Below, piece by piece: positions 1-64,000 of a stretch of 64,000 nucleotides of DNA (within the stretch, counting starts at the first letter, position 1; every line of letters starts with the position of its first letter). The DNA lies in assembly GCA_029263415.1 (NCBI GenBank), contig JAJCXN010000009.1, forward strand, positions 124,001 through 188,000, in the 5' to 3' direction. Source of the stretch: Acidobacteriota bacterium. Its GTDB lineage: Bacteria > Acidobacteriota > Thermoanaerobaculia > Multivoradales > Multivoraceae. A program made the translations under genes and the position numbers. The notes beneath the pieces were generated by a model. That model was not told the DNA's origin, searched no databases, and saw nothing but the letters and a program-made list of their open reading frames with translations.

Positions 1-21
1 TAGCCAAGTTGAGGTGGCGGC

Positions 22-2589
22 CTAGTTGGCCTCGGGTTCGTCGCCTGGAAGAGTGAGACCTTCCCAGTGAGCGCGGACCGTTTCCCAGTCCGCTTCGTCT
101 TCGGGCATACGCTCGCCGTCTTTGGGCTTGCCGTAGAACGAGCGCTGTTGGTACCAAGGCAGCTGGTGGATCGCAAGCCAGCGCTCGTCGAACTCCTGCA
201 CCGGCTCGGTGCCGATGATGAATGCTTCGTTGATCGTGGAGGTACTGTAGCTGTTTGCTAGGAGACCGGTGGTGGACTCAACCTTGCGAAAGGCGATCGA
301 CGGAGGCACCGGGAAGTCGAGATCGGCCTCGACCCACCCCGCGGCGAGACCAGCGTTGATCACCTCCATCCAGATAGGCAGAGCTGCCTCGGCACCAGTC
401 ATATCGTTCCCAATGGACAGTTTGACATCGTGGCCGACCCACACCGTGATCGAGTACTTAGGCGTGATTCCAGCGAACCACGCGTCGGTGTAGTCGTCTG
501 TTGTGCCGGTTTTTCCGGCGAGAGCAGCAGGGATCTTGCGGGCAGCGTTGGCCGTGCCACGTTGGACAACGCCGCGCAGGGTGTGGACCAGTAGAAAAGC
601 GACCTCGGGGCTCATCGCTTGCGTGGCTTGAAGCTGGTGAGATTCCAACAGGCGGCCATCTGGGGTGGCGACACTCTCGATCAAGTATGGAGCGACTGCA
701 ACCCCCTGGTTCGCGAACGCCGCGTACGCCGAGGCGACCTCCAACGGCGTCATCTCGGCTGTGCCGAGGGCGAGGCTGTCGACCGCTGGAAGCGGCGCGC
801 GGATTCCTGAACGCCGGGCGAAGTCGATGACGCTCTGGACACCCACTAGATCCATCAGCTTGACCGAGCTGACGTTGATCGACTTTTCGAGGGCACGGCG
901 CAGCGTCAGGATGCCTTCGTAGCGGTCGCGGTAGAAGTTTCTTGGGCTATACGGATCGCTGCCAGGCCGATCGAAAACGACGGGAGCGTCGAAAAGGGTG
1001 TCGGCCGGCGTGTAGCCCGCCTCGAAGCCAGCACCGAAGACAATGGGCTTGAATGCCGAGCCCGGTTGTCGTTTGGCTTGAGTCGCCCGGTTGAACTCGT
1101 TGCGATCAAAATCCCAGCCGCCGACCAAACCGCGGATCGCGCCGGTCGCATTCTCCAGCACGACCAGAGCGCCTTCGACTTCGGGCTCTTGCACCAGGTC
1201 AACGAATGCTGAGACCTGAGAAGCTTCGCTCGCTGATTGTTGCGGGCCGGTGGTTGAGTCCTCGGGTTGATCTGCTTTGCGGGCTTCAGCCGCTTCGGCC
1301 AGGTCTGCTTGGATCAGCTCTGCCGCGTCCAGGCGGGTCTTCTTCTCCTCCTGCGACGGTTCACGATAGCGAAACCATGCGACGTCGCCAGTGGACACAA
1401 GTGAGGACGCAGACCGCTTCCGGGTCCAGGCGATACTGTCTTGATCGAGCTGATAGCGCGCCTCACCGATCAAGATCGTCGCCCCACGAGGCGTTGCGTC
1501 GAGCACCACACCCTCTGCCCATTCGCCCGGCAGTGGTGCGCTGTCCCAGCCGCGCAGCTTTGCGTCCAGCATCTCTTCCTTGGAGAGAGTTCGCAGCGCT
1601 CCGCGCCATCCACCGGTACGGTCGATGCGTTCTAGGCCGTCTCGGAGGGCCTTCTCCGCAGTGGCTTGGATGCGTCGGTCCAATGATGTTTTGACTTGCA
1701 GGCCGCGTTCGTAGAGTGCGGTTTCGCCGTAGGTGCGATAGAGGTACTTGCGCACCTCTTCACTGAAGTAGTTGCCTACGACCTTTTTGCTGGCGGGTCG
1801 GTTGATGCCGAGTGGTTCAGCCCGGGCTTCGGCGAGTTCTTCATCAGTTAGCTTGCCGAAATCGTGCATTGAAGAAAGCACGAGGTTGCGTCGCTCGAGC
1901 ATGAACTCGGGCCGCCGGATGGGGCTCCAGCTAGACGGTCTGGGCACGATTGCGACCAGAGTTGCAGCTTCAGCAACGGTCAGCTGATCGACGGTCTTGT
2001 CAAAGTAGAAGCGCGCTGCGGCCTGGAACCCATAGTTTCGGTGTCCTAGCGGGATCAGGTTGCAGTAGAGCGTCAGGATCTGCTCTTTGCTGAGCTGCTT
2101 TTCCAAGTCAACGGCGTGGAGGGTCTCCGCGATCTTGCGCTCCCATGTCCGTTGGGTGCGATCGAGAAAGACGATGCCAGCGGTTTGCATGGTCAGGGTA
2201 GACGCACCATGTCGCCGTTCCCGGAACAGGTTGCCGATCGCAACCCGAACGACGCCAAGCAGGTCGAAGCCTGTGTGGCTGTAGAACTTGCGATCCTCTG
2301 CGGCAAGCAAAGCATTGCTCAGATTGTCCGGAACTTCGCCCTCTTGCAAGATCAGGCGATTCTCACGGAAGTACTGCCGGTAGGTTTCGCCGTCTTGGTC
2401 CTGCAAGCTGGTGACGATGCCTAGCGCATGCTCCGAGATACCGCCCACCTCGGGGATATCGATCGAGACTGCGACTCCTATGCCCAACAGGCAGCCGCAA
2501 ACAATCGCGACGACCGCTGCCAACAGGATGCGGCGTATCCAATTCCATTTGGCGGGGGCTTTGACCGCGGATCCCGAGAGTTCACTCAT
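22..2589 (-). CDS. mrcA: Class A penicillin-binding protein (transglycosylase/transpeptidase)
   Basis: Bifunctional peptidoglycan synthase anchored in the inner membrane; it polymerises lipid II and cross-links stem peptides. The 855-residue protein has one N-terminal membrane helix (about 20-42). A GT51 glycosyltransferase domain follows, with the catalytic glutamate in AEDRKFYSH (E98) and the GASTLTMQ motif. The transpeptidase domain has the SxxK serine in GSAFKP (near 511), SIN (near 570) and KTGTT (near 691). A charged, Glu/Ala-rich insert sits at about 400-460. Length fits the PBP1A/1C family, so the mrcA name is approximate. It starts at an ATG with no Shine-Dalgarno sequence; a TATAAT box lies 6 nt upstream on the minus strand. 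The divergent neighbour begins only 24 nt away. Confidence 0.93.
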   Translation of the reverse strand: MSELSGSAVKAPAKWNWIRRILLAAVVAIVCGCLLGIGVAVSIDIPEVGGISEHALGIVTSLQDQDGETYRQYFRENRLILQEGEVPDNLSNALLAAEDRKFYSHTGFDLLGVVRVAIGNLFRERRHGASTLTMQTAGIVFLDRTQRTWERKIAETLHAVDLEKQLSKEQILTLYCNLIPLGHRNYGFQAAARFYFDKTVDQLTVAEAATLVAIVPRPSSWSPIRRPEFMLERRNLVLSSMHDFGKLTDEELAEARAEPLGINRPASKKVVGNYFSEEVRKYLYRTYGETALYERGLQVKTSLDRRIQATAEKALRDGLERIDRTGGWRGALRTLSKEEMLDAKLRGWDSAPLPGEWAEGVVLDATPRGATILIGEARYQLDQDSIAWTRKRSASSLVSTGDVAWFRYREPSQEEKKTRLDAAELIQADLAEAAEARKADQPEDSTTGPQQSASEASQVSAFVDLVQEPEVEGALVVLENATGAIRGLVGGWDFDRNEFNRATQAKRQPGSAFKPIVFGAGFEAGYTPADTLFDAPVVFDRPGSDPYSPRNFYRDRYEGILTLRRALEKSINVSSVKLMDLVGVQSVIDFARRSGIRAPLPAVDSLALGTAEMTPLEVASAYAAFANQGVAVAPYLIESVATPDGRLLESHQLQATQAMSPEVAFLLVHTLRGVVQRGTANAARKIPAALAGKTGTTDDYTDAWFAGITPKYSITVWVGHDVKLSIGNDMTGAEAALPIWMEVINAGLAAGWVEADLDFPVPPSIAFRKVESTTGLLANSYSTSTINEAFIIGTEPVQEFDERWLAIHQLPWYQQRSFYGKPKDGERMPEDEADWETVRAHWEGLTLPGDEPEAN

Positions 2590-2595
2590 GGTTCT

Positions 2596-2601
2596 ATTAT
2601 A
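2596..2601 (-). promoter_or_regulatory. TATAAT -10 box just upstream of the PBP start
   Basis: On the minus strand a perfect TATAAT ends 6 nt before the PBP ATG. A transcript starting about 7 nt after it would be leaderless. No good -35 hexamer is visible at 16-18 nt. The box lies inside the 24-nt gap shared with the divergent gene. Confidence 0.45.
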
Positions 2602-2613
2602 GGTTCACATGCC

Positions 2614-3324
2614 ATGAGCGACGATCGAACTAACGGTGCGGGCGACATCCCTGAATTACCCAGGCCCTGGGGCCAGCCCCCTAACACGGATGAAGAGGAC
2701 AACGCTGGTTGGTCCGGGGTGCCGAGTGGCGACCCGATCAAGCCAACAACACCTGGGGATGGTGGTGCCGCAGTTGAGCCTCCGCCTTCAGGGGCTGGTC
2801 CCGTCGCGGGTGGTCTCGGTGGCCCAACCGCAAGCAGCGGTGGCCCGGGTAGCAGTGCGCCAAATGCCGCAGGCTGCGGAAAACCTGCGGCCATTGGTTG
2901 TGGTTGCGTCGGTTTGGCTCTGGGTCTCTTTCTGGTCCTTGCGGTGGCCATGAGCGGGCGCATCGTCACTTGGTTCCTCGACACCAGCGAAGAGGCAATC
3001 TTCGAGGCTCTTCCGGAGACGGTGCAAGAACAGCAGCGCACCGAACTGCGCGCCGCGTTCGCAGGCTTCAAGGCAGGACTGGCGAACGGCGAGCTTCGCA
3101 CCCAAGGTGTGACTCAGCTACAACTCGAGTTGACCAATGCCTACTCCCGATCACAGAACGGTCTACTCGAACCGGTCGACATCGAGCGTCTGCTCAACGC
3201 ATTCCGCAGAGTTCTTCCGCTCGAAGGAGTGAGCCCAAGTCGCTCCGAGCCAAAACAGGAGGGAACGCGATCGCTACCGGTGGCCTTGCTGTCGTGGCCT
3301 GAGTTCTCAGCGGTCATCGAGTGA
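2614..3324 (+). CDS. Hypothetical single-pass membrane protein
   Basis: I do not recognise the family. The 236-residue protein starts at the ATG beginning MSDDRTNG. Its first ~85 residues are Pro/Gly-rich and presumably disordered. A single hydrophobic helix follows, containing [18 protein letters not shown] (about 95-115), then a mostly helical, charged ~120-residue domain. No enzyme motif is visible. It overlaps uvrB by 4 nt (GTGA), so it is probably co-translated with uvrB. An in-frame extension upstream to 2428 would run antisense into the PBP gene and is unlikely. No Shine-Dalgarno sequence precedes the start. Function cannot be inferred from uvrB proximity alone. Confidence 0.75.
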
Positions 3325-5327
3325 GCGACTCTGGGGAGGCGCGACGGTTCGAGGTGGTGTCGCCATTCTCGCCACAAGGAGACCAACCAGCGGCAATCGA
3401 CGAGCTGGTCGACGGTGTGAATCGTGGTGAGCGGGAACAAGTGCTACTGGGCGTCACCGGTTCGGGAAAAACGTTCACAATAGCCAAGGTGATTGAGGCG
3501 ATTGACCGGCCGATTCTTGTGCTGTCGCACAACAAGACTCTCGCCGCTCAGCTCTACCAAGAATTCAAGAGCTTCTTCCCGAACAATGCGGTCGAGTTCT
3601 TCATCTCGTACTACGACTACTACCAACCTGAGGCCTACATCCCACAGAGCGATCTCTACATCGAGAAGGAGACGTCGATCAACGAAGACATTGAGCGCCT
3701 GCGCTTGCGAGCAACGACCTCGTTGTTCGAGCGGCGCGACGTGATCTTGATCGCTTCGGTCAGTTGCATCTATGGTTTGGGTTCGCCGGGGTCCTTCTTT
3801 GGCATGTTGCGCTTCTTTGAGGTAGGCCAACAGGTTGGGTTGCAGGAGGCGCTTGCTGCACTGGTCGAAATGCAGTACGAGCGTACCAGCCTCGATCTGT
3901 TTCACGGCGCCTTCCGTGTGCGCGGGGACGTCCTCGAGATTCTGCCGAGCTACGATGAGCGAGGCGTGCGGATTGAGTTCTTCGGCGACGAAATCGATCG
4001 CCTCGTTCGCTTCGATGTGCTCACCGGCAAGGTGCTCGAGCCCTTGGATCAAGTGCCGATCTACCCGAACAGTCACTACGTGACGCCCGAGGAGCGCCTG
4101 AAGCTCGCGATCAGCACGATCGAACAAGAGCTTGAAGTGCACCTGAAAGGGCTGCACGACAACAATCGACTACTCGAAGCGCAGCGGATTGAACAGCGCA
4201 CCCGCTTTGACCTGGAGATGCTGAGTGAGATCGGCCGCTGCACCGGCATTGAGAACTACAGCCGACACTTGTCCCAAGGCGTTCCGGGCGCGCCGCCACC
4301 GACCTTGATCGACTATCTCCCCGAAGACTTCGTGCTAGTGGTCGACGAAAGCCACCAAACGCTTCCGCAGGTCCGAGGGATGTACCGCGGCGATCGAGCT
4401 CGCAAAGAGACCTTGGTGGAGTTTGGCTTCAGGCTCCCAAGCGCACTCGACAATCGGCCGCTGACCTTTGAAGAGTTCGACCAGAAGATCGGTCAGCGGA
4501 TATATATTTCAGCGACGCCTGGACCGATCGAGTTGGAGCGCACCCAAGGAGTGGTCACCGAGCAAGTCATCCGCCCAACGGGTCTGCTAGATCCGGTCAT
4601 TGAACAGCGAACTTCGACCGGACAAATCGACGACCTCCTGGCCGAGATCCAGGAGACCACCAAGAAGAACGAACGAGTCCTGGTGACGACGCTCACCAAG
4701 CGCATGGCAGAAGAGCTGAGTCAGTACCTGGCTGAGCACGGAGTGCGCGTTCAGTACTTGCACAGTGACATCGCTGCTCTCGAGCGGATTGAAATCACCA
4801 CCGCACTGAGACGCGGCGAGTTCGATGTGCTGGTCGGTATCAACCTATTGCGCGAAGGTCTGGATTTGCCGGAGGTCTCCTTGGTGGCGATCCTCGATGC
4901 TGACAAAGAGGGCTTCTTGCGAAGTCAAACATCCTTGGTTCAAACGGCAGGGCGCGCGGCCAGAAACCTCAACGGGCGCGTCATTTTCTATGGCGACAAG
5001 ACCACCGAGTCCATGCAATACGCAATGGATGAGACAGCTCGGCGTCGAGCGATTCAGGATAAGTACAACCAAGACCACGGCGTCGAGCCCGCGTCAATTA
5101 TCAAAGATATCCACAGCCCACTGGTCAGAATGAGTGCGCTCGACTACTTGCAGCCCCCGCCCGAATACGCACTCGAGATCGCTGCCGATGAGCGAGTCCC
5201 GGTGAACAAACGAATCGAGCGTCTCGAGAAGGAGATGCGGTCAGCCGCCAAGCGGCTCGAGTTCGAGGAAGCGGCTGCGCTGCGCGACAAGCTCAACGAG
5301 CTCAAAGAGCTACGGATTGTGGGTTGA
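3321..5327 (+). CDS. uvrB: Excinuclease ABC subunit B
   Basis: DNA-damage-recognition helicase of UvrABC nucleotide excision repair, loaded by UvrA and cut-partnered by UvrC. At 668 residues it has family length. Walker A is GVTGSGKT (44-51). The damage-probing beta-hairpin region has the tyrosine-rich [12 protein letters not shown] (about 98-109). Motif II is DESH (about 342-345), followed by helicase motifs including the [13 protein letters not shown] stretch. A C-terminal UVR motif (about 630-665) is the UvrC contact. The start is GTG, overlapping the preceding stop as GTGA. uvrC follows 41 nt downstream, so both incision subunits are probably co-transcribed. uvrA is not in the window. Confidence 0.98.
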
Positions 5328-5368
5328 GCCGGTGATTCGCTGGCGCGCAACAGAGGCTGGTTAGCACC

Positions 5369-7207
5369 GTGCTCGAGCAGGTCAAGGAACGAATTCGGGA
5401 GTTGCCGGATGCTCCCGGTATCTACATGTTTGTCGATGCTGGCCGCAAGCCGCTCTACGTTGGCAAGGCGAAGTCGCTTCGCAAACGTGTGGTCTCCTAC
5501 CAGAATGTCACTGGCGATGCCCGACTGAGTGCGATGACCTCAGAGGCCGTGGATCTTGAGTTCGTGGTCACCGGTTCCGAGGCAGAGGCGCTTCAACTCG
5601 AGAATACCTGGATCAAGAGCCGACAACCGCCCTACAACATTCGCCTTCGCGACGATAAGACGTACCCCTACCTGAAGTTGACACTCAAGGAGCGTTATCC
5701 GAGGATCGTGTTTACTCGGCACTTGCGCAACGACGGGGCGGAGTACTTCGGACCGTACTTCCCAGGTGGTTTGGCGCGGCGGGCGATCAAACTGGTACAG
5801 AAGCTCTTTCAGGTCCGGGTGTGCCACATTCCGATCGATGGGAAACTCCCGCGACCATGCCTCTACCACGACATGAAGCGGTGCTTGGGCCCCTGCGTGG
5901 ATGGGTTGACCGACTCGGATAGCTATACCGAGGCAGTCAATGAGGCGCGCCAGTTCTTAGCTGGTCGCACGGATCCGTTGGTGCAGTCCTTGAAGGCCAA
6001 GATGACGGCCGCTTCGAGCAATCAAGACTTCGAAGAAGCCGGGCGGATGCGGGACCTTCTTGCAGAGATTGAGACGATTAGTGCGAAGCGCAGAATCACT
6101 CGTGATCACGCTGATGACGTCGATATCTTTGGGGTGCATGTCGCGTCCAAACACGCGGCGGTGACTCAGCTCCTGGTCCGCAACGGTCAGCTCATCGACC
6201 GACGCGATCTGTTTTTTGAGGATCTTGGTCCGGTTCCCCCAGAACGGCTGCTCGCCGAACTCCTTCCACAGATCTATGATCGAACGACCTTTGTACCGCG
6301 CGAGCTGCACCTACCGGTACCGATTGAAGAAGATTCCGCGCTGCTGGCATGGATGGGCGAGAAACGCGGCGCCACGGTCACCCTCCGGTTGCCGTCAAGG
6401 GGTCCAAAAGCCAAGCGGATCGCAATGGCAATGGAGAATGCTCGCCAGGCCTTTCGCCGCCGGTTCAGATTGTCGCCCGAGCTTTTGGCTGGTGCTGAGC
6501 GCTTGAGCGAAGCTCTGCGGTTGCCCGAGACGCCGCGGCGCATCGAGGGCTTCGATATTTCGAATTTTCAAGGTGCCTACACCGTCGGCTCGATGGTCGT
6601 TTGGATCGACGGCAAGATGAGCAAGCGCGACTACCGGTCGTTCAACATTCGAGGTCTGAGTCAACCGGATGACTTCTTCTCGATCCACCAAGCAGTGGAG
6701 CGGCGATACCGGCGACAACTCGAGGAAGGGCATGAGCTGCCCGACTTGATTCTGATCGATGGCGGCAAAGGTCAGTTGAGCGCCGCACTGGAAGCCCTAG
6801 CGACTGTCGGGCTGGATGAAATTCCTATCGTCGGACTGGCCAAGCGGGAGGAGGAGTTGTTCTTGCCTCACGAGCAGGACCCGGTGTTGCTAGATCGGCA
6901 CGACGCGGGGCTTCGAGTACTCCAGCAGGTCCGGGACGAGGCTCATCGGTTCGCGGTATCAAGGCACCGCGCCAGGCGGAGCAAGGGCTCGTTGCGCAGT
7001 CAGTTCGATGACTTGGTAGGGATCGGCGAGCAGCGACGCAAGCGCTTGGTGCGGCGATTCGGGAGCTTCAAGGGAGTACGCTTGGCTTCGTTGCTTGAGC
7101 TTCAGGATGCGCTCGGAGAACGCCTGGGCCAGAGTGTCCACCAGCAACTTCACGGCACATCGCCTGAAGGGCAGGGCGCTTCGTTCGAGGCGAGGGTAGA
7201 CTGCTAA
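5369..7207 (+). CDS. uvrC: Excinuclease ABC subunit C
   Basis: Dual-incision nuclease of nucleotide excision repair. The 612-residue protein starts at GTG. The N-terminal GIY-YIG domain (about 10-90) shows PGIYMF and YVGKAKSLRKR for the 3' incision. A UVR motif (about 200-235) binds UvrB. The central RNase H-like domain shows GFDISNFQG and LILIDGGKGQLSAAL for the 5' incision. A C-terminal helix-hairpin-helix region lies at about 545-590. A short Gln/Gly-rich tail ends the protein. It is 41 nt downstream of uvrB. The next gene starts 2 nt after its stop, and a TAGACT box lies within its last codons. Confidence 0.98.
   Translation: MLEQVKERIRELPDAPGIYMFVDAGRKPLYVGKAKSLRKRVVSYQNVTGDARLSAMTSEAVDLEFVVTGSEAEALQLENTWIKSRQPPYNIRLRDDKTYPYLKLTLKERYPRIVFTRHLRNDGAEYFGPYFPGGLARRAIKLVQKLFQVRVCHIPIDGKLPRPCLYHDMKRCLGPCVDGLTDSDSYTEAVNEARQFLAGRTDPLVQSLKAKMTAASSNQDFEEAGRMRDLLAEIETISAKRRITRDHADDVDIFGVHVASKHAAVTQLLVRNGQLIDRRDLFFEDLGPVPPERLLAELLPQIYDRTTFVPRELHLPVPIEEDSALLAWMGEKRGATVTLRLPSRGPKAKRIAMAMENARQAFRRRFRLSPELLAGAERLSEALRLPETPRRIEGFDISNFQGAYTVGSMVVWIDGKMSKRDYRSFNIRGLSQPDDFFSIHQAVERRYRRQLEEGHELPDLILIDGGKGQLSAALEALATVGLDEIPIVGLAKREEELFLPHEQDPVLLDRHDAGLRVLQQVRDEAHRFAVSRHRARRSKGSLRSQFDDLVGIGEQRRKRLVRRFGSFKGVRLASLLELQDALGERLGQSVHQQLHGTSPEGQGASFEARVDC
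7197..7202 (+). promoter_or_regulatory. TAGACT -10-like box before the DUF4388 gene
   Basis: TAGACT in the context GGGTAGACTG lies 7 nt before the ATG at 7210, inside the 3' end of uvrC. There is no Shine-Dalgarno sequence, so a transcript from here would be leaderless. The same GGTAGACTG string recurs at 23861 and 24945, also upstream of genes. No -35 is recognisable. Confidence 0.35.
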
Positions 7208-7209
7208 GC

Positions 7210-8802
7210 ATGAGCGTCGAAATCGCAGGCGAAATTGGAAACCCGTCACTGATCGGAGTCATCCGCCAGATCTACCTAGCCGAGGCGTCTGGCATCCTTG
7301 AGGTGACCCAGGCTGACCGCAAACGGCGATTCTTCTTTAGCAAAGGGGAGCTCTATCTTCCTGGCTCCCATTTCTTGGGAAAGCGGCTCGGTAGCTTGCT
7401 TCAACTCGAGAACGAGATAGCCGCCGCGCGTAATGGCTCTTCGCTGGGGAAGGCAGCCACCAACAGCGGCGCTGAGGCAACCGACGCCTTTCGTCGCGCG
7501 CGAGAGCAGCAAGAGCACGATCCGAACAAGAGTACTGAAGCGCGAGAGCAGCTGCGAGAACTGGTCACGCGCATTGTGGATGTCTTAGTCGAGTGGCAGA
7601 ACGGGCGCTATGAGTTGTTGGGAGTACCGCTGCCGACCGACATGTCACTGGTCGGCCCGCTACCGACCGGCTATCTGGTGATGGAAGGAACCCTGCGTGA
7701 TCTGGACCCGGAAGCCGCGCTTGCAGAGCTCGGCGGGTCAGACGCCGTGGTGGTCGCGGATCCAAGTTCTCGGTTGTTACTGAGCCCGTACGGCATCGAC
7801 TCCGATGAGATGTTCCTTCTGTCTCGAGCCGAGACGTCGACCGCCGTTGGCGAGTTGCTTCGTCAGCTGCCAGCGCCGCGCGAAGAAGGGATCGTCTGCA
7901 TACTGCGACTGCAGTCGGTCGATTTGCTGCGTCTTTCGGCGCCACCGATGCAAGATGATTCACAGTATGACCAGCGCTACTCAGAGTCGATGAATGAGCG
8001 ATTCTTGTTGCGTTTCGCGTCGCTTTTGCCGCCCGAACACGTGCCAGCTGACGCAGAGGAGCGTGACCAGGTACGGGCATTGATCCAGCGGTTCGCTGGC
8101 CTTGACCACTATGAGTTGCTGCAAGTACCGCCGGACGCCGACACCCAGGCCATCCACGACGCGTACCAAGAGCTTGCACTGCGCGTGCATCCTGGGAACG
8201 CCAAGCGCCTGGACATGGTGCGCGCGGCACCGGCTCTTGGCCTCTTGTTTGAGAGGGCCACCGAGGCCTATCTCACTCTCGAAGATCCTGAGCGGCGCGC
8301 GGGGTACAACATCGAAGCGGGCGTCGAGATTACTCGAAGCGTTGGTGGTGATGGGCGCAATACCGAGCAGCGTCAGGTTGCTCTCGCCAACTCACGCCGG
8401 GCCGCTCGACTCTTGGACACAGGCGAGTATCACTTCGCGATGGAGTTGGCTCGTCAGGCAGTCAGAGCCGATCCCAAGGCCGAGTACATCGCCTTACTCG
8501 GCCGCATACAACGACGCAACCCGAACTGGCTGCAAGCTGCTAGCGACAACTTCAAGCAGGCGATCCGGATGGATCCGAAGAATGCTGATTATCGACTCGA
8601 ACTGGCCGAGCTGATGGAAGAGACCGGTCATCCCGACCGCGCAGCGGTCCATTATCAGTCAACGTTGCAGCTGTCCCCCGGCAATGGCAAGGCGATGGAC
8701 GGGTTGGCCCGCGTGCGCGAGCAACAGGAAGCCGCGCAAACTGGGGGCCGCTCCTTCATCGGGCGGATCAAGGACATCTGGGGCGACAGTTCTCACGGTT
8801 AG
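7210..8802 (+). CDS. DUF4388 / J-like domain / TPR protein
   Basis: Probable cytoplasmic scaffold or regulatory protein of 530 residues. The N-terminus (about 1-180) looks like the DUF4388 (PATAN) domain of bacterial signalling proteins: it opens with GNPSLIGVIRQIYLAEASGILEV and has FFFSKGELYLP. A J-like segment (about 295-365) begins LDHYELLQV and ends DPERRAGYN. Its tripeptide is H327-P-G rather than HPD, so stimulation of DnaK in the usual way is doubtful. The C-terminal part (about 390-510) has TPR-type helix pairs with SDNFKQAIRMDPKNADYRLELAELM. DUF4388 proteins are known mainly from Myxococcota, Acidobacteriota and similar groups. The specific role is unknown. Confidence 0.85.
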   Translation: MSVEIAGEIGNPSLIGVIRQIYLAEASGILEVTQADRKRRFFFSKGELYLPGSHFLGKRLGSLLQLENEIAAARNGSSLGKAATNSGAEATDAFRRAREQQEHDPNKSTEAREQLRELVTRIVDVLVEWQNGRYELLGVPLPTDMSLVGPLPTGYLVMEGTLRDLDPEAALAELGGSDAVVVADPSSRLLLSPYGIDSDEMFLLSRAETSTAVGELLRQLPAPREEGIVCILRLQSVDLLRLSAPPMQDDSQYDQRYSESMNERFLLRFASLLPPEHVPADAEERDQVRALIQRFAGLDHYELLQVPPDADTQAIHDAYQELALRVHPGNAKRLDMVRAAPALGLLFERATEAYLTLEDPERRAGYNIEAGVEITRSVGGDGRNTEQRQVALANSRRAARLLDTGEYHFAMELARQAVRADPKAEYIALLGRIQRRNPNWLQAASDNFKQAIRMDPKNADYRLELAELMEETGHPDRAAVHYQSTLQLSPGNGKAMDGLARVREQQEAAQTGGRSFIGRIKDIWGDSSHG

Positions 8803-8860
8803 TGCCGCATCTTGGCTCTCCTGCCGCCGGCCGCCACGCTTCGAGGGTAGGATACTGACT

Positions 8861-9269
<409 letters not shown>

Positions 9270-9321
9270 TTTCGTTTCGTTCTCGCAGTGCACTCGCCCT
9301 TCCTTGGACCCGAATCGCCCC

Positions 9322-10341
9322 ATGCAACATCCTTCTAGATCTGCCGCACCCGCGGGTGCCGTCCCAGAGTTACGGGTCCCAGTGGTGGTTGCTCGAGGTG
9401 CGCGAGTAGGGATCGCGGCTCTGTCGGGCCCAGTTGACCTCCAGTTGCTAGCCAAGGGCAAGAGAGAGCTTGAGTCGATGGGTTTCGCAGTGGAACAGGC
9501 ACCGAATGTTGCGCTTGCGTCGGGTTTCTTAGCCGGAACTGACACCGAACGACTCGATGGCTTTCATCGACTCCTGCGCAGCGAGGTTGATGGGATTCTG
9601 TTCAGTCGTGGCGGTCACGGCGTGCTTCGGATCATCGACCAGATTGATTGGACGCTACTGTCGGCTCGGCCTCGCTGGTTCGTCGGCTATTCAGATCTCA
9701 CGCCGTTGCTCTTGGAAGTCTCGAAACGCACCGGATGGATGACGGTCCATGGCCCGATGGTGGCCACAGATCTTGCGCGTGGACTTGTTCAAGAAGAGCG
9801 CGAGACCCTGTTGACTGCGCTGAGCGGACGATACGATCGCCGCTGGCAGTTGCTCCGTGCGACAGCGGACGGCGACGACGGCGCAGAGGGATCCAATGTG
9901 TTGGGCCTGCGCGACGGCATCGAAGGACCGCTGTTCGGTGGCTGCTTGGCAATGGTGTGCGCCGCGCTGGGGACCGCCTTCGATCCAAGTTCGCTTTTCG
10001 AAGACGCCATTGTTTTCCTGGAAGATGTGGGGGAGGCGCCTTACCAGATCGACCGCTACATGGCGCAACTCGGCTTGGCTGGCCTAGGCCGCGCGCAGGC
10101 AGTCGTGTTTGGCCATTGTCGAGAATGTCGCGCTCAATCGGACGCGTGCGCTGAGCACCCCGAATCTTCGGATTTACTCGACGAGGCGGTGGCGCCGATC
10201 CTGGCTGATCACTCAGTTCGTTTGGGCGTACCCATCTTCTACGGGTTGCCCGCAGGCCACGGAACTCCGAACCTGTCGTTGCCGCTGGGAGCAAACGCTC
10301 GGATCGAACGAGACGAACTTCGTTTATCAACCCTGGGGTAG
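9322..10341 (+). CDS. LD-carboxypeptidase (peptidase S66 family)
   Basis: Serine peptidase of the LdcA/MccF family, which trims the terminal D-Ala from muropeptide tetrapeptides in peptidoglycan recycling; MccF members instead cleave microcin C-like toxins. The 339-residue protein has the nucleophile serine in FVGYSDLTPL, the glutamate in FLEDVGEAPYQIDR and the histidine in GLPAGHGTPN, a complete Ser-Glu-His set. The ATG at 9322 is chosen because earlier in-frame starts lie inside the 3' strand of RNase P RNA. No clear Shine-Dalgarno sequence precedes it. A signal peptide is absent, which suits a cytoplasmic LdcA. Sequence alone does not separate LdcA from MccF function. Confidence 0.9.
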   Translation: MQHPSRSAAPAGAVPELRVPVVVARGARVGIAALSGPVDLQLLAKGKRELESMGFAVEQAPNVALASGFLAGTDTERLDGFHRLLRSEVDGILFSRGGHGVLRIIDQIDWTLLSARPRWFVGYSDLTPLLLEVSKRTGWMTVHGPMVATDLARGLVQEERETLLTALSGRYDRRWQLLRATADGDDGAEGSNVLGLRDGIEGPLFGGCLAMVCAALGTAFDPSSLFEDAIVFLEDVGEAPYQIDRYMAQLGLAGLGRAQAVVFGHCRECRAQSDACAEHPESSDLLDEAVAPILADHSVRLGVPIFYGLPAGHGTPNLSLPLGANARIERDELRLSTLG

Positions 10342-10385
10342 GCCCCTCTCACTCAGACAGTTCCCCTTCGATCGCCAACTGGCGG

Positions 10386-10391
10386 TACAAT
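10386..10391 (+). promoter_or_regulatory. TACAAT -10-like box before the cNMP/FHA gene
   Basis: TACAAT in the context GGCGGTACAAT lies 15 nt before the ATG at 10407, giving a leader of only about 8 nt. No convincing -35 is present. It is one of several TANNNT boxes close to starts in this window. Confidence 0.35.
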
Positions 10392-10406
10392 CACCGGCAT
10401 CCAATC

Positions 10407-11195
10407 ATGAGCAAACCAGTATTCAAAACCGGCCAAGGCGGGGCCAAGCGCCCACCTTCCTTCGAGTGCACATACCAGGCCGGGGACTACATGTTCCGTG
10501 AGGGCGACCTCGGCACCGAGATGTACATCATCCAGACTGGCACTGTAGAGATTGTCAAGGACCTCGAAAACGGACCGACCGTGCTCGCTACGCTAGAGAA
10601 GGGCGACTTCTTCGGCGAGATGGCTCTGCTCGAGGACCTTCCGCGCAGCGCAGCGGCTAGAGCAGCGTGCGAAACGAGATTGCTTCAGTTCAATGGCTCG
10701 ACCTTCGACCAGATGTTGCGCTCGAATCCCGAGATTGCGGTACGGATGATGCGCAAGCTGTCTCATCGACTCCGGCGGACGGACGATCTGCTCAAGCAGT
10801 TGAGCCTTCGTCTCAGTCATGGCGCGCTCGAGGCCGCGGCGCCCGACACGGGACCGGCGCCGATCATGGAGTCGTCTGAAAGATTTGTTCATGCCGATAC
10901 CGAGATTGAGTTTCCGGTGTCGTCGAGTTCGGAAACTCTGATCGGTCGACGGGACGCGGTAACGGGAATCAACCCGGGTGTCGACCTGACGGATGTGGAT
11001 ACGCAACGCTCGACCAGTCGGCGCCATGCAAAGTTGTTTCGGCGCGGCGACAAGTTCTTCATTACCGAGGAGATCGGTGTCACCAACGGCACTTTCGTGG
11101 GTGGCGATCGGCTTGAGACCGGGGTTCCGGGTGAGGTCGAGGTTGGCCAGGACGTCCAGTTCGGCCTAGTGAAGATGCGCTTCGTTCGCGACTAG
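10407..11195 (+). CDS. Cyclic nucleotide-binding / FHA domain protein
   Basis: Signalling protein of 262 residues combining two ligand-reading domains. Residues about 20-130 form a CRP-type cyclic nucleotide-binding domain with FREGDLGTEMYII and a phosphate-binding cassette GEMALLEDLPRSAAA, which keeps the Glu and Arg-Ser used for cNMP contact. Residues about 170-260 form an FHA phosphothreonine-binding domain with LIGR, SRRHAKL and GVTNGTFVGG. There is no helix-turn-helix, so it is not a CRP-type transcription factor. It likely links a cyclic nucleotide signal to a phosphorylated partner. The stop codon shares one base with the GTG start of recG (TAGTG), so the two are translationally coupled. 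No kinase for the FHA ligand lies beside it. Confidence 0.88.
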   Translation: MSKPVFKTGQGGAKRPPSFECTYQAGDYMFREGDLGTEMYIIQTGTVEIVKDLENGPTVLATLEKGDFFGEMALLEDLPRSAAARAACETRLLQFNGSTFDQMLRSNPEIAVRMMRKLSHRLRRTDDLLKQLSLRLSHGALEAAAPDTGPAPIMESSERFVHADTEIEFPVSSSSETLIGRRDAVTGINPGVDLTDVDTQRSTSRRHAKLFRRGDKFFITEEIGVTNGTFVGGDRLETGVPGEVEVGQDVQFGLVKMRFVRD

Positions 11196-13267
11196 TGGGC
11201 TGTTCGCAGCGCTCGGTCGGAAGTCTGCCGGGTGTCGGGCCGAAGCGACTAACGGCCCTAGAGGCTGCCGGTGTTTTCACCGTCGCCGATCTGCTCAAGC
11301 GGGTTCCCAAGCGCTATAGCGATCGCCGGAGCAGTCTGCCACTCGACCCGGTAGCGTTGAAGACAGTGGTGGCGTCCGGGAACAGTGAGGTCACAGTCGA
11401 AGGACGGCTCCAGAGGGTTCGGCGCATCTTCACTCGCCGCCCAGGCTTCAATCTGGTTCAAGGCGAGGTGATCGACGGTGACGGCAGGACCCTGCGCTGC
11501 ATTTGGTTCAATCGCCCGTACCTCGCGAAGAGTGTTGATGAGTCCAAACTGGTCTTGCTGACTGGTCAGCTGCGACAGGGACGGTCAAGCATTGAGCTGA
11601 TGAATGCGGATATCAGCGATCCCGCTGCAGCCCGCGGTATTCAGCCTCAGTACGGCTCACTCGGCGGTCTCGGTGATAAGGCACTTCGTCGATTGATGGC
11701 GGCTGCGCTCGACGCGCTCGGCGAAGAGCCGCGCCTGATCGACGATCCGGTTCCGCCGGAGCTGCTAAGCAAACGGGGCTTGCACCCATTGGGCCAAGCA
11801 CTAAGGGAGCTGCACAGGCCGGCCGACGACACTGATATTTTGGACCTGGTAAATGCCACGACGACGGCCCATCAGCGCCTGATCTATGGCGAACTCTTTG
11901 CGATGCAACTTGAGATGGCGAAGGCAAGCCTGGCCATACGGGGCCGGCGGAAGCCGCACCGCTATGTCATCGACGATCGCCTGCGCGCGACCACCAAGGC
12001 GGTTCTGCCGTTCCGGTTGACCGGTGCTCAACGCCGGTGCCTGGGGGAGATTGTCGCTGATATGAACTCCGCGACGCCGATGCTGCGGCTGCTTCAGGGT
12101 GATGTTGGTTGCGGCAAGACCATCGTGGCCGCGATGGCTGCGCTGGTGGCCGTTGAGAGTGATCTCCAGGTGGCCTTCTTGTCGCCGACGGAGATGCTCG
12201 CTGAACAGTTGGCAGAGTCGCTCGAGGGTTTGTTCGAGGGACGTCATGAAGTTGGGCTGTTGACCAGTTCGGTCGAAGATCGGTTGACGGTGAGCGATCG
12301 GTTGAGTAAGGGCGAGTTGAAACTGGTATCTGGGACACACGCCTTGATCCAAGATGCTGTGGGTTTCGACCGCCTGGGCTTGGTCGTGATCGACGAGCAA
12401 CACCGCTTCGGAGTTAAGCAGCGGTTGGGGATGGCCGCCAAGGGCACCGTGCCCGACTTGTTGTTGATGACCGCGACTCCGATTCCACGGTCACTTGCTT
12501 TGGCCGTGTTTGGCGATCTGAGCCTCTCGACCATTGATGAACTGCCGCCTGGGCGCGGGATCGTGCAGACAGAACTGCTGGAGGACTCCCAACGCGCTGA
12601 GGCGATCCGAATTGTTCAGCAGGCGGTGGTTGCGGGTGGGCGCGCGTTTGTGGTGTTCCCTCGCATCGACAACGATGACGCGGGTGCGGCGTCGCTGAGT
12701 GAACAAGGCGTGTTGTATCGGAAAGCCTTGGGCACATCAGTTGGTGAACTCACTGGCCGCACCGAGGCTTCGGAACGGAAGCGGCTCCTTGACGACTTTC
12801 GCGGTGGTGAGATCTCGGTGCTCTTAGCGACCACCGTGATCGAAGTCGGCATCGATGTACCAGAGGCGACAGTGATCGTGATCGAAGGCGCGGACCGATT
12901 CGGCTTGTCCCAACTGCACCAGTTACGCGGAAGGGTCGGACGCTCGAGCAGGGGAGGCCGATGCCTGGCGGTTCATAGTTCCAGCTGTAGTCCGGAGACG
13001 CTTCACCGCCTCAGTGACTTTGCATCGACCGCAGACGGTTTTGCGCTTGCAGAGTTGGATCTCAAGACTCGTGGGCCGGGCAATCTAATGGGCCTGGAGC
13101 AGTCAGGGTTTTCCCAGTGGACTCCGGCGCGTCTGGCCAGTGCTGTTCAATGGCTAGAGGCGGCACGCGAGGATGCGTTCGCGTTCGTTGAAGCACTAGA
13201 GACGACGAGCAGCACGCGACAGCGGGACTTAGGCGTAGCCAAGATACTGGGAATGGCGGGAGGCTGA
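11195..13267 (+). CDS. recG: ATP-dependent DNA helicase RecG
   Basis: Double-strand DNA translocase that remodels stalled forks and Holliday junctions. The 690-residue protein starts at GTG overlapping the previous stop. The N-terminal wedge/OB region (about 50-160) precedes the motor. Walker A is GDVGCGKT (near 302), motif II is DEQH in VIDEQHRFG (near 399), and motif III is MTATPIPRS. Helicase C motifs include TTVIEVGIDVPEA and QLHQLRGRVGRSSRGG. The C-terminal TRG hook region shows GPGNLMGLEQSG. Length is typical. It is tightly coupled to the cNMP/FHA gene, an unusual partner for recG. Confidence 0.97.
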   Translation: MGCSQRSVGSLPGVGPKRLTALEAAGVFTVADLLKRVPKRYSDRRSSLPLDPVALKTVVASGNSEVTVEGRLQRVRRIFTRRPGFNLVQGEVIDGDGRTLRCIWFNRPYLAKSVDESKLVLLTGQLRQGRSSIELMNADISDPAAARGIQPQYGSLGGLGDKALRRLMAAALDALGEEPRLIDDPVPPELLSKRGLHPLGQALRELHRPADDTDILDLVNATTTAHQRLIYGELFAMQLEMAKASLAIRGRRKPHRYVIDDRLRATTKAVLPFRLTGAQRRCLGEIVADMNSATPMLRLLQGDVGCGKTIVAAMAALVAVESDLQVAFLSPTEMLAEQLAESLEGLFEGRHEVGLLTSSVEDRLTVSDRLSKGELKLVSGTHALIQDAVGFDRLGLVVIDEQHRFGVKQRLGMAAKGTVPDLLLMTATPIPRSLALAVFGDLSLSTIDELPPGRGIVQTELLEDSQRAEAIRIVQQAVVAGGRAFVVFPRIDNDDAGAASLSEQGVLYRKALGTSVGELTGRTEASERKRLLDDFRGGEISVLLATTVIEVGIDVPEATVIVIEGADRFGLSQLHQLRGRVGRSSRGGRCLAVHSSSCSPETLHRLSDFASTADGFALAELDLKTRGPGNLMGLEQSGFSQWTPARLASAVQWLEAAREDAFAFVEALETTSSTRQRDLGVAKILGMAGG

Positions 13268-13335
13268 GGCCCCTGCAGCTCGAAGCGTCTCAAAATCGCG
13301 CCGCTTCGCTTGCGACAGTGGCGCTCCAATACCGC

Positions 13336-13341
13336 TATCCT
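13336..13341 (+). promoter_or_regulatory. TATCCT -10-like box
   Basis: TATCCT lies 9 nt before the ATG at 13351, and the interval has no Shine-Dalgarno sequence. This arrangement would yield a leaderless or nearly leaderless mRNA. No -35 at 16-18 nt. Confidence 0.3.
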
Positions 13342-13350
13342 CTGCCCACG

Positions 13351-13830
13351 ATGAAGACCACGACTTTGGCATGGCTGATGTGGGTTGCAGGCGTCCTAGG
13401 CTGGACCTTTCTGGGAGGTGCGTTGGGCTTATGGGAGCTCGGCAACGTCACGCTCGAGCCAGGAGAGCCAGGTACGCTTGAGTTTCTGACTGTGTTGTTC
13501 TCGGGTGCCTTCCTCCTCGGCCTAAGCCAGTCATGGCTGGGGCTATTTGCCGCCTGGACAAACCGAATCTTAGGGCGCGCGGGAGCGCAGAAGTCTTCTG
13601 CAGGGATCCTCCTTGGTGGAGCGGGGTTCGCAGTCACTGTGTCGCTGGTAGTAGGTGTCTTGGTTGTTGGTGCAGATCCCTCGACCGCAAGTTTGTTCAC
13701 CTGGTCGGCTTCGACAACGATCAGGGCTTTCTTGGTGGCCACCTTGATCGGGCTCGCATTCGATTTGGCGCTCGAGAGTCGATGGATCCAAAACTTCGCG
13801 CGACGGTCGTCTGATGTTGAATCCGGTTAA
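13351..13830 (+). CDS. Small polytopic membrane protein, unknown function
   Basis: I do not recognise this 159-residue protein. The ATG (MKTTTLAWLMWVAG) is the first one compatible with a membrane start. Four hydrophobic segments are visible, at roughly 5-25, 47-65, 85-110 and 120-142. The C-terminus is charged. No catalytic or transport motif is visible. It lies 83 nt downstream of recG and 35 nt upstream of scpA on the same strand, so it may be part of the scpA transcript. A TATCCT box 9 nt before the ATG may give it its own start. Confidence 0.6.
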   Translation: MKTTTLAWLMWVAGVLGWTFLGGALGLWELGNVTLEPGEPGTLEFLTVLFSGAFLLGLSQSWLGLFAAWTNRILGRAGAQKSSAGILLGGAGFAVTVSLVVGVLVVGADPSTASLFTWSASTTIRAFLVATLIGLAFDLALESRWIQNFARRSSDVESG

Positions 13831-13865
13831 AGGTCAGCTACGAGACTCCAGTCGCAAGGCAACAG

Positions 13866-14819
13866 ATGCCCAAACAAGACCAGATTTCAAGAAAACCACT
13901 GCAGACTGAGATGAATGTGACCGTAGACCCTCAGATTGAAACCGATAAACCGGTTTCTGAGCCGATGGCCAGCGAGACGCCGACGTCGCACGGCGAGCCG
14001 TTGGATGAGACCCTGGTGCGTCAGCATCGCGAGCGCCATCGCAGCCTCCTGCCGAACGATTGGCGTGTGAAATTGCCCGCCTTCGAAGGGCCGCTGGACC
14101 TACTCCTTCACCTCATCCGTATCAATGAAGTCGAGATCACCAACATCCCGGTAGCTTTGATCTGCGATCAATACCACGAGTACCTGGATTTGATGGAGAA
14201 GCTGGACCTAGATGTGGCGGGTGAGTACATCTATGAGGCCGCCGTTCTGATTCAGCTGAAGTCGCGGCTACTCCTACCGCAACCCAAGGTCGAAGAAGGT
14301 GAAGAACCCGCGGAGGATCTGCGCGAGGAGCTAGTTCAACGGTTGCTCGAGTACCAGCGGATCAAAGAGGCTGCTCAGACCCTGGCTGAAGTGTCGAGCG
14401 TTCGGAGCGGCCTGTGGATCCGCGAGAAGAATCGTCAAGACGCGGTTGCAGTGTCGAGCGACGGAGATCTCGATGTAGGTGATTTGTCGCTCTTTGACCT
14501 TCTGAAGGTGTTCCGAACGGTCTTGAACCGCTACGATCGCGAACACCCGCCAGAGATTGTTCTGCGGAGTGAGACGTTCTCGGTAACCGGTCAGGTCGAG
14601 AGGCTGCTAGCAGCTATGTCAACGCTCAAACCGCTCGATCTTGTGGACGACCTTCTGGCACTGTCCTGCCGATCAGAAGCGATTGCGGCGTTTCTCGCGA
14701 TCCTTGAGTTGGGCAAGCTCCAGCTGATCAAGCTCCACATTGGCGAGAACGGCGAGGTCCTGATCTTTCGAACCACTCGCGAGTACTCGGCGACAGACTT
14801 TGAAGGGATCATGGCCTGA
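13866..14819 (+). CDS. scpA: Segregation and condensation protein A
   Basis: Kleisin subunit that bridges SMC heads in the bacterial condensin complex and acts in chromosome segregation with ScpB. The 317-residue protein has the N-terminal kleisin signature FEGPLDLLLHLIRINEVEI at about 76-94. Then comes the helical SMC-neck contact with EYIYEAAVLIQLKSRLLLP, and a C-terminal winged-helix end. The first ~60 residues are an extra polar extension relative to typical ScpA (about 250 residues). The ATG at 13866 has AAGG 6 nt upstream; an internal ATG at 13911 would give a shorter form. scpB follows 88 nt downstream. smc is not in the window. Confidence 0.95.
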   Translation: MPKQDQISRKPLQTEMNVTVDPQIETDKPVSEPMASETPTSHGEPLDETLVRQHRERHRSLLPNDWRVKLPAFEGPLDLLLHLIRINEVEITNIPVALICDQYHEYLDLMEKLDLDVAGEYIYEAAVLIQLKSRLLLPQPKVEEGEEPAEDLREELVQRLLEYQRIKEAAQTLAEVSSVRSGLWIREKNRQDAVAVSSDGDLDVGDLSLFDLLKVFRTVLNRYDREHPPEIVLRSETFSVTGQVERLLAAMSTLKPLDLVDDLLALSCRSEAIAAFLAILELGKLQLIKLHIGENGEVLIFRTTREYSATDFEGIMA

Positions 14820-14907
14820 GGTTTCTTGCCGCTCGCCGTTTCCGAACCGACAGTACACCCGACGCTTGGCCAGATGGTCCTGCCGCTGATTTGAGCCTTT
14901 TGAACAA

Positions 14908-15870
14908 GTGAATACAAAGCAAGAAGACCTAGCCTCGAACGCTGAAGTTGTCTGCGGTGAACAAGTCGATCCGCTTGAGCGCGAGCTTGAGCTTGAGATC
15001 GAGGCCGCTCTTGAGGCGATTCTGTTCGTCTCCGGCGAACCAGTGCCGGTCGATCGCCTGATGAGCGTCTTTCGCAAGAAGGATGCACCGATGGTTCAGA
15101 GTGGGTTGGCGCGGCTGCGCGAGCGCTATGGAGCACGGGACGACTCTCCGGAACGAGGCCTCATCTTCGATGAGGCGGGTGGTGGTCTCCGCTTGGTCAC
15201 TCGCCCGGACCTTCATGGGCATCTACGCAAGTACTTTGAGGTCAGCGGTAGCAACCGGATGACGATGGCGGCACTCGAGACACTTGCCATCGTCGCCTAT
15301 CGTCAGCCGATCACCTTGCCAGAGATTCAGGAACTCCGTGGCAGGAACTCAAGCGGCGTTATGAAGACACTGCTCGATCGTCGGTTGATTCGGATCTCCG
15401 GCCGCAAAGATGTGGTGGGCAAACCGTTCCTCTATGCGACCACCCGTGATTTCTTGCTGCACTTTGGTTTGAGCAGAGTTGAGGATCTACCTCCATTGGA
15501 GGAATTTGAAGAGACCTTCGGCGTCGAGAGTGCAGAGGCAGCGTCGGACCTGGTTGGGGGGGATCGCGAGGAGCACGTCCTACAGCAGCTCGCTCTAGTT
15601 GAAGAGAAGGATCAGGAAGAATCAGCAGACGAGGAACGCGCAGAGATCGAGCAAGAGCGAGAGCAGGCCGAACAGGAGGAGCCGGTCACAGCTCAAGATG
15701 AAGACCTTGAATCCGAACCCGACTTTGGTGAAACGGAAGGAACCCGGGAAGAAGTTGGAAACCTGCCTTCTCCGGCCAACGACCCCGAGCCTCTGGACGA
15801 AGAGTTAGAGACTGACTGCCCCGATGCTGATCATCCCGAAATCAGCCGGCCCGAGGGAGAGGAAGAATGA
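14908..15870 (+). CDS. scpB: Segregation and condensation protein B with acidic tail
   Basis: Dimeric winged-helix (kite) subunit of SMC-ScpAB. Residues about 25-195 are canonical, with LEAILFVSGEPVPVDRL, AALETLAIVAYRQPIT and KPFLYATTRDFLLHFGL. The start is GTG and the stop overlaps the next ATG (ATGA). The odd part is the C-terminus: from about residue 205 to 320 it is a Glu/Asp-rich, presumably disordered tail with almost no hydrophobics, about a third of the protein. Typical ScpB is 180-220 residues. Acidic tails of variable length occur in ScpB of some phyla; the function here is unknown. It is coupled to the RluB-type gene. Confidence 0.94.
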   Translation: MNTKQEDLASNAEVVCGEQVDPLERELELEIEAALEAILFVSGEPVPVDRLMSVFRKKDAPMVQSGLARLRERYGARDDSPERGLIFDEAGGGLRLVTRPDLHGHLRKYFEVSGSNRMTMAALETLAIVAYRQPITLPEIQELRGRNSSGVMKTLLDRRLIRISGRKDVVGKPFLYATTRDFLLHFGLSRVEDLPPLEEFEETFGVESAEAASDLVGGDREEHVLQQLALVEEKDQEESADEERAEIEQEREQAEQEEPVTAQDEDLESEPDFGETEGTREEVGNLPSPANDPEPLDEELETDCPDADHPEISRPEGEEE

Positions 15871-16772
15871 CTGCTGCAAGACGCGGAGAACGATCCGGTT
15901 CTGGTTCGAAGGCGCCTGGCGCAGAGCGGAGTTCCCGGCCGGCCAGTCGACCTACCGGTCGGCAGGGCGCGCAACGCCGCAGGTCGAAGGCGAAAGCGGC
16001 GCCCAGCAAGCTATCAGTCGAGGTTGACGGCGAGCGGCTGCAAAAGTTCATGGCTCGGCTAGGCGTTGCATCGCGGAGAGGCTCCGAGGAGATGATCCGC
16101 GAGCAGCGCGTTACCATCAACGGGCGGATTGCAAAGCTCGGCGATCGGGTACGCCCTGAGGATTCGGTGAAAGTCGGGGCGAAACTGTTGCGCGCGCCTG
16201 CCGCTCAGGAGCACCACTACCTGGCGCTGCACAAACCCGAAGGCACCATGACCACCAACCACGATCCTGAGGGTCGACCGACGGTGTTTGATTTGGTACC
16301 GCACCGGTATCGCAAGGGGCTGATCAGCGTCGGGCGCCTCGACTACGGCACTGAAGGCCTGCTCCTGTTAACCACAGACGGCGCTTTCGCTGAACGGGTC
16401 GCGCACCCGCGCTATGGCTGCGCCAAGACCTATTTGGTCAAAGTCAAGGGCACGCCTGAAGTGAAGAGCATCGAAACGCTGGCGAAGGGAATTCGTCTAG
16501 ACGGAGTGCGCCTGCAACCGTCCAAGATCACGCCACACCGAGTGGGTGGCAAGGTGCGAGTAGCCAAGAAGAACACTTGGTGGAAGGTGGAAATCACCGA
16601 AGGAAAGACGCGTCAAGTGCGTCGGATGTTCGAGCGCTTTGGCCATCTCGTCACGCGTTTGCGCCGGGTCCAGATCGGCCCGGTCACCCTGGGCCGGTTG
16701 CCCAAGGGCGACTTGCGAGAGCTGACCGAAAGAGAAGTTAATGCCCTGGTCTCCGTTTCGAGACCCAGCTAG
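15867..16772 (+). CDS. rluB: RluB-type 23S rRNA pseudouridine synthase
   Basis: Pseudouridine synthase of the RsuA/RluB/E/F family; by context with scpAB it most likely modifies 23S rRNA. The 301-residue protein has a ~50-residue basic, low-complexity N-terminus, then an S4 RNA-binding domain (about 52-110, RLQKFMARLGVASRRGSEE). The catalytic domain has the aspartate in GRLDYGTEGLLLLT and the C-terminal motif EGKTRQVRRMFERFGH. The ATG overlaps the scpB stop and has a purine-rich GAGAGGAAGA Shine-Dalgarno. The scpA-scpB-rluB-cmk order is widespread in bacteria. The exact target uridine cannot be read from the sequence. Confidence 0.93.
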   Translation: MTAARRGERSGSGSKAPGAERSSRPASRPTGRQGAQRRRSKAKAAPSKLSVEVDGERLQKFMARLGVASRRGSEEMIREQRVTINGRIAKLGDRVRPEDSVKVGAKLLRAPAAQEHHYLALHKPEGTMTTNHDPEGRPTVFDLVPHRYRKGLISVGRLDYGTEGLLLLTTDGAFAERVAHPRYGCAKTYLVKVKGTPEVKSIETLAKGIRLDGVRLQPSKITPHRVGGKVRVAKKNTWWKVEITEGKTRQVRRMFERFGHLVTRLRRVQIGPVTLGRLPKGDLRELTEREVNALVSVSRPS

Positions 16773-16854
16773 GCAGTGGTGTTGGTTGTCGCACATGCGT
16801 GACATCCACGCTCCAAAGGCGCCGATGGATGGCACGCGGCTGAGATGACACGCG

Positions 16855-17547
16855 ATGAAGGGTAGTTCCAAGATGCTAGTGGCCATCGATGGACCCTCTG
16901 GGGTCGGCAAGAGCACCGCGGCTCGCCGCGTCGCTGAGTTGCTCGAGATTCCCTATCTCGATACGGGAGCGATGTATCGTTGCTTGGCTCTGCACGCCGA
17001 TCGAAGCAATCGAGCGCATGATGTTTCGGAGGAGACTGTTTCGCAGCTGCTCCAAGGCTTGCAACTCGACCTTCAATTTGAGGGTGGCAAGGCGTGGTTA
17101 CGACTGGATGGTGAGGACGTCGATCGAGAAATCCGCACTCCGCGGATCAGCGAGATCACTTCCCGTTTCGCCGCTCACGCGACGGTTCGCAAGTCAATGG
17201 TGGCGCGACAGCAAAGATTCGGAGCACTGTATGGCGGGGTGGTGGAAGGGCGGGATATCGGCACAGTGGTCTTTCCCCATACGCCGTACAAGTTCTTTCT
17301 GCAAGCAAGTATCGAGGTGCGAGCTATGCGGCGCTACTTGGAGCTAAAGGAACGGCACCCAGAGTTGACCCTTGATGAGGTGACATCGAGCATCGCGCAG
17401 CGCGATCAACGGGACTCGGATCGTGCTGCGTCGCCACTGGAAAGGACGCCAGAGCACGTGTTGGTTGACACCGGATCCGCTGATGCAGAGACGGTCGCCC
17501 GTCGCATTGTTGATTTCGTCGGGACCGCTTCCGTTACAGTCCGTTGA
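16855..17547 (+). CDS. cmk: Cytidylate kinase
   Basis: Phosphorylates CMP and dCMP with ATP. The 230-residue protein has the P-loop GPSGVGKST near its N-terminus. The CMP-binding motif LDTGAMYR follows, then the VVEGRDIGTVVFP signature and the lid arginines in SSIAQRDQRDSDRAASPL. Length matches Cmk (about 225). Start choices are the ATGs at 16855 and 16873; both are compatible with the P-loop. The stop is followed after one nucleotide by the ATG of the FHA/AAA+ regulator, which suggests coupling. Confidence 0.97.
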   Translation: MKGSSKMLVAIDGPSGVGKSTAARRVAELLEIPYLDTGAMYRCLALHADRSNRAHDVSEETVSQLLQGLQLDLQFEGGKAWLRLDGEDVDREIRTPRISEITSRFAAHATVRKSMVARQQRFGALYGGVVEGRDIGTVVFPHTPYKFFLQASIEVRAMRRYLELKERHPELTLDEVTSSIAQRDQRDSDRAASPLERTPEHVLVDTGSADAETVARRIVDFVGTASVTVR

Positions 17548-17548
17548 G

Positions 17549-19396
17549 ATGCTGCGACTGGTCGCCTACGCTCCCAACGGCGCGCTGAGATTTCCCCTCG
17601 GCGCTGGCAAGCTGCTGCTTGGCAGTGGTGGGCAGTGTGATATTCGCTTGAACGTTGAGGGCGTGTTGCCAGCTCACGCCGTTCTCCAGCGCATTGGGTC
17701 TTCGGTCCAAGTTCAGGTAAGCGAGCCGGGAACCGCTGAGTTCAACGGAAGTGCTCAAGATTCGGGTGTTCTGGAGCTGCTCGACGAACTGAAGGTCGGC
17801 GAGGTTACCCTTGTTCTAGAAGAGACTGACGACCGCCCGCTGAGCAAGCTGGCCACCGAGACCCGCTCGCAAGATAGGCGCGCAGGCACGAACGATCAGG
17901 AGGCCCGAGTGCGCTTTCCAGAGCACTCAGAAGCCGCGATATCGGTCGCCCGGAAACGGTTGCTCGAGCACCTGTCGAGTCTGAGCTCCTGGGTCTTGAA
18001 CGATGCGGCGAGCGATCAGAGTCTCGAATCTGTCTTGGCGGAATTGATCGAAGATTTCGGCGGCGGCGCGGTCTTCCTGTTTGATGGGCTGCCGATCGCA
18101 GATCCAGCTTTGAAGTTAGTGGTCACGAAAGATGAGCTTTGGTTGCAGCAAGCTGAGGTCGTACTCTCGGCCTGTCGCGAACAAGCTCATCTAGGCCCGG
18201 GCCGGACCCTCGGGCAGTTCAATGCCGAAATTGATGGGCGGTCTTGGCTGGTTTGCTACCGTTCCGCTCGCGCAATGGACCGGGACTACTTTGGTGCGAT
18301 CATCGTGCCTCGTTTGTCATTTGACAACTGGAAGCCGGAGCTGGGCTTCGCGACGGTCACCGACTTGATCGTGCTTGGGCTGGTTCACCACGTCGGTCGT
18401 TATGAACCGATTCTTCCGGGACGCGGTGAACAACGCGAGCTGACCCTCACTCCGGGCCTGGTGGTGGGGCCATCGCCGAAGATGAAGGTGCTGCTAGAGC
18501 GCATGCAGATGGTGGCTGATTCGCGAAGTAACGTTGCGGTACTCGGGGAGCGGGGTACGGGTCGAGAGTTGATCGCCCGATCGCTGCACGGCTCTGGTCC
18601 CGCACGGCACGGCCCCTTCGTCATGCTGGACTGCGACGGGGCGACGACTGAGCAACTGGCCGCGGACATGTTTGGTGCCGAGATTATGGGCAAGACGGGG
18701 CCCGTTCGGCGCGAAGGGAAGGCTCAGCTCGCTGCTGATGGGACCCTGTTTCTGCGCAACGTCGAACTGCTGCCGCTCGTGTTGCAAGGCCAGTTGATGA
18801 GAGTATTGCGCACCGGTGTGGTGAATGGTCCGGGCGCTACAGAGCAGAGAGATATCCGATTTCGGGTGATTGCTGCCAGCGATCAATCACTGGCTCGGAC
18901 GATGTACGAGGATCGGTTTCGAGTAGACCTAGGTACCGCGTTGTGCGAGTTTCTGATCGAAGTCCCTGCCCTGAGGGAACGTTCCGAGGACCTACCATTG
19001 TTGCTGCAAACAATGGTCAATCGCTTCTCCCATGAGACCGGGAAGCGGGTCAGAGGCATCACCACGCGCACGCTGCAAGCGTTGAGCACGTACCAGTTTC
19101 CTGGAAACCTCCATGAACTCGAGAATACAGTTCGCCAAATGATCTTCTTGGCCCGAGATGAGTCGCCTCTAGATATCGACCTGCTACCGCAGCAGATCAA
19201 GAGTGCGAGCGGGCCTGGTGCGGTGCGCCGGTCAGTTCAGGAAGCGGGCTCGCTTGCACAGTCTGTCGCACGCGTCGAACGGCAGGCGATCTGGGAGGCA
19301 CTTGAGCAAAGCCGAGGCAACAAGTCGAAGGCGGCACGCATGCTGGGTCTATCTAGGAACGGATTGGCCCAAAAGATTCGGCGTTACCAGTTGTGA
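17549..19396 (+). CDS. FHA domain / degenerate sigma-54 AAA+ / Fis-HTH regulator
   Basis: Transcription regulator of 615 residues. An N-terminal FHA-like domain (about 1-95) has LLLGSGGQCDIRL, though the usual serine-arginine pair is weak. A GAF-like region (about 130-285) follows, then a sigma-54-activator AAA+ domain (about 303-545) and a Fis-type HTH (about 570-615, GNKSKAARMLGLSRNGLAQKI). The AAA+ domain lacks the motifs for ATP use: Walker A is GERGTGRE, with Arg339 replacing Lys; Walker B is GTLFLRN, with Arg403-Asn404 replacing Asp-Glu; and the GAFTGA loop is MGKTGP (380-385). The VPALRERSEDLPLL and PGNLHELEN elements persist. It probably binds DNA without remodelling sigma-54. Its start is 1 nt after cmk and its stop overlaps the kinase GTG by 4 nt. 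Confidence 0.87.
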   Translation: MLRLVAYAPNGALRFPLGAGKLLLGSGGQCDIRLNVEGVLPAHAVLQRIGSSVQVQVSEPGTAEFNGSAQDSGVLELLDELKVGEVTLVLEETDDRPLSKLATETRSQDRRAGTNDQEARVRFPEHSEAAISVARKRLLEHLSSLSSWVLNDAASDQSLESVLAELIEDFGGGAVFLFDGLPIADPALKLVVTKDELWLQQAEVVLSACREQAHLGPGRTLGQFNAEIDGRSWLVCYRSARAMDRDYFGAIIVPRLSFDNWKPELGFATVTDLIVLGLVHHVGRYEPILPGRGEQRELTLTPGLVVGPSPKMKVLLERMQMVADSRSNVAVLGERGTGRELIARSLHGSGPARHGPFVMLDCDGATTEQLAADMFGAEIMGKTGPVRREGKAQLAADGTLFLRNVELLPLVLQGQLMRVLRTGVVNGPGATEQRDIRFRVIAASDQSLARTMYEDRFRVDLGTALCEFLIEVPALRERSEDLPLLLQTMVNRFSHETGKRVRGITTRTLQALSTYQFPGNLHELENTVRQMIFLARDESPLDIDLLPQQIKSASGPGAVRRSVQEAGSLAQSVARVERQAIWEALEQSRGNKSKAARMLGLSRNGLAQKIRRYQL

Positions 19397-22300
19397 AGGG
19401 GCCAGCGGCTTTCTGGCCGGCGGCGGTATTGGCCAGTATTGCCTCGATAGCAGCACTGCTGCTGTCAGGCGTTGCCTCGCCACTGGTCGAAGGGACGGGC
19501 TCGAGGTTGTTGGGCTGCGGTCTTCTTGCTGGAATGGGGGGCCTGTCACTGTTGTGGGCGACTCCGAGAGTGCGTGGCCTGAAGTGGTTCCTTGTTGCAC
19601 TGACTATTGGCTTGCTGGCTGCCTTGTGGGTCCTAGAGGACTGGTCGCAAGATGGTCGACCGGCGTTGCTTCAGAGCCGCTTTGAACAGGCGCTCCACCT
19701 CCTGCGTCTACAAGCCGACGAGGTGGCTGAGCGGCTCACCGAGGCGCACACTCAAGATGATCGAGATGCAGGAGGCGCGGTTGGTGATTCGACTGATCTC
19801 GATCTCTTTCGGTTGGCCTCAGAGGCGATCGCCGCGAGCACCGGGCCGGCAGATTCGCTGTTTATCGTTGATGTCGATGGCGTAGCTGAAGCTTGGGCAG
19901 GGTCTGGGCTTCGCCATACTCTGCCGGAATCGGATCTTCCGCAGAGCGGTTCGTTTTCCCTCTCCAGTTTTACCGCGACTACCTTGGGGCACGTCGCGGT
20001 GATTCGAGGGGACCCGCAAGGGAGGCGAGTCGTAGTGGGTGCTAGCTATTCATCGTTGCGCTTGCCCGTGTTCCTTGAGTCTCCGTGGTGGGCGTTGGAA
20101 ACTGATCGGAACGGGCGAACGAGAGGTCATGGACGGGTCTGGTCGGCGGCGGCATCGGGCCCCACTAGTGCCGTCTCGACGGGCGATCTGGAGTTGGTGG
20201 TGCAGCCTTCTGCGTTGGTGGGTCGGCCACCTGGACTAGTTGCGATCGGGGTGTTGGTGTTGCTGCTGGTGCTGGTCGTTGATGTTGTTGCAGGTCAGAT
20301 AGCAGCCGGCTCAGTGCCCCCTACGAAGCTTGTGGCTAGAGTAGTGTTCTTCGCCGCAGTCTCGGCTACGGTCGCTGGGTTGCTTGATCTGCTTGCATTC
20401 AAGGTCGCGTTGGGCCTACTGCTGTTGGTGGTGGTCGCCGGAGTGGCGAGCGCCCTTGCGTATCGCTCGCCGCCGGTCGCGTTACGGGTCGGAGGTGCCG
20501 TTGGGCTCCTGGGAGCTACGGCCTGTCTGGTTACTTGGCTCGGGTCGGACCTGCTTCGCGAAGGCGCCGGTCTGGAACTCAACGGTCTTGTGTTGCGCTT
20601 GAGTGTTGAACCGGCGGTGCTGATTGCTGGTTTGCTAAGCGCCCTCGCGGCGGTGGCAGTACTGGTCTGCTGGAGCGGCGAGTACGAAAGAGTCCAGGTG
20701 CCTTCGCGCCCACTCATAGCAAGTGCTGCGGGGCTGCTGTTGCTAGCGCACGCTCCGATTCCGCAGGTCCCGGCGCTGGCAGCTGGCTGTCTCGCCGGCG
20801 GGCTACTGGTCGCGGTCTCTTGGAAGCGGGAGTTGCGCAGTCAGGTCACGTTAGGCGTCGCGGGGCTGTTGATCGCTGCCAGCTTTTGGACGGTCGTCTC
20901 GAACGAGACCGCGGTGAGACAACTCGGAGCCGCCGCTGACCCGACGCTGTCGAGCTTCAGTTCACATGGTCGGCAAATGCAGCGCGATCAGGTGGCGGTG
21001 TTCTTCGAGAGTTTGGACATCCATCGGTTGACGCTCGGGCTGGAGCCTGCTCGCAGTCATGCAGACGACCTTTCCTTGTTACTTTGGATGGCATCCCCGC
21101 TGAGTCAGACCAGCGGGCCGTCCGCGTTGCGCCTAACCCAAGCCGGGGCCAGCCAGTTCTTCGGAGTTGGGCTGAAGGAGCAGGAGTCCGGTGAAGTGAC
21201 TTCGCACGCCGCCAACCCGGAGCGCCTCAGACGCTGGTCCCAGTCTGCGATGGTCAGCGGTTCGGTCGATTCAGGAGCGGGCTGGCTGGTGGAGTTCTTT
21301 GTAATGCCGACACCTCAGTTCGGTGGCGAAGAGCAGGTGACGGAATCCGACCTCGCGCGTCGCTTTCTCCTGGGCGAGTCGTTCTCTTCGGCCCAGTGGA
21401 GCACAGATTTGGCGATGGTTGCAGGGCCGTGGGAGGGGGAGGCGGGCATTGTTCTTGGCGATTCGCAGCGTATCCGCGAACTCGAGGACTCGAATGGGCG
21501 ATCTCCTGCGAACGTAGATGGTGGCGCTGCGGACCCGGTGGTCTTTCGCGAGCAGTGGTTTGAAGAGAGCCTCACACTCGTCCGTACCTATCTTCCGCAG
21601 CGACCCTGGTTCGAATCGTTGCTGCGTACTGCAATCCAAGTTAGCGCACATCTTGTGCTCGCGGCCGTGGTGTTGGCGCTGTTGGCTCTGGTGTTGGTTG
21701 GTGCCGCGCGTCGTGAGTCCCAGTTTTTGGGATCATTCTCGAGGCGATTGGTTCTGGCGTTTGCACTACTTGCGTCGATTCCTATCGTCTTACTTTCGGT
21801 CCTCTTGCTGCGTTCTTTCTCGGATCGTTTGCAGTTCGATCAGCAGTTGGACGGGGAAGCGGCGTTGAGCTCAGCCGAGCGAATGGTCGGCGATTACTTG
21901 TCCTCACTGGAGCCTGGATTCAGCGTGACCACGGTCTTAGACGATGAACTGCTGAGTTGGATCAGCTTGATCGTCGGACACGAAGTCAATCTCTACTGGC
22001 GGGGCAGCGTCTTGACCTCGAGTCGGCCCGAACTCTTTTCTTCCGGCTTGTTGCCTAGCCAGATTCCAGGCGAGGTCTTTTCAGCGCTGGCACTCGAGGG
22101 CAGGGAGGTTGCGGCACGGATGAACGACAGCAAGAGTTCGAATCGCTACCTTGAGCTGTATCAACAGGTCGATCTACCGAACTCCGGCCGCTCGGGCCTT
22201 TTTGTGTCGGTGCCGCTGTTGGCGCAACAGATTGAAACGACCTTCACGTTGCGTCGGCTGCTCAATCAAGCCCTAGTGCTGGCAACCGTATTGACCCTCC

Positions 22301-23583
22301 TGTTGATCGCAGTGGCGGTGCGCTTTGCCGAGGGCTTGACCAAGCCGATTACCGCAATCGTGGCCGGAACCCAGCGGATTGCAGCAGGTGAGGAGGCTTT
22401 GGGGCTGACGCCACGGATCCCTGAACTGCGAATCCTGGCCGATGCCATCGACGACATGGCGGGCAAGATCGCGTCGGGGCGAGAGCGCCTCGTGCGCGAA
22501 AAGCAGGTAGTTGACACCGTGATCGCGAACATCAAGTCAGCGGTGGTCTCCTTCGGAGAGAACGAGCGGGTGATCATGACCAACCGCGAGGCCGCGGACC
22601 TGCTGGGTGTGCGGCCAGGAGATTCATTGGAACAACTCACCGGTCGAATCGAATCGGAAGAATTGGCAAAAGCCGTAGGGTCACGGCCGGCGATCGCAGA
22701 GCGAACCAGTATCCGCGTGGATCGTGCTGGCCGAGGAGCCGAAGAGTGGACCGTTCAATGGCTGCCGATCGCAGGAATTGGCGATCCTGCAGCGTTGCTG
22801 GTAGTGGAGGATGTCACCGAGGTCCTTCGAGCTCAGCGGCTGGCGGCGTGGGCGGAGATGGCGAGGATCATCGCTCACGAAGTCAAGAACCCGCTGACGC
22901 CGATTACCCTGTCCGCTGACCATCTGCGCCGGGTCTATCAATCCACCCCGGAACGTCTGGATGACGTCTTTGAGCGTTGTATCGATAACATTTTGGCGCA
23001 GGTTGACGAGCTTCGACTGATCGCTGAGGAGTTCTCGACCTACTCACGCATTCCGACCTCGAACAAGACGAGGGGTGACTTGGGCTCTACGGTCCGGGAG
23101 GTGGTGAACTCATACCGTTCAGGTACATCCGATGATTTGGTCTTCTCAGCTCAGATCAGCGAGCAAGAGTTCAACTGTGAGCATGATCGCCGTCTCATTG
23201 GTCGGGTGCTCAGAAATCTCTACGAGAACGCGATCCGTGCTTGCGAGGGTGTTGGTCGAGTCCATCTGGATATGCATGTTGAAGCGGCGCTAGGCGTTGC
23301 TGGTAAGACGGCGAAGGCAGAGGATCGGGTCGTTGCGCTGAGCGTGCGCGACAGCGGCCCAGGGGTCGCGCCGTCCGATCTGCACCGGATCTTCGAACCC
23401 ACATTCTCAGCCTCGACCGGTGGTACTGGACTGGGTCTCCCGATTGCGAAGAGCATCATTGAGGATCACGGTGGGACCATCACCGCCGCCAATAGCCGGA
23501 GTTCGGCATTGGACCCAAGCGCTCAACAAGATCAGGAACTCGCCGGCCTCGTCGTTTCGATACGATTGCCTTTTGATGCTTAG
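19393..23583 (+). CDS. Large NtrY-like sensor histidine kinase
   Basis: Membrane sensor kinase of 1396 residues. The N-terminal half has two hydrophobic helices (about 5-75), an extracytoplasmic stretch (about 80-280), a bundle of some eight helices (about 280-510) and a second extracytoplasmic region. More helices near 745-810, another periplasmic region and a helix near 960 precede HAMP (about 975-1030). A PAS-like domain follows (about 1035-1145), then HisKA with the phospho-accepting His1162 in IIAHEVKNPLTPI. The ATPase domain has an N box (NLYENAIRA) and G boxes (DSGPGVAP, GGTGLGLPIAK). The back half matches NtrY. NtrY is usually 700-800 residues, so the membrane front end is an addition. 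GTG start, coupled to the FHA/AAA+ gene. No receiver-domain gene is nearby. Confidence 0.9.
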   Translation: MKGPAAFWPAAVLASIASIAALLLSGVASPLVEGTGSRLLGCGLLAGMGGLSLLWATPRVRGLKWFLVALTIGLLAALWVLEDWSQDGRPALLQSRFEQALHLLRLQADEVAERLTEAHTQDDRDAGGAVGDSTDLDLFRLASEAIAASTGPADSLFIVDVDGVAEAWAGSGLRHTLPESDLPQSGSFSLSSFTATTLGHVAVIRGDPQGRRVVVGASYSSLRLPVFLESPWWALETDRNGRTRGHGRVWSAAASGPTSAVSTGDLELVVQPSALVGRPPGLVAIGVLVLLLVLVVDVVAGQIAAGSVPPTKLVARVVFFAAVSATVAGLLDLLAFKVALGLLLLVVVAGVASALAYRSPPVALRVGGAVGLLGATACLVTWLGSDLLREGAGLELNGLVLRLSVEPAVLIAGLLSALAAVAVLVCWSGEYERVQVPSRPLIASAAGLLLLAHAPIPQVPALAAGCLAGGLLVAVSWKRELRSQVTLGVAGLLIAASFWTVVSNETAVRQLGAAADPTLSSFSSHGRQMQRDQVAVFFESLDIHRLTLGLEPARSHADDLSLLLWMASPLSQTSGPSALRLTQAGASQFFGVGLKEQESGEVTSHAANPERLRRWSQSAMVSGSVDSGAGWLVEFFVMPTPQFGGEEQVTESDLARRFLLGESFSSAQWSTDLAMVAGPWEGEAGIVLGDSQRIRELEDSNGRSPANVDGGAADPVVFREQWFEESLTLVRTYLPQRPWFESLLRTAIQVSAHLVLAAVVLALLALVLVGAARRESQFLGSFSRRLVLAFALLASIPIVLLSVLLLRSFSDRLQFDQQLDGEAALSSAERMVGDYLSSLEPGFSVTTVLDDELLSWISLIVGHEVNLYWRGSVLTSSRPELFSSGLLPSQIPGEVFSALALEGREVAARMNDSKSSNRYLELYQQVDLPNSGRSGLFVSVPLLAQQIETTFTLRRLLNQALVLATVLTLLLIAVAVRFAEGLTKPITAIVAGTQRIAAGEEALGLTPRIPELRILADAIDDMAGKIASGRERLVREKQVVDTVIANIKSAVVSFGENERVIMTNREAADLLGVRPGDSLEQLTGRIESEELAKAVGSRPAIAERTSIRVDRAGRGAEEWTVQWLPIAGIGDPAALLVVEDVTEVLRAQRLAAWAEMARIIAHEVKNPLTPITLSADHLRRVYQSTPERLDDVFERCIDNILAQVDELRLIAEEFSTYSRIPTSNKTRGDLGSTVREVVNSYRSGTSDDLVFSAQISEQEFNCEHDRRLIGRVLRNLYENAIRACEGVGRVHLDMHVEAALGVAGKTAKAEDRVVALSVRDSGPGVAPSDLHRIFEPTFSASTGGTGLGLPIAKSIIEDHGGTITAANSRSSALDPSAQQDQELAGLVVSIRLPFDA

Positions 23584-23944
23584 ATCGGCCGTGACGGCCT
23601 CAGTAGCGTTTGCAACAAGGTGCGCGTGGCCAAGCGATGGGGTCGGCAACAACGGTTGGTGCAAGGGCGGTTGATGCAAGAAGAGAGACGATCCTTGGGG
23701 TCGAGGACAGCGCGCCACATTCAAAGACACCTCAGAGTTCGGTGCACCATGTTTGAGCTCTGCGCAAGCCGGAATCAACGGCACAGAACTCAGGCTTTGT
23801 TCGCCGTTGCTAGAACGAAACGGCCTGGTCGAGGCGACCTTTCGTGTACCGGTTTCGGTGGGTAGACTGCCGCGGCAATCTTTAGATCAGTCACTGGTGA
23901 GAAGCTGGAGGTCAGCTCTGCGGTCTGGCCGGACAAGGAGGGCG
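23584..23944 (+). other. 361-nt gap without a convincing gene
   Basis: Between the kinase and the cyclotransferase I see no coding signal. A TAGACT -10-like box in GGGTAGACTG lies at 23863-23868, about 76 nt before the next start. A short palindrome, GGCCGT-G-ACGGCC, lies just after the kinase stop but has too small a loop for a terminator. Confidence 0.4.
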
Positions 23945-24841
23945 ATGATGGGACTCGGTAGACCTAGCCGGATGGATTCTTGGGTTCGCGGGATCGTGAA
24001 TACCTCACTAGTGTTGGGCTTTGGCCTCGCAGCCTGCGGGGCTCAGCGCGGCGAGCTCGGCGAAAGTGCTGCGAAGGCTGAAAGGAGCGAGCCAGGCCCC
24101 GTGACCAAAACGCCAACAGCGACAACCAGGCCGGAGCCTGTGCAGTTGAGCGTCGAAGTGTTGCGCGAGCTTCCGCATAGCTCTAGTTCCTATACCCAGG
24201 GTCTGTTGTTTGTTGACGGTCGTGTGTTTGAGTCTAGAGGGCAGAACGGCCACTCGGGGATCGATGTCTGGGACCCGGAAAGCGGGGTCATCGAGCGCTC
24301 GATCGACCTAGAACGAGAGTTCTTTGGCGAAGGAATCGCTCGCGTAGGCGACGTACTCTGGCAGTTGACCTGGCACTCGGGGCTCGCCTTCCGCTGGTCG
24401 ATTGATGGTCTCGAAAACCTGGGTGAAGCCTCCTTTACGGGCCAGGGTTGGGGGCTAGAGTTCGACGGTGAACGACTGATCCTGAGCGATGGCACGCACG
24501 AACTTCGCTTCTACGACCCCGAGACTTTTGAGCTGCTGGGGAAACTCCCGGTCCTGCGCGGATCACGCCCGCAGGACGATCTGAACGAGCTCGAGTACTA
24601 CGCCCAGGGCAAAGCGTTGTTCGCGAACGTCTACCAAACCGATGAGATCGTTCGCATCGACCTTAGAACCGGTCAGGTGACGGGAGTTGCCGATCTATCT
24701 GGACTGCTGACCCCGGCCGAGGCCCGGCGGGCGGAAGTGTTGAATGGGATTGCCTATTGGCCCGAGCGCGACAGTTTTTTGATTACCGGGAAACATTGGC
24801 CGAAGAGCTTCGAAGTTAGGTTCAGTGAAGAGACTGAGTAG
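23945..24841 (+). CDS. Glutaminyl-peptide cyclotransferase, lipoprotein
   Basis: Plant/bacterial-type glutaminyl cyclase, a five-bladed beta-propeller that converts N-terminal Gln to pyroglutamate on exported proteins. The 298-residue form starts at the ATG pair at 23945/23948. It carries a signal peptide ending in a lipobox, GLAACG, so it is a lipoprotein. A Thr/Pro/Glu-rich linker follows. Recognisable family motifs are SSSYTQGLLF, GEGIARVGDVLWQLTW, LSDGTHELRFYDP, LNELEYYAQGKALFANVYQTDEI, LNGIAYWPERDSFLITGKHWPK. An in-frame upstream extension to 23753 lacks a signal peptide and is rejected. It appears to be a single-gene unit. Confidence 0.92.
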   Translation: MMGLGRPSRMDSWVRGIVNTSLVLGFGLAACGAQRGELGESAAKAERSEPGPVTKTPTATTRPEPVQLSVEVLRELPHSSSSYTQGLLFVDGRVFESRGQNGHSGIDVWDPESGVIERSIDLEREFFGEGIARVGDVLWQLTWHSGLAFRWSIDGLENLGEASFTGQGWGLEFDGERLILSDGTHELRFYDPETFELLGKLPVLRGSRPQDDLNELEYYAQGKALFANVYQTDEIVRIDLRTGQVTGVADLSGLLTPAEARRAEVLNGIAYWPERDSFLITGKHWPKSFEVRFSEETE

Positions 24842-25017
24842 GTTTGAGGCTGCGGCGTGAAGTGCCTCGGCCATGCGATCCTTGGAAGCGCACCGATTGA
24901 ACCGCGTCAGCTGCCAACGCGTCCCAGTGGTAACGCGTGCATTAGGTAGACTGGCGTTGGGTAACCTGGCATCCTTGATGTCGGTTTGAATTTCCTTAAC
25001 GAGGGCAAGAACACAAC

Positions 25018-26037
25018 ATGAGTGGGACAGATCAGTGGTTCGTGGCGGTCAACGGAGAACAGCAGGGCCCGTGGTCCGCGAGCGAGATCGTAAACAAGGT
25101 GAAGGCCGGTCAGATCGACCAGTACGCACACGTCTTTCAGCAGGGCATGGCGAGCTGGGCCCCAATTACCACGACCGACGAGTTTTCCGAGTTGTTCGCT
25201 CAGAGTTCAGGGGACGCACCGCGTGTCGCAGCTCCGGGTCAGGTTGCGGATCAGATCGATTATGAGATCTTCGGCGAAGAGATGCAGTTCGTCGAGATCA
25301 CCCTCGACCCCTCAGAAGCGTGCGTGGCTGAGGCCGGCGCGTTTATGTTCATGGATCCTGGCATCGAGATGAAGACGATCTTCGGTGACGGCTCGGCTCA
25401 AAGTGAGACTGGCGGTTTCATGGGCAAGCTGATGTCGGCTGGCAAGCGCGTGTTGACCGGTGAGTCGTTGTTCATGACGGTGTTCGGCAATGGTGGTCAA
25501 CAGCGCCAGAAGGTGGCGTTCGCCTCGCCTTATCCAGGCCGCATCATTCCGCTTGAGCTGAATGATCATGGCGGTACCGTCTTGTGCCAGAAGGATGCCT
25601 TCTTGTGCGCGGCCAAGGGGGTGTCAGTGAGTATCGCCTTGCAACGAAAGCTTGGAGCTGGCCTATTTGGTGGCGAAGGCTTCATTTTGCAACGGCTCGA
25701 AGGAGACGGCTGTGCGTTCGTCCATGCCGGCGGCACCATTGTTCAGCGGAGGCTGGAGCCCGGCGAGAACATGCGCTTGGATACAGGTTGTTTGGTCGCC
25801 TTCGAGGAGACCGTGAATTACGACATCCAGATGGTGCCCGGCATCAAGACTGCGTTGTTCGGTGGGGAAGGTCTATTCTTCGCGAACATGACTGGACCGG
25901 GTATGGTCTGGGTACAGTCCCTTCCATTCAGCCGACTCGCTAGTCGCATCTTCGCTGCCGCTCCGCAGGCCGGCGGTAAGCGCAAGGGTGAGGGTTCCGT
26001 GTTGGGCGGCCTCGGCGACTTGATGATGGGTGACTAA
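25018..26037 (+). CDS. GYF_2 domain / AIM24 family protein
   Basis: A 339-residue protein with an N-terminal GYF_2 (DUF4339) domain (about 5-60: [19 protein letters not shown], then GMASWAPI), a putative proline-rich peptide reader. The AIM24/TIGR00266 beta-sandwich domain (about 80-310) has [47 protein letters not shown] and [17 protein letters not shown]. The C-terminus is Gly/Lys-rich and may be membrane-associated. AIM24 homologues lack an established bacterial biochemical function. The ATG at 25018 has GAGGG about 12 nt upstream. A terminator-like hairpin follows the stop and a tRNA gene comes next, so this is likely monocistronic. Confidence 0.88.
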
Positions 26038-26046
26038 CTCAGACTG

Positions 26047-26071
26047 CCGACGCTCAACCGTCGGTTTCCTT
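26047..26071 (+). terminator. Terminator-like hairpin after the AIM24 gene
   Basis: CCGACG (26047-26052) pairs with CGTCGG (26059-26064) across a 6-nt loop, followed by TTTCCTT. It starts 10 nt after the stop codon. The stem is short but perfect. Confidence 0.6.
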
Positions 26072-26082
26072 GCAGTTTCTGG

Positions 26083-26111
26083 TTGACGCGGTCCCGGGCG
26101 AAGGGTACCTT
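26083..26111 (+). promoter_or_regulatory. Sigma-70 promoter of tRNA-Gly
   Basis: TTGACG (26083-26088), a 17-nt spacer and TACCTT (26106-26111) give a good housekeeping promoter. Its predicted start falls just before the first tRNA base. This is the clearest -35/-10 pair I found in the window. Confidence 0.7.
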
Positions 26112-26121
26112 CGCCCCTCAG

Positions 26122-26197
26122 GCGGGCATAACTCAGTTGGTAGAGTGCCAGCTTCCCAAGCTGGATGTCGCGGGTTCGAGTCCCGTTGCCCGCTCCA
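26122..26197 (+). tRNA. tRNA-Gly (anticodon CCC)
   Basis: 76-nt cloverleaf. The acceptor stem is GCGGGCA/TGCCCGC and the D arm contains AGTTGGTAGA. The anticodon stem is CCAGC/GCTGG with loop TTCCCAA, giving anticodon CCC that reads GGG. The T arm contains GGTTCGAGTCC. The discriminator is T and CCA is encoded at 26195-26197. A TTGACG-N17-TACCTT promoter is immediately upstream. Alanine dehydrogenase begins 85 nt downstream. Confidence 0.97.
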
Positions 26198-26282
26198 AGA
26201 ATCACCCCGGCAGTGAGCACTAGAGTCGTGCTACCCCGGAGGCCCCCTTTCAGCAACGCCGACACGGCGGAGGCTAAGCGCG

Positions 26283-27395
26283 ATGAGAATTGGTGTACCT
26301 GCCGAGATCAAGAATCATGAGTACCGGGTTGGCCTCGTGCCAGCCAGTGTGGCCGTCCTAGTTACAGCCGGCCATGAAGTAGCGATCCAAGCTGGAGCGG
26401 GAGCAGGTAGCGGCTTCACCGACGACGAGTACAACGCTGTTGGCGCGTCGATTGTGGCGAGCGCCGAGACGGTCTACGCAGAGGCAGAGATGATCGTCAA
26501 GGTCAAGGAACCGCTGTTGCCTGAATGCGAGCTCATGCCCGAGGATCAACTACTTTTCACCTACTTACACCTTGCGCCGCTACCCGAACTCACTGACGCG
26601 TTGCTCAACAAGAGAATTACAGGCATCGCCTACGAGACGATTGAGGATCGACGCGGGCAACTTCCTTTGCTGACGCCGATGTCGGAGGTCGCTGGTCGCA
26701 TGGCGACCCTGGTCGGTGCCTACTATCAGCAGCGCGCCTACGGTGGGCGCGGCACTTTGTTGTGCGGCGTTCCGGGGGTCAATCCTGGATCGGTAGTCAT
26801 CGTCGGTGGGGGCATCGTTGGCCTCAACGCTGCAAAAGTAGCCATCGGATTGGGAGCGCGGGTCACCGTCCTCGATCTCAATCTTGAACGCTTGCGCTTC
26901 TTTGACGACACCTTCGGTGGGCAGATCGCAACCGTGGTGAGCAACAGTCACAGCCTGGCCGTGGAAGCTGCTAAGGCGGACCTTCTGATCGGTGCCGTAC
27001 TGATTCCGGGCCGCTCCGCTCCGAAACTGATCACTCGCGAGATGCTCAAGGATATGAAGCCGGGTGCAGTCCTGGTCGATGTTGCAGTCGACCAGGGAGG
27101 TTGCGCCGAGACCACTCACGCCACCACCCATTCGGATCCTGTCTATGAGGTGGACGGCGTTCTCCACTACTGCGTGGCCAACATGCCAGGCGCTGTGCCC
27201 AGGACCTCAACGGTCGCACTCAACAACGCAACACTGCCCTACGCACTGAGTCTGGCCAACCAAGGATTCAAGGATGCTGCGGCAAAGGATCCCGGCCTCA
27301 AGCTCGGCGTCAACACCTATGCCGGTCATGTGACCTGTGGGCCGGTCGCTGAATCGCAGGACCGCCCATTGACCGATCTTGACAGCTTGCTCTAG
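26283..27395 (+). CDS. ald: Alanine dehydrogenase
   Basis: NAD-dependent L-alanine/pyruvate interconversion, linking alanine to carbon metabolism and ammonium assimilation. The 370-residue protein is family length. The N-terminus [18 protein letters not shown] is diagnostic, with substrate-site Arg and Lys in EYRVG and VKVKEPL. The catalytic histidine region is [14 protein letters not shown]. The NAD-binding Rossmann fold has [20 protein letters not shown] and a VLDLN acidic end. The signature [17 protein letters not shown] is complete. A GGAGG Shine-Dalgarno lies 8 nt before the ATG. It may be read through from the tRNA promoter or have its own; I saw no clear promoter between them. Confidence 0.97.
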
Positions 27396-27428
27396 AGCTT
27401 CGCTCTCGGCAAGCAGCGGTTGGTATTG

Positions 27429-28466
27429 CTAGCGATGGCCGGCGAGCAGCTCGTCAAGGCCGGGGCAGGGCTGGTCGTGCGTTAGTTCCGCCCAAAGGCC
27501 GGCAAAGTCCGCCGCAGGGGCCGCCTCATATGACTGAAGAGCGCTGGTTGCGGGATCGTTGAACTCGAGATGCCAGGCATGCAGGGCAGGCCTTGAGAAT
27601 GCGCTCAACGGCTTGCGTAGTGGCTGAGCAGCCGCTTTCCACCGGGCCTCACCGTAAGTCGGGTCGCCGATGAGCGGGTGATTCGCTGCTTTAAGGTGGA
27701 CGCGAATTTGGTGCGTCCGTCCAGTATGTAGTCGCACAGCAACCAGCGAAATATCACGCTCCTTAGTGGTGGCAATAGGGTGCACAGTGCTGCGAGCGGG
27801 GCGCCCGTTACGCCTGATCGTCATGCGCTTACGATCGCTTGGGTGACGTCCGATCGGCAGATCAATGTCGAGTGATTCTGCGACGTCGCCGTACACCATC
27901 GCTAGGTAGACCTTGCGGATCTTGCGCTCAGCGAAACCGACTGAGAGCGACTGGTAGCCGAGTTCGCTACGGCCGACCATCATGACGCCAGTGGTGCCAA
28001 CGTCAAGACGGTGGATGATGCCCGGTCGCTGCTCGTGACCCAGATGAGCGACCTCCGGCCAACGGCCAACCAGGAAATGCGCCAGCGTGCCATGGGTACG
28101 CCCGGCACCCGGGTGCACCACTAGGTTCGCTGGCTTGTCGAGCACGATGTAATGCTCGGTCTCATCGAGCACTTTGATCGAATCCGGCCAGTCCTCGCCG
28201 GTTAGGGGGGCGTCAGTGAGCTCCGCCAGCCGCGATTGCAGCACTTGAATCGCGTCGCCCACGTGAACCTTTCGTGAGCGCGAGACCACTGTACCGTTGA
28301 CCTTAACGACACCGCGTTCGATCCATCCCTTGACTTGATTGCGCGCGACTGCGCATTGCGCGGCCAAGTAGAGGTCAAGGCGGAGCCCGTCGTCATCGCA
28401 CGTAACTTGGAAGGAATGCTCTTTGGAATTGGTACTTGCGAGTGTTCCCCCTTCATTGTCGCTCAA
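27429..28466 (-). CDS. rluD: RluD-family 23S rRNA pseudouridine synthase
   Basis: RluA/C/D-family pseudouridine synthase of 345 residues. An N-terminal S4 domain (about 20-80) shows LRLDLYLAAQ and RNQVKGWIERGVVKVNG. The catalytic domain has the aspartate in HRLDVGTTGVMMVG and the later GRTHQIRVHL motif. Length fits RluD (about 325). The start is TTG, overlapping the lspA stop as TTGA, so it is translationally coupled to lspA; lspA-rluD is a common arrangement. Assignment to RluD rather than RluC rests on this context. Confidence 0.92.
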   Translation of the reverse strand: MSDNEGGTLASTNSKEHSFQVTCDDDGLRLDLYLAAQCAVARNQVKGWIERGVVKVNGTVVSRSRKVHVGDAIQVLQSRLAELTDAPLTGEDWPDSIKVLDETEHYIVLDKPANLVVHPGAGRTHGTLAHFLVGRWPEVAHLGHEQRPGIIHRLDVGTTGVMMVGRSELGYQSLSVGFAERKIRKVYLAMVYGDVAESLDIDLPIGRHPSDRKRMTIRRNGRPARSTVHPIATTKERDISLVAVRLHTGRTHQIRVHLKAANHPLIGDPTYGEARWKAAAQPLRKPLSAFSRPALHAWHLEFNDPATSALQSYEAAPAADFAGLWAELTHDQPCPGLDELLAGHR

Positions 28467-29023
28467 GACTGGGCCGCTGGGTTTCCAGCACTAGAGCCTG
28501 TCACCTCGTCCGGAGAGGAAGGTTCGTTCGACTCAGTCTCTGGGCCGGGCGCCGCATGCTGTCCGAAGACACTGTCCCATGCCAGGAACACAATGCCCAC
28601 GCTGATCGCGCTGTCAGCAATGTTGAAAGTCGGAAAGTGCCGAGTGCCCACGAAGACATCGAGGAAGTCGGTGACAGCACCGAGCATCACCCGATCAGTG
28701 AGGTTGCCGATGGCCCCGCCCAGTACCAAAGCTAGAGCGAGCAACAGCAGCGGTTGCTGCGCTGGGGTTCGCACGAAGAGGGTCGCAACCAGGCCCAGCG
28801 CGAGCAGTCCAAAGGCGGCCAGGATGGCGGTGCCTAGGGCCTCGCCTCGGCTCGGAAACAGACCGAACGCGATGCCTGTGTTTTTCGCCATGATGAGCTG
28901 GAAGAACCCTGGAATGACCTCGACGCTGTGGTAGGCCTCAATGGACCTTTCAACCCACCATTTGCTCCATTGATCCAGGGCGACGATGATGAGTGAGAGC
29001 AGTAGGAAGTGTGGCTTGTTCAC
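28463..29023 (-). CDS. lspA: Lipoprotein signal peptidase (signal peptidase II)
   Basis: Inner-membrane aspartyl protease that removes signal peptides from diacylglyceryl-prolipoproteins. The 186-residue protein has four hydrophobic segments. The catalytic aspartates lie in GNLTDRV and FNIADSAISVG. The NTGIAFGLF motif is close to the usual NxGAAFG. The start is GTG at 29023. The last ~25 residues are a polar Ser/Pro/Glu-rich tail. It serves the lipoproteins predicted here (cyclotransferase, D-aminoacylase-like protein). It lies 102 nt downstream of gltX and overlaps rluD. Confidence 0.95.
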   Translation of the reverse strand: MNKPHFLLLSLIIVALDQWSKWWVERSIEAYHSVEVIPGFFQLIMAKNTGIAFGLFPSRGEALGTAILAAFGLLALGLVATLFVRTPAQQPLLLLALALVLGGAIGNLTDRVMLGAVTDFLDVFVGTRHFPTFNIADSAISVGIVFLAWDSVFGQHAAPGPETESNEPSSPDEVTGSSAGNPAAQS

Positions 29024-29125
29024 AGGCAGATATTTCGCTTCGATTCGGGCTTCGGTTTCAGGACGCGGTACTGGGAGAGGTGAGGCGGCTGGATGGTAGC
29101 AGGGCAGCCGTCGAGAGACTTAGGC

Positions 29126-30649
29126 TCACTGCATTCCTGCATAGCGCTTTTCGAGCTTCTTGGTGGCCTTGCCGGAGACACCGCCAAGTGCTTCAATGGC
29201 TGCTCGGAGCCGTGACCTGGTGAGGTCGGGTCCAACGATCTCCATGGTCTCGAACAGCGGGGTGGAGGCCGCTCGTCCGGACATCGCAACGTAGAACGGG
29301 CGTGTGAAGTCCCTCATTTTGAGTTCAAGCTGATCGGCGAGACCACGCAGAGCAGTCTGGATTGACTCAGCGTTGAAGCGCTCGAGAGCCTCCAGTCGCC
29401 AGATGGCGAACTGAAAAACGCCGATCAGTTCTTGTGTCTCCGCGCCCTTAAGTACCAGTTCGCTTGCCTCGAGGGGGACAGCGTCCGCGAACAGGTGCGC
29501 GGTGAGGAATCCCCAATCACCCAGCGTCTCTAGTCTCGGTCGGGCCAGCGGGAGAATCGCCTTGACGCGCTCTCGATCTAACGCCCAGCTGAACAGGCGG
29601 TCGCACAAGGCATCGTCGTCGAGGTCTTCTCGGAGATACCGGGCGTTGAGCCAACGCAGCTTGTCGGTGTCGAACACCGGCCCGCCGAGCGAGATGTCGT
29701 TGAGATTGAAGTTGGCCACAAAGCCGTCGAGAGACAGTTTCTCTTCCCCATCCGCCTGCGAGGTGCCCATCAGGGCTAAGAAGTTGACCAAAGCTTCGGG
29801 TAGGAAGCCGGCCGCCCGGTAGTAGTCGATCGAGGTGGGGTTGCGACGCTTTGACAGCTTGGTCTTGTTGGCGTCGTTGTTGCGCAGCAGCGGTAGGTGG
29901 CAGAACTGTGGCGAGTCCCAGCCGAAGGCCTGGTAGAGCAGAAGATGCTTCGGCAGCGAGTTGATCCACTCTTCGCCGCGGATCACATGGCTGATCTTCA
30001 TTAAGTGATCATCGACCACATTGGCTAGATGGTAGGTGGGGAAGCCGTCTGACTTCATCAGAATCTGGTCGTCGACCAAGTACCACTCCCGCCTGATCTC
30101 GCCTCGGAGCAGGTCGGTCATCACGCACTCGCCCTCGAGCGGAACCCGCAGTCGGATGGTGTGGGGGTCGCCTCCTTCAGCTCGAGCCGCGGAGGCCTTG
30201 GCGTCGAGTTCGCGATACTCGCCTTTGGTCATGCTGAAGTCTTTGGTCTCCGCTTGACGCTGGCGTTGTGCCTCCAGATCTTCCTTGGTTGAAAAATCTC
30301 GGTACGCAGCTCCTGATTCGACTAGCTGGTCGACATGTATTCGATAGATGTCCAGGCGCTCACTTTGGCGGTAGGGCCCGTAGGGCCCCTCCTTGTCTGG
30401 GCCTTCGTGCCACGGGATACCGAGCCAACTCAAAGACTCGAGAATCTTCGTTTCTGAAGTGCGCGTCGAGCGCGCCTGATCTGTGTCTTCAATGCGCAGC
30501 ACGAACTGACCGCCGTGTCGTTGGGCAAAGGCGTAGTTGAACAGTGCTTGATAGGCGGTCCCGACGTGCGGGTCGCCGGTGGGCGATGGGGCGACACGCA
30601 CGCGAACGCCGTCGGCGTGTTGGTTGTGTTGAGTTGGGGCGGAAGCCAC
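29126..30649 (-). CDS. gltX: Glutamyl-tRNA synthetase
   Basis: Class I aminoacyl-tRNA synthetase charging tRNA-Glu (and possibly tRNA-Gln). The HIGH-type motif is in VAPSPTGDPHVGTAYQALFN and the KMSKS-type loop is KTKLSKRR. The helical anticodon-binding region is at the C-terminus. The frame is open upstream to 31009. I choose the GTG at 30649 (VASAPTQHNQ), with GGAG 10 nt upstream, because it gives 507 residues, the family size, with 15 residues before the catalytic core. An ATG at 30856 would add 69 residues of unconserved sequence. Downstream are lspA and rluD on the same strand. Confidence 0.93.
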   Translation of the reverse strand: MASAPTQHNQHADGVRVRVAPSPTGDPHVGTAYQALFNYAFAQRHGGQFVLRIEDTDQARSTRTSETKILESLSWLGIPWHEGPDKEGPYGPYRQSERLDIYRIHVDQLVESGAAYRDFSTKEDLEAQRQRQAETKDFSMTKGEYRELDAKASAARAEGGDPHTIRLRVPLEGECVMTDLLRGEIRREWYLVDDQILMKSDGFPTYHLANVVDDHLMKISHVIRGEEWINSLPKHLLLYQAFGWDSPQFCHLPLLRNNDANKTKLSKRRNPTSIDYYRAAGFLPEALVNFLALMGTSQADGEEKLSLDGFVANFNLNDISLGGPVFDTDKLRWLNARYLREDLDDDALCDRLFSWALDRERVKAILPLARPRLETLGDWGFLTAHLFADAVPLEASELVLKGAETQELIGVFQFAIWRLEALERFNAESIQTALRGLADQLELKMRDFTRPFYVAMSGRAASTPLFETMEIVGPDLTRSRLRAAIEALGGVSGKATKKLEKRYAGMQ

Positions 30650-31658
30650 GAGAGTTGAACTCCGGGTTGGTTTTGCAGAATGCGCTTGAAAAGCTGAGGA
30701 CTGGCAAGATTCATTGTGAAGCTCGGGCGCCGTGGGTCGAGCGGGTTCTCCAGCAGGCAGAAATTCGCGCGAGAATGCGAGGCTCGCTTGGGTCCACGAA
30801 ACGCCTAATTCTATTGCTTTCAAGCACTTGGCGGGTTGTTCGGTTGTACCCTTCATGTTGTGGTGTCGTTGCCAACCACCGCTAGATGTAGTAGCTTGTA
30901 CGGCATCGCTCGTGACACGTGGTCGGCGGCAAAGCGAATAGAGGGGTAGCCGGGAGACAGTTTTCGGCGACAAGAAGCCAGAGGGCAGTCGATGCTGAAA
31001 GGCGGTCAAGCCCAGATCTCTAGAGCCTAGTCGAGAATCCGTTAGTCATTGCAGGCCAGGTATATCGGCCGCTGTGAGGCTTCTGGGTAAGAGCGACCGC
31101 TGTGTCCAATTTAGCTCGCTTCAGGTTCAGTGTGGTTTGATCCGCAGAGTTTTGGACTCGTCGGTTGCAGCGGAGCGCCTAGCTTGGCTCAGGATCGCGG
31201 TCCTCTCCAGAGAAGCATGACCAGGGAATTGTTGATGATGGATGATTCGTCCCCCACAATGGCAGCAACAACGATCGGAATCGGTCGCCTGTTGGGTCAC
31301 CTGGGAGCTCGACGTGGTCGGGTGGAGCATGCAAGGCCGAGCCAGTTCCGGCGAGCATCGCTAGAACGCCGTTGGCCGTGGGGTAGAGGGAGCATCGGAG
31401 AATGGAGTTGGGGTGGTGCTGGATCAGGGCAGGCGGGAAGTTGGCGTCAGTCACTGGCCGCGACCAGATCGCCGCCGCCGGTGGAGTTAGCTAGCGAGTT
31501 CGACTGCGGCGCGCGAGTCGGTACCGGTCGGTTGGACGGGTGGCGTGACTGCGGTCACCCAGCGCAGCGTTAGTTTGGGCGGTTGCATTGAGCATAGGAC
31601 ATTGAACCCATAGGGCCTTAGATCTAAGGTCCATGTCGCCCGAGGAGGGGACACCACA
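30650..31658. other. About 1 kb between gltX and nrdA without a convincing gene
   Basis: Open frames on both strands here have Trp/Arg-rich, unbalanced composition and no recognisable domain. No tRNA T-arm, SRP-type GGAA loop or cobalamin-riboswitch core was found. The nrdA-proximal end holds a 14-bp palindrome and a strong Shine-Dalgarno. The gltX-proximal end could hold its promoter (a TACAAC box on the minus strand at 30843-30848). Confidence 0.5.
31616..31629. promoter_or_regulatory. 14-bp perfect palindrome upstream of nrdA
   Basis: CCTTAGATCTAAGG is centred 36 nt before the nrdA GTG. Flanking bases extend it as a possible RNA stem with one G:U (31613-31632). It does not match the usual NrdR-box pair. 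It may be an operator or a leader hairpin. Confidence 0.4.
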
Positions 31659-34661
<3,003 letters not shown>

Positions 34662-34677
34662 TTCGCAATCAAAGGCG

Positions 34678-34713
34678 CCACAAACGCATCGTCATTCGGC
34701 GTGTCATTTGTGG
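34678..34713 (+). other. Stem-loop between nrdA and nrdB
   Basis: CCACAAA (34678-34684) pairs with TTTGTGG (34707-34713), and inside it CGC (34685-34687) pairs with GCG (34699-34701), leaving an 11-nt loop and a 5-nt bulge. It lies about 100 nt before the chosen nrdB start and has no U tract. It may tune the nrdA/nrdB expression ratio. Confidence 0.4.
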
Positions 34714-34809
34714 GGCTGCGTCTGGCCTGAACCAATCCTAGCAACATCGCTTTCGAAGAAACCTGAAAATCAAACACGGGCTCAGCGGGCCCGGCCAGGA
34801 AGTCAGCCC

Positions 34810-35805
34810 TTGTCGATCATCAATAATTCAAAGACCGATCCCAACAAGATCCTTCCAATTACCTACAGTTGGGCTCGGGAGTACTACAAGAACGGCATCG
34901 CTAACAACTGGACGCCCGAAGAAATCTCCATGCAGAAGGATGTGGAGCAGTGGAAATCCGACTCCGTGCTGAGCGCCACCGAGCGCCGCCTGATTCTGTG
35001 GAACCTTGGCTTCTTCTCGACTGCCGAATCGCTCACGGCGAACAACATTGTGTTGGCGGTCTACAACCATGTGACCAATCCAGAGGCTCGGCAGTACCTT
35101 TTAAGGCAGGCCTTCGAAGAAGCCGTGCACACCGATACCTTCATCTATTGTTGCGACACGCTGGGGCTCGACCCGGACTACATCTACAACATGTACTTGA
35201 CCATCCCGTCGATCTCCGCCAAGGATGAGTTCGTCGTTGAGATCACCCAGACGGTGTTTGATCCGCATTTCACCACTGACACTCCCGAGGACGTGCAGAA
35301 GTTCGTTCGAGATTTGATCGGCTACTACGTGATCATGGAAGGGATCTTCTTCTATGCGGGTTTCGCCATGATTCTGGCCCTGCGTAGGCAAAACCGGATG
35401 GTCGGTATTGGTGAACAGTTCGAGTACATCATGCGCGACGAGAGTGTGCACTTGGCCTTCGGGTGCGATCTGATCAAGACCATCTGCGCGGAGAATCCAG
35501 GCGTGTGGACCGATGAGTTCAAAACTGAGATCGTAGAACTGGTGCGTCGCGCAGTGGTTCTCGAGTGCGATTATGCGCGCGATGCTTGTCCGGAAGGAGT
35601 CCTCGGCATCAACGCTGACAAATTCAGCCACTACGTTGAGCATGTCGCCGATCGCAGGCTCGAACGATTGGGTCTGCCCAAGATCTACAAACGCGACAAT
35701 CCCTTCCCGTGGATGTCGCAGTCAACCGATCTCTCGAAGGAGAAGAACTTCTTCGAGACCCGAGTCACCGAGTACCAGACCGGGGCGAGCCTGGACTGGG
35801 ACTGA
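34810..35805 (+). CDS. nrdB: Ribonucleotide reductase beta subunit, class Ic type
   Basis: Metal-cofactor subunit partnering NrdA. Starting at TTG 34810 (AGGAAG about 7 nt upstream) gives 331 residues. All six metal ligands are present: E73 (STAES), E104 and H107 (EEAVH), E177 (MEGIFFY), E211 and H214 (RDESVH). Their spacing matches E. coli D84/E115/H118/E204/E238/H241. The radical-tyrosine position, four after the histidine, is F111. Glu as first ligand and Phe at the tyrosine site are the hallmarks of class Ic (NrdBc), typified by Chlamydia trachomatis with a Mn/Fe cofactor. A longer in-frame start at 34708 would lie within the upstream hairpin. Confidence 0.94.
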   Translation: MSIINNSKTDPNKILPITYSWAREYYKNGIANNWTPEEISMQKDVEQWKSDSVLSATERRLILWNLGFFSTAESLTANNIVLAVYNHVTNPEARQYLLRQAFEEAVHTDTFIYCCDTLGLDPDYIYNMYLTIPSISAKDEFVVEITQTVFDPHFTTDTPEDVQKFVRDLIGYYVIMEGIFFYAGFAMILALRRQNRMVGIGEQFEYIMRDESVHLAFGCDLIKTICAENPGVWTDEFKTEIVELVRRAVVLECDYARDACPEGVLGINADKFSHYVEHVADRRLERLGLPKIYKRDNPFPWMSQSTDLSKEKNFFETRVTEYQTGASLDWD

Positions 35806-35806
35806 G

Positions 35807-35842
35807 CCACCCTTAGATACCAGAACTCTCTGTGGGTGGTTT
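35807..35842 (+). terminator. Weak terminator-like hairpin after nrdB
   Basis: CCACCC (35807-35812) pairs with GGGTGG (35834-35839), with an inner CAGA/TCTG stem on a 4-nt loop, then TTT. It overlaps the end of nrdB by position and lies before the convergent aldehyde dehydrogenase gene. Confidence 0.35.
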
Positions 35843-35885
35843 GAACCGGATGACCCCTTAAGCCGACCTTGCAGGCCGGCCCTGG

Positions 35886-37355
35886 CTAAGCGCTGATCTG
35901 CTTCTTCAGCAAACCGCGGATCTTGCCGCCATAGGGTGGACGAAGTAGCTTGCCAACGTCGATCTTGGATTGGGTGAATACGGCACGCGCGTGCGAGAAG
36001 GTGCGAAACCCGTCTTGACCGTGGTAGGAGCCCATGCCGCTAGGGCCAACGCCGCCGAACGGTAGGTCTTCCATTGAAACGTGCATGATGACGTCATTGA
36101 TAGTCACTCCACCCGAAGTGGTGCGATTGAGCAAGTGGTCGCGTTCGGCTCCAGCCGGGCCAAAGTAGTAGAGCGCGAGCGGGCGTGGATTGGCATTGAT
36201 GTAGTCGATGGCGACGTCGATGCTGGGCACGGTCTTGACCGGCAGCACCGGCCCAAAGATCTCGTCAGTTAGGGCGGGTGAGCCTTCCGCTGGCTCGAGG
36301 ATCAGGGTCGGCGGCATCTTGAGTGGGCGGCTGTCTGAATCGAAAGTCTCCTGAGCCGGGTTGATCTCAACCACCCGATCGCCAGCCGCGCGAGCAGCGT
36401 CGATGGTGGCTTGAAGGCGTCGGTGGTGGCGCCGGTTAATGACCGCAGTATAGTCAGGGTTATCGCCCAGCGTTGGATACATCTCGGCGACAGCCTCCTC
36501 AAGGCAGGCTACGAACTCATCGAGCTTGCCCTCGGGCAACAGGACATAGTCGGGAGCGAGGCAGATCTGTCCTGCGTTGAGCATCTTGCCGTTCATCACC
36601 TTCCTCGCCACCTCTTTGAGATCGGCTTGGTCGGAAACGACCACCGGGCTCTTGCCACCGAGTTCGAGTGTGCACGGAACCAAGTTCTCCGCAGCTGCAC
36701 GCAGGACGTGGTAGGCAATGCTGGTGCCTCCGGTGAACAGCAAGTGATCGAACGCAAGTCGGGTGAACTCTTGACCGACCTCAGGACCGCCCGGGAAGAC
36801 AGCGGCCTCTTGGGGGTCGTAGGCTGAAGCGATCAGCTCGGTCATTAACTCGGAGGTGGCTGGTGTGTACTCTGAGGGCTTGATCATGACCCGATTGCCT
36901 GCAGCGAAGATGCCCGCCAGTGGTCCGAAGGTCAGGTTGACCGGAAAGTTCCAGGGACTAACGACGCCAACCACGCCTAGCGGCTGATACTGAACCTCCG
37001 CTTTTGCACCGAGGAGCCCCAGCGGAAACTGCGACTTGCGTTTGCTGGGACGCATCCAACGATGCAAGTTCTTGCGAGCAAACTTCAGCGCTTCAACCGA
37101 GGCTGCGACGTCAGCCAACCTGCTTTGATCGACACTCCGATGGCCGAAGTCGTCTGACAGAGCTGAAGTGATACGCGTCTCATTGTCGACGAGTAGGGCG
37201 ATCGCGCGCTGTAAACGATCGACTCTGAGCTCCGCGGTTGGTGGGCCGTCGGCGTTGACTGCCTTGCGCTGATTCGAGAGGGTGGCCTGTAACTGATCGG
37301 CGATCGGGTTGGTTGCCGCGTCGGCAGCGATGGCCTGTTCTGGTTGGGCGCTCAT
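35886..37355 (-). CDS. Aldehyde dehydrogenase (coniferyl-aldehyde dehydrogenase-like)
   Basis: NAD(P)-dependent oxidation of an aldehyde to its acid. The 489-residue protein has the catalytic glutamate in LELGGKSP and the catalytic cysteine in NAGQICLAPDYV. The cofactor-binding stretch is FTGGTSIAYHV, and VVGVVSPWNFPVNLTFGPLAGIFAAGNRV is characteristic. Overall form, including the C-terminal HVSMEDLPFGGVGPSGMGSYHG, resembles the class 3/coniferyl aldehyde dehydrogenase group. It has AAGGA 8 nt before the ATG. A GGTTACACT -10-like sequence lies further upstream on this strand. It faces nrdB convergently and diverges from the PilT-like gene. Substrate is not predictable. Confidence 0.92.
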   Translation of the reverse strand: MSAQPEQAIAADAATNPIADQLQATLSNQRKAVNADGPPTAELRVDRLQRAIALLVDNETRITSALSDDFGHRSVDQSRLADVAASVEALKFARKNLHRWMRPSKRKSQFPLGLLGAKAEVQYQPLGVVGVVSPWNFPVNLTFGPLAGIFAAGNRVMIKPSEYTPATSELMTELIASAYDPQEAAVFPGGPEVGQEFTRLAFDHLLFTGGTSIAYHVLRAAAENLVPCTLELGGKSPVVVSDQADLKEVARKVMNGKMLNAGQICLAPDYVLLPEGKLDEFVACLEEAVAEMYPTLGDNPDYTAVINRRHHRRLQATIDAARAAGDRVVEINPAQETFDSDSRPLKMPPTLILEPAEGSPALTDEIFGPVLPVKTVPSIDVAIDYINANPRPLALYYFGPAGAERDHLLNRTTSGGVTINDVIMHVSMEDLPFGGVGPSGMGSYHGQDGFRTFSHARAVFTQSKIDVGKLLRPPYGGKIRGLLKKQISA

Positions 37356-37552
37356 GGTGGATTTCCTTTGGCAATAGCCGGTCTTCTATTGGTCTTACGG
37401 TCAGTGTAACCGCTGATCCTGAAGCGTTGGTGCCAAACGCGGTTGATACAGTTTTCAGGTCCCATACAGCAGGAGACATGTCAAAAGAGATTGGACGGTC
37501 CCCTCATCGAGGATTCTTGGGCAATCGCGCTCTCGGCAACGTAGGACTAGGA

Positions 37553-38890
37553 ATGACTGACGGCAGTACCAACACCGGCGATACCGGAACTCTGGACGAC
37601 GTAGCAGACCTGGACGAGCTGGTACGAGAACTCAACCAGCCGGAGCGAAGCTCGGTTGCCCCTGGTGCAACCGGACATGGTGACGAGACTGAGCAGCGCA
37701 CGGATTCACCCCAGGTCAAGTCGCCGACCTCTGATTCTCTGCATTCGGGACCTGGGTCTATCGTGATCATAGATCGGGCACGCTTTGAGCTCACGGAGGG
37801 ACTGAGGTCACTACTGCAAAGAGTGATCGCCCGGGGCGGTAGTGACGTTCACCTGGTCGACGGTGTATGCCCGTTCATAAGAATCGATGGCGATCTTGAG
37901 CCGTTGGACGCAGAACCGGTCAGCGAAGCCAGAATGGAGTCCTGGATCGAGCAAGCGCTGACCGATGATCAACGGCGCCGACTTGACCGCGACGGAGCCG
38001 TCGACTTCTCGGTCCACCTGGCGTCCGACTCCCAATCGCAGGCACTCGGACGGACGCCATCGGCAGCACGATTCCGGGTCAACGTTCACAGGCAGAGAGG
38101 CAAGCTCGCAGCCAGCTTGCGAGCCCTGCCCACAGAGGTGCCGAATTTCGAGGAACTTGGGTTGCCTGTGGAGCTCCGCGACCTAGTGAGGCCGCTCCAA
38201 GGCGTGGTGCTTGTCTGCGGTCCTACCGGCGCGGGCAAGTCGACCACATTGGCTGCGTTGGTCGATTGGATCAATCGCGAGCGTCGAGCCCATGTGCTGA
38301 CGCTCGAAGATCCCATCGAGTATGAGCATCGCAATCGGCGGAGTTTGATTCAGCAGATGGAGGTCGGTATCGACATTCCCGACTTCGCTCAAGGGCTACG
38401 CTCAGCTCTGCGCCAGGACCCGGATGTGATCTTGCTCGGTGAGATGCGTGATCTCGAGAGCATCGGGACCGCGCTCGCAGCAGCCGAGACCGGACACCTC
38501 CTGCTTTCAACGGTGCACACCAGCGATCCGGCGCAGGCGATCCATAGGGTGGTCGATGTCTTTCCTGCCGAGGCCCGAGAACAGATTCGCCAGCTGCTCG
38601 CGGCGGGTCTCGAGGCGATCGTGTGCCAGCGGCTGTTGCCGAGAATCGGCGGCGGCCGCGTGTTGGCGGTCGAGATTCTCAAGGCAACCAACGCGGTTCG
38701 GCATCACATCAGGAGCGGTGGCCTTCACAAGTTGTACAACGAGATGGTCACCGGCCAGCGTCATGGCATGGTGACCATGGAAAGCGCGCTTGCGCAGTTG
38801 GTCGGATCGGGTCTGGTGACGCGCGAAGATGCATTGGCGCGCAGTACCCGGCCGGACGAGATCGAGAGCTTGTTGCGACACCTCGGTTAG
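37553..38890 (+). CDS. pilT: PilT-like twitching/retraction ATPase
   Basis: Secretion-type hexameric ATPase of the PilT family, which powers type IV pilus retraction. The 445-residue form starts at the ATG at 37553, preceded by AGGA 6 nt upstream; an ATG at 37478 would add 25 residues but its AGGAG is only 2 nt away. The first ~75 residues form a polar N-terminal extension absent from typical PilT (about 345 residues). Then come the PAS-like PilT N-domain (GGSDVHLVDG), Walker A GPTGAGKST, the Asp box, Walker B DVILLGEMRD and the histidine box TVHTSDPAQAIHR. Residues ALAQLVGSGLVTREDAL end the family core. No other pil genes adjoin it. Confidence 0.9.
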   Translation: MTDGSTNTGDTGTLDDVADLDELVRELNQPERSSVAPGATGHGDETEQRTDSPQVKSPTSDSLHSGPGSIVIIDRARFELTEGLRSLLQRVIARGGSDVHLVDGVCPFIRIDGDLEPLDAEPVSEARMESWIEQALTDDQRRRLDRDGAVDFSVHLASDSQSQALGRTPSAARFRVNVHRQRGKLAASLRALPTEVPNFEELGLPVELRDLVRPLQGVVLVCGPTGAGKSTTLAALVDWINRERRAHVLTLEDPIEYEHRNRRSLIQQMEVGIDIPDFAQGLRSALRQDPDVILLGEMRDLESIGTALAAAETGHLLLSTVHTSDPAQAIHRVVDVFPAEAREQIRQLLAAGLEAIVCQRLLPRIGGGRVLAVEILKATNAVRHHIRSGGLHKLYNEMVTGQRHGMVTMESALAQLVGSGLVTREDALARSTRPDEIESLLRHLG

Positions 38891-38996
38891 GTCCGCTTGA
38901 CATCGTGCTGATCCAACGGAATCTGTCTCTTCACTCACTAGGGACTTGCTGGCACTCCGTAGACTGAACACCGCCGCTTGGTTAGCGCCGAAGAGA

Positions 38997-39593
38997 CTAC
39001 GCGACGCCCAGTCGGCCATCGAGTTCGAGGTCTGCAGCGATCGCCTTCAAAGATTCGAGCACATGGCCGACATGCGTCCACAGATCGAGTTCACCGTCGT
39101 AGCACTCGCGGGAGAAGTCCTCAGTCACTGCCTCGACGTGGTCTCGATCCACTCCCGCGGCGAAGGAACGCTCTTTCCATCGCTTGCGCACCGACTTGAG
39201 CGGAACCTCACGCAGATCTTTGCTCGGCCGGACCAGGGCAGTAGCACTGATTAGCCCCGTGACTTCATCGCAGGCAAGTAGCGCAAAGTCCATAGCAGTC
39301 GTTCGCTCGATCCCGGTGCCTTCCGTGTTGTGAGCGAGGATGGAAGTGACCACCTCTTCCGGGCAGCCGCGGTCGCGCAACAGAGCGGCGCCGTCCCTTG
39401 GGTGTTGCTCCAGAGTCGGATGAAGCTCCCAGTCGTAGTCGTGGAGAAGACCGGCGAGCCCCCAAACCTCCGGGTCTCCGTTGAGGCGACGGGCATAGTC
39501 CTTCATGGCGGCTTCGACGCAGAGCATGTGCTTACGCAGTCCAGGCGCAACCACGTGCTCTTCTACCAGTTGCAGTGCTTCTTCTCGGTTCAT
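38997..39593 (-). CDS. HD superfamily hydrolase
   Basis: Metal-dependent phosphohydrolase-like protein of 198 residues. The HD motif is LHDYDW, preceded by a histidine in KHMLCVEAAMKDYA and followed by a second histidine segment (SILAHN) and a downstream aspartate (ACDEVTGLI), consistent with the HDIG-type set. GAGGAGA lies 9 nt before the ATG. It is similar to small stand-alone HD proteins of unknown substrate. It is divergent from the rhomboid-like gene and convergent with pilT. Confidence 0.85.
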   Translation of the reverse strand: MNREEALQLVEEHVVAPGLRKHMLCVEAAMKDYARRLNGDPEVWGLAGLLHDYDWELHPTLEQHPRDGAALLRDRGCPEEVVTSILAHNTEGTGIERTTAMDFALLACDEVTGLISATALVRPSKDLREVPLKSVRKRWKERSFAAGVDRDHVEAVTEDFSRECYDGELDLWTHVGHVLESLKAIAADLELDGRLGVA

Positions 39594-39658
39594 TGAGAAT
39601 GTCTCCTCGATGGCGGGGTTTGGGTTGAGCGGTCGAGTCAGCAGGCCTTGACTGGCGG

Positions 39659-39664
39659 TACACT
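39659..39664 (+). promoter_or_regulatory. TACACT -10-like box
   Basis: TACACT in GGCGGTACACT lies 9 nt before the ATG at 39674, with no Shine-Dalgarno between them. It closely resembles GGCGGTACAAT at 10381. A leaderless transcript is possible. Confidence 0.35.
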
Positions 39665-39673
39665 CGGCGGTCT

Positions 39674-40510
39674 ATGGTGTACAAAACGCAAATGCGACAG
39701 GTACGGTTTGGTGGCCTCGATGGCCCAGCGCAACGCGACGTTGTACTGCTGGTGGCGGTGGTGTTTGTGACCTATTCCGCGCAGTTTTTCACATCGGCGC
39801 TGTCGGTCCTCCGACTTTCGGACGCGGTCTGGCTGCAAGGTCAGGTCTGGAGAGCGGTCAGCTATCCGTTCATCGGCCTTGCCAACGGCGGCTTGAGCGG
39901 ACGCCCGATGGCAAGTGTGTTCATCTTGCTCGAACTCTTCATCCTGTACATGTTCGCCAGCGACGTGTTCCGAGTGTTGGGACGACGACGCTTCTGGCGA
40001 ACATTGGTGTTCTCAACAGCGGGCGCGGCGATCATTGCGCTGGTGGTGCACGCCGTCGGTGGGCTCGCTACAGGCGACCGGGCTCTGGGTGGGCAAGCGA
40101 TGAATGCGTTCGTGCTGATGCAAGGGCAGCGCATGGTACTCGCGGTAATCATTGCGGCGTATGCTGTGCTGCGCGCGAATGCCACGATCCTGTTGTTCTT
40201 TGTCTTGCCGATCAAAGCGCGGTGGTTCCTGTGGCTCGAAATCGCCTTTGCATTCATCGGTTTCTTGAGCACAAAAGACTTTGCGGGCTTCGTGGGAGTG
40301 TGCGCCGCGATCGGACTAACGGTTTGGTTTGTTCGGCACCCAACGCTCAAGGGTGGGCTCCACGAGCTACGGTTGCGTACTGAACAAAGAGTGCTGCAAC
40401 GTCGTCTTGGGCGAATGCGAAACAAGAGCAAACTGCGGGTAGTTCGCGGAGAAGGCGAATCTTCACTGAAAGATCCATCAAAGAAGGATGAGCCGCCATG
40501 GGTGAATTGA
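39674..40510 (+). CDS. Rhomboid-like polytopic membrane protein (probably non-proteolytic)
   Basis: A 278-residue protein with about six hydrophobic segments between residues 20 and 215. The layout resembles rhomboid-family proteins: WRAVSYPFIG after the first helix, then LFILYMFASDVFRVLGRRRFW. The protease GxSG serine is not seen at the expected helix; GQAMNAFVLMQGQRM occupies that region. It may be a rhomboid pseudoprotease. The C-terminus (about 220-278) is basic, then charged, and cytosolic. The next gene overlaps its end by 13 nt. An ATG at 39692 is an alternative start. Confidence 0.7.
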   Translation: MVYKTQMRQVRFGGLDGPAQRDVVLLVAVVFVTYSAQFFTSALSVLRLSDAVWLQGQVWRAVSYPFIGLANGGLSGRPMASVFILLELFILYMFASDVFRVLGRRRFWRTLVFSTAGAAIIALVVHAVGGLATGDRALGGQAMNAFVLMQGQRMVLAVIIAAYAVLRANATILLFFVLPIKARWFLWLEIAFAFIGFLSTKDFAGFVGVCAAIGLTVWFVRHPTLKGGLHELRLRTEQRVLQRRLGRMRNKSKLRVVRGEGESSLKDPSKKDEPPWVN

Positions 40511-42297
40511 TGTCTGTTTCAAAGCCCTATCGTTGGAGCAGCTGGCGGCACGGATGGGGGCTTTTGATCGGAATGACCGTGGGGCTCTTAGGCTGCGCTG
40601 AAGGCGAGCCCGACTATGACGTGCTCATCCGTGGCGGGAACCTCTACGACGGTGTGGAGGTCGAAGCCAGGCGATTGGATGTGGGTCTCCGTGGTGACCG
40701 CATCGCGGCGATTGGCGATTTGGCCAGCTCAACCGCAACCACCGAGATCGACGCTGCCGGACTCGCCGTTGCTCCGGGCTTTATCAACATGCTCAGTTGG
40801 GCCACAACTTCGCTGTTGGTCGACGGCACCGGGCTGGGCGATTTGGTTCAAGGTGTCACCCTTGAGGTGTTTGGTGAGGGTGGGTCGATGGGCCCACTGA
40901 ACGACGAGATGCTGGCGTTACTCGAAGCGGAGAAGGTCTACGACTATACGGTCGACTGGAGAACGCTTGGCGAGTACCTCGAAAGCTTGGAATGCCGCGG
41001 AGTGTCGCCCAATGTGGCGTCCTTTGTGGGAGCGACTACGGTACGGACGCACGTCTTGGAGTATGACGATCGAGCACCAAATGAGTCTGAACTCGATCAG
41101 ATGCGAGCCCTGGTTCGCGAGGCGATGATGGAAGGAGCCCTCGGGGTTGGCTCATCCCTCATCTATCCACCAGCGTTCTTCGCCTCGACCGAGGAGTTGA
41201 TCGAGCTAAACAAGGTCGCCTCGGAGCACGGCGGCGCCTACATCTCGCACCTGCGCAGCGAGGGCAACCAGTGGCTAGAAGCGATCAACGAGCTGATTCA
41301 GATCGCGGAAGAAGCCGACATTCGCGCGGAGATCTACCACCTCAAGGCCGCGGGTGAAGCCAACTGGAACAAGATGGATGCGGCTATCGAGCTGATCGAA
41401 GGCGCTCGTGCTCGAGGGCTGGAGATCACCACCGACATGTATCTCTATACGGCCGGTGCCACAGGGCTAACCGCGACCCTTCCTCCCTGGGTCCAAGAGG
41501 GTGGCCATGGGGCGATGATTCAACGGCTGCGTGACCCCGCAGTGCGAGCGAAGGTGGAAGCGGAAATGCGTAGCTCGAGTGCTGATTGGGAGAACATGCT
41601 CCAGATCGCCGGGGACGCTAGCCGAGTCCTTCTCATCGGCTTCAAGAATCCGAGTTTGGCCGAGCTGACCGGGCAGACGTTGAATGAGGTTGCCCTGGCG
41701 CGAGGAACAAGCCCGGAGGCGACCGCGATCGATCTCATCGTTGAAGACGATACGCGCGTGGAGACGGTCTACTTCATGATGAGTGAGAACAACGTCAAGC
41801 GCCAGATTGCTTTGCCCTATATGCGGTTCGGTTCAGACGCGGGTTCGATGGCGCCACGCCCTCCGTTCACCGATCGCAGCAACCACCCCCGCGCATATGG
41901 CAACGTCGCTCGCTTGCTGGGCCACTATGTTCGCGACCAAGGCGTGATCTCGCTGGGAGAAGCCGTTAGGCGACTCACAAGTCTGCCAGCGGAGACCCTT
42001 AGGATCCGGGATCGCGGCCGCCTTGCAGTAGGTGCCTTTGCTGATGTGGTGATCTTTGATCCGTCGAAGATTCAGGATCACGCCACGTTCGAGGACCCTC
42101 ATCAGTTGTCGACTGGGGTCAACCATGTGATTGTCAACGGGCAGTGGACTCTGCGCGACGGGGAGCCAACAGGAACTCTGGCAGGACGCGTGGTACGTGG
42201 GCCCGGATGGGGTGGGTGGGACGCGACCGACGCAGGGAATCCTCCACCTGTCGACTGTAGCGGCCGGTTGGACCCAAGCGCGGCGGCCGACGAATGA
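40498..42297 (+). CDS. N-acyl-D-amino-acid deacylase-like amidohydrolase, lipoprotein
   Basis: Amidohydrolase-superfamily protein of 599 residues with a signal peptide ending in a lipobox (VGLLGC), so probably membrane-anchored. An ATG at 40510 overlapping the previous stop (TGATG) is an alternative; AGGA upstream favours 40498. The fold is evident from YDVLIRGGNLYDG, APGFINM and the C-terminal DVVIFDPSKIQDHATFEDP. The metal-binding HxH after PGFI is replaced by L99-S-W101, while later candidates remain (ISHLRSEGNQ, IYHLKAAGE, RFGSDAGSM). The family resembles D-aminoacylases; activity is uncertain. The ATG of the M20 gene overlaps its stop (ATGA), suggesting a joint role in acyl-amino-acid or peptide catabolism. 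Confidence 0.88.
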   Translation: MGELMSVSKPYRWSSWRHGWGLLIGMTVGLLGCAEGEPDYDVLIRGGNLYDGVEVEARRLDVGLRGDRIAAIGDLASSTATTEIDAAGLAVAPGFINMLSWATTSLLVDGTGLGDLVQGVTLEVFGEGGSMGPLNDEMLALLEAEKVYDYTVDWRTLGEYLESLECRGVSPNVASFVGATTVRTHVLEYDDRAPNESELDQMRALVREAMMEGALGVGSSLIYPPAFFASTEELIELNKVASEHGGAYISHLRSEGNQWLEAINELIQIAEEADIRAEIYHLKAAGEANWNKMDAAIELIEGARARGLEITTDMYLYTAGATGLTATLPPWVQEGGHGAMIQRLRDPAVRAKVEAEMRSSSADWENMLQIAGDASRVLLIGFKNPSLAELTGQTLNEVALARGTSPEATAIDLIVEDDTRVETVYFMMSENNVKRQIALPYMRFGSDAGSMAPRPPFTDRSNHPRAYGNVARLLGHYVRDQGVISLGEAVRRLTSLPAETLRIRDRGRLAVGAFADVVIFDPSKIQDHATFEDPHQLSTGVNHVIVNGQWTLRDGEPTGTLAGRVVRGPGWGGWDATDAGNPPPVDCSGRLDPSAAADE

Positions 42298-43505
42298 CCA
42301 TCGACATTACGGCGCCAGCCTCGTGGTTCCCGGCGGGTCCTGCAGCCGTGGCAGCGCTCACTGCACTGCGCGAGAGTCTGCATCGGAATCCGGAGCTTTC
42401 CTTTGAAGAACACCAGACAACCGAACGACTGATCGCTGCGGCTGAAGGTTTCGGTTTGAGTGCGGCCAACGGTGTCGAGATACAACGCTTCTCGGGAACC
42501 GGGTTGTCTATCCGCATTCCCGGCACGGATGCGGGCGGCACCAGCTCCAAGACGGTTGCGGTGCGCGGCGACATCGATGCGTTGCCGATTCAAGAAGAGG
42601 CACGGTGCGCCTTCGCATCGACCGTGCCTGGAGTGATGCACGCATGCGGTCATGACGTGCACGCTAGTTGGGCCCTAGGAGCGGCGTCGTTGATTGCGCG
42701 CGAACCGGCGGCTGGCGATGTCGTGGTCGTTTTGCAGCCCGCAGAAGAGACAGGCTTGGGCGCCGCGACTGTGGTTGAAAGCGGCGTGCTCGATGATGTT
42801 GCCATGATCTTTGGTGCTCACGTCGATCCACGCTGGGTGGTCGGCGAGGCGGTGGTGCAGGCCGGGCCGGTGGCAGCTGCCACCGATGAGTTTTCGATCA
42901 CCATACACGGAGCCGGCGGTCATGGCGCCCGTCCGCAGCTGGGGCGCGACCCAACCGTGGCTGCTGCCGCCTTGGTGATGGAGCTGCAGACGATAGTTTC
43001 TCGGAGGGTGACTCCGGGAGACCCTGCAGTAGTCACCGTCGGAGAACTGCACGCCGGCACGGCCCCGAACATCATTCCTGAGCAGGCACGAATCGCGGGC
43101 ACCTTGCGTTCGACCTCAACTGCCACCCGGGAGCTGCTTCGAGCTGGCGTTCAGCAGCTAGCAGCGGGCATCGCGAACTCCTTCAGTGTACGCTGTGAAG
43201 TGGGCTTCGGTGCCGGGACCCCACCGGTGGTCAACGACGAGAAAGCGACACAGCATGCCGCAACCGCCGCGGAGCAATGGCTGGGGAAAGCTGCTTTGCG
43301 CGCGTTGCCTGAGCCCAATATGGGCGGTGAGGATTTCGCCGTCTACCTCGAGACCATGCCCGGCTGTTTCTTGCGGATCGGGTCTCGCCTACCCGATGAC
43401 CCGATCGTTGGTGCCCACACACCGCAGTTCTACGCTCGCACGGAGTGCGTTTTCGTCGGGGCGGTGGTCCTGGCAGAAGCAGCGCGTAGAGCTTCCCGGG
43501 GCTAG
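42294..43505 (+). CDS. M20 family amidohydrolase
   Basis: Metal-dependent peptidase/amidohydrolase of 403 residues, similar to hippurate hydrolase and N-acetyl-amino-acid hydrolases. Metal and catalytic motifs are RGDIDALPIQEE, MHACGHDVHAS, LQPAEETGLGA and GAHVDPRW, with a final metal histidine in VGAHTPQFYAR and NMGGEDFAVYLE. The lid domain covers about 185-295. No signal peptide. It is coupled by ATGA to the D-aminoacylase-like gene. Substrate is unknown; acyl or acetyl amino acids are plausible given the neighbour. Confidence 0.92.
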   Translation: MTIDITAPASWFPAGPAAVAALTALRESLHRNPELSFEEHQTTERLIAAAEGFGLSAANGVEIQRFSGTGLSIRIPGTDAGGTSSKTVAVRGDIDALPIQEEARCAFASTVPGVMHACGHDVHASWALGAASLIAREPAAGDVVVVLQPAEETGLGAATVVESGVLDDVAMIFGAHVDPRWVVGEAVVQAGPVAAATDEFSITIHGAGGHGARPQLGRDPTVAAAALVMELQTIVSRRVTPGDPAVVTVGELHAGTAPNIIPEQARIAGTLRSTSTATRELLRAGVQQLAAGIANSFSVRCEVGFGAGTPPVVNDEKATQHAATAAEQWLGKAALRALPEPNMGGEDFAVYLETMPGCFLRIGSRLPDDPIVGAHTPQFYARTECVFVGAVVLAEAARRASRG

Positions 43506-43687
43506 GAAGCGGGGTCGGTGCCGGCCGAGGACGCCCGATGGTAGGGCGGTCTAAGTGCCTCTCGAACGCATCCGGCAACTGAACGGTGCCGGTGCCTCGA
43601 CGCCTATGTCTCGACCAGGTAATGGAACCTTGCGGGGTGGTGAGGGCTACGGCCCGCAGCGGCGCTAGTGTCGTAGGCTGCAAGTTC
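43506..43687. other. Intergenic region without a visible gene
   Basis: No coding or RNA signal seen in this stretch after the M20 gene. Together with the stem-loop element that follows it forms a 367-nt gap between convergent genes. Confidence 0.4.
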
Positions 43688-43786
43688 TGGGCAAAAAAAA
43701 TGGGCACTCGCCAAGTGACAACTTCCAAGAGGTTGCTAGAGAACCTGTGTGGAAGCATTGCTGTCGCTTGGAGTGCCCCATGCCCA
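43688..43786 (-). terminator. Long imperfect stem-loop with U8 tract (terminator or small RNA)
   Basis: Nested pairing: TGGGCA 43688-43693 with TGCCCA 43781-43786; GGGCACTC 43702-43709 with GAGTGCCC 43771-43778; CAAGTGACA 43712-43720 with TGTCGCTTG 43762-43770 (one G:T); CTTCCA 43722-43727 with TGGAAG 43750-43755; AGGTT 43730-43734 with AACCT 43742-43746, loop GCTAGAG. On the minus strand the main stem is followed by A and eight U (43700-43693). That fits an intrinsic terminator about 95 nt downstream of the barrel gene. The 77-nt hairpin is far longer than an ordinary terminator. Confidence 0.65.
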
Positions 43787-43872
43787 AATAGAAACTAGCA
43801 CATACGTACTAGCCCTCGCAAGCCGTACGCGCAAGAACCCAGAATGCTTACAGTGACCATACTGGTGGGCTG

Positions 43873-44583
43873 CTAGAAGGAGAACAACACTCCACCGGCT
43901 ATGAAACCTTGCGTCATTGCAGCGCCCTCATCGCAGCTGCGTCTGCAACGGTCGTTACGATCGTAGAGGTCGTCGTCGAAATCAGTGAAGAAGAGCCGCG
44001 CGTCCAAGCGCAGTCCAAAGTGATCTGTGAAGCGGGCCTTCAGACCGCCGCCGATACTGGCCGAGGGGAAGGTTTCGTCTCGGACTCCGTCGATCTTGAA
44101 GTTGAATCTCGAGACTCCACCGCTGAGTGCGAAGTAGGGCTCAATCTGACCCAAAGGAAAGTGCCAGACGATGCCAGCGTGATAGTAGTCCAGTTCCAAA
44201 TCTCCGATCACGAAATCTCCGTTGAAGGGACCTTCGTCAATGGCGACTTCGGTGTCCTGACTGATCGCGATGAACTCAACCTGCAACAGTCTGTTCACGG
44301 GGACGCCAAGAAAGACTGCGGTTCCACCTGAGTCCTCAACCTGGAGGTCGATGAATCCAAACTCTGGATCAACCAGCTCGAAAGCTCCGCCGAACTGAAA
44401 GGTGCCAGCGACGGTTATGTCGACTGAACCATCCGCAGCTGCGGCCGGAAAGCTCGCGCCGATCATCAGTGCGATCATCAATGTGATCGCGAACAAACGG
44501 CACGGGAGCGGCATTGGTTTGGACGCTGAGGAGGACTGGCCCATGATCGGGTACGTGTTCGTTGGGAGTGAGTAGTAGTCCAC
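43873..44583 (-). CDS. Outer-membrane beta-barrel protein
   Basis: A 236-residue exported protein. A hydrophobic signal segment (LFAITLMIALMIGASFPAAAA) ends near residue 50. The mature part alternates polar and hydrophobic residues with aromatic belts (YYHAGIVWHFP, IEPYFALSGGVSRFNF, FGLRLDARLFFTDF) and ends in Phe (GGVLFSF), as expected for a BamA-recognised barrel of about eight strands (OmpA/OprF-like or PF13505-like). The GTG at 44583 has AGGAG 10 nt upstream; ATGs at 44544 or 44514 would give a shorter signal peptide. A CRRSC cysteine pair near the C-terminus may form a disulfide in a loop. Ligand unknown. Confidence 0.82.
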   Translation of the reverse strand: MDYYSLPTNTYPIMGQSSSASKPMPLPCRLFAITLMIALMIGASFPAAAADGSVDITVAGTFQFGGAFELVDPEFGFIDLQVEDSGGTAVFLGVPVNRLLQVEFIAISQDTEVAIDEGPFNGDFVIGDLELDYYHAGIVWHFPLGQIEPYFALSGGVSRFNFKIDGVRDETFPSASIGGGLKARFTDHFGLRLDARLFFTDFDDDLYDRNDRCRRSCDEGAAMTQGFIAGGVLFSF

Positions 44584-44850
44584 GTGTCGGAGGCTCCTAA
44601 GGTTCAGAACGGCCGCGTTGGGTCTAGCCGGTCTTAGTTGGGCGTTGTGCTGGGGCGTTGTGCGTCAGCTCGCTTGAGGTGGCTTGGATTCTCTAGGGCC
44701 ATCCGTCCCACTGTTGAGGCAGCACTAGTCAGCGCTTCGAAGGCGAAAACCACAAGTCCCACACCGCCTATTCCGCGGCGGGGTACTGGTGGCTTAGACT
44801 TCGCTTTGCTTGCCTTAGCCGTTTTACCTTCTCAAGAAGCACTTCACCTC

Positions 44851-46200
44851 ATGGCCCGCATCTTCCTAAGCAATCTCGGATGCAAGCTCAACCAAGCGGA
44901 AATTGAAGCTTACGCTCGCCGCTTCGCGTCCGACGGCCATGAACTGGTGAGTGACCTCGCACAGGCCGATCTTCACGTGGTCAACACTTGCACCGTGACT
45001 CATCTGGCGGCTCGAGACTCGCGTAAACTCGCCCGTCGAGCCGCGCGGGTTTCGATGAACTGCAAAACCGTCCTGACGGGTTGCTACGCAACGCAGCAGC
45101 AGGCAGCGGCCGCCGCGCTCGATGGAGTTTCCCTGATCGTGGAGAACGCTCGCAAGGACGCTCTCGTTGATCATCTCTACGCTGAGTTTCCTGATCTTGC
45201 TCCCACGCCGCAGGCCTCGCCAGAAGGGCCGGTGCCCTTCGTTCCCCTCCTGTTCGGAAATGTTCGCGGAGCGCTCAAGGTCGAGGACGGCTGCAACATG
45301 ACGTGCGCGTTCTGCATCATCCCTCAAACGCGAGGGCGCCAACGAAGCCGCTCGATCGAGCGCGTCGTGACGGATTTGAACCTACTGGTCAAGCGCGGCT
45401 ATCAAGAGGTGGTAGTGACTGGAGTTCAGATCTCTTCCTACCGCGATCAGGACCAGCGGCTTGCCGACCTAGTGCGAGCCCTGCTCGCCGAGACCGATGT
45501 GCCGCGACTCCGTCTGACCTCGATCGCGCCGTGGCAATTCGATCTAGGTTTGCTTGACCTCTGGCCCAACGAACGACTGTGTCGACACTTTCACCTGTCT
45601 TTGCAGAGCGGCTGCACTGAGACGCTGCACCGGATGCGACGACCGTATTCCTCGGAGCAGTACCGAAATCTCCTGGCCGCCATTCGAGACCGCATCCCTG
45701 GGGTCGCGATCACCACAGACGTAATCGTCGGATTCCCCAGTGAGAGCGAAGCAGAGTTCGAACGGTCATTGCACTTTGTGCAGGATTGCGGCTTCGCGAG
45801 GACACATGTGTTTCCTTACTCGGAGCGAGAGGGTACCCGTTCGGCTGCAATGAAGGACTCAGTGAGTCCTCAAGAGAAGAAACAGCGAGTGCGTTTGATG
45901 AGGGCAGTGGCAGCGACGGCGTCAGCGAACTTTGCTCGGCAACAGAAGGGACAGCGGCTCCAAGTCCTATGGGAGCGCGAGATCAATGATGGTGCAGGCC
46001 TGGCCGGCACGTCCGACAACTACCTCCGCGTTCACGGTGGACGGCTGGATGGCACTCGGATCGGTGACTTGACCAAGGTCGTGGCGGCCCAATGTGATGG
46101 CGAAGCTCTCGAAACGGTCGCAGGGGCACAGGCCCGCGAGCAAGAATCTGCCAACGGGCACCTCGCCCCAGCTAGCGGGCTGCGGGTCTTAACCTCGTAG
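44851..46200 (+). CDS. mtaB: tRNA t6A37 methylthiotransferase MtaB
   Basis: Radical-SAM enzyme that converts t6A37 to ms2t6A37 in ANN-decoding tRNAs. The 449-residue protein starts at ATG 44851 (MARIFLSNLGCKLNQAE); the open frame upstream to 44638 is not conserved. The N-terminal MTTase domain holds three auxiliary-cluster cysteines (LGCKLN, VNTCTVTH, TGCYA). The radical-SAM CxxxCxxC is in GCNMTCAFCIIPQTRGRQRSR. A TRAM-like domain lies at the C-terminus. NTCTVT and the sequence around the SAM cluster favour MtaB over MiaB or RimO. It diverges from the barrel gene and converges on fabI, 2 nt away. Confidence 0.95.
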   Translation: MARIFLSNLGCKLNQAEIEAYARRFASDGHELVSDLAQADLHVVNTCTVTHLAARDSRKLARRAARVSMNCKTVLTGCYATQQQAAAAALDGVSLIVENARKDALVDHLYAEFPDLAPTPQASPEGPVPFVPLLFGNVRGALKVEDGCNMTCAFCIIPQTRGRQRSRSIERVVTDLNLLVKRGYQEVVVTGVQISSYRDQDQRLADLVRALLAETDVPRLRLTSIAPWQFDLGLLDLWPNERLCRHFHLSLQSGCTETLHRMRRPYSSEQYRNLLAAIRDRIPGVAITTDVIVGFPSESEAEFERSLHFVQDCGFARTHVFPYSEREGTRSAAMKDSVSPQEKKQRVRLMRAVAATASANFARQQKGQRLQVLWEREINDGAGLAGTSDNYLRVHGGRLDGTRIGDLTKVVAAQCDGEALETVAGAQAREQESANGHLAPASGLRVLTS

Positions 46201-46202
46201 AG

Positions 46203-47036
46203 CTAGTAGGCCGAGGTGCTGAGGCCGCCATCCACGTAATGGATCTCACCGGTAATGCCGGAAGAGAGGTCGCTTAGCAAGTAGACGGCAGCCTTGCCAA
46301 CGTCATCAATGGTGACGTTTCGCTTGAGAGAGGAACGCTCAGCGGCTTGTCCCAGGAGCGAGCGCAGACCAGCGACACCGGATGCTGCGAGCGTCTTGAT
46401 GGGGCCTGCCGACAGTGCATTGACCCTTACATCCTGGGCGCCGAGGTCCGCAGCGAGATAGCGTACTGACGATTCAAGAGCAGCCTTTGCGATGCCCATC
46501 ACGTTATAGCTGGGCGCAACCTTGATCGCGCCGTAGTAGGTCATCGCGATGATGCTTCCGCCGGGCCGTAGGAGAGGTTCGGCTGCTCGGGTGAGCGAGA
46601 TCAACGAGTACGCACTGATCTCAAGTGCTCTTAAGAAACCCTCCCGGCTAGTGTCGACCGTACGGCCCTTGAGGTCCTCTCGGTCCGCGTATGCGACCGA
46701 GTGCACCAGAAAGTCGAGGTGGCCCCACTGTTCTTTGAGGGTCTCGAAGACGTGAGTCGTTTCCTCCTCGCTGGTTACGTCGAGGGGCAGAACGATCGAG
46801 GAACCGACCTCCTCGGCCAGCGGCTTAACCCTCCGCTCGAGGGCCTCGCCTTGATAGGTAAAGGCCAGTTCCGCGCCTTCTGCCGCTGCGTTACGCGCGA
46901 CGCCCCATGCGATAGAACGGTGATTAGCGACGCCGACAACGAGGCCCTTCTTGCCACGCAGGAGGCCTAGGCCGGGGGCGCGGGAGGGTACGGACGGAGC
47001 GATATCGGTCGAGCGAGGATCAGTGGAAGCACTCAT
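46203..47036 (-). CDS. fabI: Enoyl-[acyl-carrier-protein] reductase (NADH)
   Basis: Final reduction step of type II fatty acid elongation; FabI is the triclosan target. The 277-residue protein starts at ATG 47036. The short-chain dehydrogenase fold shows the FabI-specific GVANHRSIAWGVARNAAAEGAELAFTYQ. The active site is Y-x6-K in YNVMGIAKAALESSVRYLA, preceded by MTYYGAIKVAPS. C-terminal ITGEIHYVDGGLSTSAY is typical. The first ~25 residues are a polar extension. The frame extends upstream to 47219 without conserved sequence. It lies downstream of the PilB-like gene on the same strand, with a 91-nt gap. Confidence 0.95.
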   Translation of the reverse strand: MSASTDPRSTDIAPSVPSRAPGLGLLRGKKGLVVGVANHRSIAWGVARNAAAEGAELAFTYQGEALERRVKPLAEEVGSSIVLPLDVTSEEETTHVFETLKEQWGHLDFLVHSVAYADREDLKGRTVDTSREGFLRALEISAYSLISLTRAAEPLLRPGGSIIAMTYYGAIKVAPSYNVMGIAKAALESSVRYLAADLGAQDVRVNALSAGPIKTLAASGVAGLRSLLGQAAERSSLKRNVTIDDVGKAAVYLLSDLSSGITGEIHYVDGGLSTSAY

Positions 47037-47127
47037 GTGGGGGAAGTTTCTTTCTGGTGGGTGAATCGGTAATGGGTGGGTCAGGTGCTGTTGTTTCGAA
47101 TCAAACAGGTCACGTCTGATTGTGAGC

Positions 47128-48888
47128 TTAGAGTCCAGTAACGCGGACGACTTCTTCAAACGACGTCTCGCCTTGAGCGAGCTTGCGCAGGGCGCTTTGG
47201 CGCAGCGTCCGCATGCCATTCTTGACCACTTCGCGCTTGATTCGATCGCTGTCCGCTCCTTCTTGAATCAACTCTTTGACCGCGTCGTCGACCGAGAGTA
47301 GTTCGAAGATGCCGGTGCGGCCACGATAGCCAGTTCCTCGACATTCTCCACAGCCCGAACCCTCACGAACCGAAATCTGAGTGCCGCTCTGCACCGAGAG
47401 CCGCAGCGTCTGAATCTGCTCTTCGCTCAAGTAGGTGTCGACGCCACACTGCGGGCAGATGCGCCGAACGAGTCGCTGTGCCATCGCTCCGATCAAAGTC
47501 GACCGGATCATGAAGGGCTCAATATCCAGGTCGATCAGGCGGGAAATTGCCGACGCGGCATCGTTGGTGTGCAAGGTTGAGAGCACCAAGTGCCCAGTGA
47601 GTGCGGCTTGGGTTGCGTATTGAGCAGTCTCTGCGTCTCGCACCTCGCCGACCATGATCACGTCTGGATCTTGACGCAGAATGCTTCGCAGCGCGACGGC
47701 GAAAGTGATCCCGGCCTTCGGTAGAACCGCTGTTTGATTGAAGTTGGGATGGACCATCTCGATTGGATCTTCGATGGTGGTGATATTGATCTCAGGACTC
47801 GCGATGCACTCGAGTGCCGAATAGAGCGTGGTGCTCTTGCCGGAGCCGGTAGGCCCAGTGACCAACAGGATTCCGTGCGGTTTGGCGATGAATTTCTCGA
47901 AGATCGCCAGCTCGTCTGACTCAAAACCCAGCTCCGGGAGGTCCTTGAGGAAAGTCTCTGGATCGAAAATACGGAGCACTACCTTCTCGCCGAAGGCGAC
48001 GGGCAAAGTTGAGATTCGAAGTTCGACCTCTTGGCTGCGCCGTGCGGTCTTGATGCGTCCGTCTTGCGGCCGTCGCTTCTCCGCGATGTCCATTCGAGCC
48101 ATGGTCTTGAGCCGACTCACCACCGCGCGATGCACCACCTTCGGCATGTTCTGAACATCGTGGAGCACGCCATCGATGCGGAAGCGAATAAGACTGTGCT
48201 CGCGCTTGGGCTCGATATGGATATCACTCGCACGGGTGTCATACGCGTGCTGCAACATGAACTCGACGGCATTGACGATGTGTTGATCGCTCGATTCGAT
48301 CTCGCTCTCGGTCTTCATGTTGACCAAGGCTTCGAGGTTGCCGAGATCGATACTGCTGCCAAGGTCAGCTTCGGCTCGCTTTACCGATTGGCGGAGTCCG
48401 TAGAACTCTGTGATGGCACGCAGAATGTCGGGCTCTGATACCACCACCAGCTCAACATCTTGACCGACGAGCCGTCTAAACGAGTCAATGGCCTCGAGAT
48501 CGCGTGGGTCGGCACAAGCGACGCGTAGGCGACCCGAATCCATGTTGATCGGCAACATGCGATGCCGAAGTGCAAAGGGCCGTGAGATTTTGGACTCAAT
48601 GAGATCGGCGTTGAGCTTCATCGGGTCGATGCGTAGGTAGGGAAGCTGCGCATCAGCGGCTATTGCCTGCGCGATGTCGACCTCGAGCAGCGGGTTGCCA
48701 CCGTTGTGCTGATTCTTAAACTGCATCCGCTCGACAGTCTCGTAGGCCCATGAGCGTTGCTCAAAGGTCTTCGCGGCGCCGGCCGAGCGTGACTGTTTTC
48801 GCGACTCCACCAGGAGTTGCTTGACCTCAGCGGGACCGATTCGTCCGGTGCGCTGGAGCGTGTTGGCGAGTTGTTTGACAGTCAGCAT
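47128..48888 (-). CDS. pilB: PilB/GspE-family assembly ATPase
   Basis: Hexameric ATPase that drives type IV pilus extension or type II secretion. The 586-residue protein has an N-terminal GspE/MshEN-type domain (about 60-170), the linker and the CTP-like motor. Walker A is GPTGSGKSTTLYSALE, the Asp box ITTIEDPIEMVHP, Walker B VIMVGEVRDAETAQ and the His box STLHTNDAASA. A zinc tetracysteine module follows, CPQC and CGECRGTGYRGRTGIFELL. The pilB/gspE choice is not resolvable by sequence alone; the name is provisional. A PilT-like retraction ATPase is 8.3 kb away, which favours pili. Confidence 0.9.
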   Translation of the reverse strand: MLTVKQLANTLQRTGRIGPAEVKQLLVESRKQSRSAGAAKTFEQRSWAYETVERMQFKNQHNGGNPLLEVDIAQAIAADAQLPYLRIDPMKLNADLIESKISRPFALRHRMLPINMDSGRLRVACADPRDLEAIDSFRRLVGQDVELVVVSEPDILRAITEFYGLRQSVKRAEADLGSSIDLGNLEALVNMKTESEIESSDQHIVNAVEFMLQHAYDTRASDIHIEPKREHSLIRFRIDGVLHDVQNMPKVVHRAVVSRLKTMARMDIAEKRRPQDGRIKTARRSQEVELRISTLPVAFGEKVVLRIFDPETFLKDLPELGFESDELAIFEKFIAKPHGILLVTGPTGSGKSTTLYSALECIASPEINITTIEDPIEMVHPNFNQTAVLPKAGITFAVALRSILRQDPDVIMVGEVRDAETAQYATQAALTGHLVLSTLHTNDAASAISRLIDLDIEPFMIRSTLIGAMAQRLVRRICPQCGVDTYLSEEQIQTLRLSVQSGTQISVREGSGCGECRGTGYRGRTGIFELLSVDDAVKELIQEGADSDRIKREVVKNGMRTLRQSALRKLAQGETSFEEVVRVTGL

Positions 48889-49060
48889 GTGAGATCAGGA
48901 GAGTAGCGGTCTTTGGGTTGTACCGGTAGCGGGTATGCTTCGCCGCCAAGATTACCGGAATCGGCTCGCTAGTGAGACCCACTGAGGCCTATGCTCGTCG
49001 CATCAGTGCCGTGTCGCGTTCCTCCCCTGAACTTCTACTAGTGAGTCTTTCGCTGCGCCT

Positions 49061-49981
49061 ATGAGTCTGTTTGAGATTCTCCTGATCCTGGGAGCCGCGC
49101 TTGGTTTCGTCACGCTAGACCTGCTTCGCAAGGTCTTAGCGGAGCGGATGCGTCTAGTTCCGCTGCTCTTCTGGATGACGGCGGGGGTGATCCCGCTTTA
49201 TGCGACTTGGGCAGTTCTCAGTGGCGCCGAGCTACCAGGGACGGACTATTGGGCCCCAGCCCTAGCCTCGATCGCGCTCAACGTGGGAGCAAACTTGCTG
49301 TACCTCCGAGCGGTGCACGTGGGGGAGCTGTCTCGGACCATACCGCTATTGGCGCTGACACCAGTGTTAACCGCACTGTTTGCGGTACCGCTGCTGCAAG
49401 AAGTGCCGGCCCTGCAGCAGGTTTTCGGGATCTTGCTGGTCGTTGCCGGAGCGCTGCTCTTGCAAGTCGGCGCATCCCCAGATCACGACGCTGTAGACCT
49501 TGCCGGCCGTTCAGCGCAAGTCGATGCCGTAGCAGTTAGGTCGAGATCTTGGCGGCCGCGGTTGCCTCGAAGCGCATGGTTGATGCTTGCGGTTGCCTGC
49601 TTGTGGTCGGCCACAACTCCGCTTGACAAGCTCGCCCTGCGCAGCGCCTCGGTTCCAGCGCACGCTCTGATGTTGCACCTGGGAATCGCGCTGTCGATGC
49701 TCCTCTGGCTGCTCGCTCGAAGGGAGCAACAGCAGCTCCGCCTTCGGGCCTCGGCGCGCTGGTTGTTGGGCGCAGCCGTGGTGGTGTCTGCGGTGGCTTT
49801 GGGGTGTCAGCTCCTGGCTCTCGAGCTGGTGTACGCCGCGCTGCTTGAGACGATGAAGCGCGGCCTAGGCGGCATTGCTGCGCTCTGCTTTGGCTATCTT
49901 CTGTTCAAGGAGCGAATCACCGCGGCGAAGCTCGCGGCTGTCGCTATCATGATCGCAGGCGTTGGCCTGCTGATGTTCTAG
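49061..49981 (+). CDS. EamA/DMT-family transporter
   Basis: Drug/metabolite-type exporter of 306 residues with ten predicted hydrophobic helices in two EamA repeats (about 1-135 and 170-306). The first helix is LFEILLILGAALGFVTLDLLRK and the last LAAVAIMIAGVGLLMF. A polar cytosolic loop (about 140-170) separates the halves. Substrate is not predictable. It diverges from the PilB-like gene across 172 nt and precedes the PQQ-type dehydrogenase by 21 nt on the same strand, so the two may be co-transcribed. Confidence 0.85.
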   Translation: MSLFEILLILGAALGFVTLDLLRKVLAERMRLVPLLFWMTAGVIPLYATWAVLSGAELPGTDYWAPALASIALNVGANLLYLRAVHVGELSRTIPLLALTPVLTALFAVPLLQEVPALQQVFGILLVVAGALLLQVGASPDHDAVDLAGRSAQVDAVAVRSRSWRPRLPRSAWLMLAVACLWSATTPLDKLALRSASVPAHALMLHLGIALSMLLWLLARREQQQLRLRASARWLLGAAVVVSAVALGCQLLALELVYAALLETMKRGLGGIAALCFGYLLFKERITAAKLAAVAIMIAGVGLLMF

Positions 49982-50002
49982 TTCCCTAAGAGAGGCAAGT
50001 GA

Positions 50003-51154
50003 ATGGTAATCCGCCCCCTGTCCCAAACCCGCCGGCAACGGTTTCTTCGGGCTGCACTCGTCTTAACGATGGCAGCTTTCATAACGCAGCCATCTAGCGC
50101 ACAAGGAAACATCGAGGACCAGCTGGATCTAATCAAGCTTCCGGAGGGGTTCAAGATCAGCCTCTACGCCACCGGCGTTGAAGACGCCCGATCGATGGCC
50201 ATGGGGAGCGAGGGCACTCTGTTCGTTGGCAGTCGCCGCAGCGGCAAAGTGCTGGCCCTGCGCGACACCGACGCTGACATGAAGATCGACCAGCAAACTA
50301 TCGTGGCGAGCGGGCTGAACATGCCCAACGGAGTGGTGTTCAAGAATGGCTCCTTGTGGGTTGCTGAGGTGCACCGCATCCTTCGCTTTGACGAAATCGA
50401 AGGCAAACTCTCTGCTCCCGGCGAGCCGGTGGTGTTGCGCGATGACCTGCCGACCGAGCGTCATCATGGTTGGAAATACATCGGGTTTGGCCCCGATGGC
50501 AAGCTGTATGTTCCGGTCGGTGCACCTTGCAATGTCTGCGATGAGCCAGTGCCCTACGCCAGCATGCTGCGCATGGACCCCGATGGTACGAATCAAGAGG
50601 TAGTTGCTCGCGGTATTCGGAACACAGTTGGATTTGATTGGCATCCGAAGAGTGGTGAACTGTGGTTCTCCGACAACGGCCGCGACATGATGGGAGACGA
50701 GATCCCACCGGACGAGCTCAACCGCATCAGCGCTGCTGGGCAGCATTTCGGTTATCCGTCGTGCCACGCGTCCGGGATCATAGATCCGGAGTTCGGCAAG
50801 GCGGGGTCGTGTGCCGACAAGGTCCTTCCGGCGATGGATTTGGGGCCCCACGTGGCGGCCTTGGCGGTCAAGTTCTACACCGGTGAGAACTTCCCTGCGG
50901 AATATCAAGGAAAGCTCTTCATCGCCGAACATGGATCCTGGAATCGCCGAGAGAAGAGTGGCTATCGCATCATGACCGTCGACATCGCGGCAGACGGAAC
51001 TGCCTCGAACTATGCCGTCTTTGCCGAGGGCTGGTTGCAAGGCAAGAAGAGCTGGGGGCGCCCCGTCGATCTTCTGCAGCTGGCTGACGGGTCGTTCCTG
51101 CTCTCTGATGATGGGGCTGGGGTGATCTATCGCATCCACTACAGCGGTGGCTAG
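50003..51154 (+). CDS. PQQ-dependent sugar dehydrogenase-like protein
   Basis: Periplasmic six-bladed beta-propeller of the soluble aldose/sorbosone dehydrogenase family, 383 residues. A signal peptide ends at about SSAQ (residues 1-33). Family motifs are LPEGFKISLYA, NGVVFKNGSLWVAEVHRI, HHGWKYIGFGPDGKLYVPVGAPCNVCDE, ARGIRNTVGFDWHP, LWFSDNGRDMMGDEIPPDELNRI and FIAEHGSWNRREKSGYRI. Many family members act with PQQ and calcium on sugars. Whether this one binds PQQ cannot be told. AGAGG lies 9 nt before the ATG. The aminotransferase GTG overlaps its stop by 8 nt. Confidence 0.9.
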   Translation: MVIRPLSQTRRQRFLRAALVLTMAAFITQPSSAQGNIEDQLDLIKLPEGFKISLYATGVEDARSMAMGSEGTLFVGSRRSGKVLALRDTDADMKIDQQTIVASGLNMPNGVVFKNGSLWVAEVHRILRFDEIEGKLSAPGEPVVLRDDLPTERHHGWKYIGFGPDGKLYVPVGAPCNVCDEPVPYASMLRMDPDGTNQEVVARGIRNTVGFDWHPKSGELWFSDNGRDMMGDEIPPDELNRISAAGQHFGYPSCHASGIIDPEFGKAGSCADKVLPAMDLGPHVAALAVKFYTGENFPAEYQGKLFIAEHGSWNRREKSGYRIMTVDIAADGTASNYAVFAEGWLQGKKSWGRPVDLLQLADGSFLLSDDGAGVIYRIHYSGG

Positions 51155-52424
51155 CGCGGTGCAGCCCACTACTGAAGTGAATTCGTTGGTGACTGCGACC
51201 ACCGAAGCACAGGAACGGTATGACGCAGCCATCGGTCGCGGTTTGGCTTTGGACCTCACCCGCGGCAAGCCATCGCCGGAACAGCTCGACCTTTCGGCCC
51301 CGCTTCTCGGTCTCTTGGCTCAAGGGCATACCAGTCCGTCTGGGATTGACTGCCGCAACTACGGTGTTCTCGAAGGGCTTCCGGAGGTCCGGGCTCTATT
51401 TGCCCCGTATCTAGACGTCGAACCTAGTGAAATCTGGGTGCAGGGCAACGCCAGCTTGCGACTCATGTTCGACACGGTAAGCTGGTGCATGTTCCTAGGA
51501 ACAGGGACCGGGCCTGCATGGGCTCAGCAGGGGCCAGTCAAGTTCCTCTGCCCAACCCCGGGCTACGATCGGCACTTTCATCTACTCGAACATCTTGGCG
51601 CCGTTCTTGTCCCCGTGGCGATGAGAGACGATGGGCCTGACCTCGAATCCGTTCAGAGATTGGTGCGAGACGACGCGTCGGTCAAAGGCATGTTCTGTGT
51701 GCCCCGATTCAGCAATCCAACCGGAACCGTGTATTCAGACGAAACGGTCAATACGCTGGCGGCCATGGAGACCGCTGCGCCTGACTTTCGAGTGTTCTGG
51801 GACAACGCCTATGCACGCCATAGCTTTGAGTCCCAGGCACCAGAGCTGAACCCGTTCTTAGAAGCCTGCAAGGTCGCAGGCCAGGCCGAACGAGCGTTGA
51901 TCTTCGGATCGACTTCAAAGGTCACCCTGGCTGGTGCTGGTTTGTCGCTGGTCGCGGTAGCGGGAACGAATCAGGCCTGGCTCAAAGGACACTTGTCGAA
52001 ACAGGCGATCGGGCCGAACAAGTTGACGCAGCTTGCGCACCTGAGGTTCTTCGAGGGGCCAGGAGCGATCGAGCGTCATATGGCGAAGCACGCGGAACTG
52101 TTGAAACCACGATTCGAGGCGGCCGGCCAGGTCCTGGAACAGACTCTTGGCGCGTTAGGCGTGGCCCAGTGGAGCAAACCTGATGGTGGCTACTTCATCT
52201 CGCTAGATACCATGCCTGGTTGCGCCGCGCGGGCAGTCGAACTTGCCTCGGCCGCCGGGGTGAAACTCACGCCCGCCGGGGCGACGTCACCTTATGGGCG
52301 CGATCCAGAGGATCGTAACCTTCGGCTAGCCCCCAGTTTCCCGAGCGTCAATGAAGTCCGCGATAGCACGCAGGTACTGGCAGATAGCGTCATCTTGGCC
52401 TGCGCAGAGCGAACTGCCAACTAG
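51147..52424 (+). CDS. PLP-dependent aminotransferase (aspartate aminotransferase, type Ic-like)
   Basis: Fold-type I aminotransferase of 425 residues, matching the Aminotran_MocR (PF12897) family, some members of which are aspartate aminotransferases. The signature LDLTRGKPSPEQLDLS is near the N-terminus, and the PLP lysine lies in GSTSKVTLAGAGLS. The segments CPTPGYDRHFHLLEHLGA, FSNPTGTVYS and FWDNAYARH support the cofactor pocket. No helix-turn-helix is present despite the MocR family name. It starts at GTG overlapping the dehydrogenase end. Its 3' end faces rarD. Confidence 0.92.
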   Translation: MASAVQPTTEVNSLVTATTEAQERYDAAIGRGLALDLTRGKPSPEQLDLSAPLLGLLAQGHTSPSGIDCRNYGVLEGLPEVRALFAPYLDVEPSEIWVQGNASLRLMFDTVSWCMFLGTGTGPAWAQQGPVKFLCPTPGYDRHFHLLEHLGAVLVPVAMRDDGPDLESVQRLVRDDASVKGMFCVPRFSNPTGTVYSDETVNTLAAMETAAPDFRVFWDNAYARHSFESQAPELNPFLEACKVAGQAERALIFGSTSKVTLAGAGLSLVAVAGTNQAWLKGHLSKQAIGPNKLTQLAHLRFFEGPGAIERHMAKHAELLKPRFEAAGQVLEQTLGALGVAQWSKPDGGYFISLDTMPGCAARAVELASAAGVKLTPAGATSPYGRDPEDRNLRLAPSFPSVNEVRDSTQVLADSVILACAERTAN

Positions 52425-52473
52425 CCGTTGGATGGGGCAAGTCAGCGTTGGATCGGTACTGGACTGGGGGTCC

Positions 52474-53373
52474 TCAGGCCGATAGTGAGGCGACCGAACC
52501 TCTGCGCCGACCAACCTGAGCGTCGATGGTCATCACCGTGAGAGCCAGCCAGATCAAGACGAAGGTGAGTACCTGCGTTCCACCGAAGGGCTCCTTGAAG
52601 ACCAGGACTGCCATCAAGAGCTGCATGGATGGGGCGATGTACTGAAGGAATCCGAGGGTGCTCAGCGGTAGCCGCCGGGCAGCGTTTGAGAACCAGAGTA
52701 GCGGGAGGGCAGTTTGCAGCCCGGCGCACACTAGTAGGATTCGATCTAGCCCCTTCAGCGGCGGTGGCGCTGCTCCGAAAGAGCCCGGGATGAAGAGCAG
52801 CGGAAGCGCGAACGGCAGCATGAAGAGCATTTCGATATTGCTACCAAGGAGTGCGTCATGGCGTACGGTTTTGCGCATGAGACCGTAGATGCCAAAGGTC
52901 GAAGCAAGCGTGAGCGAGATCCAGGGCGTGCCTGCGGTTTCCACCGCCATGAGCCCGACTCCCAATGCCGCTAGGGCAACGGCCACCCACTGCGCCGCGC
53001 GTAGACGTTCTTTTAGGAAGGCGAGGCCTAAGACCACGTTGACCAACGGATTGATGAAGTAGCCCAGCGACGCGTCCAGGATTCGATTGGTGTAGACCGC
53101 GTAAAGATAGACAAACCAGTTCGCTGCCAACAGCACTGCCGCCGCCAGAAGGATCCATGCGGAGCGGCTCGTTAGGGCTCCGCGCAGCTCGCTCGCCCGG
53201 CCTCTGAAACCGAGGAGGATGGCGAAGAAGACGCCGGCCCAGAGCACCCGATTCGCGAGGATGTAGGCAGGGGGCATGTGCGCCAATTCACGCCAGAAAA
53301 GGGGGGAAATACCCCAAGCAACATAGGCCAGGAGCGCATAGATCACGCCTAAGCGCGCCTGCGAGTCGCTCAC
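52474..53373 (-). CDS. rarD: RarD-type EamA transporter
   Basis: Ten-helix DMT transporter of 299 residues, similar to RarD (chloramphenicol-sensitive protein). The N-terminus GVIYALLAYVAWGISPLFWREL is diagnostic; YFINPLVNVVLGLAFLKERL and LPLSTLGFLQYIAPSMQLL are also RarD-like. Physiological substrate is unknown. The GTG start directly abuts the stop of the sulfatase-like gene (TGAGTG), so it is the last gene of a three-gene minus-strand operon. It converges with the aminotransferase gene. Confidence 0.9.
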   Translation of the reverse strand: MSDSQARLGVIYALLAYVAWGISPLFWRELAHMPPAYILANRVLWAGVFFAILLGFRGRASELRGALTSRSAWILLAAAVLLAANWFVYLYAVYTNRILDASLGYFINPLVNVVLGLAFLKERLRAAQWVAVALAALGVGLMAVETAGTPWISLTLASTFGIYGLMRKTVRHDALLGSNIEMLFMLPFALPLLFIPGSFGAAPPPLKGLDRILLVCAGLQTALPLLWFSNAARRLPLSTLGFLQYIAPSMQLLMAVLVFKEPFGGTQVLTFVLIWLALTVMTIDAQVGRRRGSVASLSA

Positions 53374-54762
53374 TCAGTCGCCGCCGACGTAGCCAAGGCT
53401 CTCAAGTTGTCTGCGATCCTCATCGGATAGCTGGCCGGACTTCTTCTCGAACTTTGGGAGTGCTCGGTACCAGTCGGAAAGCCGTCGCCGCCAAGGGGGC
53501 TTGGTGTTCTCAGGAGGTGCGGTCAGTGGTCGAGCCTCTCCGGGGTCGGTGGAGAGGTCGTAGTAGACGACTTTCTTGCTGGAGAAGTCGTAGGTCACCT
53601 TCAATGTTGTCGACTGCAGGGAGATTTCCTTCGGATTCTCGAAGTTAACCCGCGCGGAGGAGCCAAAGGCAGTATGGCGATCGCCGACCGTGAACCGCAG
53701 TCGATCAGTCGGCAGCGAGTTCGAAAAGCCCGGCACCAGGGATTGGCCTTCGAAGGCAGTGGGGGACTCGGGCTTGTCCAACGAGAGCAACTCCACCAGG
53801 GTCGGGAAGATGTCGAGGTTCATCACCGGCGCGGAAATCCGTTTCCCTTTCGGTACACCGGGTCCCTTGATCATCATAGGAATGCGGAGGTTAGGCCAGT
53901 TCGTGTTCTTGCCGTGCCCCCAGTAGCCGTGCTCGCCCAGGCTCTCGCCGTGGTCGCCGACGAAGACGATGATGGTCGAGTCCAAATCGATGTGCCGCCC
54001 AAGTGTCTCGAACAGCACGGCGACCCTGGTGTCGGTGTACGCAACCTCGTTGGCGTAGCGCCAGCGTTTGACCCACCCGGAGGTTCGCGCATTCTGTGGG
54101 GGTTGCGGCACCGTGACCCCCTCATGAAGGTCAAAAGGAGTGTGCGGTTCGGTGAAGTGGACCCATAAGAATAGGGGCTTCAAAGTCGCGGTCGGGGACT
54201 GGGCGCGTGAATCTAGGTGAGAAGACACGGCCGCGATGACTGAGTCGGCCTTGCGTTCATGTGCACCAAACATGTTGCGCTTGGCGTCGAAACTTTCGTC
54301 GTAGGTCTGGAATCCCCGATCGACACGGGCGAGCCGAGCGCGCAGGGTCCAATTGGAGACGAATGCCGCGGTTTCGTAGCCGTCGTTGAGGAACGACTCA
54401 GCGAGGGTAGGCACATCGTCTCGCATTGAGATTCCGTTGCGCCGGGCACCGTGGCTGGGCGGGGAGAGGGACGTGAACACTGACGCGAAGGACGGGCCGG
54501 TCTTGCCGATCGTGGTCAGCGCGTCTTCGAACAGTACGCCGTCTGCTGCGAGTGCATCTAGCGTGGGCGTGATCGGTAGAGGGTAGCCGTACGCGTGGAG
54601 GGCATCGGCGCGCAGGGTGTCGACCGAAAGTAGGAGCACGTTGGGCTGCTTCTTTCCGTCCTGGGCCCTTCTTCCTTCGAGCTCCGCAGTTTGGCCGCTT
54701 GACGGGGAGGTGCCCCCGAGCAATCCCACCACAGCAAAGACCAGCGCAAAGACCTTCTTCAT
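53374..54762 (-). CDS. Sulfatase-family (alkaline phosphatase superfamily) exported enzyme
   Basis: Periplasmic or secreted phosphatase/sulfatase-fold protein of 462 residues, with a signal peptide cleaved near SSGQ (1-24). Metal residues lie in LLSVDTLRADAL and FVGDHGESLGEHG. The nucleophile region is KTGPSFASVFTSL: Thr88 stands where sulfatases have the formylglycine cysteine or serine (C/S-x-P-x-R), as in phosphoethanolamine transferases and related enzymes, and the next conserved Arg is Phe. It is therefore unlikely to be a classical formylglycine sulfatase. It overlaps the upstream nucleotidyltransferase gene by 4 nt (ATGA) and abuts rarD. Substrate could be phospho- or sulfo-linked. Confidence 0.85.
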   Translation of the reverse strand: MKKVFALVFAVVGLLGGTSPSSGQTAELEGRRAQDGKKQPNVLLLSVDTLRADALHAYGYPLPITPTLDALAADGVLFEDALTTIGKTGPSFASVFTSLSPPSHGARRNGISMRDDVPTLAESFLNDGYETAAFVSNWTLRARLARVDRGFQTYDESFDAKRNMFGAHERKADSVIAAVSSHLDSRAQSPTATLKPLFLWVHFTEPHTPFDLHEGVTVPQPPQNARTSGWVKRWRYANEVAYTDTRVAVLFETLGRHIDLDSTIIVFVGDHGESLGEHGYWGHGKNTNWPNLRIPMMIKGPGVPKGKRISAPVMNLDIFPTLVELLSLDKPESPTAFEGQSLVPGFSNSLPTDRLRFTVGDRHTAFGSSARVNFENPKEISLQSTTLKVTYDFSSKKVVYYDLSTDPGEARPLTAPPENTKPPWRRRLSDWYRALPKFEKKSGQLSDEDRRQLESLGYVGGD

Positions 54763-55739
54763 GACTCGCTTCCTTCGTTCGTCCGGTCCATCGCTGCCGA
54801 CTCAAGGCCAAGCGAACTGGCCTCTTCGATCGTGTCGATGTCTCTCGCCAGAGACATGACCTCTAGAAAGGGTACTCGGACCTTGCGCTCTGGATGGGCT
54901 TTGCGGTGCTCCCGGCGTGTGAAGATGCGCCGAATGTTGTCTTCGATGCCGGCATGTTCGAGTTTGCCCCGATGGAGCTTGAGAGCGGCACGGCTCCCGT
55001 GTACAACTGTGTCCCAAGTGAGAGTCGGCAGCCTGAGGCCCACTAGGTTCAACAGGTCTCGATAGAGGATGCCGGTGAGCATCTTGCGAACAACAAACGC
55101 CCGACGGTCCAGAACTGGTCGGTTTCGACTGTTGTAGGCGGTCTCAAGAAGTTGGTACACGAAGCGCAGCCGCATGGCATCAGGATCAAAGATTGCCAGG
55201 TGGCTCGGCAAGACCGCAATCGCCTCCCGCTCGCCATTGACGATTGCTCCCGTGGGAATCCGGTAACGGGGCTTCCAGGCGGATTCACCCAGCCTGTTCT
55301 GATCAACCGGGGTTGGCACCGCAGGAAACCACAGATCTGAGGGAGCGTGCGCTCGATAGTCGTCGAGAGCGAGTTCAACCTCTTCGGTCTTAGGAAGAAT
55401 GTCGCAGGTGGCCATCGCCAGTGGCCCCTCAGGATGTCTAGCACGCATGGATTCGACGCCCACGCGGATATTGCTTCCGAACGGCCCATCGGTGTCGAAG
55501 ACCTCAGCCGCGCCTTCAACACCTTTGTAGGCCGCGGCAGGTCCGGCAATGTAAATCGGGCCGAAGCCGACCTCTGCCAACTTCTCAGCAATAACAGAGA
55601 CCAAAGGAATCCCGTGAATGCGCAGGTCGACGCCTTTGCACCCGGTGAGGGGGCGTTTTGAGACGCCCGATGGTGGCAGACGACTCGCCTTGCGATCGCT
55701 GCCGCCAAGGATTGTGAGGGGAATAGAGAGCTTCGACAT
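54759..55739 (-). CDS. MobA/nucleotidyltransferase-like protein
   Basis: A 326-residue protein of glycosyltransferase-A/nucleotidyltransferase type. The N-terminus has a LPLTILGGSDR-like opening (SKLSIPLTILGGSDRKA) with Lys-containing RPLTGCKG, and a PLAMATCDILPKTEEV acidic motif resembling the metal site of NTP transferases. The C-terminal ~100 residues are helical and not assignable. The ATG at 55739 is chosen; a TTG at 55763 lies 9 nt after a TACAAT box on the same strand and could be the true, leaderless start. It is the first gene of the operon with the sulfatase-like enzyme and rarD, suggesting a surface glycan or phospholipid modification path. The link is inference. Confidence 0.72.
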   Translation of the reverse strand: MSKLSIPLTILGGSDRKASRLPPSGVSKRPLTGCKGVDLRIHGIPLVSVIAEKLAEVGFGPIYIAGPAAAYKGVEGAAEVFDTDGPFGSNIRVGVESMRARHPEGPLAMATCDILPKTEEVELALDDYRAHAPSDLWFPAVPTPVDQNRLGESAWKPRYRIPTGAIVNGEREAIAVLPSHLAIFDPDAMRLRFVYQLLETAYNSRNRPVLDRRAFVVRKMLTGILYRDLLNLVGLRLPTLTWDTVVHGSRAALKLHRGKLEHAGIEDNIRRIFTRREHRKAHPERKVRVPFLEVMSLARDIDTIEEASSLGLESAAMDRTNEGSES

Positions 55740-55772
55740 AAGGGCACGCTGGCGGTTGGCCAAGGAGCCGGT

Positions 55773-55778
55773 ATTGTA
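55773..55778 (-). promoter_or_regulatory. TACAAT -10-like box, possible bidirectional element
   Basis: On the minus strand TACAAT ends 9 nt before a TTG start at 55763. On the plus strand the overlapping TACGAT (55777-55782) ends 9 nt before an ATG at 55792. Both are candidates for leaderless starts of the divergent genes. No -35 boxes are evident. Confidence 0.35.
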
Positions 55779-55845
55779 CGATGCACACGCGATGATTAGC
55801 GGCAGGTTGGTTTGCCTCTGGCGTCATTTTTTTGAGAAGTCTTCG

Positions 55846-56958
55846 ATGAACCTGCCGAGCCCACCAACTGCGACCCTAGTCACAACCGACGAAGAACTCA
55901 CTCGTTTGTGTGCTCGCTGGAGCGATTGTTCGCACTTGGCGCTCGACAGCGAATTCATCCGAACAAGAACCTTCTATCCGAAGTTGGGACTGATCCAGGT
56001 CGGGGATCCCGAGGGGCTCTATCTGCTGGACGCAGTCGAACTCACCGATTGGCAGCCATTTGTTGAGCTGATGCAAGACTCAGCGGTGACCAAGATTCTG
56101 CACTCTCCCAGCGAGGATCTAGAGCTGTTCAGCCACTGCTTCGGTGTATTGCCACTTCCGTTGGTGGACACGCAGACTGCAGCAACGCTCGCCGGGGTGG
56201 CTTCAATGCCAGGGTATTCACGGCTTGTGCTTGAGCTGTTTGAGGTGGAACTGCCGAAGGGGCAGCAGCGATCCGATTGGCTCAAGCGGCCACTCAGTGA
56301 GTCGCAAAGACTCTATGCCGGTCTCGATGTGGCATACCTGCTCCCAGCTTGGGAGTTGATGTCAGCCCGGCTCGACGAACTCGACCGGATGCCTTGGTTT
56401 CTTGAGGAGATGGATCGGCTGGTGCGACAATGCGCGGCCAAGAATGATCCGGCAACCATCTTTGGTCGACTACTTAAGTCCAATCTGAACGAGGATCAGG
56501 CTGGTGCTTTGTATGACCTAGTCGCTTGGCGCGAGGAACAGGCTCGCAAGCGCGATTTGCCCAGGCGTTTCGTGGTGGGTGACGATGCCCTCTTGGAGCT
56601 AGCCAAGAACCGACCCAGTGAGCCGGAAAGCATCAAGGCGATGACTACGCTCGGTCCCGGTCAAAAGAAGAAGCTGGGGCCAAGGTTACTAGAGGTATTG
56701 ACGGAGTCTACCGCTCGTGATCTCACCCAAGAGAAACTCGACTTTCAGAAGGTTAGTGGTGCACGGCTGCGCGCGGTGCGAGAGGTGCTAGCTACGGTCG
56801 CTACAGAGGAGCAGATACCGGTCGAGTTCCTGAGCTCGAAGCGCGCTCTCGAGAAGTTCCTTCGTCGAACCAAGAACGGAGTCACCGAGGCGGTCCCAGC
56901 CGAACTTGAAGGATGGCGCTGGGACCTCTTCGGCAAGAAAGTGCGTGCAGTGTCCTAG
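55846..56958 (+). CDS. rnd: Ribonuclease D
   Basis: 3'-5' exoribonuclease of the DEDD family that matures tRNA 3' ends. From ATG 55846 the protein has 370 residues. DEDD motifs are LALDSEFIRTRT (ExoI, D-x-E), HSPSEDLELF (ExoII) and the ExoIII segment YAGLDVAYLLP. An HRDC domain (about 220-300) carries LYDLVAWREEQARKRDLPRRFVVGDDALLELAKNRP. AGAAG lies before the ATG. A second start at 55792 would add 18 residues and lies 9 nt after a TACGAT box. It diverges from the nucleotidyltransferase operon. Other HRDC sequence at the C-terminus is not distinctive. Confidence 0.93.
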   Translation: MNLPSPPTATLVTTDEELTRLCARWSDCSHLALDSEFIRTRTFYPKLGLIQVGDPEGLYLLDAVELTDWQPFVELMQDSAVTKILHSPSEDLELFSHCFGVLPLPLVDTQTAATLAGVASMPGYSRLVLELFEVELPKGQQRSDWLKRPLSESQRLYAGLDVAYLLPAWELMSARLDELDRMPWFLEEMDRLVRQCAAKNDPATIFGRLLKSNLNEDQAGALYDLVAWREEQARKRDLPRRFVVGDDALLELAKNRPSEPESIKAMTTLGPGQKKKLGPRLLEVLTESTARDLTQEKLDFQKVSGARLRAVREVLATVATEEQIPVEFLSSKRALEKFLRRTKNGVTEAVPAELEGWRWDLFGKKVRAVS

Positions 56959-56990
56959 CGTTGTTGCGGGCTGCGATCAGGCGGTCCCGC

Positions 56991-57018
56991 GAAGCAGGGA
57001 AGCAGGGAAGCAGGGAAG
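56991..57018. repeat. Tandem 8-bp repeat, 3.5 copies
   Basis: GAAGCAGG is repeated three times in perfect tandem and followed by GAAG. It lies 33 nt downstream of rnd, in the gap to the convergent chorismate-lyase-like gene. Confidence 0.85.
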
Positions 57019-57099
57019 ACTACCTTGAGTGTTCTTCCCGCCGAGAATCTGAGCGCTTGAGTGCGAGCGGCTAGCGCAAGGCCACGTGCTTGTGGGCTG

Positions 57100-57660
57100 C
57101 TACAGGCCGGTGACCACCTCGAGGAGGTCAACTGCGGGACTCTCGTTGCACAGAATGGTGGCTAGGCGCCCGTAGAGTGGCCCTTGAATGTCACGGTTGG
57201 TACTGAGGCTGCTCTGAATCTGAGGGTTGGCGTGGATTGACAGCAGCCCATGGGTCGAAATCCGCCGAAGAATGTCGTTCTCAATCAGGATTCTGCCGAG
57301 CGGCGTTTCCTCAGCCAAGATGAGGCCTCGAACATGCGCACTCACACGCCGCAAGTCAAAGCGCATGATGCCGTACTGAACGATCAGACCGTCAGCATGG
57401 CGTAGCAGGATCTTGCGCGCATAGAACGGCTCTTCGTGGATCTGATCGAGCACCTCGAGAGTCACTCGAGTCTCATGGTGCTTCTCAAGCGTGACTGTCA
57501 TGTGGCGCTCGTGGTGTAGCAAAGAGCGCTGAAGCTCCGGCACAACCTCAGGGGCAAGGTGTTCGTGCTCTGGCGGAGCTTCACCGAACAGGCCGAACAG
57601 GTCGTCGAGGTGGGTGAGCGAACGCTCCGCTCGGGCAATCTCTCGTTGGGGTGTAGGCAT
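57100..57660 (-). CDS. Possible chorismate-lyase/UTRA-fold protein
   Basis: A 186-residue protein from the ATG at 57660. Residues about 35-175 have features reminiscent of the chorismate lyase (UbiC)/UTRA fold: LQRSLLHHERHMT near the start, IHEEPFYARKILLRHADGLIVQYGIMRFDL, a PLGRILIENDILRRIS core, then a C-terminal hydrophobic strand. The PLGxIL...R arrangement is what suggests the family; I am not certain. UbiC makes 4-hydroxybenzoate from chorismate. No other quinone-synthesis gene is adjacent. Longer in-frame starts up to 57822 give low-quality sequence. The gene lies alone between convergent rnd and divergent truD. Confidence 0.6.
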   Translation of the reverse strand: MPTPQREIARAERSLTHLDDLFGLFGEAPPEHEHLAPEVVPELQRSLLHHERHMTVTLEKHHETRVTLEVLDQIHEEPFYARKILLRHADGLIVQYGIMRFDLRRVSAHVRGLILAEETPLGRILIENDILRRISTHGLLSIHANPQIQSSLSTNRDIQGPLYGRLATILCNESPAVDLLEVVTGL

Positions 57661-57949
57661 CTTAGGTTGGGCAGGGTCCTTGGTTGGAGGGTGGCCGCTC
57701 GTGCAGGAGCAGTGAAGTCTACTGGCAGGGCCAGAATGCGCGACCCGAGTCACATCTCTGCGACGCATGATCACTGTCCTTTGTTGCTTCCAGGAGTTTG
57801 CTCGGGTCCAGTTGTTGTTCAAAGATCGGCAGAACGAGCATCGGTCGCCTTAGAGGCCAAGTTAGTACGTGGTCGAGAGCTGTGAAGGGCTCGTCAATTC
57901 GGTAGGGTCTCGGTTCCGAGCAAACTGCTAGTACGCCAAAGATGCCAAC

Positions 57950-58996
57950 TTGATTTATCGACAATCAACGACCGACTTTCGGGTTCAAGAACAATTGTTC
58001 TTCGAACCTTGTGGTCGTGGTGACTACTACTACGTGGAAATCGAGAAGGAAGGTTTGGACTCGACCAGCGTCGCTGACGCGTTAAGCCAAGTCACAGGAT
58101 GCTCCACAAGCGAGATTGGCATGGCCGGTCGTAAAGACCGATGGGCCGTGACATCGCAGTGGTTCTCGTTTCCTGCGGCATCTGGGTTTGAACTGCGCGA
58201 GATCGGGATCGATCGAGCGAGGATCCTACGAACCGATCGCCACACCGAACGACTGCGAACCGGACAACTCAAGGCCAATCGGTTCACCTTGGTAATCCGT
58301 GAGCTCGAAAGCGATGAACAAGGCGTCGTTGAAGGCCGTGCCTCCGAGATCGCGGTTGGCGGCTTCGCGAATCGGTTCGGACTGCAACGATTCGGCCGAC
58401 GAGGTGACAACGCGCTTCAGGGTAAGGAGATCCTCCTGTCTGATCGGCTGCCCAAGGATCGGCGCGCAGCGCGGTTCATGGTTTCCGCTTTGCAATCCGA
58501 AGTGTTCAACCGGACTCTCCAGCTGCGTGATGAGGACATCGGTCTTGCCACCTTGGTCACCGGTGACCTTGCCCTCGATCATCGCGCTGGGGCGCTCTTC
58601 TGGATTGACTCAGGCGATGCCGAACAGCCTCGCGCGGATCGGCTTGAGTTGTCGCCGACCGGCCCACTGTTCGGAGACAAGATGCGCCGGCCATTCGCGG
58701 ACGCCGCGCGATGGGAGCAGCAGGCACTGCTCGACTGTGACGTCCAAGAATCGCTGTTCCGCTCGAAGCGAGGCCTGCGGCTCGCCGGGACTCGTCGCGC
58801 ATTGAGGGCAATGGCCCAGGACCTCTCGGTCGACTTGGACGGCACCAATGCTCACGTGGGTGTGAGCCTTGGGCCGGGCTGTTATGCCTCCGTCCTGCTG
58901 GAGGAGTTGTGCGGGCCGGGCCTGACCGAGGGGCGGCCCGGTTCCCCAAGCGAGCCTGGTTCGCCAAGCATGCCTGGTTCAGCGAGCGAAGAGTGA
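57950..58996 (+). CDS. truD: tRNA pseudouridine(13) synthase TruD
   Basis: Modifies U13 of tRNA-Glu and others. The 348-residue protein (E. coli 349) has the catalytic aspartate in GMAGRKDRWAVTSQWFS, the GLKD-type motif of the family. NRFGLQRFGRRGDNAL and FMVSALQSEVFNRTL are TruD-specific, and RALRAMAQDL marks the C-terminal domain. The start is TTG; no in-frame ATG is nearby. The C-terminus ends in three copies of a PGSxSx hexapeptide from an 18-bp repeat, an oddity beyond the fold. The TTG start lacks a clear Shine-Dalgarno. Confidence 0.93.
   Translation: MIYRQSTTDFRVQEQLFFEPCGRGDYYYVEIEKEGLDSTSVADALSQVTGCSTSEIGMAGRKDRWAVTSQWFSFPAASGFELREIGIDRARILRTDRHTERLRTGQLKANRFTLVIRELESDEQGVVEGRASEIAVGGFANRFGLQRFGRRGDNALQGKEILLSDRLPKDRRAARFMVSALQSEVFNRTLQLRDEDIGLATLVTGDLALDHRAGALFWIDSGDAEQPRADRLELSPTGPLFGDKMRRPFADAARWEQQALLDCDVQESLFRSKRGLRLAGTRRALRAMAQDLSVDLDGTNAHVGVSLGPGCYASVLLEELCGPGLTEGRPGSPSEPGSPSMPGSASEE
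58937..58990 (+). repeat. Three 18-bp direct repeats in the truD 3' end
   Basis: Three imperfect tandem copies of 18 bp beginning CCCGGTTCCCCAAGC, CCTGGTTCGCCAAGC and CCTGGTTCAGCGAGC encode PGSPSE, PGSPSM and PGSASE, the last residues of TruD before Glu and stop. Confidence 0.85.
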
Positions 58997-59042
58997 TGCA
59001 CAACCAAGTAACCACCGCCGGAAGCAAAGGGAGTCTCCAAAC

Positions 59043-60629
59043 ATGACTGCATCGAACATCGCTATCCTTGCTGAGGATTCACTTCAGCGCCTGGGAGAAC
59101 GCCGTTTGCTCAACTTCGAGGGCGAGTGGGTCACCAACGCGCAGACAATGAATCGGGCTCGCCGACTCCAGGCCGCCTTCGCCGAGCTCGGTGCAGGCAA
59201 AGGAGACATCGTTGCGTTGTGCATGGTGAATCATCCGTTGGTCTACCCAGTATTCCAAGGCATCTTTCGTACAGGGGCTGCTGCTGTTCCGGTGATGTTC
59301 CAACTATCCGAAGCAGAACTCCGCTACGTGCTCGAGGACACTCAAGCGGCGGGCGTTGTCACTGATTCTTTCAATCGCGAGAAGGTACTCGCCGCATGCG
59401 CCGGCGTTGAGAGCGTGCGCTGGATCGCAGTCCTCGACGCCCCGGGCCAGCAAACATCGCCGTTGGAGCACTCTTTGCGAGCGTTGCTTGAGACTCCTGC
59501 TGCGACCGAACTGGCCGATATCGGCTGTGACCAACTCGCGATGTTGCTCTACACATCAGGAACGACTGGGCGCCCGAAAGGCGCCATGTTGACCCATCGG
59601 AACTTGATCTCCTCGGCTGAGCAGGGTCAAGAAGCTGGAGAAGTCGACCGGATCGAGTCGCCGCGTCGCTCGATCAGTGCTATGCCCATGGCGCACATCT
59701 TCGGCGTCGGCGTCATGAACTCTGGCTACCTGCAACCCGAACGCCTTGCAGACGGGTTCATGGTGCAGCATGTTTGGTTCGATCCTGAGCGGTTTATGGC
59801 TGGGATTGAAGAGCACCGCTGTCACAGCATGCCAACGGTACCGACCATGCTGTCGTTGATCCTGAATCACCCGAAGGTCAATGACTACGATCTCACCTCG
59901 CTCGAGGACGTCGTGTGCGGTGCGTCACCCTTGCCAGTCGAAGTGGCGAAGACCTTCATGGAACGTTACGGCTGCCGAGTTAGGGAGATCTACGGGATGA
60001 CCGAAAGCACCGGTATGGGCAGTGCGAATCGCCTATCGGATCCCTATCGCCCGGGCTCAGCCGGTCGACCGTATGCGGCAACCGAAGTGCGGGTCGTCAG
60101 CGCTGAAGAGGAGAGCCCGGAGACCGAGCAAGCGAATCACTTGAGCCTTCCCGCGGGAACGGCTGGCGAGATTGTGCTGCGAGGGGAGTCGGTGATGAAG
60201 GGGTATCTGAACCGTCCCGAAGCGACTCAGGAAGCCATTCAAGACGGTTGGCTGCACACTGGCGATATCGGCTATCTCGATGAGGATGGCTTCTTGTTCA
60301 TTGTCGACCGCAAGAAGGACATGATTATTCGAGGCGGCGAGAACATCTATCCGGCCGAGATCGAATCCGTGTTCTACGAACACGGCGCTGTGGCCGAGGC
60401 GGCAGTCGTGGGCGTTCCCGATCCGATTTACGGCGAGCGAGTGGTTGCCTTCGTCGTCCTTGCGCCGAGCCTTCGCGTCAAGCCTGGCGTGCTCGAGGGG
60501 TTTGTGGCGGAGAGACTGATGAAGATCAAGGTGCCCAGTCATATTGAGTACGTAGCAGCCCTGCCCAAGAGTGGCGTCGGCAAGATCCTCCGGCGGGAGC
60601 TGCGGGAAATGGCCGCCGAGCAGCAGTAG
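59043..60629 (+). CDS. Acyl-CoA synthetase (AMP-forming)
   Basis: Adenylate-forming ligase of 528 residues, activating a carboxylate (probably a medium- or long-chain fatty acid) to acyl-CoA. P-loop is LLYTSGTTGRPKGAML, A5-type motif is YGMTESTGMG, A7 is GWLHTGDIGYLDEDG, and A8 hinge is DRKKDMIIRGGENIYPAEIE. The A10 lysine lies in PKSGVGKILRRELRE. GGGAG lies 10 nt before the ATG. It precedes the HupE-like gene by 4 nt, so co-transcription is likely. Chain-length preference is unknown. Confidence 0.93.
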   Translation: MTASNIAILAEDSLQRLGERRLLNFEGEWVTNAQTMNRARRLQAAFAELGAGKGDIVALCMVNHPLVYPVFQGIFRTGAAAVPVMFQLSEAELRYVLEDTQAAGVVTDSFNREKVLAACAGVESVRWIAVLDAPGQQTSPLEHSLRALLETPAATELADIGCDQLAMLLYTSGTTGRPKGAMLTHRNLISSAEQGQEAGEVDRIESPRRSISAMPMAHIFGVGVMNSGYLQPERLADGFMVQHVWFDPERFMAGIEEHRCHSMPTVPTMLSLILNHPKVNDYDLTSLEDVVCGASPLPVEVAKTFMERYGCRVREIYGMTESTGMGSANRLSDPYRPGSAGRPYAATEVRVVSAEEESPETEQANHLSLPAGTAGEIVLRGESVMKGYLNRPEATQEAIQDGWLHTGDIGYLDEDGFLFIVDRKKDMIIRGGENIYPAEIESVFYEHGAVAEAAVVGVPDPIYGERVVAFVVLAPSLRVKPGVLEGFVAERLMKIKVPSHIEYVAALPKSGVGKILRRELREMAAEQQ

Positions 60630-60633
60630 GCAT

Positions 60634-61941
60634 ATGAGAAGGTGCGGAGTGGTCGGGTGGTTTAGTGCGGCGGTGTGGTCCCTGGTGGTGCTTCTCGCGG
60701 GCAGCGGTGCTGCGTTTGCGCATAGCTTCACCCTGACCGACGTTGTCCTCGTGGTTCGCTCTGGCGGACAGTTTCACATCGATATCGTCGCCGACCTTGA
60801 TGCCCTGGCGCTGGGCGCACCGTCGTTTGTCGACGAAGCGGTGCTACTCGCGCCAACAGAAGCACGCCACGCCACCGAAGCACTGGCAGCACAGATCATT
60901 GAGTCGAGTCCCGAAGAGAGAGTGGCCCTTGAGAAGCGTCTCCGGCGATTGTTCGAGACGCGCGTGCGCGTGCGCTTTGATGGCCAGCCGTATCGACATC
61001 GAGCGACGTTTCCAGACCGAGTCCACACGACGCTCGAAGTTCAGGCCGCCGCTGATGGCTCGTTCTTCGGTGTGACCGCTCGATTGGCGGGAATTGTGCC
61101 GGCGGGCGCGCGCGAGGTCACGCTTTCTGCCTCCCGAGCATTCCGCACAGTTCACTTGACGGTTCTGCAGCAGAGCGGCGAGGCCATCCAACGACAGGTG
61201 CTTCAGCCGGGCGAGCAGAGCCGGGCGATCGACATTGCAAGCAGCGTCGCTAGCGCCTCTGCGAGTCGAGCTGCGACAGCGAGCGGCGGCCCAGCTGATT
61301 CTGTCGATGGGCTGGCTGGGAATACGGCTGGAGATCGTCGCACCGAGAGCCGCGTCGGCCCGCTTGTTGACTACGTCGGGATCGGGGTGCGACACATTGT
61401 GCCCGGTGGCACGGATCACATCGCCTTCCTACTAGCGCTATGCCTAGTGAGTGTGAAGTGGCGGGTCCTCGCGGTCTGGGTGAGCTTATTCACCATTGGC
61501 CACACCGTGTCTCTGGCTTTGGCTGCGCTCGGACTAGTTTCGGTGTCCCCTCGTTTGGTTGAACCGATGATTGCTGTGTCGGTCGGAGCGGTTGCTTGGC
61601 GAGCGCTCCGCCGTCGCGAAGCGGCCGAGGATGAGGCTCCGGCCACCGTAGGGATCGGGGCCGAGATGCTAGTGGTAACCGGCTTGGGGCTGCTCCACGG
61701 CTTCGGGTTTGCCGGCGCCCTGGGAGAGATCGGACTTCCCACGTCGGGGTGGCTACTGGGCCTGTTGGGCTTCAACCTGGGGGTCGAATTCGGGCAGCTT
61801 CTGGGTTTGTTTGCAGCGGTGGTGGCCCTCAATCTCGCGTCGCGAGTCGTGCCAAGAGAGCGTCTGATCACTGGACTCGGGTTGGCTCTTCTTGCCCTAT
61901 CCGCGTTCTGGACGGTTGAGCGTTTGGGCTTCCTGAGCTGA
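60634..61941 (+). CDS. HupE/UreJ_2-family membrane protein
   Basis: A 435-residue protein starting at ATG 60634, with a signal peptide ending near AAFAH. The N-terminal ~230 residues are extracytoplasmic and predicted beta-rich. The C-terminal half has six to seven membrane helices in the HupE/UreJ_2 pattern: GVRHIVPGGTDHIAFLLAL near 265, SLFTIGHTVSLALAALG and GLGLLHGFGFAGALGEIG, with conserved histidines that could bind metal. Family members are associated with nickel or cobalt handling, but the role of this two-domain form is unknown. It follows the acyl-CoA ligase by 4 nt. Confidence 0.85.
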   Translation: MRRCGVVGWFSAAVWSLVVLLAGSGAAFAHSFTLTDVVLVVRSGGQFHIDIVADLDALALGAPSFVDEAVLLAPTEARHATEALAAQIIESSPEERVALEKRLRRLFETRVRVRFDGQPYRHRATFPDRVHTTLEVQAAADGSFFGVTARLAGIVPAGAREVTLSASRAFRTVHLTVLQQSGEAIQRQVLQPGEQSRAIDIASSVASASASRAATASGGPADSVDGLAGNTAGDRRTESRVGPLVDYVGIGVRHIVPGGTDHIAFLLALCLVSVKWRVLAVWVSLFTIGHTVSLALAALGLVSVSPRLVEPMIAVSVGAVAWRALRRREAAEDEAPATVGIGAEMLVVTGLGLLHGFGFAGALGEIGLPTSGWLLGLLGFNLGVEFGQLLGLFAAVVALNLASRVVPRERLITGLGLALLALSAFWTVERLGFLS

Positions 61942-61957
61942 GGGCGGCGTCGAATAG

Positions 61958-62956
61958 CTAGCGATAAGTGACCACGCTACCTAGGTCGGTGGCACCGGAA
62001 AGAGCCATCAGCAACCGATCGACCCCCATTGCCACTCCCGAGCACCGTGGTAACCCTTTGGTCATGGCGTCGAGCAGGTGTTGTTGCGATCCGGCCGAAG
62101 GCAGGCCGCGGGCGTCGCGCTGCTGGTGGTCGCGGGCGAACCGTGCTCGTTGCTGGTCGGGATCGGTCAGTTCGCCATAGCCATTGGCGAGCTCGAGTTG
62201 GCCCAAATAGACCTCGAATCGATCAGCCACCAGGACGCCATCGTGGTCGTGGATGTGCCGAGCGAGTGCTGCTTGTTCGGCCGGATAGCGATGAACCACA
62301 GTGATTCCTTGATCAACAAAGGTGGGTTCAATCTGGTGCGTCATCAGGAACGACAGCGCACCATCGCGATCCACCTCGGGAGCACCGTGCGCGAGTGCAC
62401 AGTCGATCATCTCTTGATCAGAAGCTCGGGCGGGATCGAGAGAACAATGAACCTGAAAGAGCTCGCGATAGGCCGTTTGATTCACCGGCAAGGGCTGGTG
62501 GGCTACCCCGAGAGTCCTAGCGGAAGCTTGTACCAGCGCGATCACTTCGGTGATCAGGCGGTCGCTGTCCCAGCCCACTCGATACCACTCAAGCAGCGTG
62601 AACTCCGGGTTGTGGCGCCTGCCGCGCTCACCTAGCCGGAACGCTTTGCAGATCTGGAAGCACGAGACTTCTTCGGCCGCGACAAAGCACTTCATAGCGA
62701 GCTCTGGCGACGTCTGCAAGTGGAGCGCATGCTCGACACCAGCTTGCCCGTCGCGCAGCAAAAGGCCGGTCACCTCAGGGTCGGGGACGTTGCCTTGCCA
62801 GAGCGTAGGCGTCTCAATCTCGAGTACGTCCGTGTGATCGAAGAATGTCCGGATCGACCGGAGAAGTTGTGCACGCTTCTTCAAGACCGCAAGCGAGCCC
62901 GTTGGCCGCCACGCAGTCTCGGTTGAGGACCGGTCGAAATCACTGGCCGATTTCAT
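61958..62956 (-). CDS. epmA: EF-P lysyltransferase EpmA (PoxA/GenX)
   Basis: Class II LysRS paralogue without an anticodon-binding domain; it attaches (R)-beta-lysine to EF-P. From ATG 62956 the protein has 332 residues, as for E. coli EpmA (325). Motif 2 is FRLGERGRRHNPEFTLLEWYR and motif 3 is GVAMGVDRLLMALSG. The EpmA-type ETPTLWQGNVPDPEVTGLLL segment supports this over LysS. It lies 37 nt downstream of efp on the same strand, a meaningful pairing. EpmB, the lysine 2,3-aminomutase that makes beta-lysine, and EpmC are not in the window. Confidence 0.94.
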   Translation of the reverse strand: MKSASDFDRSSTETAWRPTGSLAVLKKRAQLLRSIRTFFDHTDVLEIETPTLWQGNVPDPEVTGLLLRDGQAGVEHALHLQTSPELAMKCFVAAEEVSCFQICKAFRLGERGRRHNPEFTLLEWYRVGWDSDRLITEVIALVQASARTLGVAHQPLPVNQTAYRELFQVHCSLDPARASDQEMIDCALAHGAPEVDRDGALSFLMTHQIEPTFVDQGITVVHRYPAEQAALARHIHDHDGVLVADRFEVYLGQLELANGYGELTDPDQQRARFARDHQQRDARGLPSAGSQQHLLDAMTKGLPRCSGVAMGVDRLLMALSGATDLGSVVTYR

Positions 62957-62993
62957 CTGGAACTCAGCAACCCTGCTCTTTGAGCCGGCCGCG

Positions 62994-63560
62994 CTACTTC
63001 GCGCGCGAGGAGTAATCGCCTGTGCGCGTATCGACCTTGATCTTCTCGCCGTTCTGCACAAACAGGGGGACGCGCACAATAGCCCCGGTTTCGAGGGTCG
63101 CAGGTTTGTTGCCACCTGAGGAAGTGTCGCCTTTGAGACCCGGGTCGGTCTCGGTGATGAGTAGCTCGACGAAGTTGGGCGGGGTAACTTGAATCGGTTG
63201 ACCGTTGAACAACGTAACGGTGCAAACGTCTTCTTCCTTGATCCACTGGTCCGCTCCGTTCATCGCAGTCTCATCAGCTGTGACTTGCTCAAAGGTCGCG
63301 GGGTCCATGAAGTTCCAGCCGTCGCCATCGGAGTAGAGGAATTGCATATCGGTATCAATGACGTCGGCGCCCTCGAAGGAGTCGCTCGACTTGAGCGTCT
63401 TTTCAGTTACGCGGCCGTTGAGGAGGTTTCGGATCTTGATCCGGGTGAAGGCTTGGCCCTTGCCGGGCTTCACGTAGTCAGTACCGATGATCGTGCAAGG
63501 ATCGCCGTCGACCAGCAGCTTGAGGCCGTTCTTCATTTGATTCATGCCGTAACTGGCCAT
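62994..63560 (-). CDS. efp: Translation elongation factor P
   Basis: Rescues ribosomes stalled at polyproline. The 188-residue protein has the three-domain length. The modified lysine lies in the loop [17 protein letters not shown] near residue 34-37, matching the EpmA substrate loop PGKGQA. Domain III ends [43 protein letters not shown], the EF-P signature. The ATG at 63560 is followed by in-frame ATGs at MNQMKNG, so the exact start could be one of three. epmA is downstream and a divergent exported gene is upstream. Confidence 0.96.
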
Positions 63561-63836
63561 GGTGCTGATCTCCGAGTCGGTGAGGTTGGGGGCAGAATGC
63601 CGGGCTGAGAGCGACCAGTGCGGTTCGGGTCGGGGGTTCAGAGGGCGCAGGATAGCAAGCCGTTAGCCAGAATCACCGCTGCAGCTGAACGGATTCGAAA
63701 CGATGGCCCGAGGGGAAATCTGCTCCGGATTTGTGATGAAACCCAAATACCGCCAACGCGTAAACTGTTGTGTGCCTCCAGAACTCATACTGGGACCACA
63801 GAATCGCTTGTAGGCGACAACGCCAGGAGTCGAAGC

Positions 63837-64000
63837 ATGACGACACTTTCTCAGCCCAGAACCAATCGACGCATCGCCCATTCAGTTCCAGACCAAGCAG
63901 GGCTTGGTAGCGGCCTTAAGCGTAGCTTGGGGAGAAGCCTTCTCACTGCAGGCCTCGTGGTCGGAGGCCTGCTCAGTGGCGCGGCCGTGGCCCAAGAAGA
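63837..64000 (+). CDS. N-terminus of an exported protein (cut by window end)
   Basis: The ATG at 63837 has AGGAG 7 nt upstream. The 54 visible codons encode MTTLSQPRTN, then a basic stretch (GSGLKRSLGRS), a hydrophobic core (LLTAGLVVGGLLSGAAV) and an AQE site, so a Sec signal peptide with cleavage near AVAQ. The mature protein lies outside the window and cannot be identified. It is divergent from efp. Confidence 0.75.
   Translation, partial: MTTLSQPRTNRRIAHSVPDQAGLGSGLKRSLGRSLLTAGLVVGGLLSGAAVAQE

Follow-up and report, generated by a model that had tools for sequence, protein, structure and literature searches.

EBPd, a maintained enhancer-binding protein family of Acidobacteriota with loss of the sigma-54 contact loop and predicted loss of ATPase activity

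The window (the 64,000-nucleotide stretch of acidobacterial DNA analysed here) encodes a 615 amino acid protein that is, by descent, a sigma-54 enhancer-binding protein (bEBP), with the AAA+, lid and Fis-type helix-turn-helix (HTH) regions all present according to Pfam, Foldseek and a phylogenetic tree. We use the name EBPd, coined here, for this protein and its clade. Judged from sequence, the family is small and evolutionarily maintained, having lost its ATPase and contact loop and kept its DNA-binding end and overall fold. Lacking both loop and hydrolysis, EBPd is predicted by known rules to be a protein that cannot activate sigma-54 polymerase; since the HTH and the scaffold are kept, the best reading is that it is probably a DNA-binding regulator that descends from an FHA-type enhancer-binding protein, works independently of sigma-54 and has been maintained.

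The EBPd gene and its parts

The EBPd gene follows cmk, and its stop overlaps the start of a gene for an NtrY-like sensor kinase by four bases (GTGA). The relevant features of the window are these:

16855..17547, + strand: cmk (cytidylate kinase), directly upstream of EBPd
17549..19396, + strand: whole EBPd gene, 615 amino acids, FHA-like, GAF-like, degenerate sigma-54-type AAA+ and Fis HTH (open frame, translation, Pfam)
17549..17830, + strand: FHA-fold domain, residues ~1-94 (Pfam Yop-YscD_cpl, Foldseek, residue table)
17930..18397, + strand: middle sensory-like domain, residues ~128-283, alpha/beta, GAF-compatible (AlphaFold2 secondary structure; no Pfam match)
18545..18568, + strand: broken Walker A GERGTGRE, residues 333-340, Lys replaced by Arg339
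18629..18631, + strand: glutamate-switch Asn replaced by Asp361
18686..18703, + strand: MGKTGP, residues 380-385, in place of the GAFTGA loop
18740..18760, + strand: broken Walker B GTLFLRN, residues 398-404, Asp-Glu replaced by Arg403-Asn404
18878..18883, + strand: sensor I pair replaced by Ser444-Asp445
18938..18940, + strand: second arginine finger replaced by Ala464 (first finger, Arg458, retained)
19112..19114, + strand: sensor II Arg replaced by His522
19265..19387, + strand: Fis-type HTH_8 containing GNKSKAARMLGLSRNGLAQKIRR (Pfam 4e-14; near invariant in the clade)
19393..23583, + strand: NtrY-like membrane sensor histidine kinase, 1396 amino acids (Pfam; synteny in relatives)

Four Pfam families match the protein: Sigma54_activat (E 3e-32), AAA_lid_14 (3e-19), HTH_8 (4e-14) and Yop-YscD_cpl (5e-8). 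Positions 18461-19192 comprise the AAA+ core and lid (residues ~305-548), with the HTH just outside. A receiver domain with a phospho-acceptor Asp, the feature of NtrC/NtrX response regulators, was sought with Pfam and none was found in EBPd.

The first-pass annotation had described the protein as having lost three motifs, and the open frame and translation bear this out, residue numbers and coordinates included: Walker A Lys is Arg339 (codon CGA), Walker B Asp-Glu is Arg403-Asn404 (CGC AAC) and MGKTGP stands at the loop. Aligning EBPd to ZraR (PDB 1ojl) placed further losses that had gone unmentioned, at the glutamate switch (Asp361), sensor I (Ser444-Asp445), the second arginine finger (Ala464) and sensor II (His522). 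The features of a functional sigma-54 activator (GAFTGA, the Walker Lys and Asp-Glu, glutamate switch, sensors and second finger) are all replaced in the window's protein. Sequencing error is an unlikely source of the losses because the frame is open, because the change from DE to RN requires several base changes and because the two nearest relatives carry other losses at the broken sites (H and RR in L022; R and VG in L037).

The same genome encodes a second degenerate bEBP, a 318-residue frame (L015; G000:C44:160196-160675, - strand) with GEAGTGRT, LLLDR and an altered sensor I but with GAFTGA preserved, so that its losses are the reverse of those in EBPd.

Distribution and pattern of loss

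Searching 60 related genomes at the protein level returned full-length EBPd matches at 42-47% identity, clearly separate from a general bEBP background of ~32-40% identity covering the AAA+ and HTH part only. A profile search detected the family in 21 of the 149 class genomes, every one of them from the window's own order, with the 20 relatives spread over several families of that order; a profile search of 396 genomes sampled across the phylum again confined it there. Scanning contigs with the single EBPd protein gave no match and scanning with an alignment gave 18 members. Records that carry a name are MAGs of Acidobacteriota; several of them bear the label Thermoanaerobaculia and one the label Holophagales. 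An EBPd gene is also found on a contig labelled Leptolyngbyaceae cyanobacterium (L086), which is most likely a misbinned acidobacterial contig.

GAFTGA, the sensor I pair and the glutamate-switch Asn are missing from all 21 members. The loop is replaced in most by a conserved clade motif, LFGAE[IV]xG[KR]xxPVRREG, to which MGKTGP belongs. Walker A Lys is present in 13, with the preceding Gly changed to Ser in seven of these, leaving an intact GK P-loop in six; Walker B DE is retained in three members and sensor II Arg in two, both from the window's family. The second arginine finger is lost in six, and the first (Arg458) is invariant in all 20 readable sequences, as very nearly is the Fis-type HTH across the clade. 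Canonical and FHA-type paralogues from the same genome and order retain nearly all of the residues listed above. Relatives keeping the three motifs would have counted against the first-pass annotation, and here the outcome is mixed: two of them (L024 and L025) keep both Walker motifs, and GAFTGA is kept in none. That the losses are private to the window's genome is rejected, the same sites being eroded across the clade. Retention of both Walker motifs in two members might be taken to mean that EBPd is still a working ATPase with unusual motifs, but the glutamate switch and sensor I are missing in every member, and the Walker residues in most, making this very improbable.

Evolution and selection

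In a maximum-likelihood tree, EBPd forms a single clade (support 100/100) nested among FHA-type bEBPs, most of which have G[VA]ATGV loops; within it, the window's family splits from all others. Counting losses over this tree and 100 bootstrap trees gave one to two for the loop, two to three for Walker A Lys, and at least three changes each for Walker B Asp and the second finger. Within the family, mean entropy is 1.92 in eight ATP-related columns and 0.50 in 55 other columns that are equally conserved in paralogues (permutation p 5e-5, which is indicative, as the sequences are related). dN/dS is 0.03-0.22 for the whole gene and 0.02-0.18 for the AAA+ core, from five pairs of which some have dS near saturation. 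That the non-ATP residues stay conserved and dN/dS is this low indicates that EBPd is a maintained protein; together, the column entropies and dN/dS show that ATP use was released from selection and the protein kept.

These results bear directly on whether EBPd is instead a decaying pseudogene or a sequencing artefact. One genus of the window's family does lack the gene (see below), but full-length open frames occur in ~17 genomes, independent genomes carry different losses, and the near-invariant HTH and the low dN/dS in the main refute decay, so that we regard this explanation as hardly tenable.

N-terminal domains and predicted structure

The N-terminus of the AlphaFold2 model has an FHA fold, with Foldseek matches to GarA, OdhI and YscD, and the first 50 Foldseek hits for the model are FHA-type matches. 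Behind it, the middle domain shows a GAF-compatible order of elements. The FHA plus GAF-like front proposed in the first-pass annotation thus stands as regards the FHA fold; the GAF part goes unrecognised by Pfam in 16 members and is compatible by predicted fold only.

In FHA domains, Arg, Ser and Asn residues hold the phosphothreonine. No member of the 16 full-length EBPd proteins keeps any of these three, although the pocket His is kept in 15. All the pocket residues are retained in the FHA-SpoIIE phosphatases found beside EBPd in relatives, and Ser, His and Asn in the four sister FHA-type bEBPs checked (L013, L014, L041 and L043). The earlier proposal makes EBPd a repressor or scaffold that is controlled when its FHA domain binds a partner phosphorylated on threonine. 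This proposal draws on the presence of the fold, and FHA-GAF-SpoIIE phosphatases do lie directly upstream in some genomes of family f6. The proposal fares badly against the pocket losses, however, and YscD, a secretion-system protein with an FHA fold, is among the Foldseek matches as well; we consider it distinctly improbable. FleQ-type c-di-GMP binding was also considered and set aside, the FleQ LFRS stretch aligning to LTPG in EBPd. A few genes upstream, at 10407-11195, the window encodes a cNMP-binding and FHA protein whose FHA domain (IGRR...TSRRH...TNGT) looks by eye to have an intact phosphothreonine pocket.

The AAA+ fold is predicted to be intact, with TM ~0.9 to the AAA domains of FleQ and LuxO. 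Might EBPd then be a non-catalytic subunit of mixed rings with an intact FHA-type bEBP paralogue (such as L013 or L014 of the window's genome), tuning or blocking the paralogue's sigma-54 activity by supplying an arginine finger in trans with no ATP site of its own? Besides the predicted fold, the invariance of Arg458 where cis ATP-site residues are lost is consistent with this, as is the branching of the clade from paralogues with intact Walker motifs. Against it, the second finger is lost in six members, Arg458 may be structural, no paralogue gene lies beside EBPd and a pure inhibitor would not need a private HTH. We judge mixed rings improbable, and it is equally improbable that EBPd is a pseudo-ATPase regulator of bEBP rings, gating sigma-54 promoters under the control of the co-encoded kinase.

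Genomic context and the sensor kinase

The NtrY-like kinase adjoins or lies near EBPd in 13 of 15 long EBPd loci, an association kept across families; in the remaining two it was not seen within the stretch covered. It starts -11 to +43 bases from the EBPd stop in eight loci and beyond a gap of 1.7-3 kb in five more, a gap that in all four loci read carries what we take, from its sequence rather than from a family search, to be the urocanase gene hutU. Upstream neighbours vary: cmk in the window's family, to which this placement is local (L051 has the same gene order), divergent hemE in many genomes, the FHA-GAF-SpoIIE phosphatase in some f6 genomes and hutH in one. A search of the hemE-EBPd intergenic stretch for a conserved palindrome or sigma-54 promoter revealed no sigma-54-like site and no conserved operator; what is shared there is hemE coding sequence and -10-like bits only.

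The kinase is commoner than EBPd, occurring in 84 of 148 genomes of the class. In one genus of the window's family (L151, at 7180-7189, L152 and L158), cmk runs straight into a shorter kinase of ~1155 residues and EBPd is absent, a junction that reads as a clean deletion and implies that EBPd can be dispensed with in genomes that still require the kinase. Behind hutU is also where the kinase lies in families f2, f3 and f9 (hutH-hutU in L147) with no EBPd beside it; a sister orthologue with intact motifs was sought beside the kinase in families lacking EBPd, and no EBPd-like gene is present there.

Two further observations concern this locus. The NtrY-like kinase is linked to histidine-utilisation genes (hutU and sometimes hutH) in several families (L061, L052, L055, L056, L147, L149 and L150), with EBPd placed between hutH and hutU in L061. 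In most relatives, a gene for a lipoprotein-like protein of ~500 residues with no Pfam match lies 3' of the kinase (L065:14856-16400, with matching genes in L052, L055, L056, L058-L061, L064, L066 and L067); a REC-bearing partner regulator had been considered for this position and was rejected, the ~500-residue gene being lipoprotein-like and not a regulator.

Comparison with known systems

GAFTGA-less derivatives of bEBPs are already known. VpsR of Vibrio cholerae (PDB 7v2b) matches EBPd by sequence (E 8e-27) and by fold and, like EBPd, is bEBP-derived, without GAFTGA and with AAA+ and Fis HTH regions. It has been reported to be active at sigma-70 promoters without need for ATP (PMC10274813). 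VpsR differs in its receiver-type N-terminus and c-di-GMP control, whereas EBPd begins with FHA-like and GAF-like domains, has lost ATPase residues widely and shares an operon with an NtrY-like kinase. GAFTGA is also absent from NtrC of Rhodobacter capsulatus and Caulobacter and from Caulobacter NtrX, and the two NtrC proteins work at sigma-70 promoters (PMC10274813). These NtrC proteins have a receiver domain, however, and depend on Walker A/B (Caulobacter) or on ATP binding (R. capsulatus), whereas the window's protein lacks a receiver and has both Walker motifs broken.

TyrR, DhaR, HupR and YplP are likewise bEBP paralogues with a defective GAFTGA, although they were not recovered as near relatives. 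We know of no FHA-like domain in any of the four. TyrR, DhaR and HupR have been shown to be sigma-70 dependent, and the same is inferred for YplP (PMC3162934). The nearest branches to EBPd in the tree are FHA-type bEBPs that the same genomes encode (L013, L014, L041, L043, L104 and L105), the first four of which share its FHA domain; unlike EBPd, these paralogues keep nearly all ATPase residues, with a loop that is mostly G[VA]ATGV. By its sequence, EBPd shares the trait of VpsR, TyrR and R. capsulatus NtrC, that of a lost GAFTGA with the DNA-binding domain kept, and the best reading of EBPd is in line with these sigma-70-acting proteins (PMC3162934, PMC10274813).

R. capsulatus NtrC, which is reported to need ATP binding and not hydrolysis (PMC10274813), also suggests that EBPd might be a nucleotide-binding, non-hydrolysing switch whose oligomeric state is set by ATP or another nucleotide. 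The six intact P-loops and the two members with both Walker motifs fit such a switch. Lys, Walker B, the glutamate switch and sensor I are nevertheless lost in the window's protein and its family, sensor II is lost as well in the window's protein, and the ATP-site columns drift freely, so that we think this explanation unlikely.

In the open-licence literature searched, no clade was found that has undergone stepwise erosion of its Walker motifs, sensors, glutamate switch and FHA pocket, is encoded with an NtrY-like kinase and lacks a receiver domain.

A model for EBPd

The regulator without sigma-54 activation envisaged in the first-pass annotation agrees with the absence of GAFTGA from all members, the selective erosion of ATPase residues and the nearly invariant HTH. 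An ancestor in this acidobacterial order lost the GAFTGA loop together with the residues that sense ATP, those of the glutamate switch and sensor I, after which the P-loop, Walker B, second finger and sensor II were eroded separately by family, with the fold scaffold and HTH under purifying selection throughout. The AAA+ domain may now hold oligomers together without hydrolysing ATP, positioning the Fis-type HTH at sigma-70-type promoters, at which EBPd could repress or help to activate. Its input would most likely come from the co-encoded NtrY-like kinase, by contact, or from the GAF-like domain, and probably not from an FHA domain that binds phosphothreonine. Counting against this model, the window's genome encodes RpoN, so sigma-54 is available; the Walker motifs of L024 and L025 are intact, so some members of the clade may still bind nucleotide; and Pfam does not confirm the GAF-like domain.

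In some 20 genomes, profile searches label EBPd a sigma-54 activator, which known rules exclude. The clade offers an ordered series that starts with a functioning sigma-54 activator and ends with a putatively DNA-binding regulator whose ATPase is predicted to be dead, in which the loop and ATP-sensing residues were lost first and the Walker motifs later, in separate lineages, and of which intermediates (L024 and L025) persist. Such a series permits a direct test of what role an AAA+ domain plays once ATP is no longer burned.

Follow-up and report, generated by a model that had tools for sequence, protein, structure and literature searches.

A large nested hairpin that ends in a run of eight uridines, downstream of a gene for an outer-membrane beta-barrel protein, raises the question of whether it merely ends the transcript of that gene or is part of a small RNA gene in its own right. 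The element lies on the minus strand at 43688-43786 of a 64,000-nucleotide stretch of Acidobacteriota DNA (the window), and was compared with homologs in two genomes, G002 and G003, which belong to two other genera of the same family as G000, the source genome of the window. The features are collected in Table 1.

Table 1. Coordinates of the element, its parts and its neighbours (window positions unless another genome is named).
Feature	Position	Strand	Remarks
Predicted small RNA, about 94-95 nt, TGGGC to end of U8	43693..43786	-	fold, homologs in two genera, model R2; 5′ end inferred
Invariant 5′ block TGGGCATGGGGCAC (14 nt)	43773..43786	-	identical in G000, G002 and G003
First 8 nt of the TGGGCATGGGGCAC block			predicted unpaired in released RNA; candidate seed
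Main hairpin, 77 nt	43702..43778	-	base stem GGGCAC/GUGCCC conserved; upper part in this genome only
U8 tract	43693..43700	-	intrinsic terminator tail; possible Hfq site
Outer arm TGCCCA past the U tract	43688..43693	-	pairs with TGGGCA at 43781-43786
Extended -10-like motif TGC TAGTTT	43792..43800	-	TGnTAnnnT also in G002 and G003, spacing within 1 nt
Possible -35 TTGCGA, 18-nt spacer	43816..43821	-	read from sequence
Outer-membrane beta-barrel protein gene, upstream	43873..44583	-	Pfam OMP_b-brl 1.7e-9
M20 peptidase gene, convergent neighbour	42294..43505	+	Pfam Peptidase_M20 3.8e-34
ParA/MinD-type ATPase gene	G002:C12, L048 1661-2524	-	between barrel gene and element; in G002 only, not in G000 or G003

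Fold and genomic place of the element

The hairpin proved to be built as first described, being nested, with a 77-nt main part, a 7-nt apical loop, an A (43701) and U8 (43700-43693) directly 3′ of the main hairpin, and an outer TGGGCA/TGCCCA pair that reaches past the U tract. The minus strand between 43680 and 43795 folds at -47.1 kcal/mol as against -29.9 +/- 3.2 for shuffled sequences (z -5.34), beating all 200 shuffles in a comparison that the preliminary description had proposed as a check, while the RNA alone, from TGGGC to U8, folds at -36.9 kcal/mol (z -3.48, with 0 of 200 shuffles as good). The raw energy is unexceptional for the window, in which at least 40 of 5112 segments of 100 nt, mostly GC-rich, reach -45.0 or lower. 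UGGGCAU is also able to pair with GUGCCCA instead of GGGCAC, as seen in the centroid fold of G002, and in these predicted folds the two 5′ arms of the element could compete for GUGCCCA.

The element is situated 86 nt past the stop codon of the barrel gene on the same strand (about 86-146 nt across the homologs), follows the last gene of a same-strand unit in all three genomes and in each of them converges with the M20 gene. A GC-rich stem with a U tract directly after it and a same-strand gene upstream is the arrangement of an intrinsic terminator. The element occurs only once in the genome of 6.89 Mb; the remaining four of five BLAST rows are matches of 15-18 nt with E >1. A palindromic repeat, as had been suggested, is not supported by this count, and a dispersed repeat of the REP or MITE-like kind, which would have many copies per genome, was rejected on the same ground.

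Homologs in two further genera

The first homolog was a BLAST match in one of 40 relatives (G003, E 0.0035), located just 3′ of a barrel ortholog whose protein is 39% identical to that of the window, and reads GGGCATGGGGCAC...GAGTGCCCACTTTTTTTTGCCC. A 13-mer search of 24 genomes of the family yielded a third copy, GGGCATGGGGCAC...GTGTGCCCATTTTTTTTTTGCC, at the same junction in G002, and the three element-bearing genomes represent three genera of one family. Kept in all three are TGGGCATGGGGCAC, the closing arm GTGCCCA and a tract of U8-U10; the inner hairpin differs and is longer in the window.

A covariance test came out in favour of the structure, with compensatory changes between G002 and G003 and with the window copy recovered by model R2, which was built from G002 and G003 only, the window copy being left out. 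With the window as search space R2 found that copy at E 7.9e-7, and in a 464 kb sample of G000 (the window together with 20 further stretches, each of 20 kb; 928,000 strand positions in all) at E 5.8e-6, the next best matches having E 1 and 4.3. Among 19 hand-aligned stem pairs of G002 and G003, 12 are the same, three show one-sided and two show two-sided changes, and two are broken, a count that leans toward the stem because the alignment was chosen to fit it. The similarity detected between G000 and each of G003 and G002 falls inside the element and in the stretch just past its U tract, where G000 and G003 share GCCC(A/G)GAA(C/G)TTG (43682-43692 of the window, minus strand); this shared sequence counts against a small RNA, as an RNA ending in the U tract does not explain it. 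The outer arm can form 5 bp in G003 and 4 bp in G002.

Searches for further members returned the same three genomes. Model R1 found only its three training genomes among 72 genomes of the order, and among 147 genomes of the class it added to these only a partial match at E 0.55. The 13-mer GGGCATGGGGCAC occurs at 33 places in 28 of 148 class genomes, and in the 32 places inspected (G084:C262 being left out) a U tract and closing arm accompany it only at the known three. R2 gave 16 matches at E <=0.1 over 396 genomes of the phylum, and the eight inspected had no U tract; these negatives are soft because the strict filter loses members with long inserts, G000 itself having been missed. A pattern scan of 84,980 genomes, a set that may omit own or very near records, returned five stretches, namely G003 itself and four that are apparently unrelated, while viral contigs gave no match to the element pattern. 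Of 15 loci from a fourth genus, 10 have the convergent M20 gene at a distance of 64-149 nt from the barrel match's end, one has it at 1099 nt, and the remaining four show no M20 match within the retrieved DNA; at none of the 15 was a T5 or longer run present in the 260 nt downstream (126 nt for L018).

No Rfam family reached its gathering score within 43500-44000 of the window, and no meaningful match was obtained at the G002 and G003 loci; SRP RNA and 6S RNA were considered and dropped for want of an Rfam match. Away from the element, the two Rfam matches of the window are an RNase P RNA class A at 8867-9267 (plus strand, 293.7 bits) and a tRNA, and a group II intron match of 46.4 bits was observed elsewhere in G000 (L093 128-229, at the start of G000:C23). 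No paper on small RNAs from this bacterial class turned up in a literature search.

Promoter-like motif, U tract and Hfq

Boxes resembling an extended -10 stand 5-6 nt before TGGGC in all three genomes: TGCTAGTTT in G000, TGTTACGTT in G003 and TGCTATCCT in G002. TGnTAnnnT has 61 occurrences in the G000 sample (928,000 strand positions) and lies 5-7 nt upstream of 0.02% of the positions sampled, its occurrence in three of three homologs not amounting to three independent draws since the sequences are related. The tRNA genes of this genome have similar -10 boxes by eye, for instance TGCTATAAT and TTGACG-N17-TACCTT. G003 offers TTGCCT with an 18-nt spacer as a -35. The putative promoter is weak: a simple sigma-70 consensus scan detected none there, and no -35 is evident in G002. 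The earlier proposal of a 3′-UTR-derived small RNA of the barrel gene has lost ground, because a ParA-type gene separates the barrel gene from the element in G002 and because the promoter-like motif sits right at the 5′ end in all three homologs.

The run of eight at the end of the element is the sole A/T run of that length in the window. Both strands of the 464 kb sample contain 19 T runs of six or more, seven of them of length >=7 and three of length 8, and it was judged by reading that a compact strong stem directly precedes the run only at the element; two other T runs, a T7 and a T6, have lower energies over 102-108 nt (-38.8 and -37.4, respectively) and were judged to be without such a stem. 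T runs longer than seven are described in PMC4509938 for the terminators of E. coli sRNAs and as typical of Hfq binders, and internal U-rich sequence ahead of the terminator hairpin is also named there for Hfq-dependent sRNAs. The tails of U8, U8 and U10 in the three genomes are likewise longer than seven, and an internal U-rich stretch before the hairpin is absent from all three element sequences, the 5′ tail being UGGGCAUG.

Hfq is encoded in each of the three genomes (profile matches of 4.7e-14 in G000, 1.8e-13 in G002 and 3.4e-14 in G003, with Pfam Hfq at 3.8e-15 for the G000 stretch). A match was obtained in 49 of the 72 genomes of the order, 43 of these being above the cut-off, and in 46 of the 48 that belong to the order's other families. 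Within the family just three of 24 genomes have a match, and these are exactly the three with the element; the profile search found Hfq in none of the 21 genomes lacking it, all of sister genus g2 (G001, G004-G023) and most of them smaller. Because the 21 belong to one genus, joint loss of Hfq and element counts as a single event, and the absence of Hfq from g2 looks, from these sequences, like loss in one lineage. A search of the 72 order genomes did not recover the element from the Hfq-bearing genomes that belong to other families.

The complement GCCCCATGCCC occurs at 20 sites in the three genomes, of which 19 loci were inspected and the twentieth is G003's own element, and this simple search revealed no gene shared between the three apart from the element's own locus.

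An intergenic site on contig C20 of G002, near 69677 (L055 about 3620-3700, minus strand), carries a 20-nt complement of the 5′ end of the G002 element. A hairpin and then a T5 tract come after it, and the stretch is enclosed by a pair, CACCAGAAG/CTTCTGGTG, whose second arm lies past the T tract, as in the window's element. The complementarity may be due to chance; extending over 20 nt beside a hairpin and T5 tract of its own, the site could therefore be a target or a sponge RNA.

Readings of the element and comparison with known systems

On balance we lean towards reading the element as a small RNA gene that is transcribed from a promoter of its own and closes with a terminator, the U tail of which could be a binding site for Hfq. 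Transcription would start about 6-7 nt after the extended -10 promoter, near 43786, and the transcript would pass through the conserved 5′ tail and the hairpin closed by GGGCAC/GUGCCC to stop in the U8 tract, giving a predicted RNA of about 94 nt here and of 62-64 nt in the relatives. A U8-U10 end over a strong stem would be the kind of 3′ end that is bound by Hfq, the invariant 5′ end would be the likely base-pairing part, and the same terminator probably also ends the barrel transcript by halting readthrough from that gene. The original wording, a terminator or small structured RNA, holds, with the evidence now favouring a small RNA gene that has a terminator at its 3′ end. This reading accounts for the conserved 5′ tail that is left unpaired, for the -10 motif, for the length of the U tract and for the distribution of Hfq. 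A terminator alone would account for the U tract, and for where the element lies, but leave the other three features unexplained. More tentatively, the element may represent an Hfq-dependent sRNA family of Acidobacteriota with a 14-nt 5′ seed, lost together with Hfq in the sister genus and having the C20 site as target or sponge, a proposal drawn from three known members of one family.

It is possible, if rather doubtful, that the element is only the intrinsic terminator of the barrel transcript (including the ParA-type gene in G002), any small RNA being a processed 3′ end, and that its unusual strength and conservation come from a second role, the shielding of the convergent M20 gene. Its strand, its position behind the unit's final gene in each of the three genomes and its U8 agree with this. 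Terminators, however, seldom keep 14 identical nucleotides including an unpaired tail across genera, as this element does, nor would a terminator explain the extended -10 motif at nearly equal spacing in three of three; the distance from the stop codon is long, and the 464 kb sample showed no second terminator with a comparable U tract.

An improbable alternative is a palindrome acting at the level of DNA, with its nested GGGCA/TGCCC arms bound by protein or engaged in recombination. In its favour, G000 and G003 both retain the outer arms, which reach past the U tract, and similarity continues beyond that tract; yet the element is single copy and its pattern has no viral match, G002 has just 4 bp left of the outer pair, and both the compensatory changes and a U tract on one side only speak for RNA. 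A small-protein reading that begins at ATGGGGCAC (MGHLLVG... in G002 and G003) is hardly credible, for although the three differences between G002 and G003 within the four codons that follow ATG GGG CAC leave the amino acids unchanged, the frame is lost after seven residues and crosses the U tract, and G000 would encode an unrelated 38-residue peptide.

As a putative small RNA gene the element resembles Hfq-dependent trans-acting sRNAs of the SgrS/RyhB type in specifying a short RNA with a strong hairpin end and a tail of at least eight U, in its intergenic position, in having its own promoter-like motif and in the presence of Hfq in the genome. It differs from them in having no known sequence relation, in the missing U-rich stretch before the hairpin, in its confinement to three genera of one Acidobacteriota family and in that its Hfq binding and its pairing with a target are putative. 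With ordinary intrinsic terminators it shares the GC-rich stem followed by U8 and the position 3′ of a same-strand gene, but it is set apart by its 77-nt hairpin, its conserved unpaired 5′ tail and -10-like motif, and a pairing arm past the U tract. Acido-1 and the other Rfam motifs of the phylum (PMC2864571) are likewise structured RNA candidates from Acidobacteriota, and no Rfam family matches the G000 element at gathering score. Such genes could be sought in a GC-rich genome at the points where a long U tract, rare there, coincides with short conserved ends. If the favoured reading is true, the element would provide a compact small RNA in Acidobacteriota that is amenable to testing, for which members of the family with both Hfq and the RNA, set against a sister genus with neither, would form a natural comparison.
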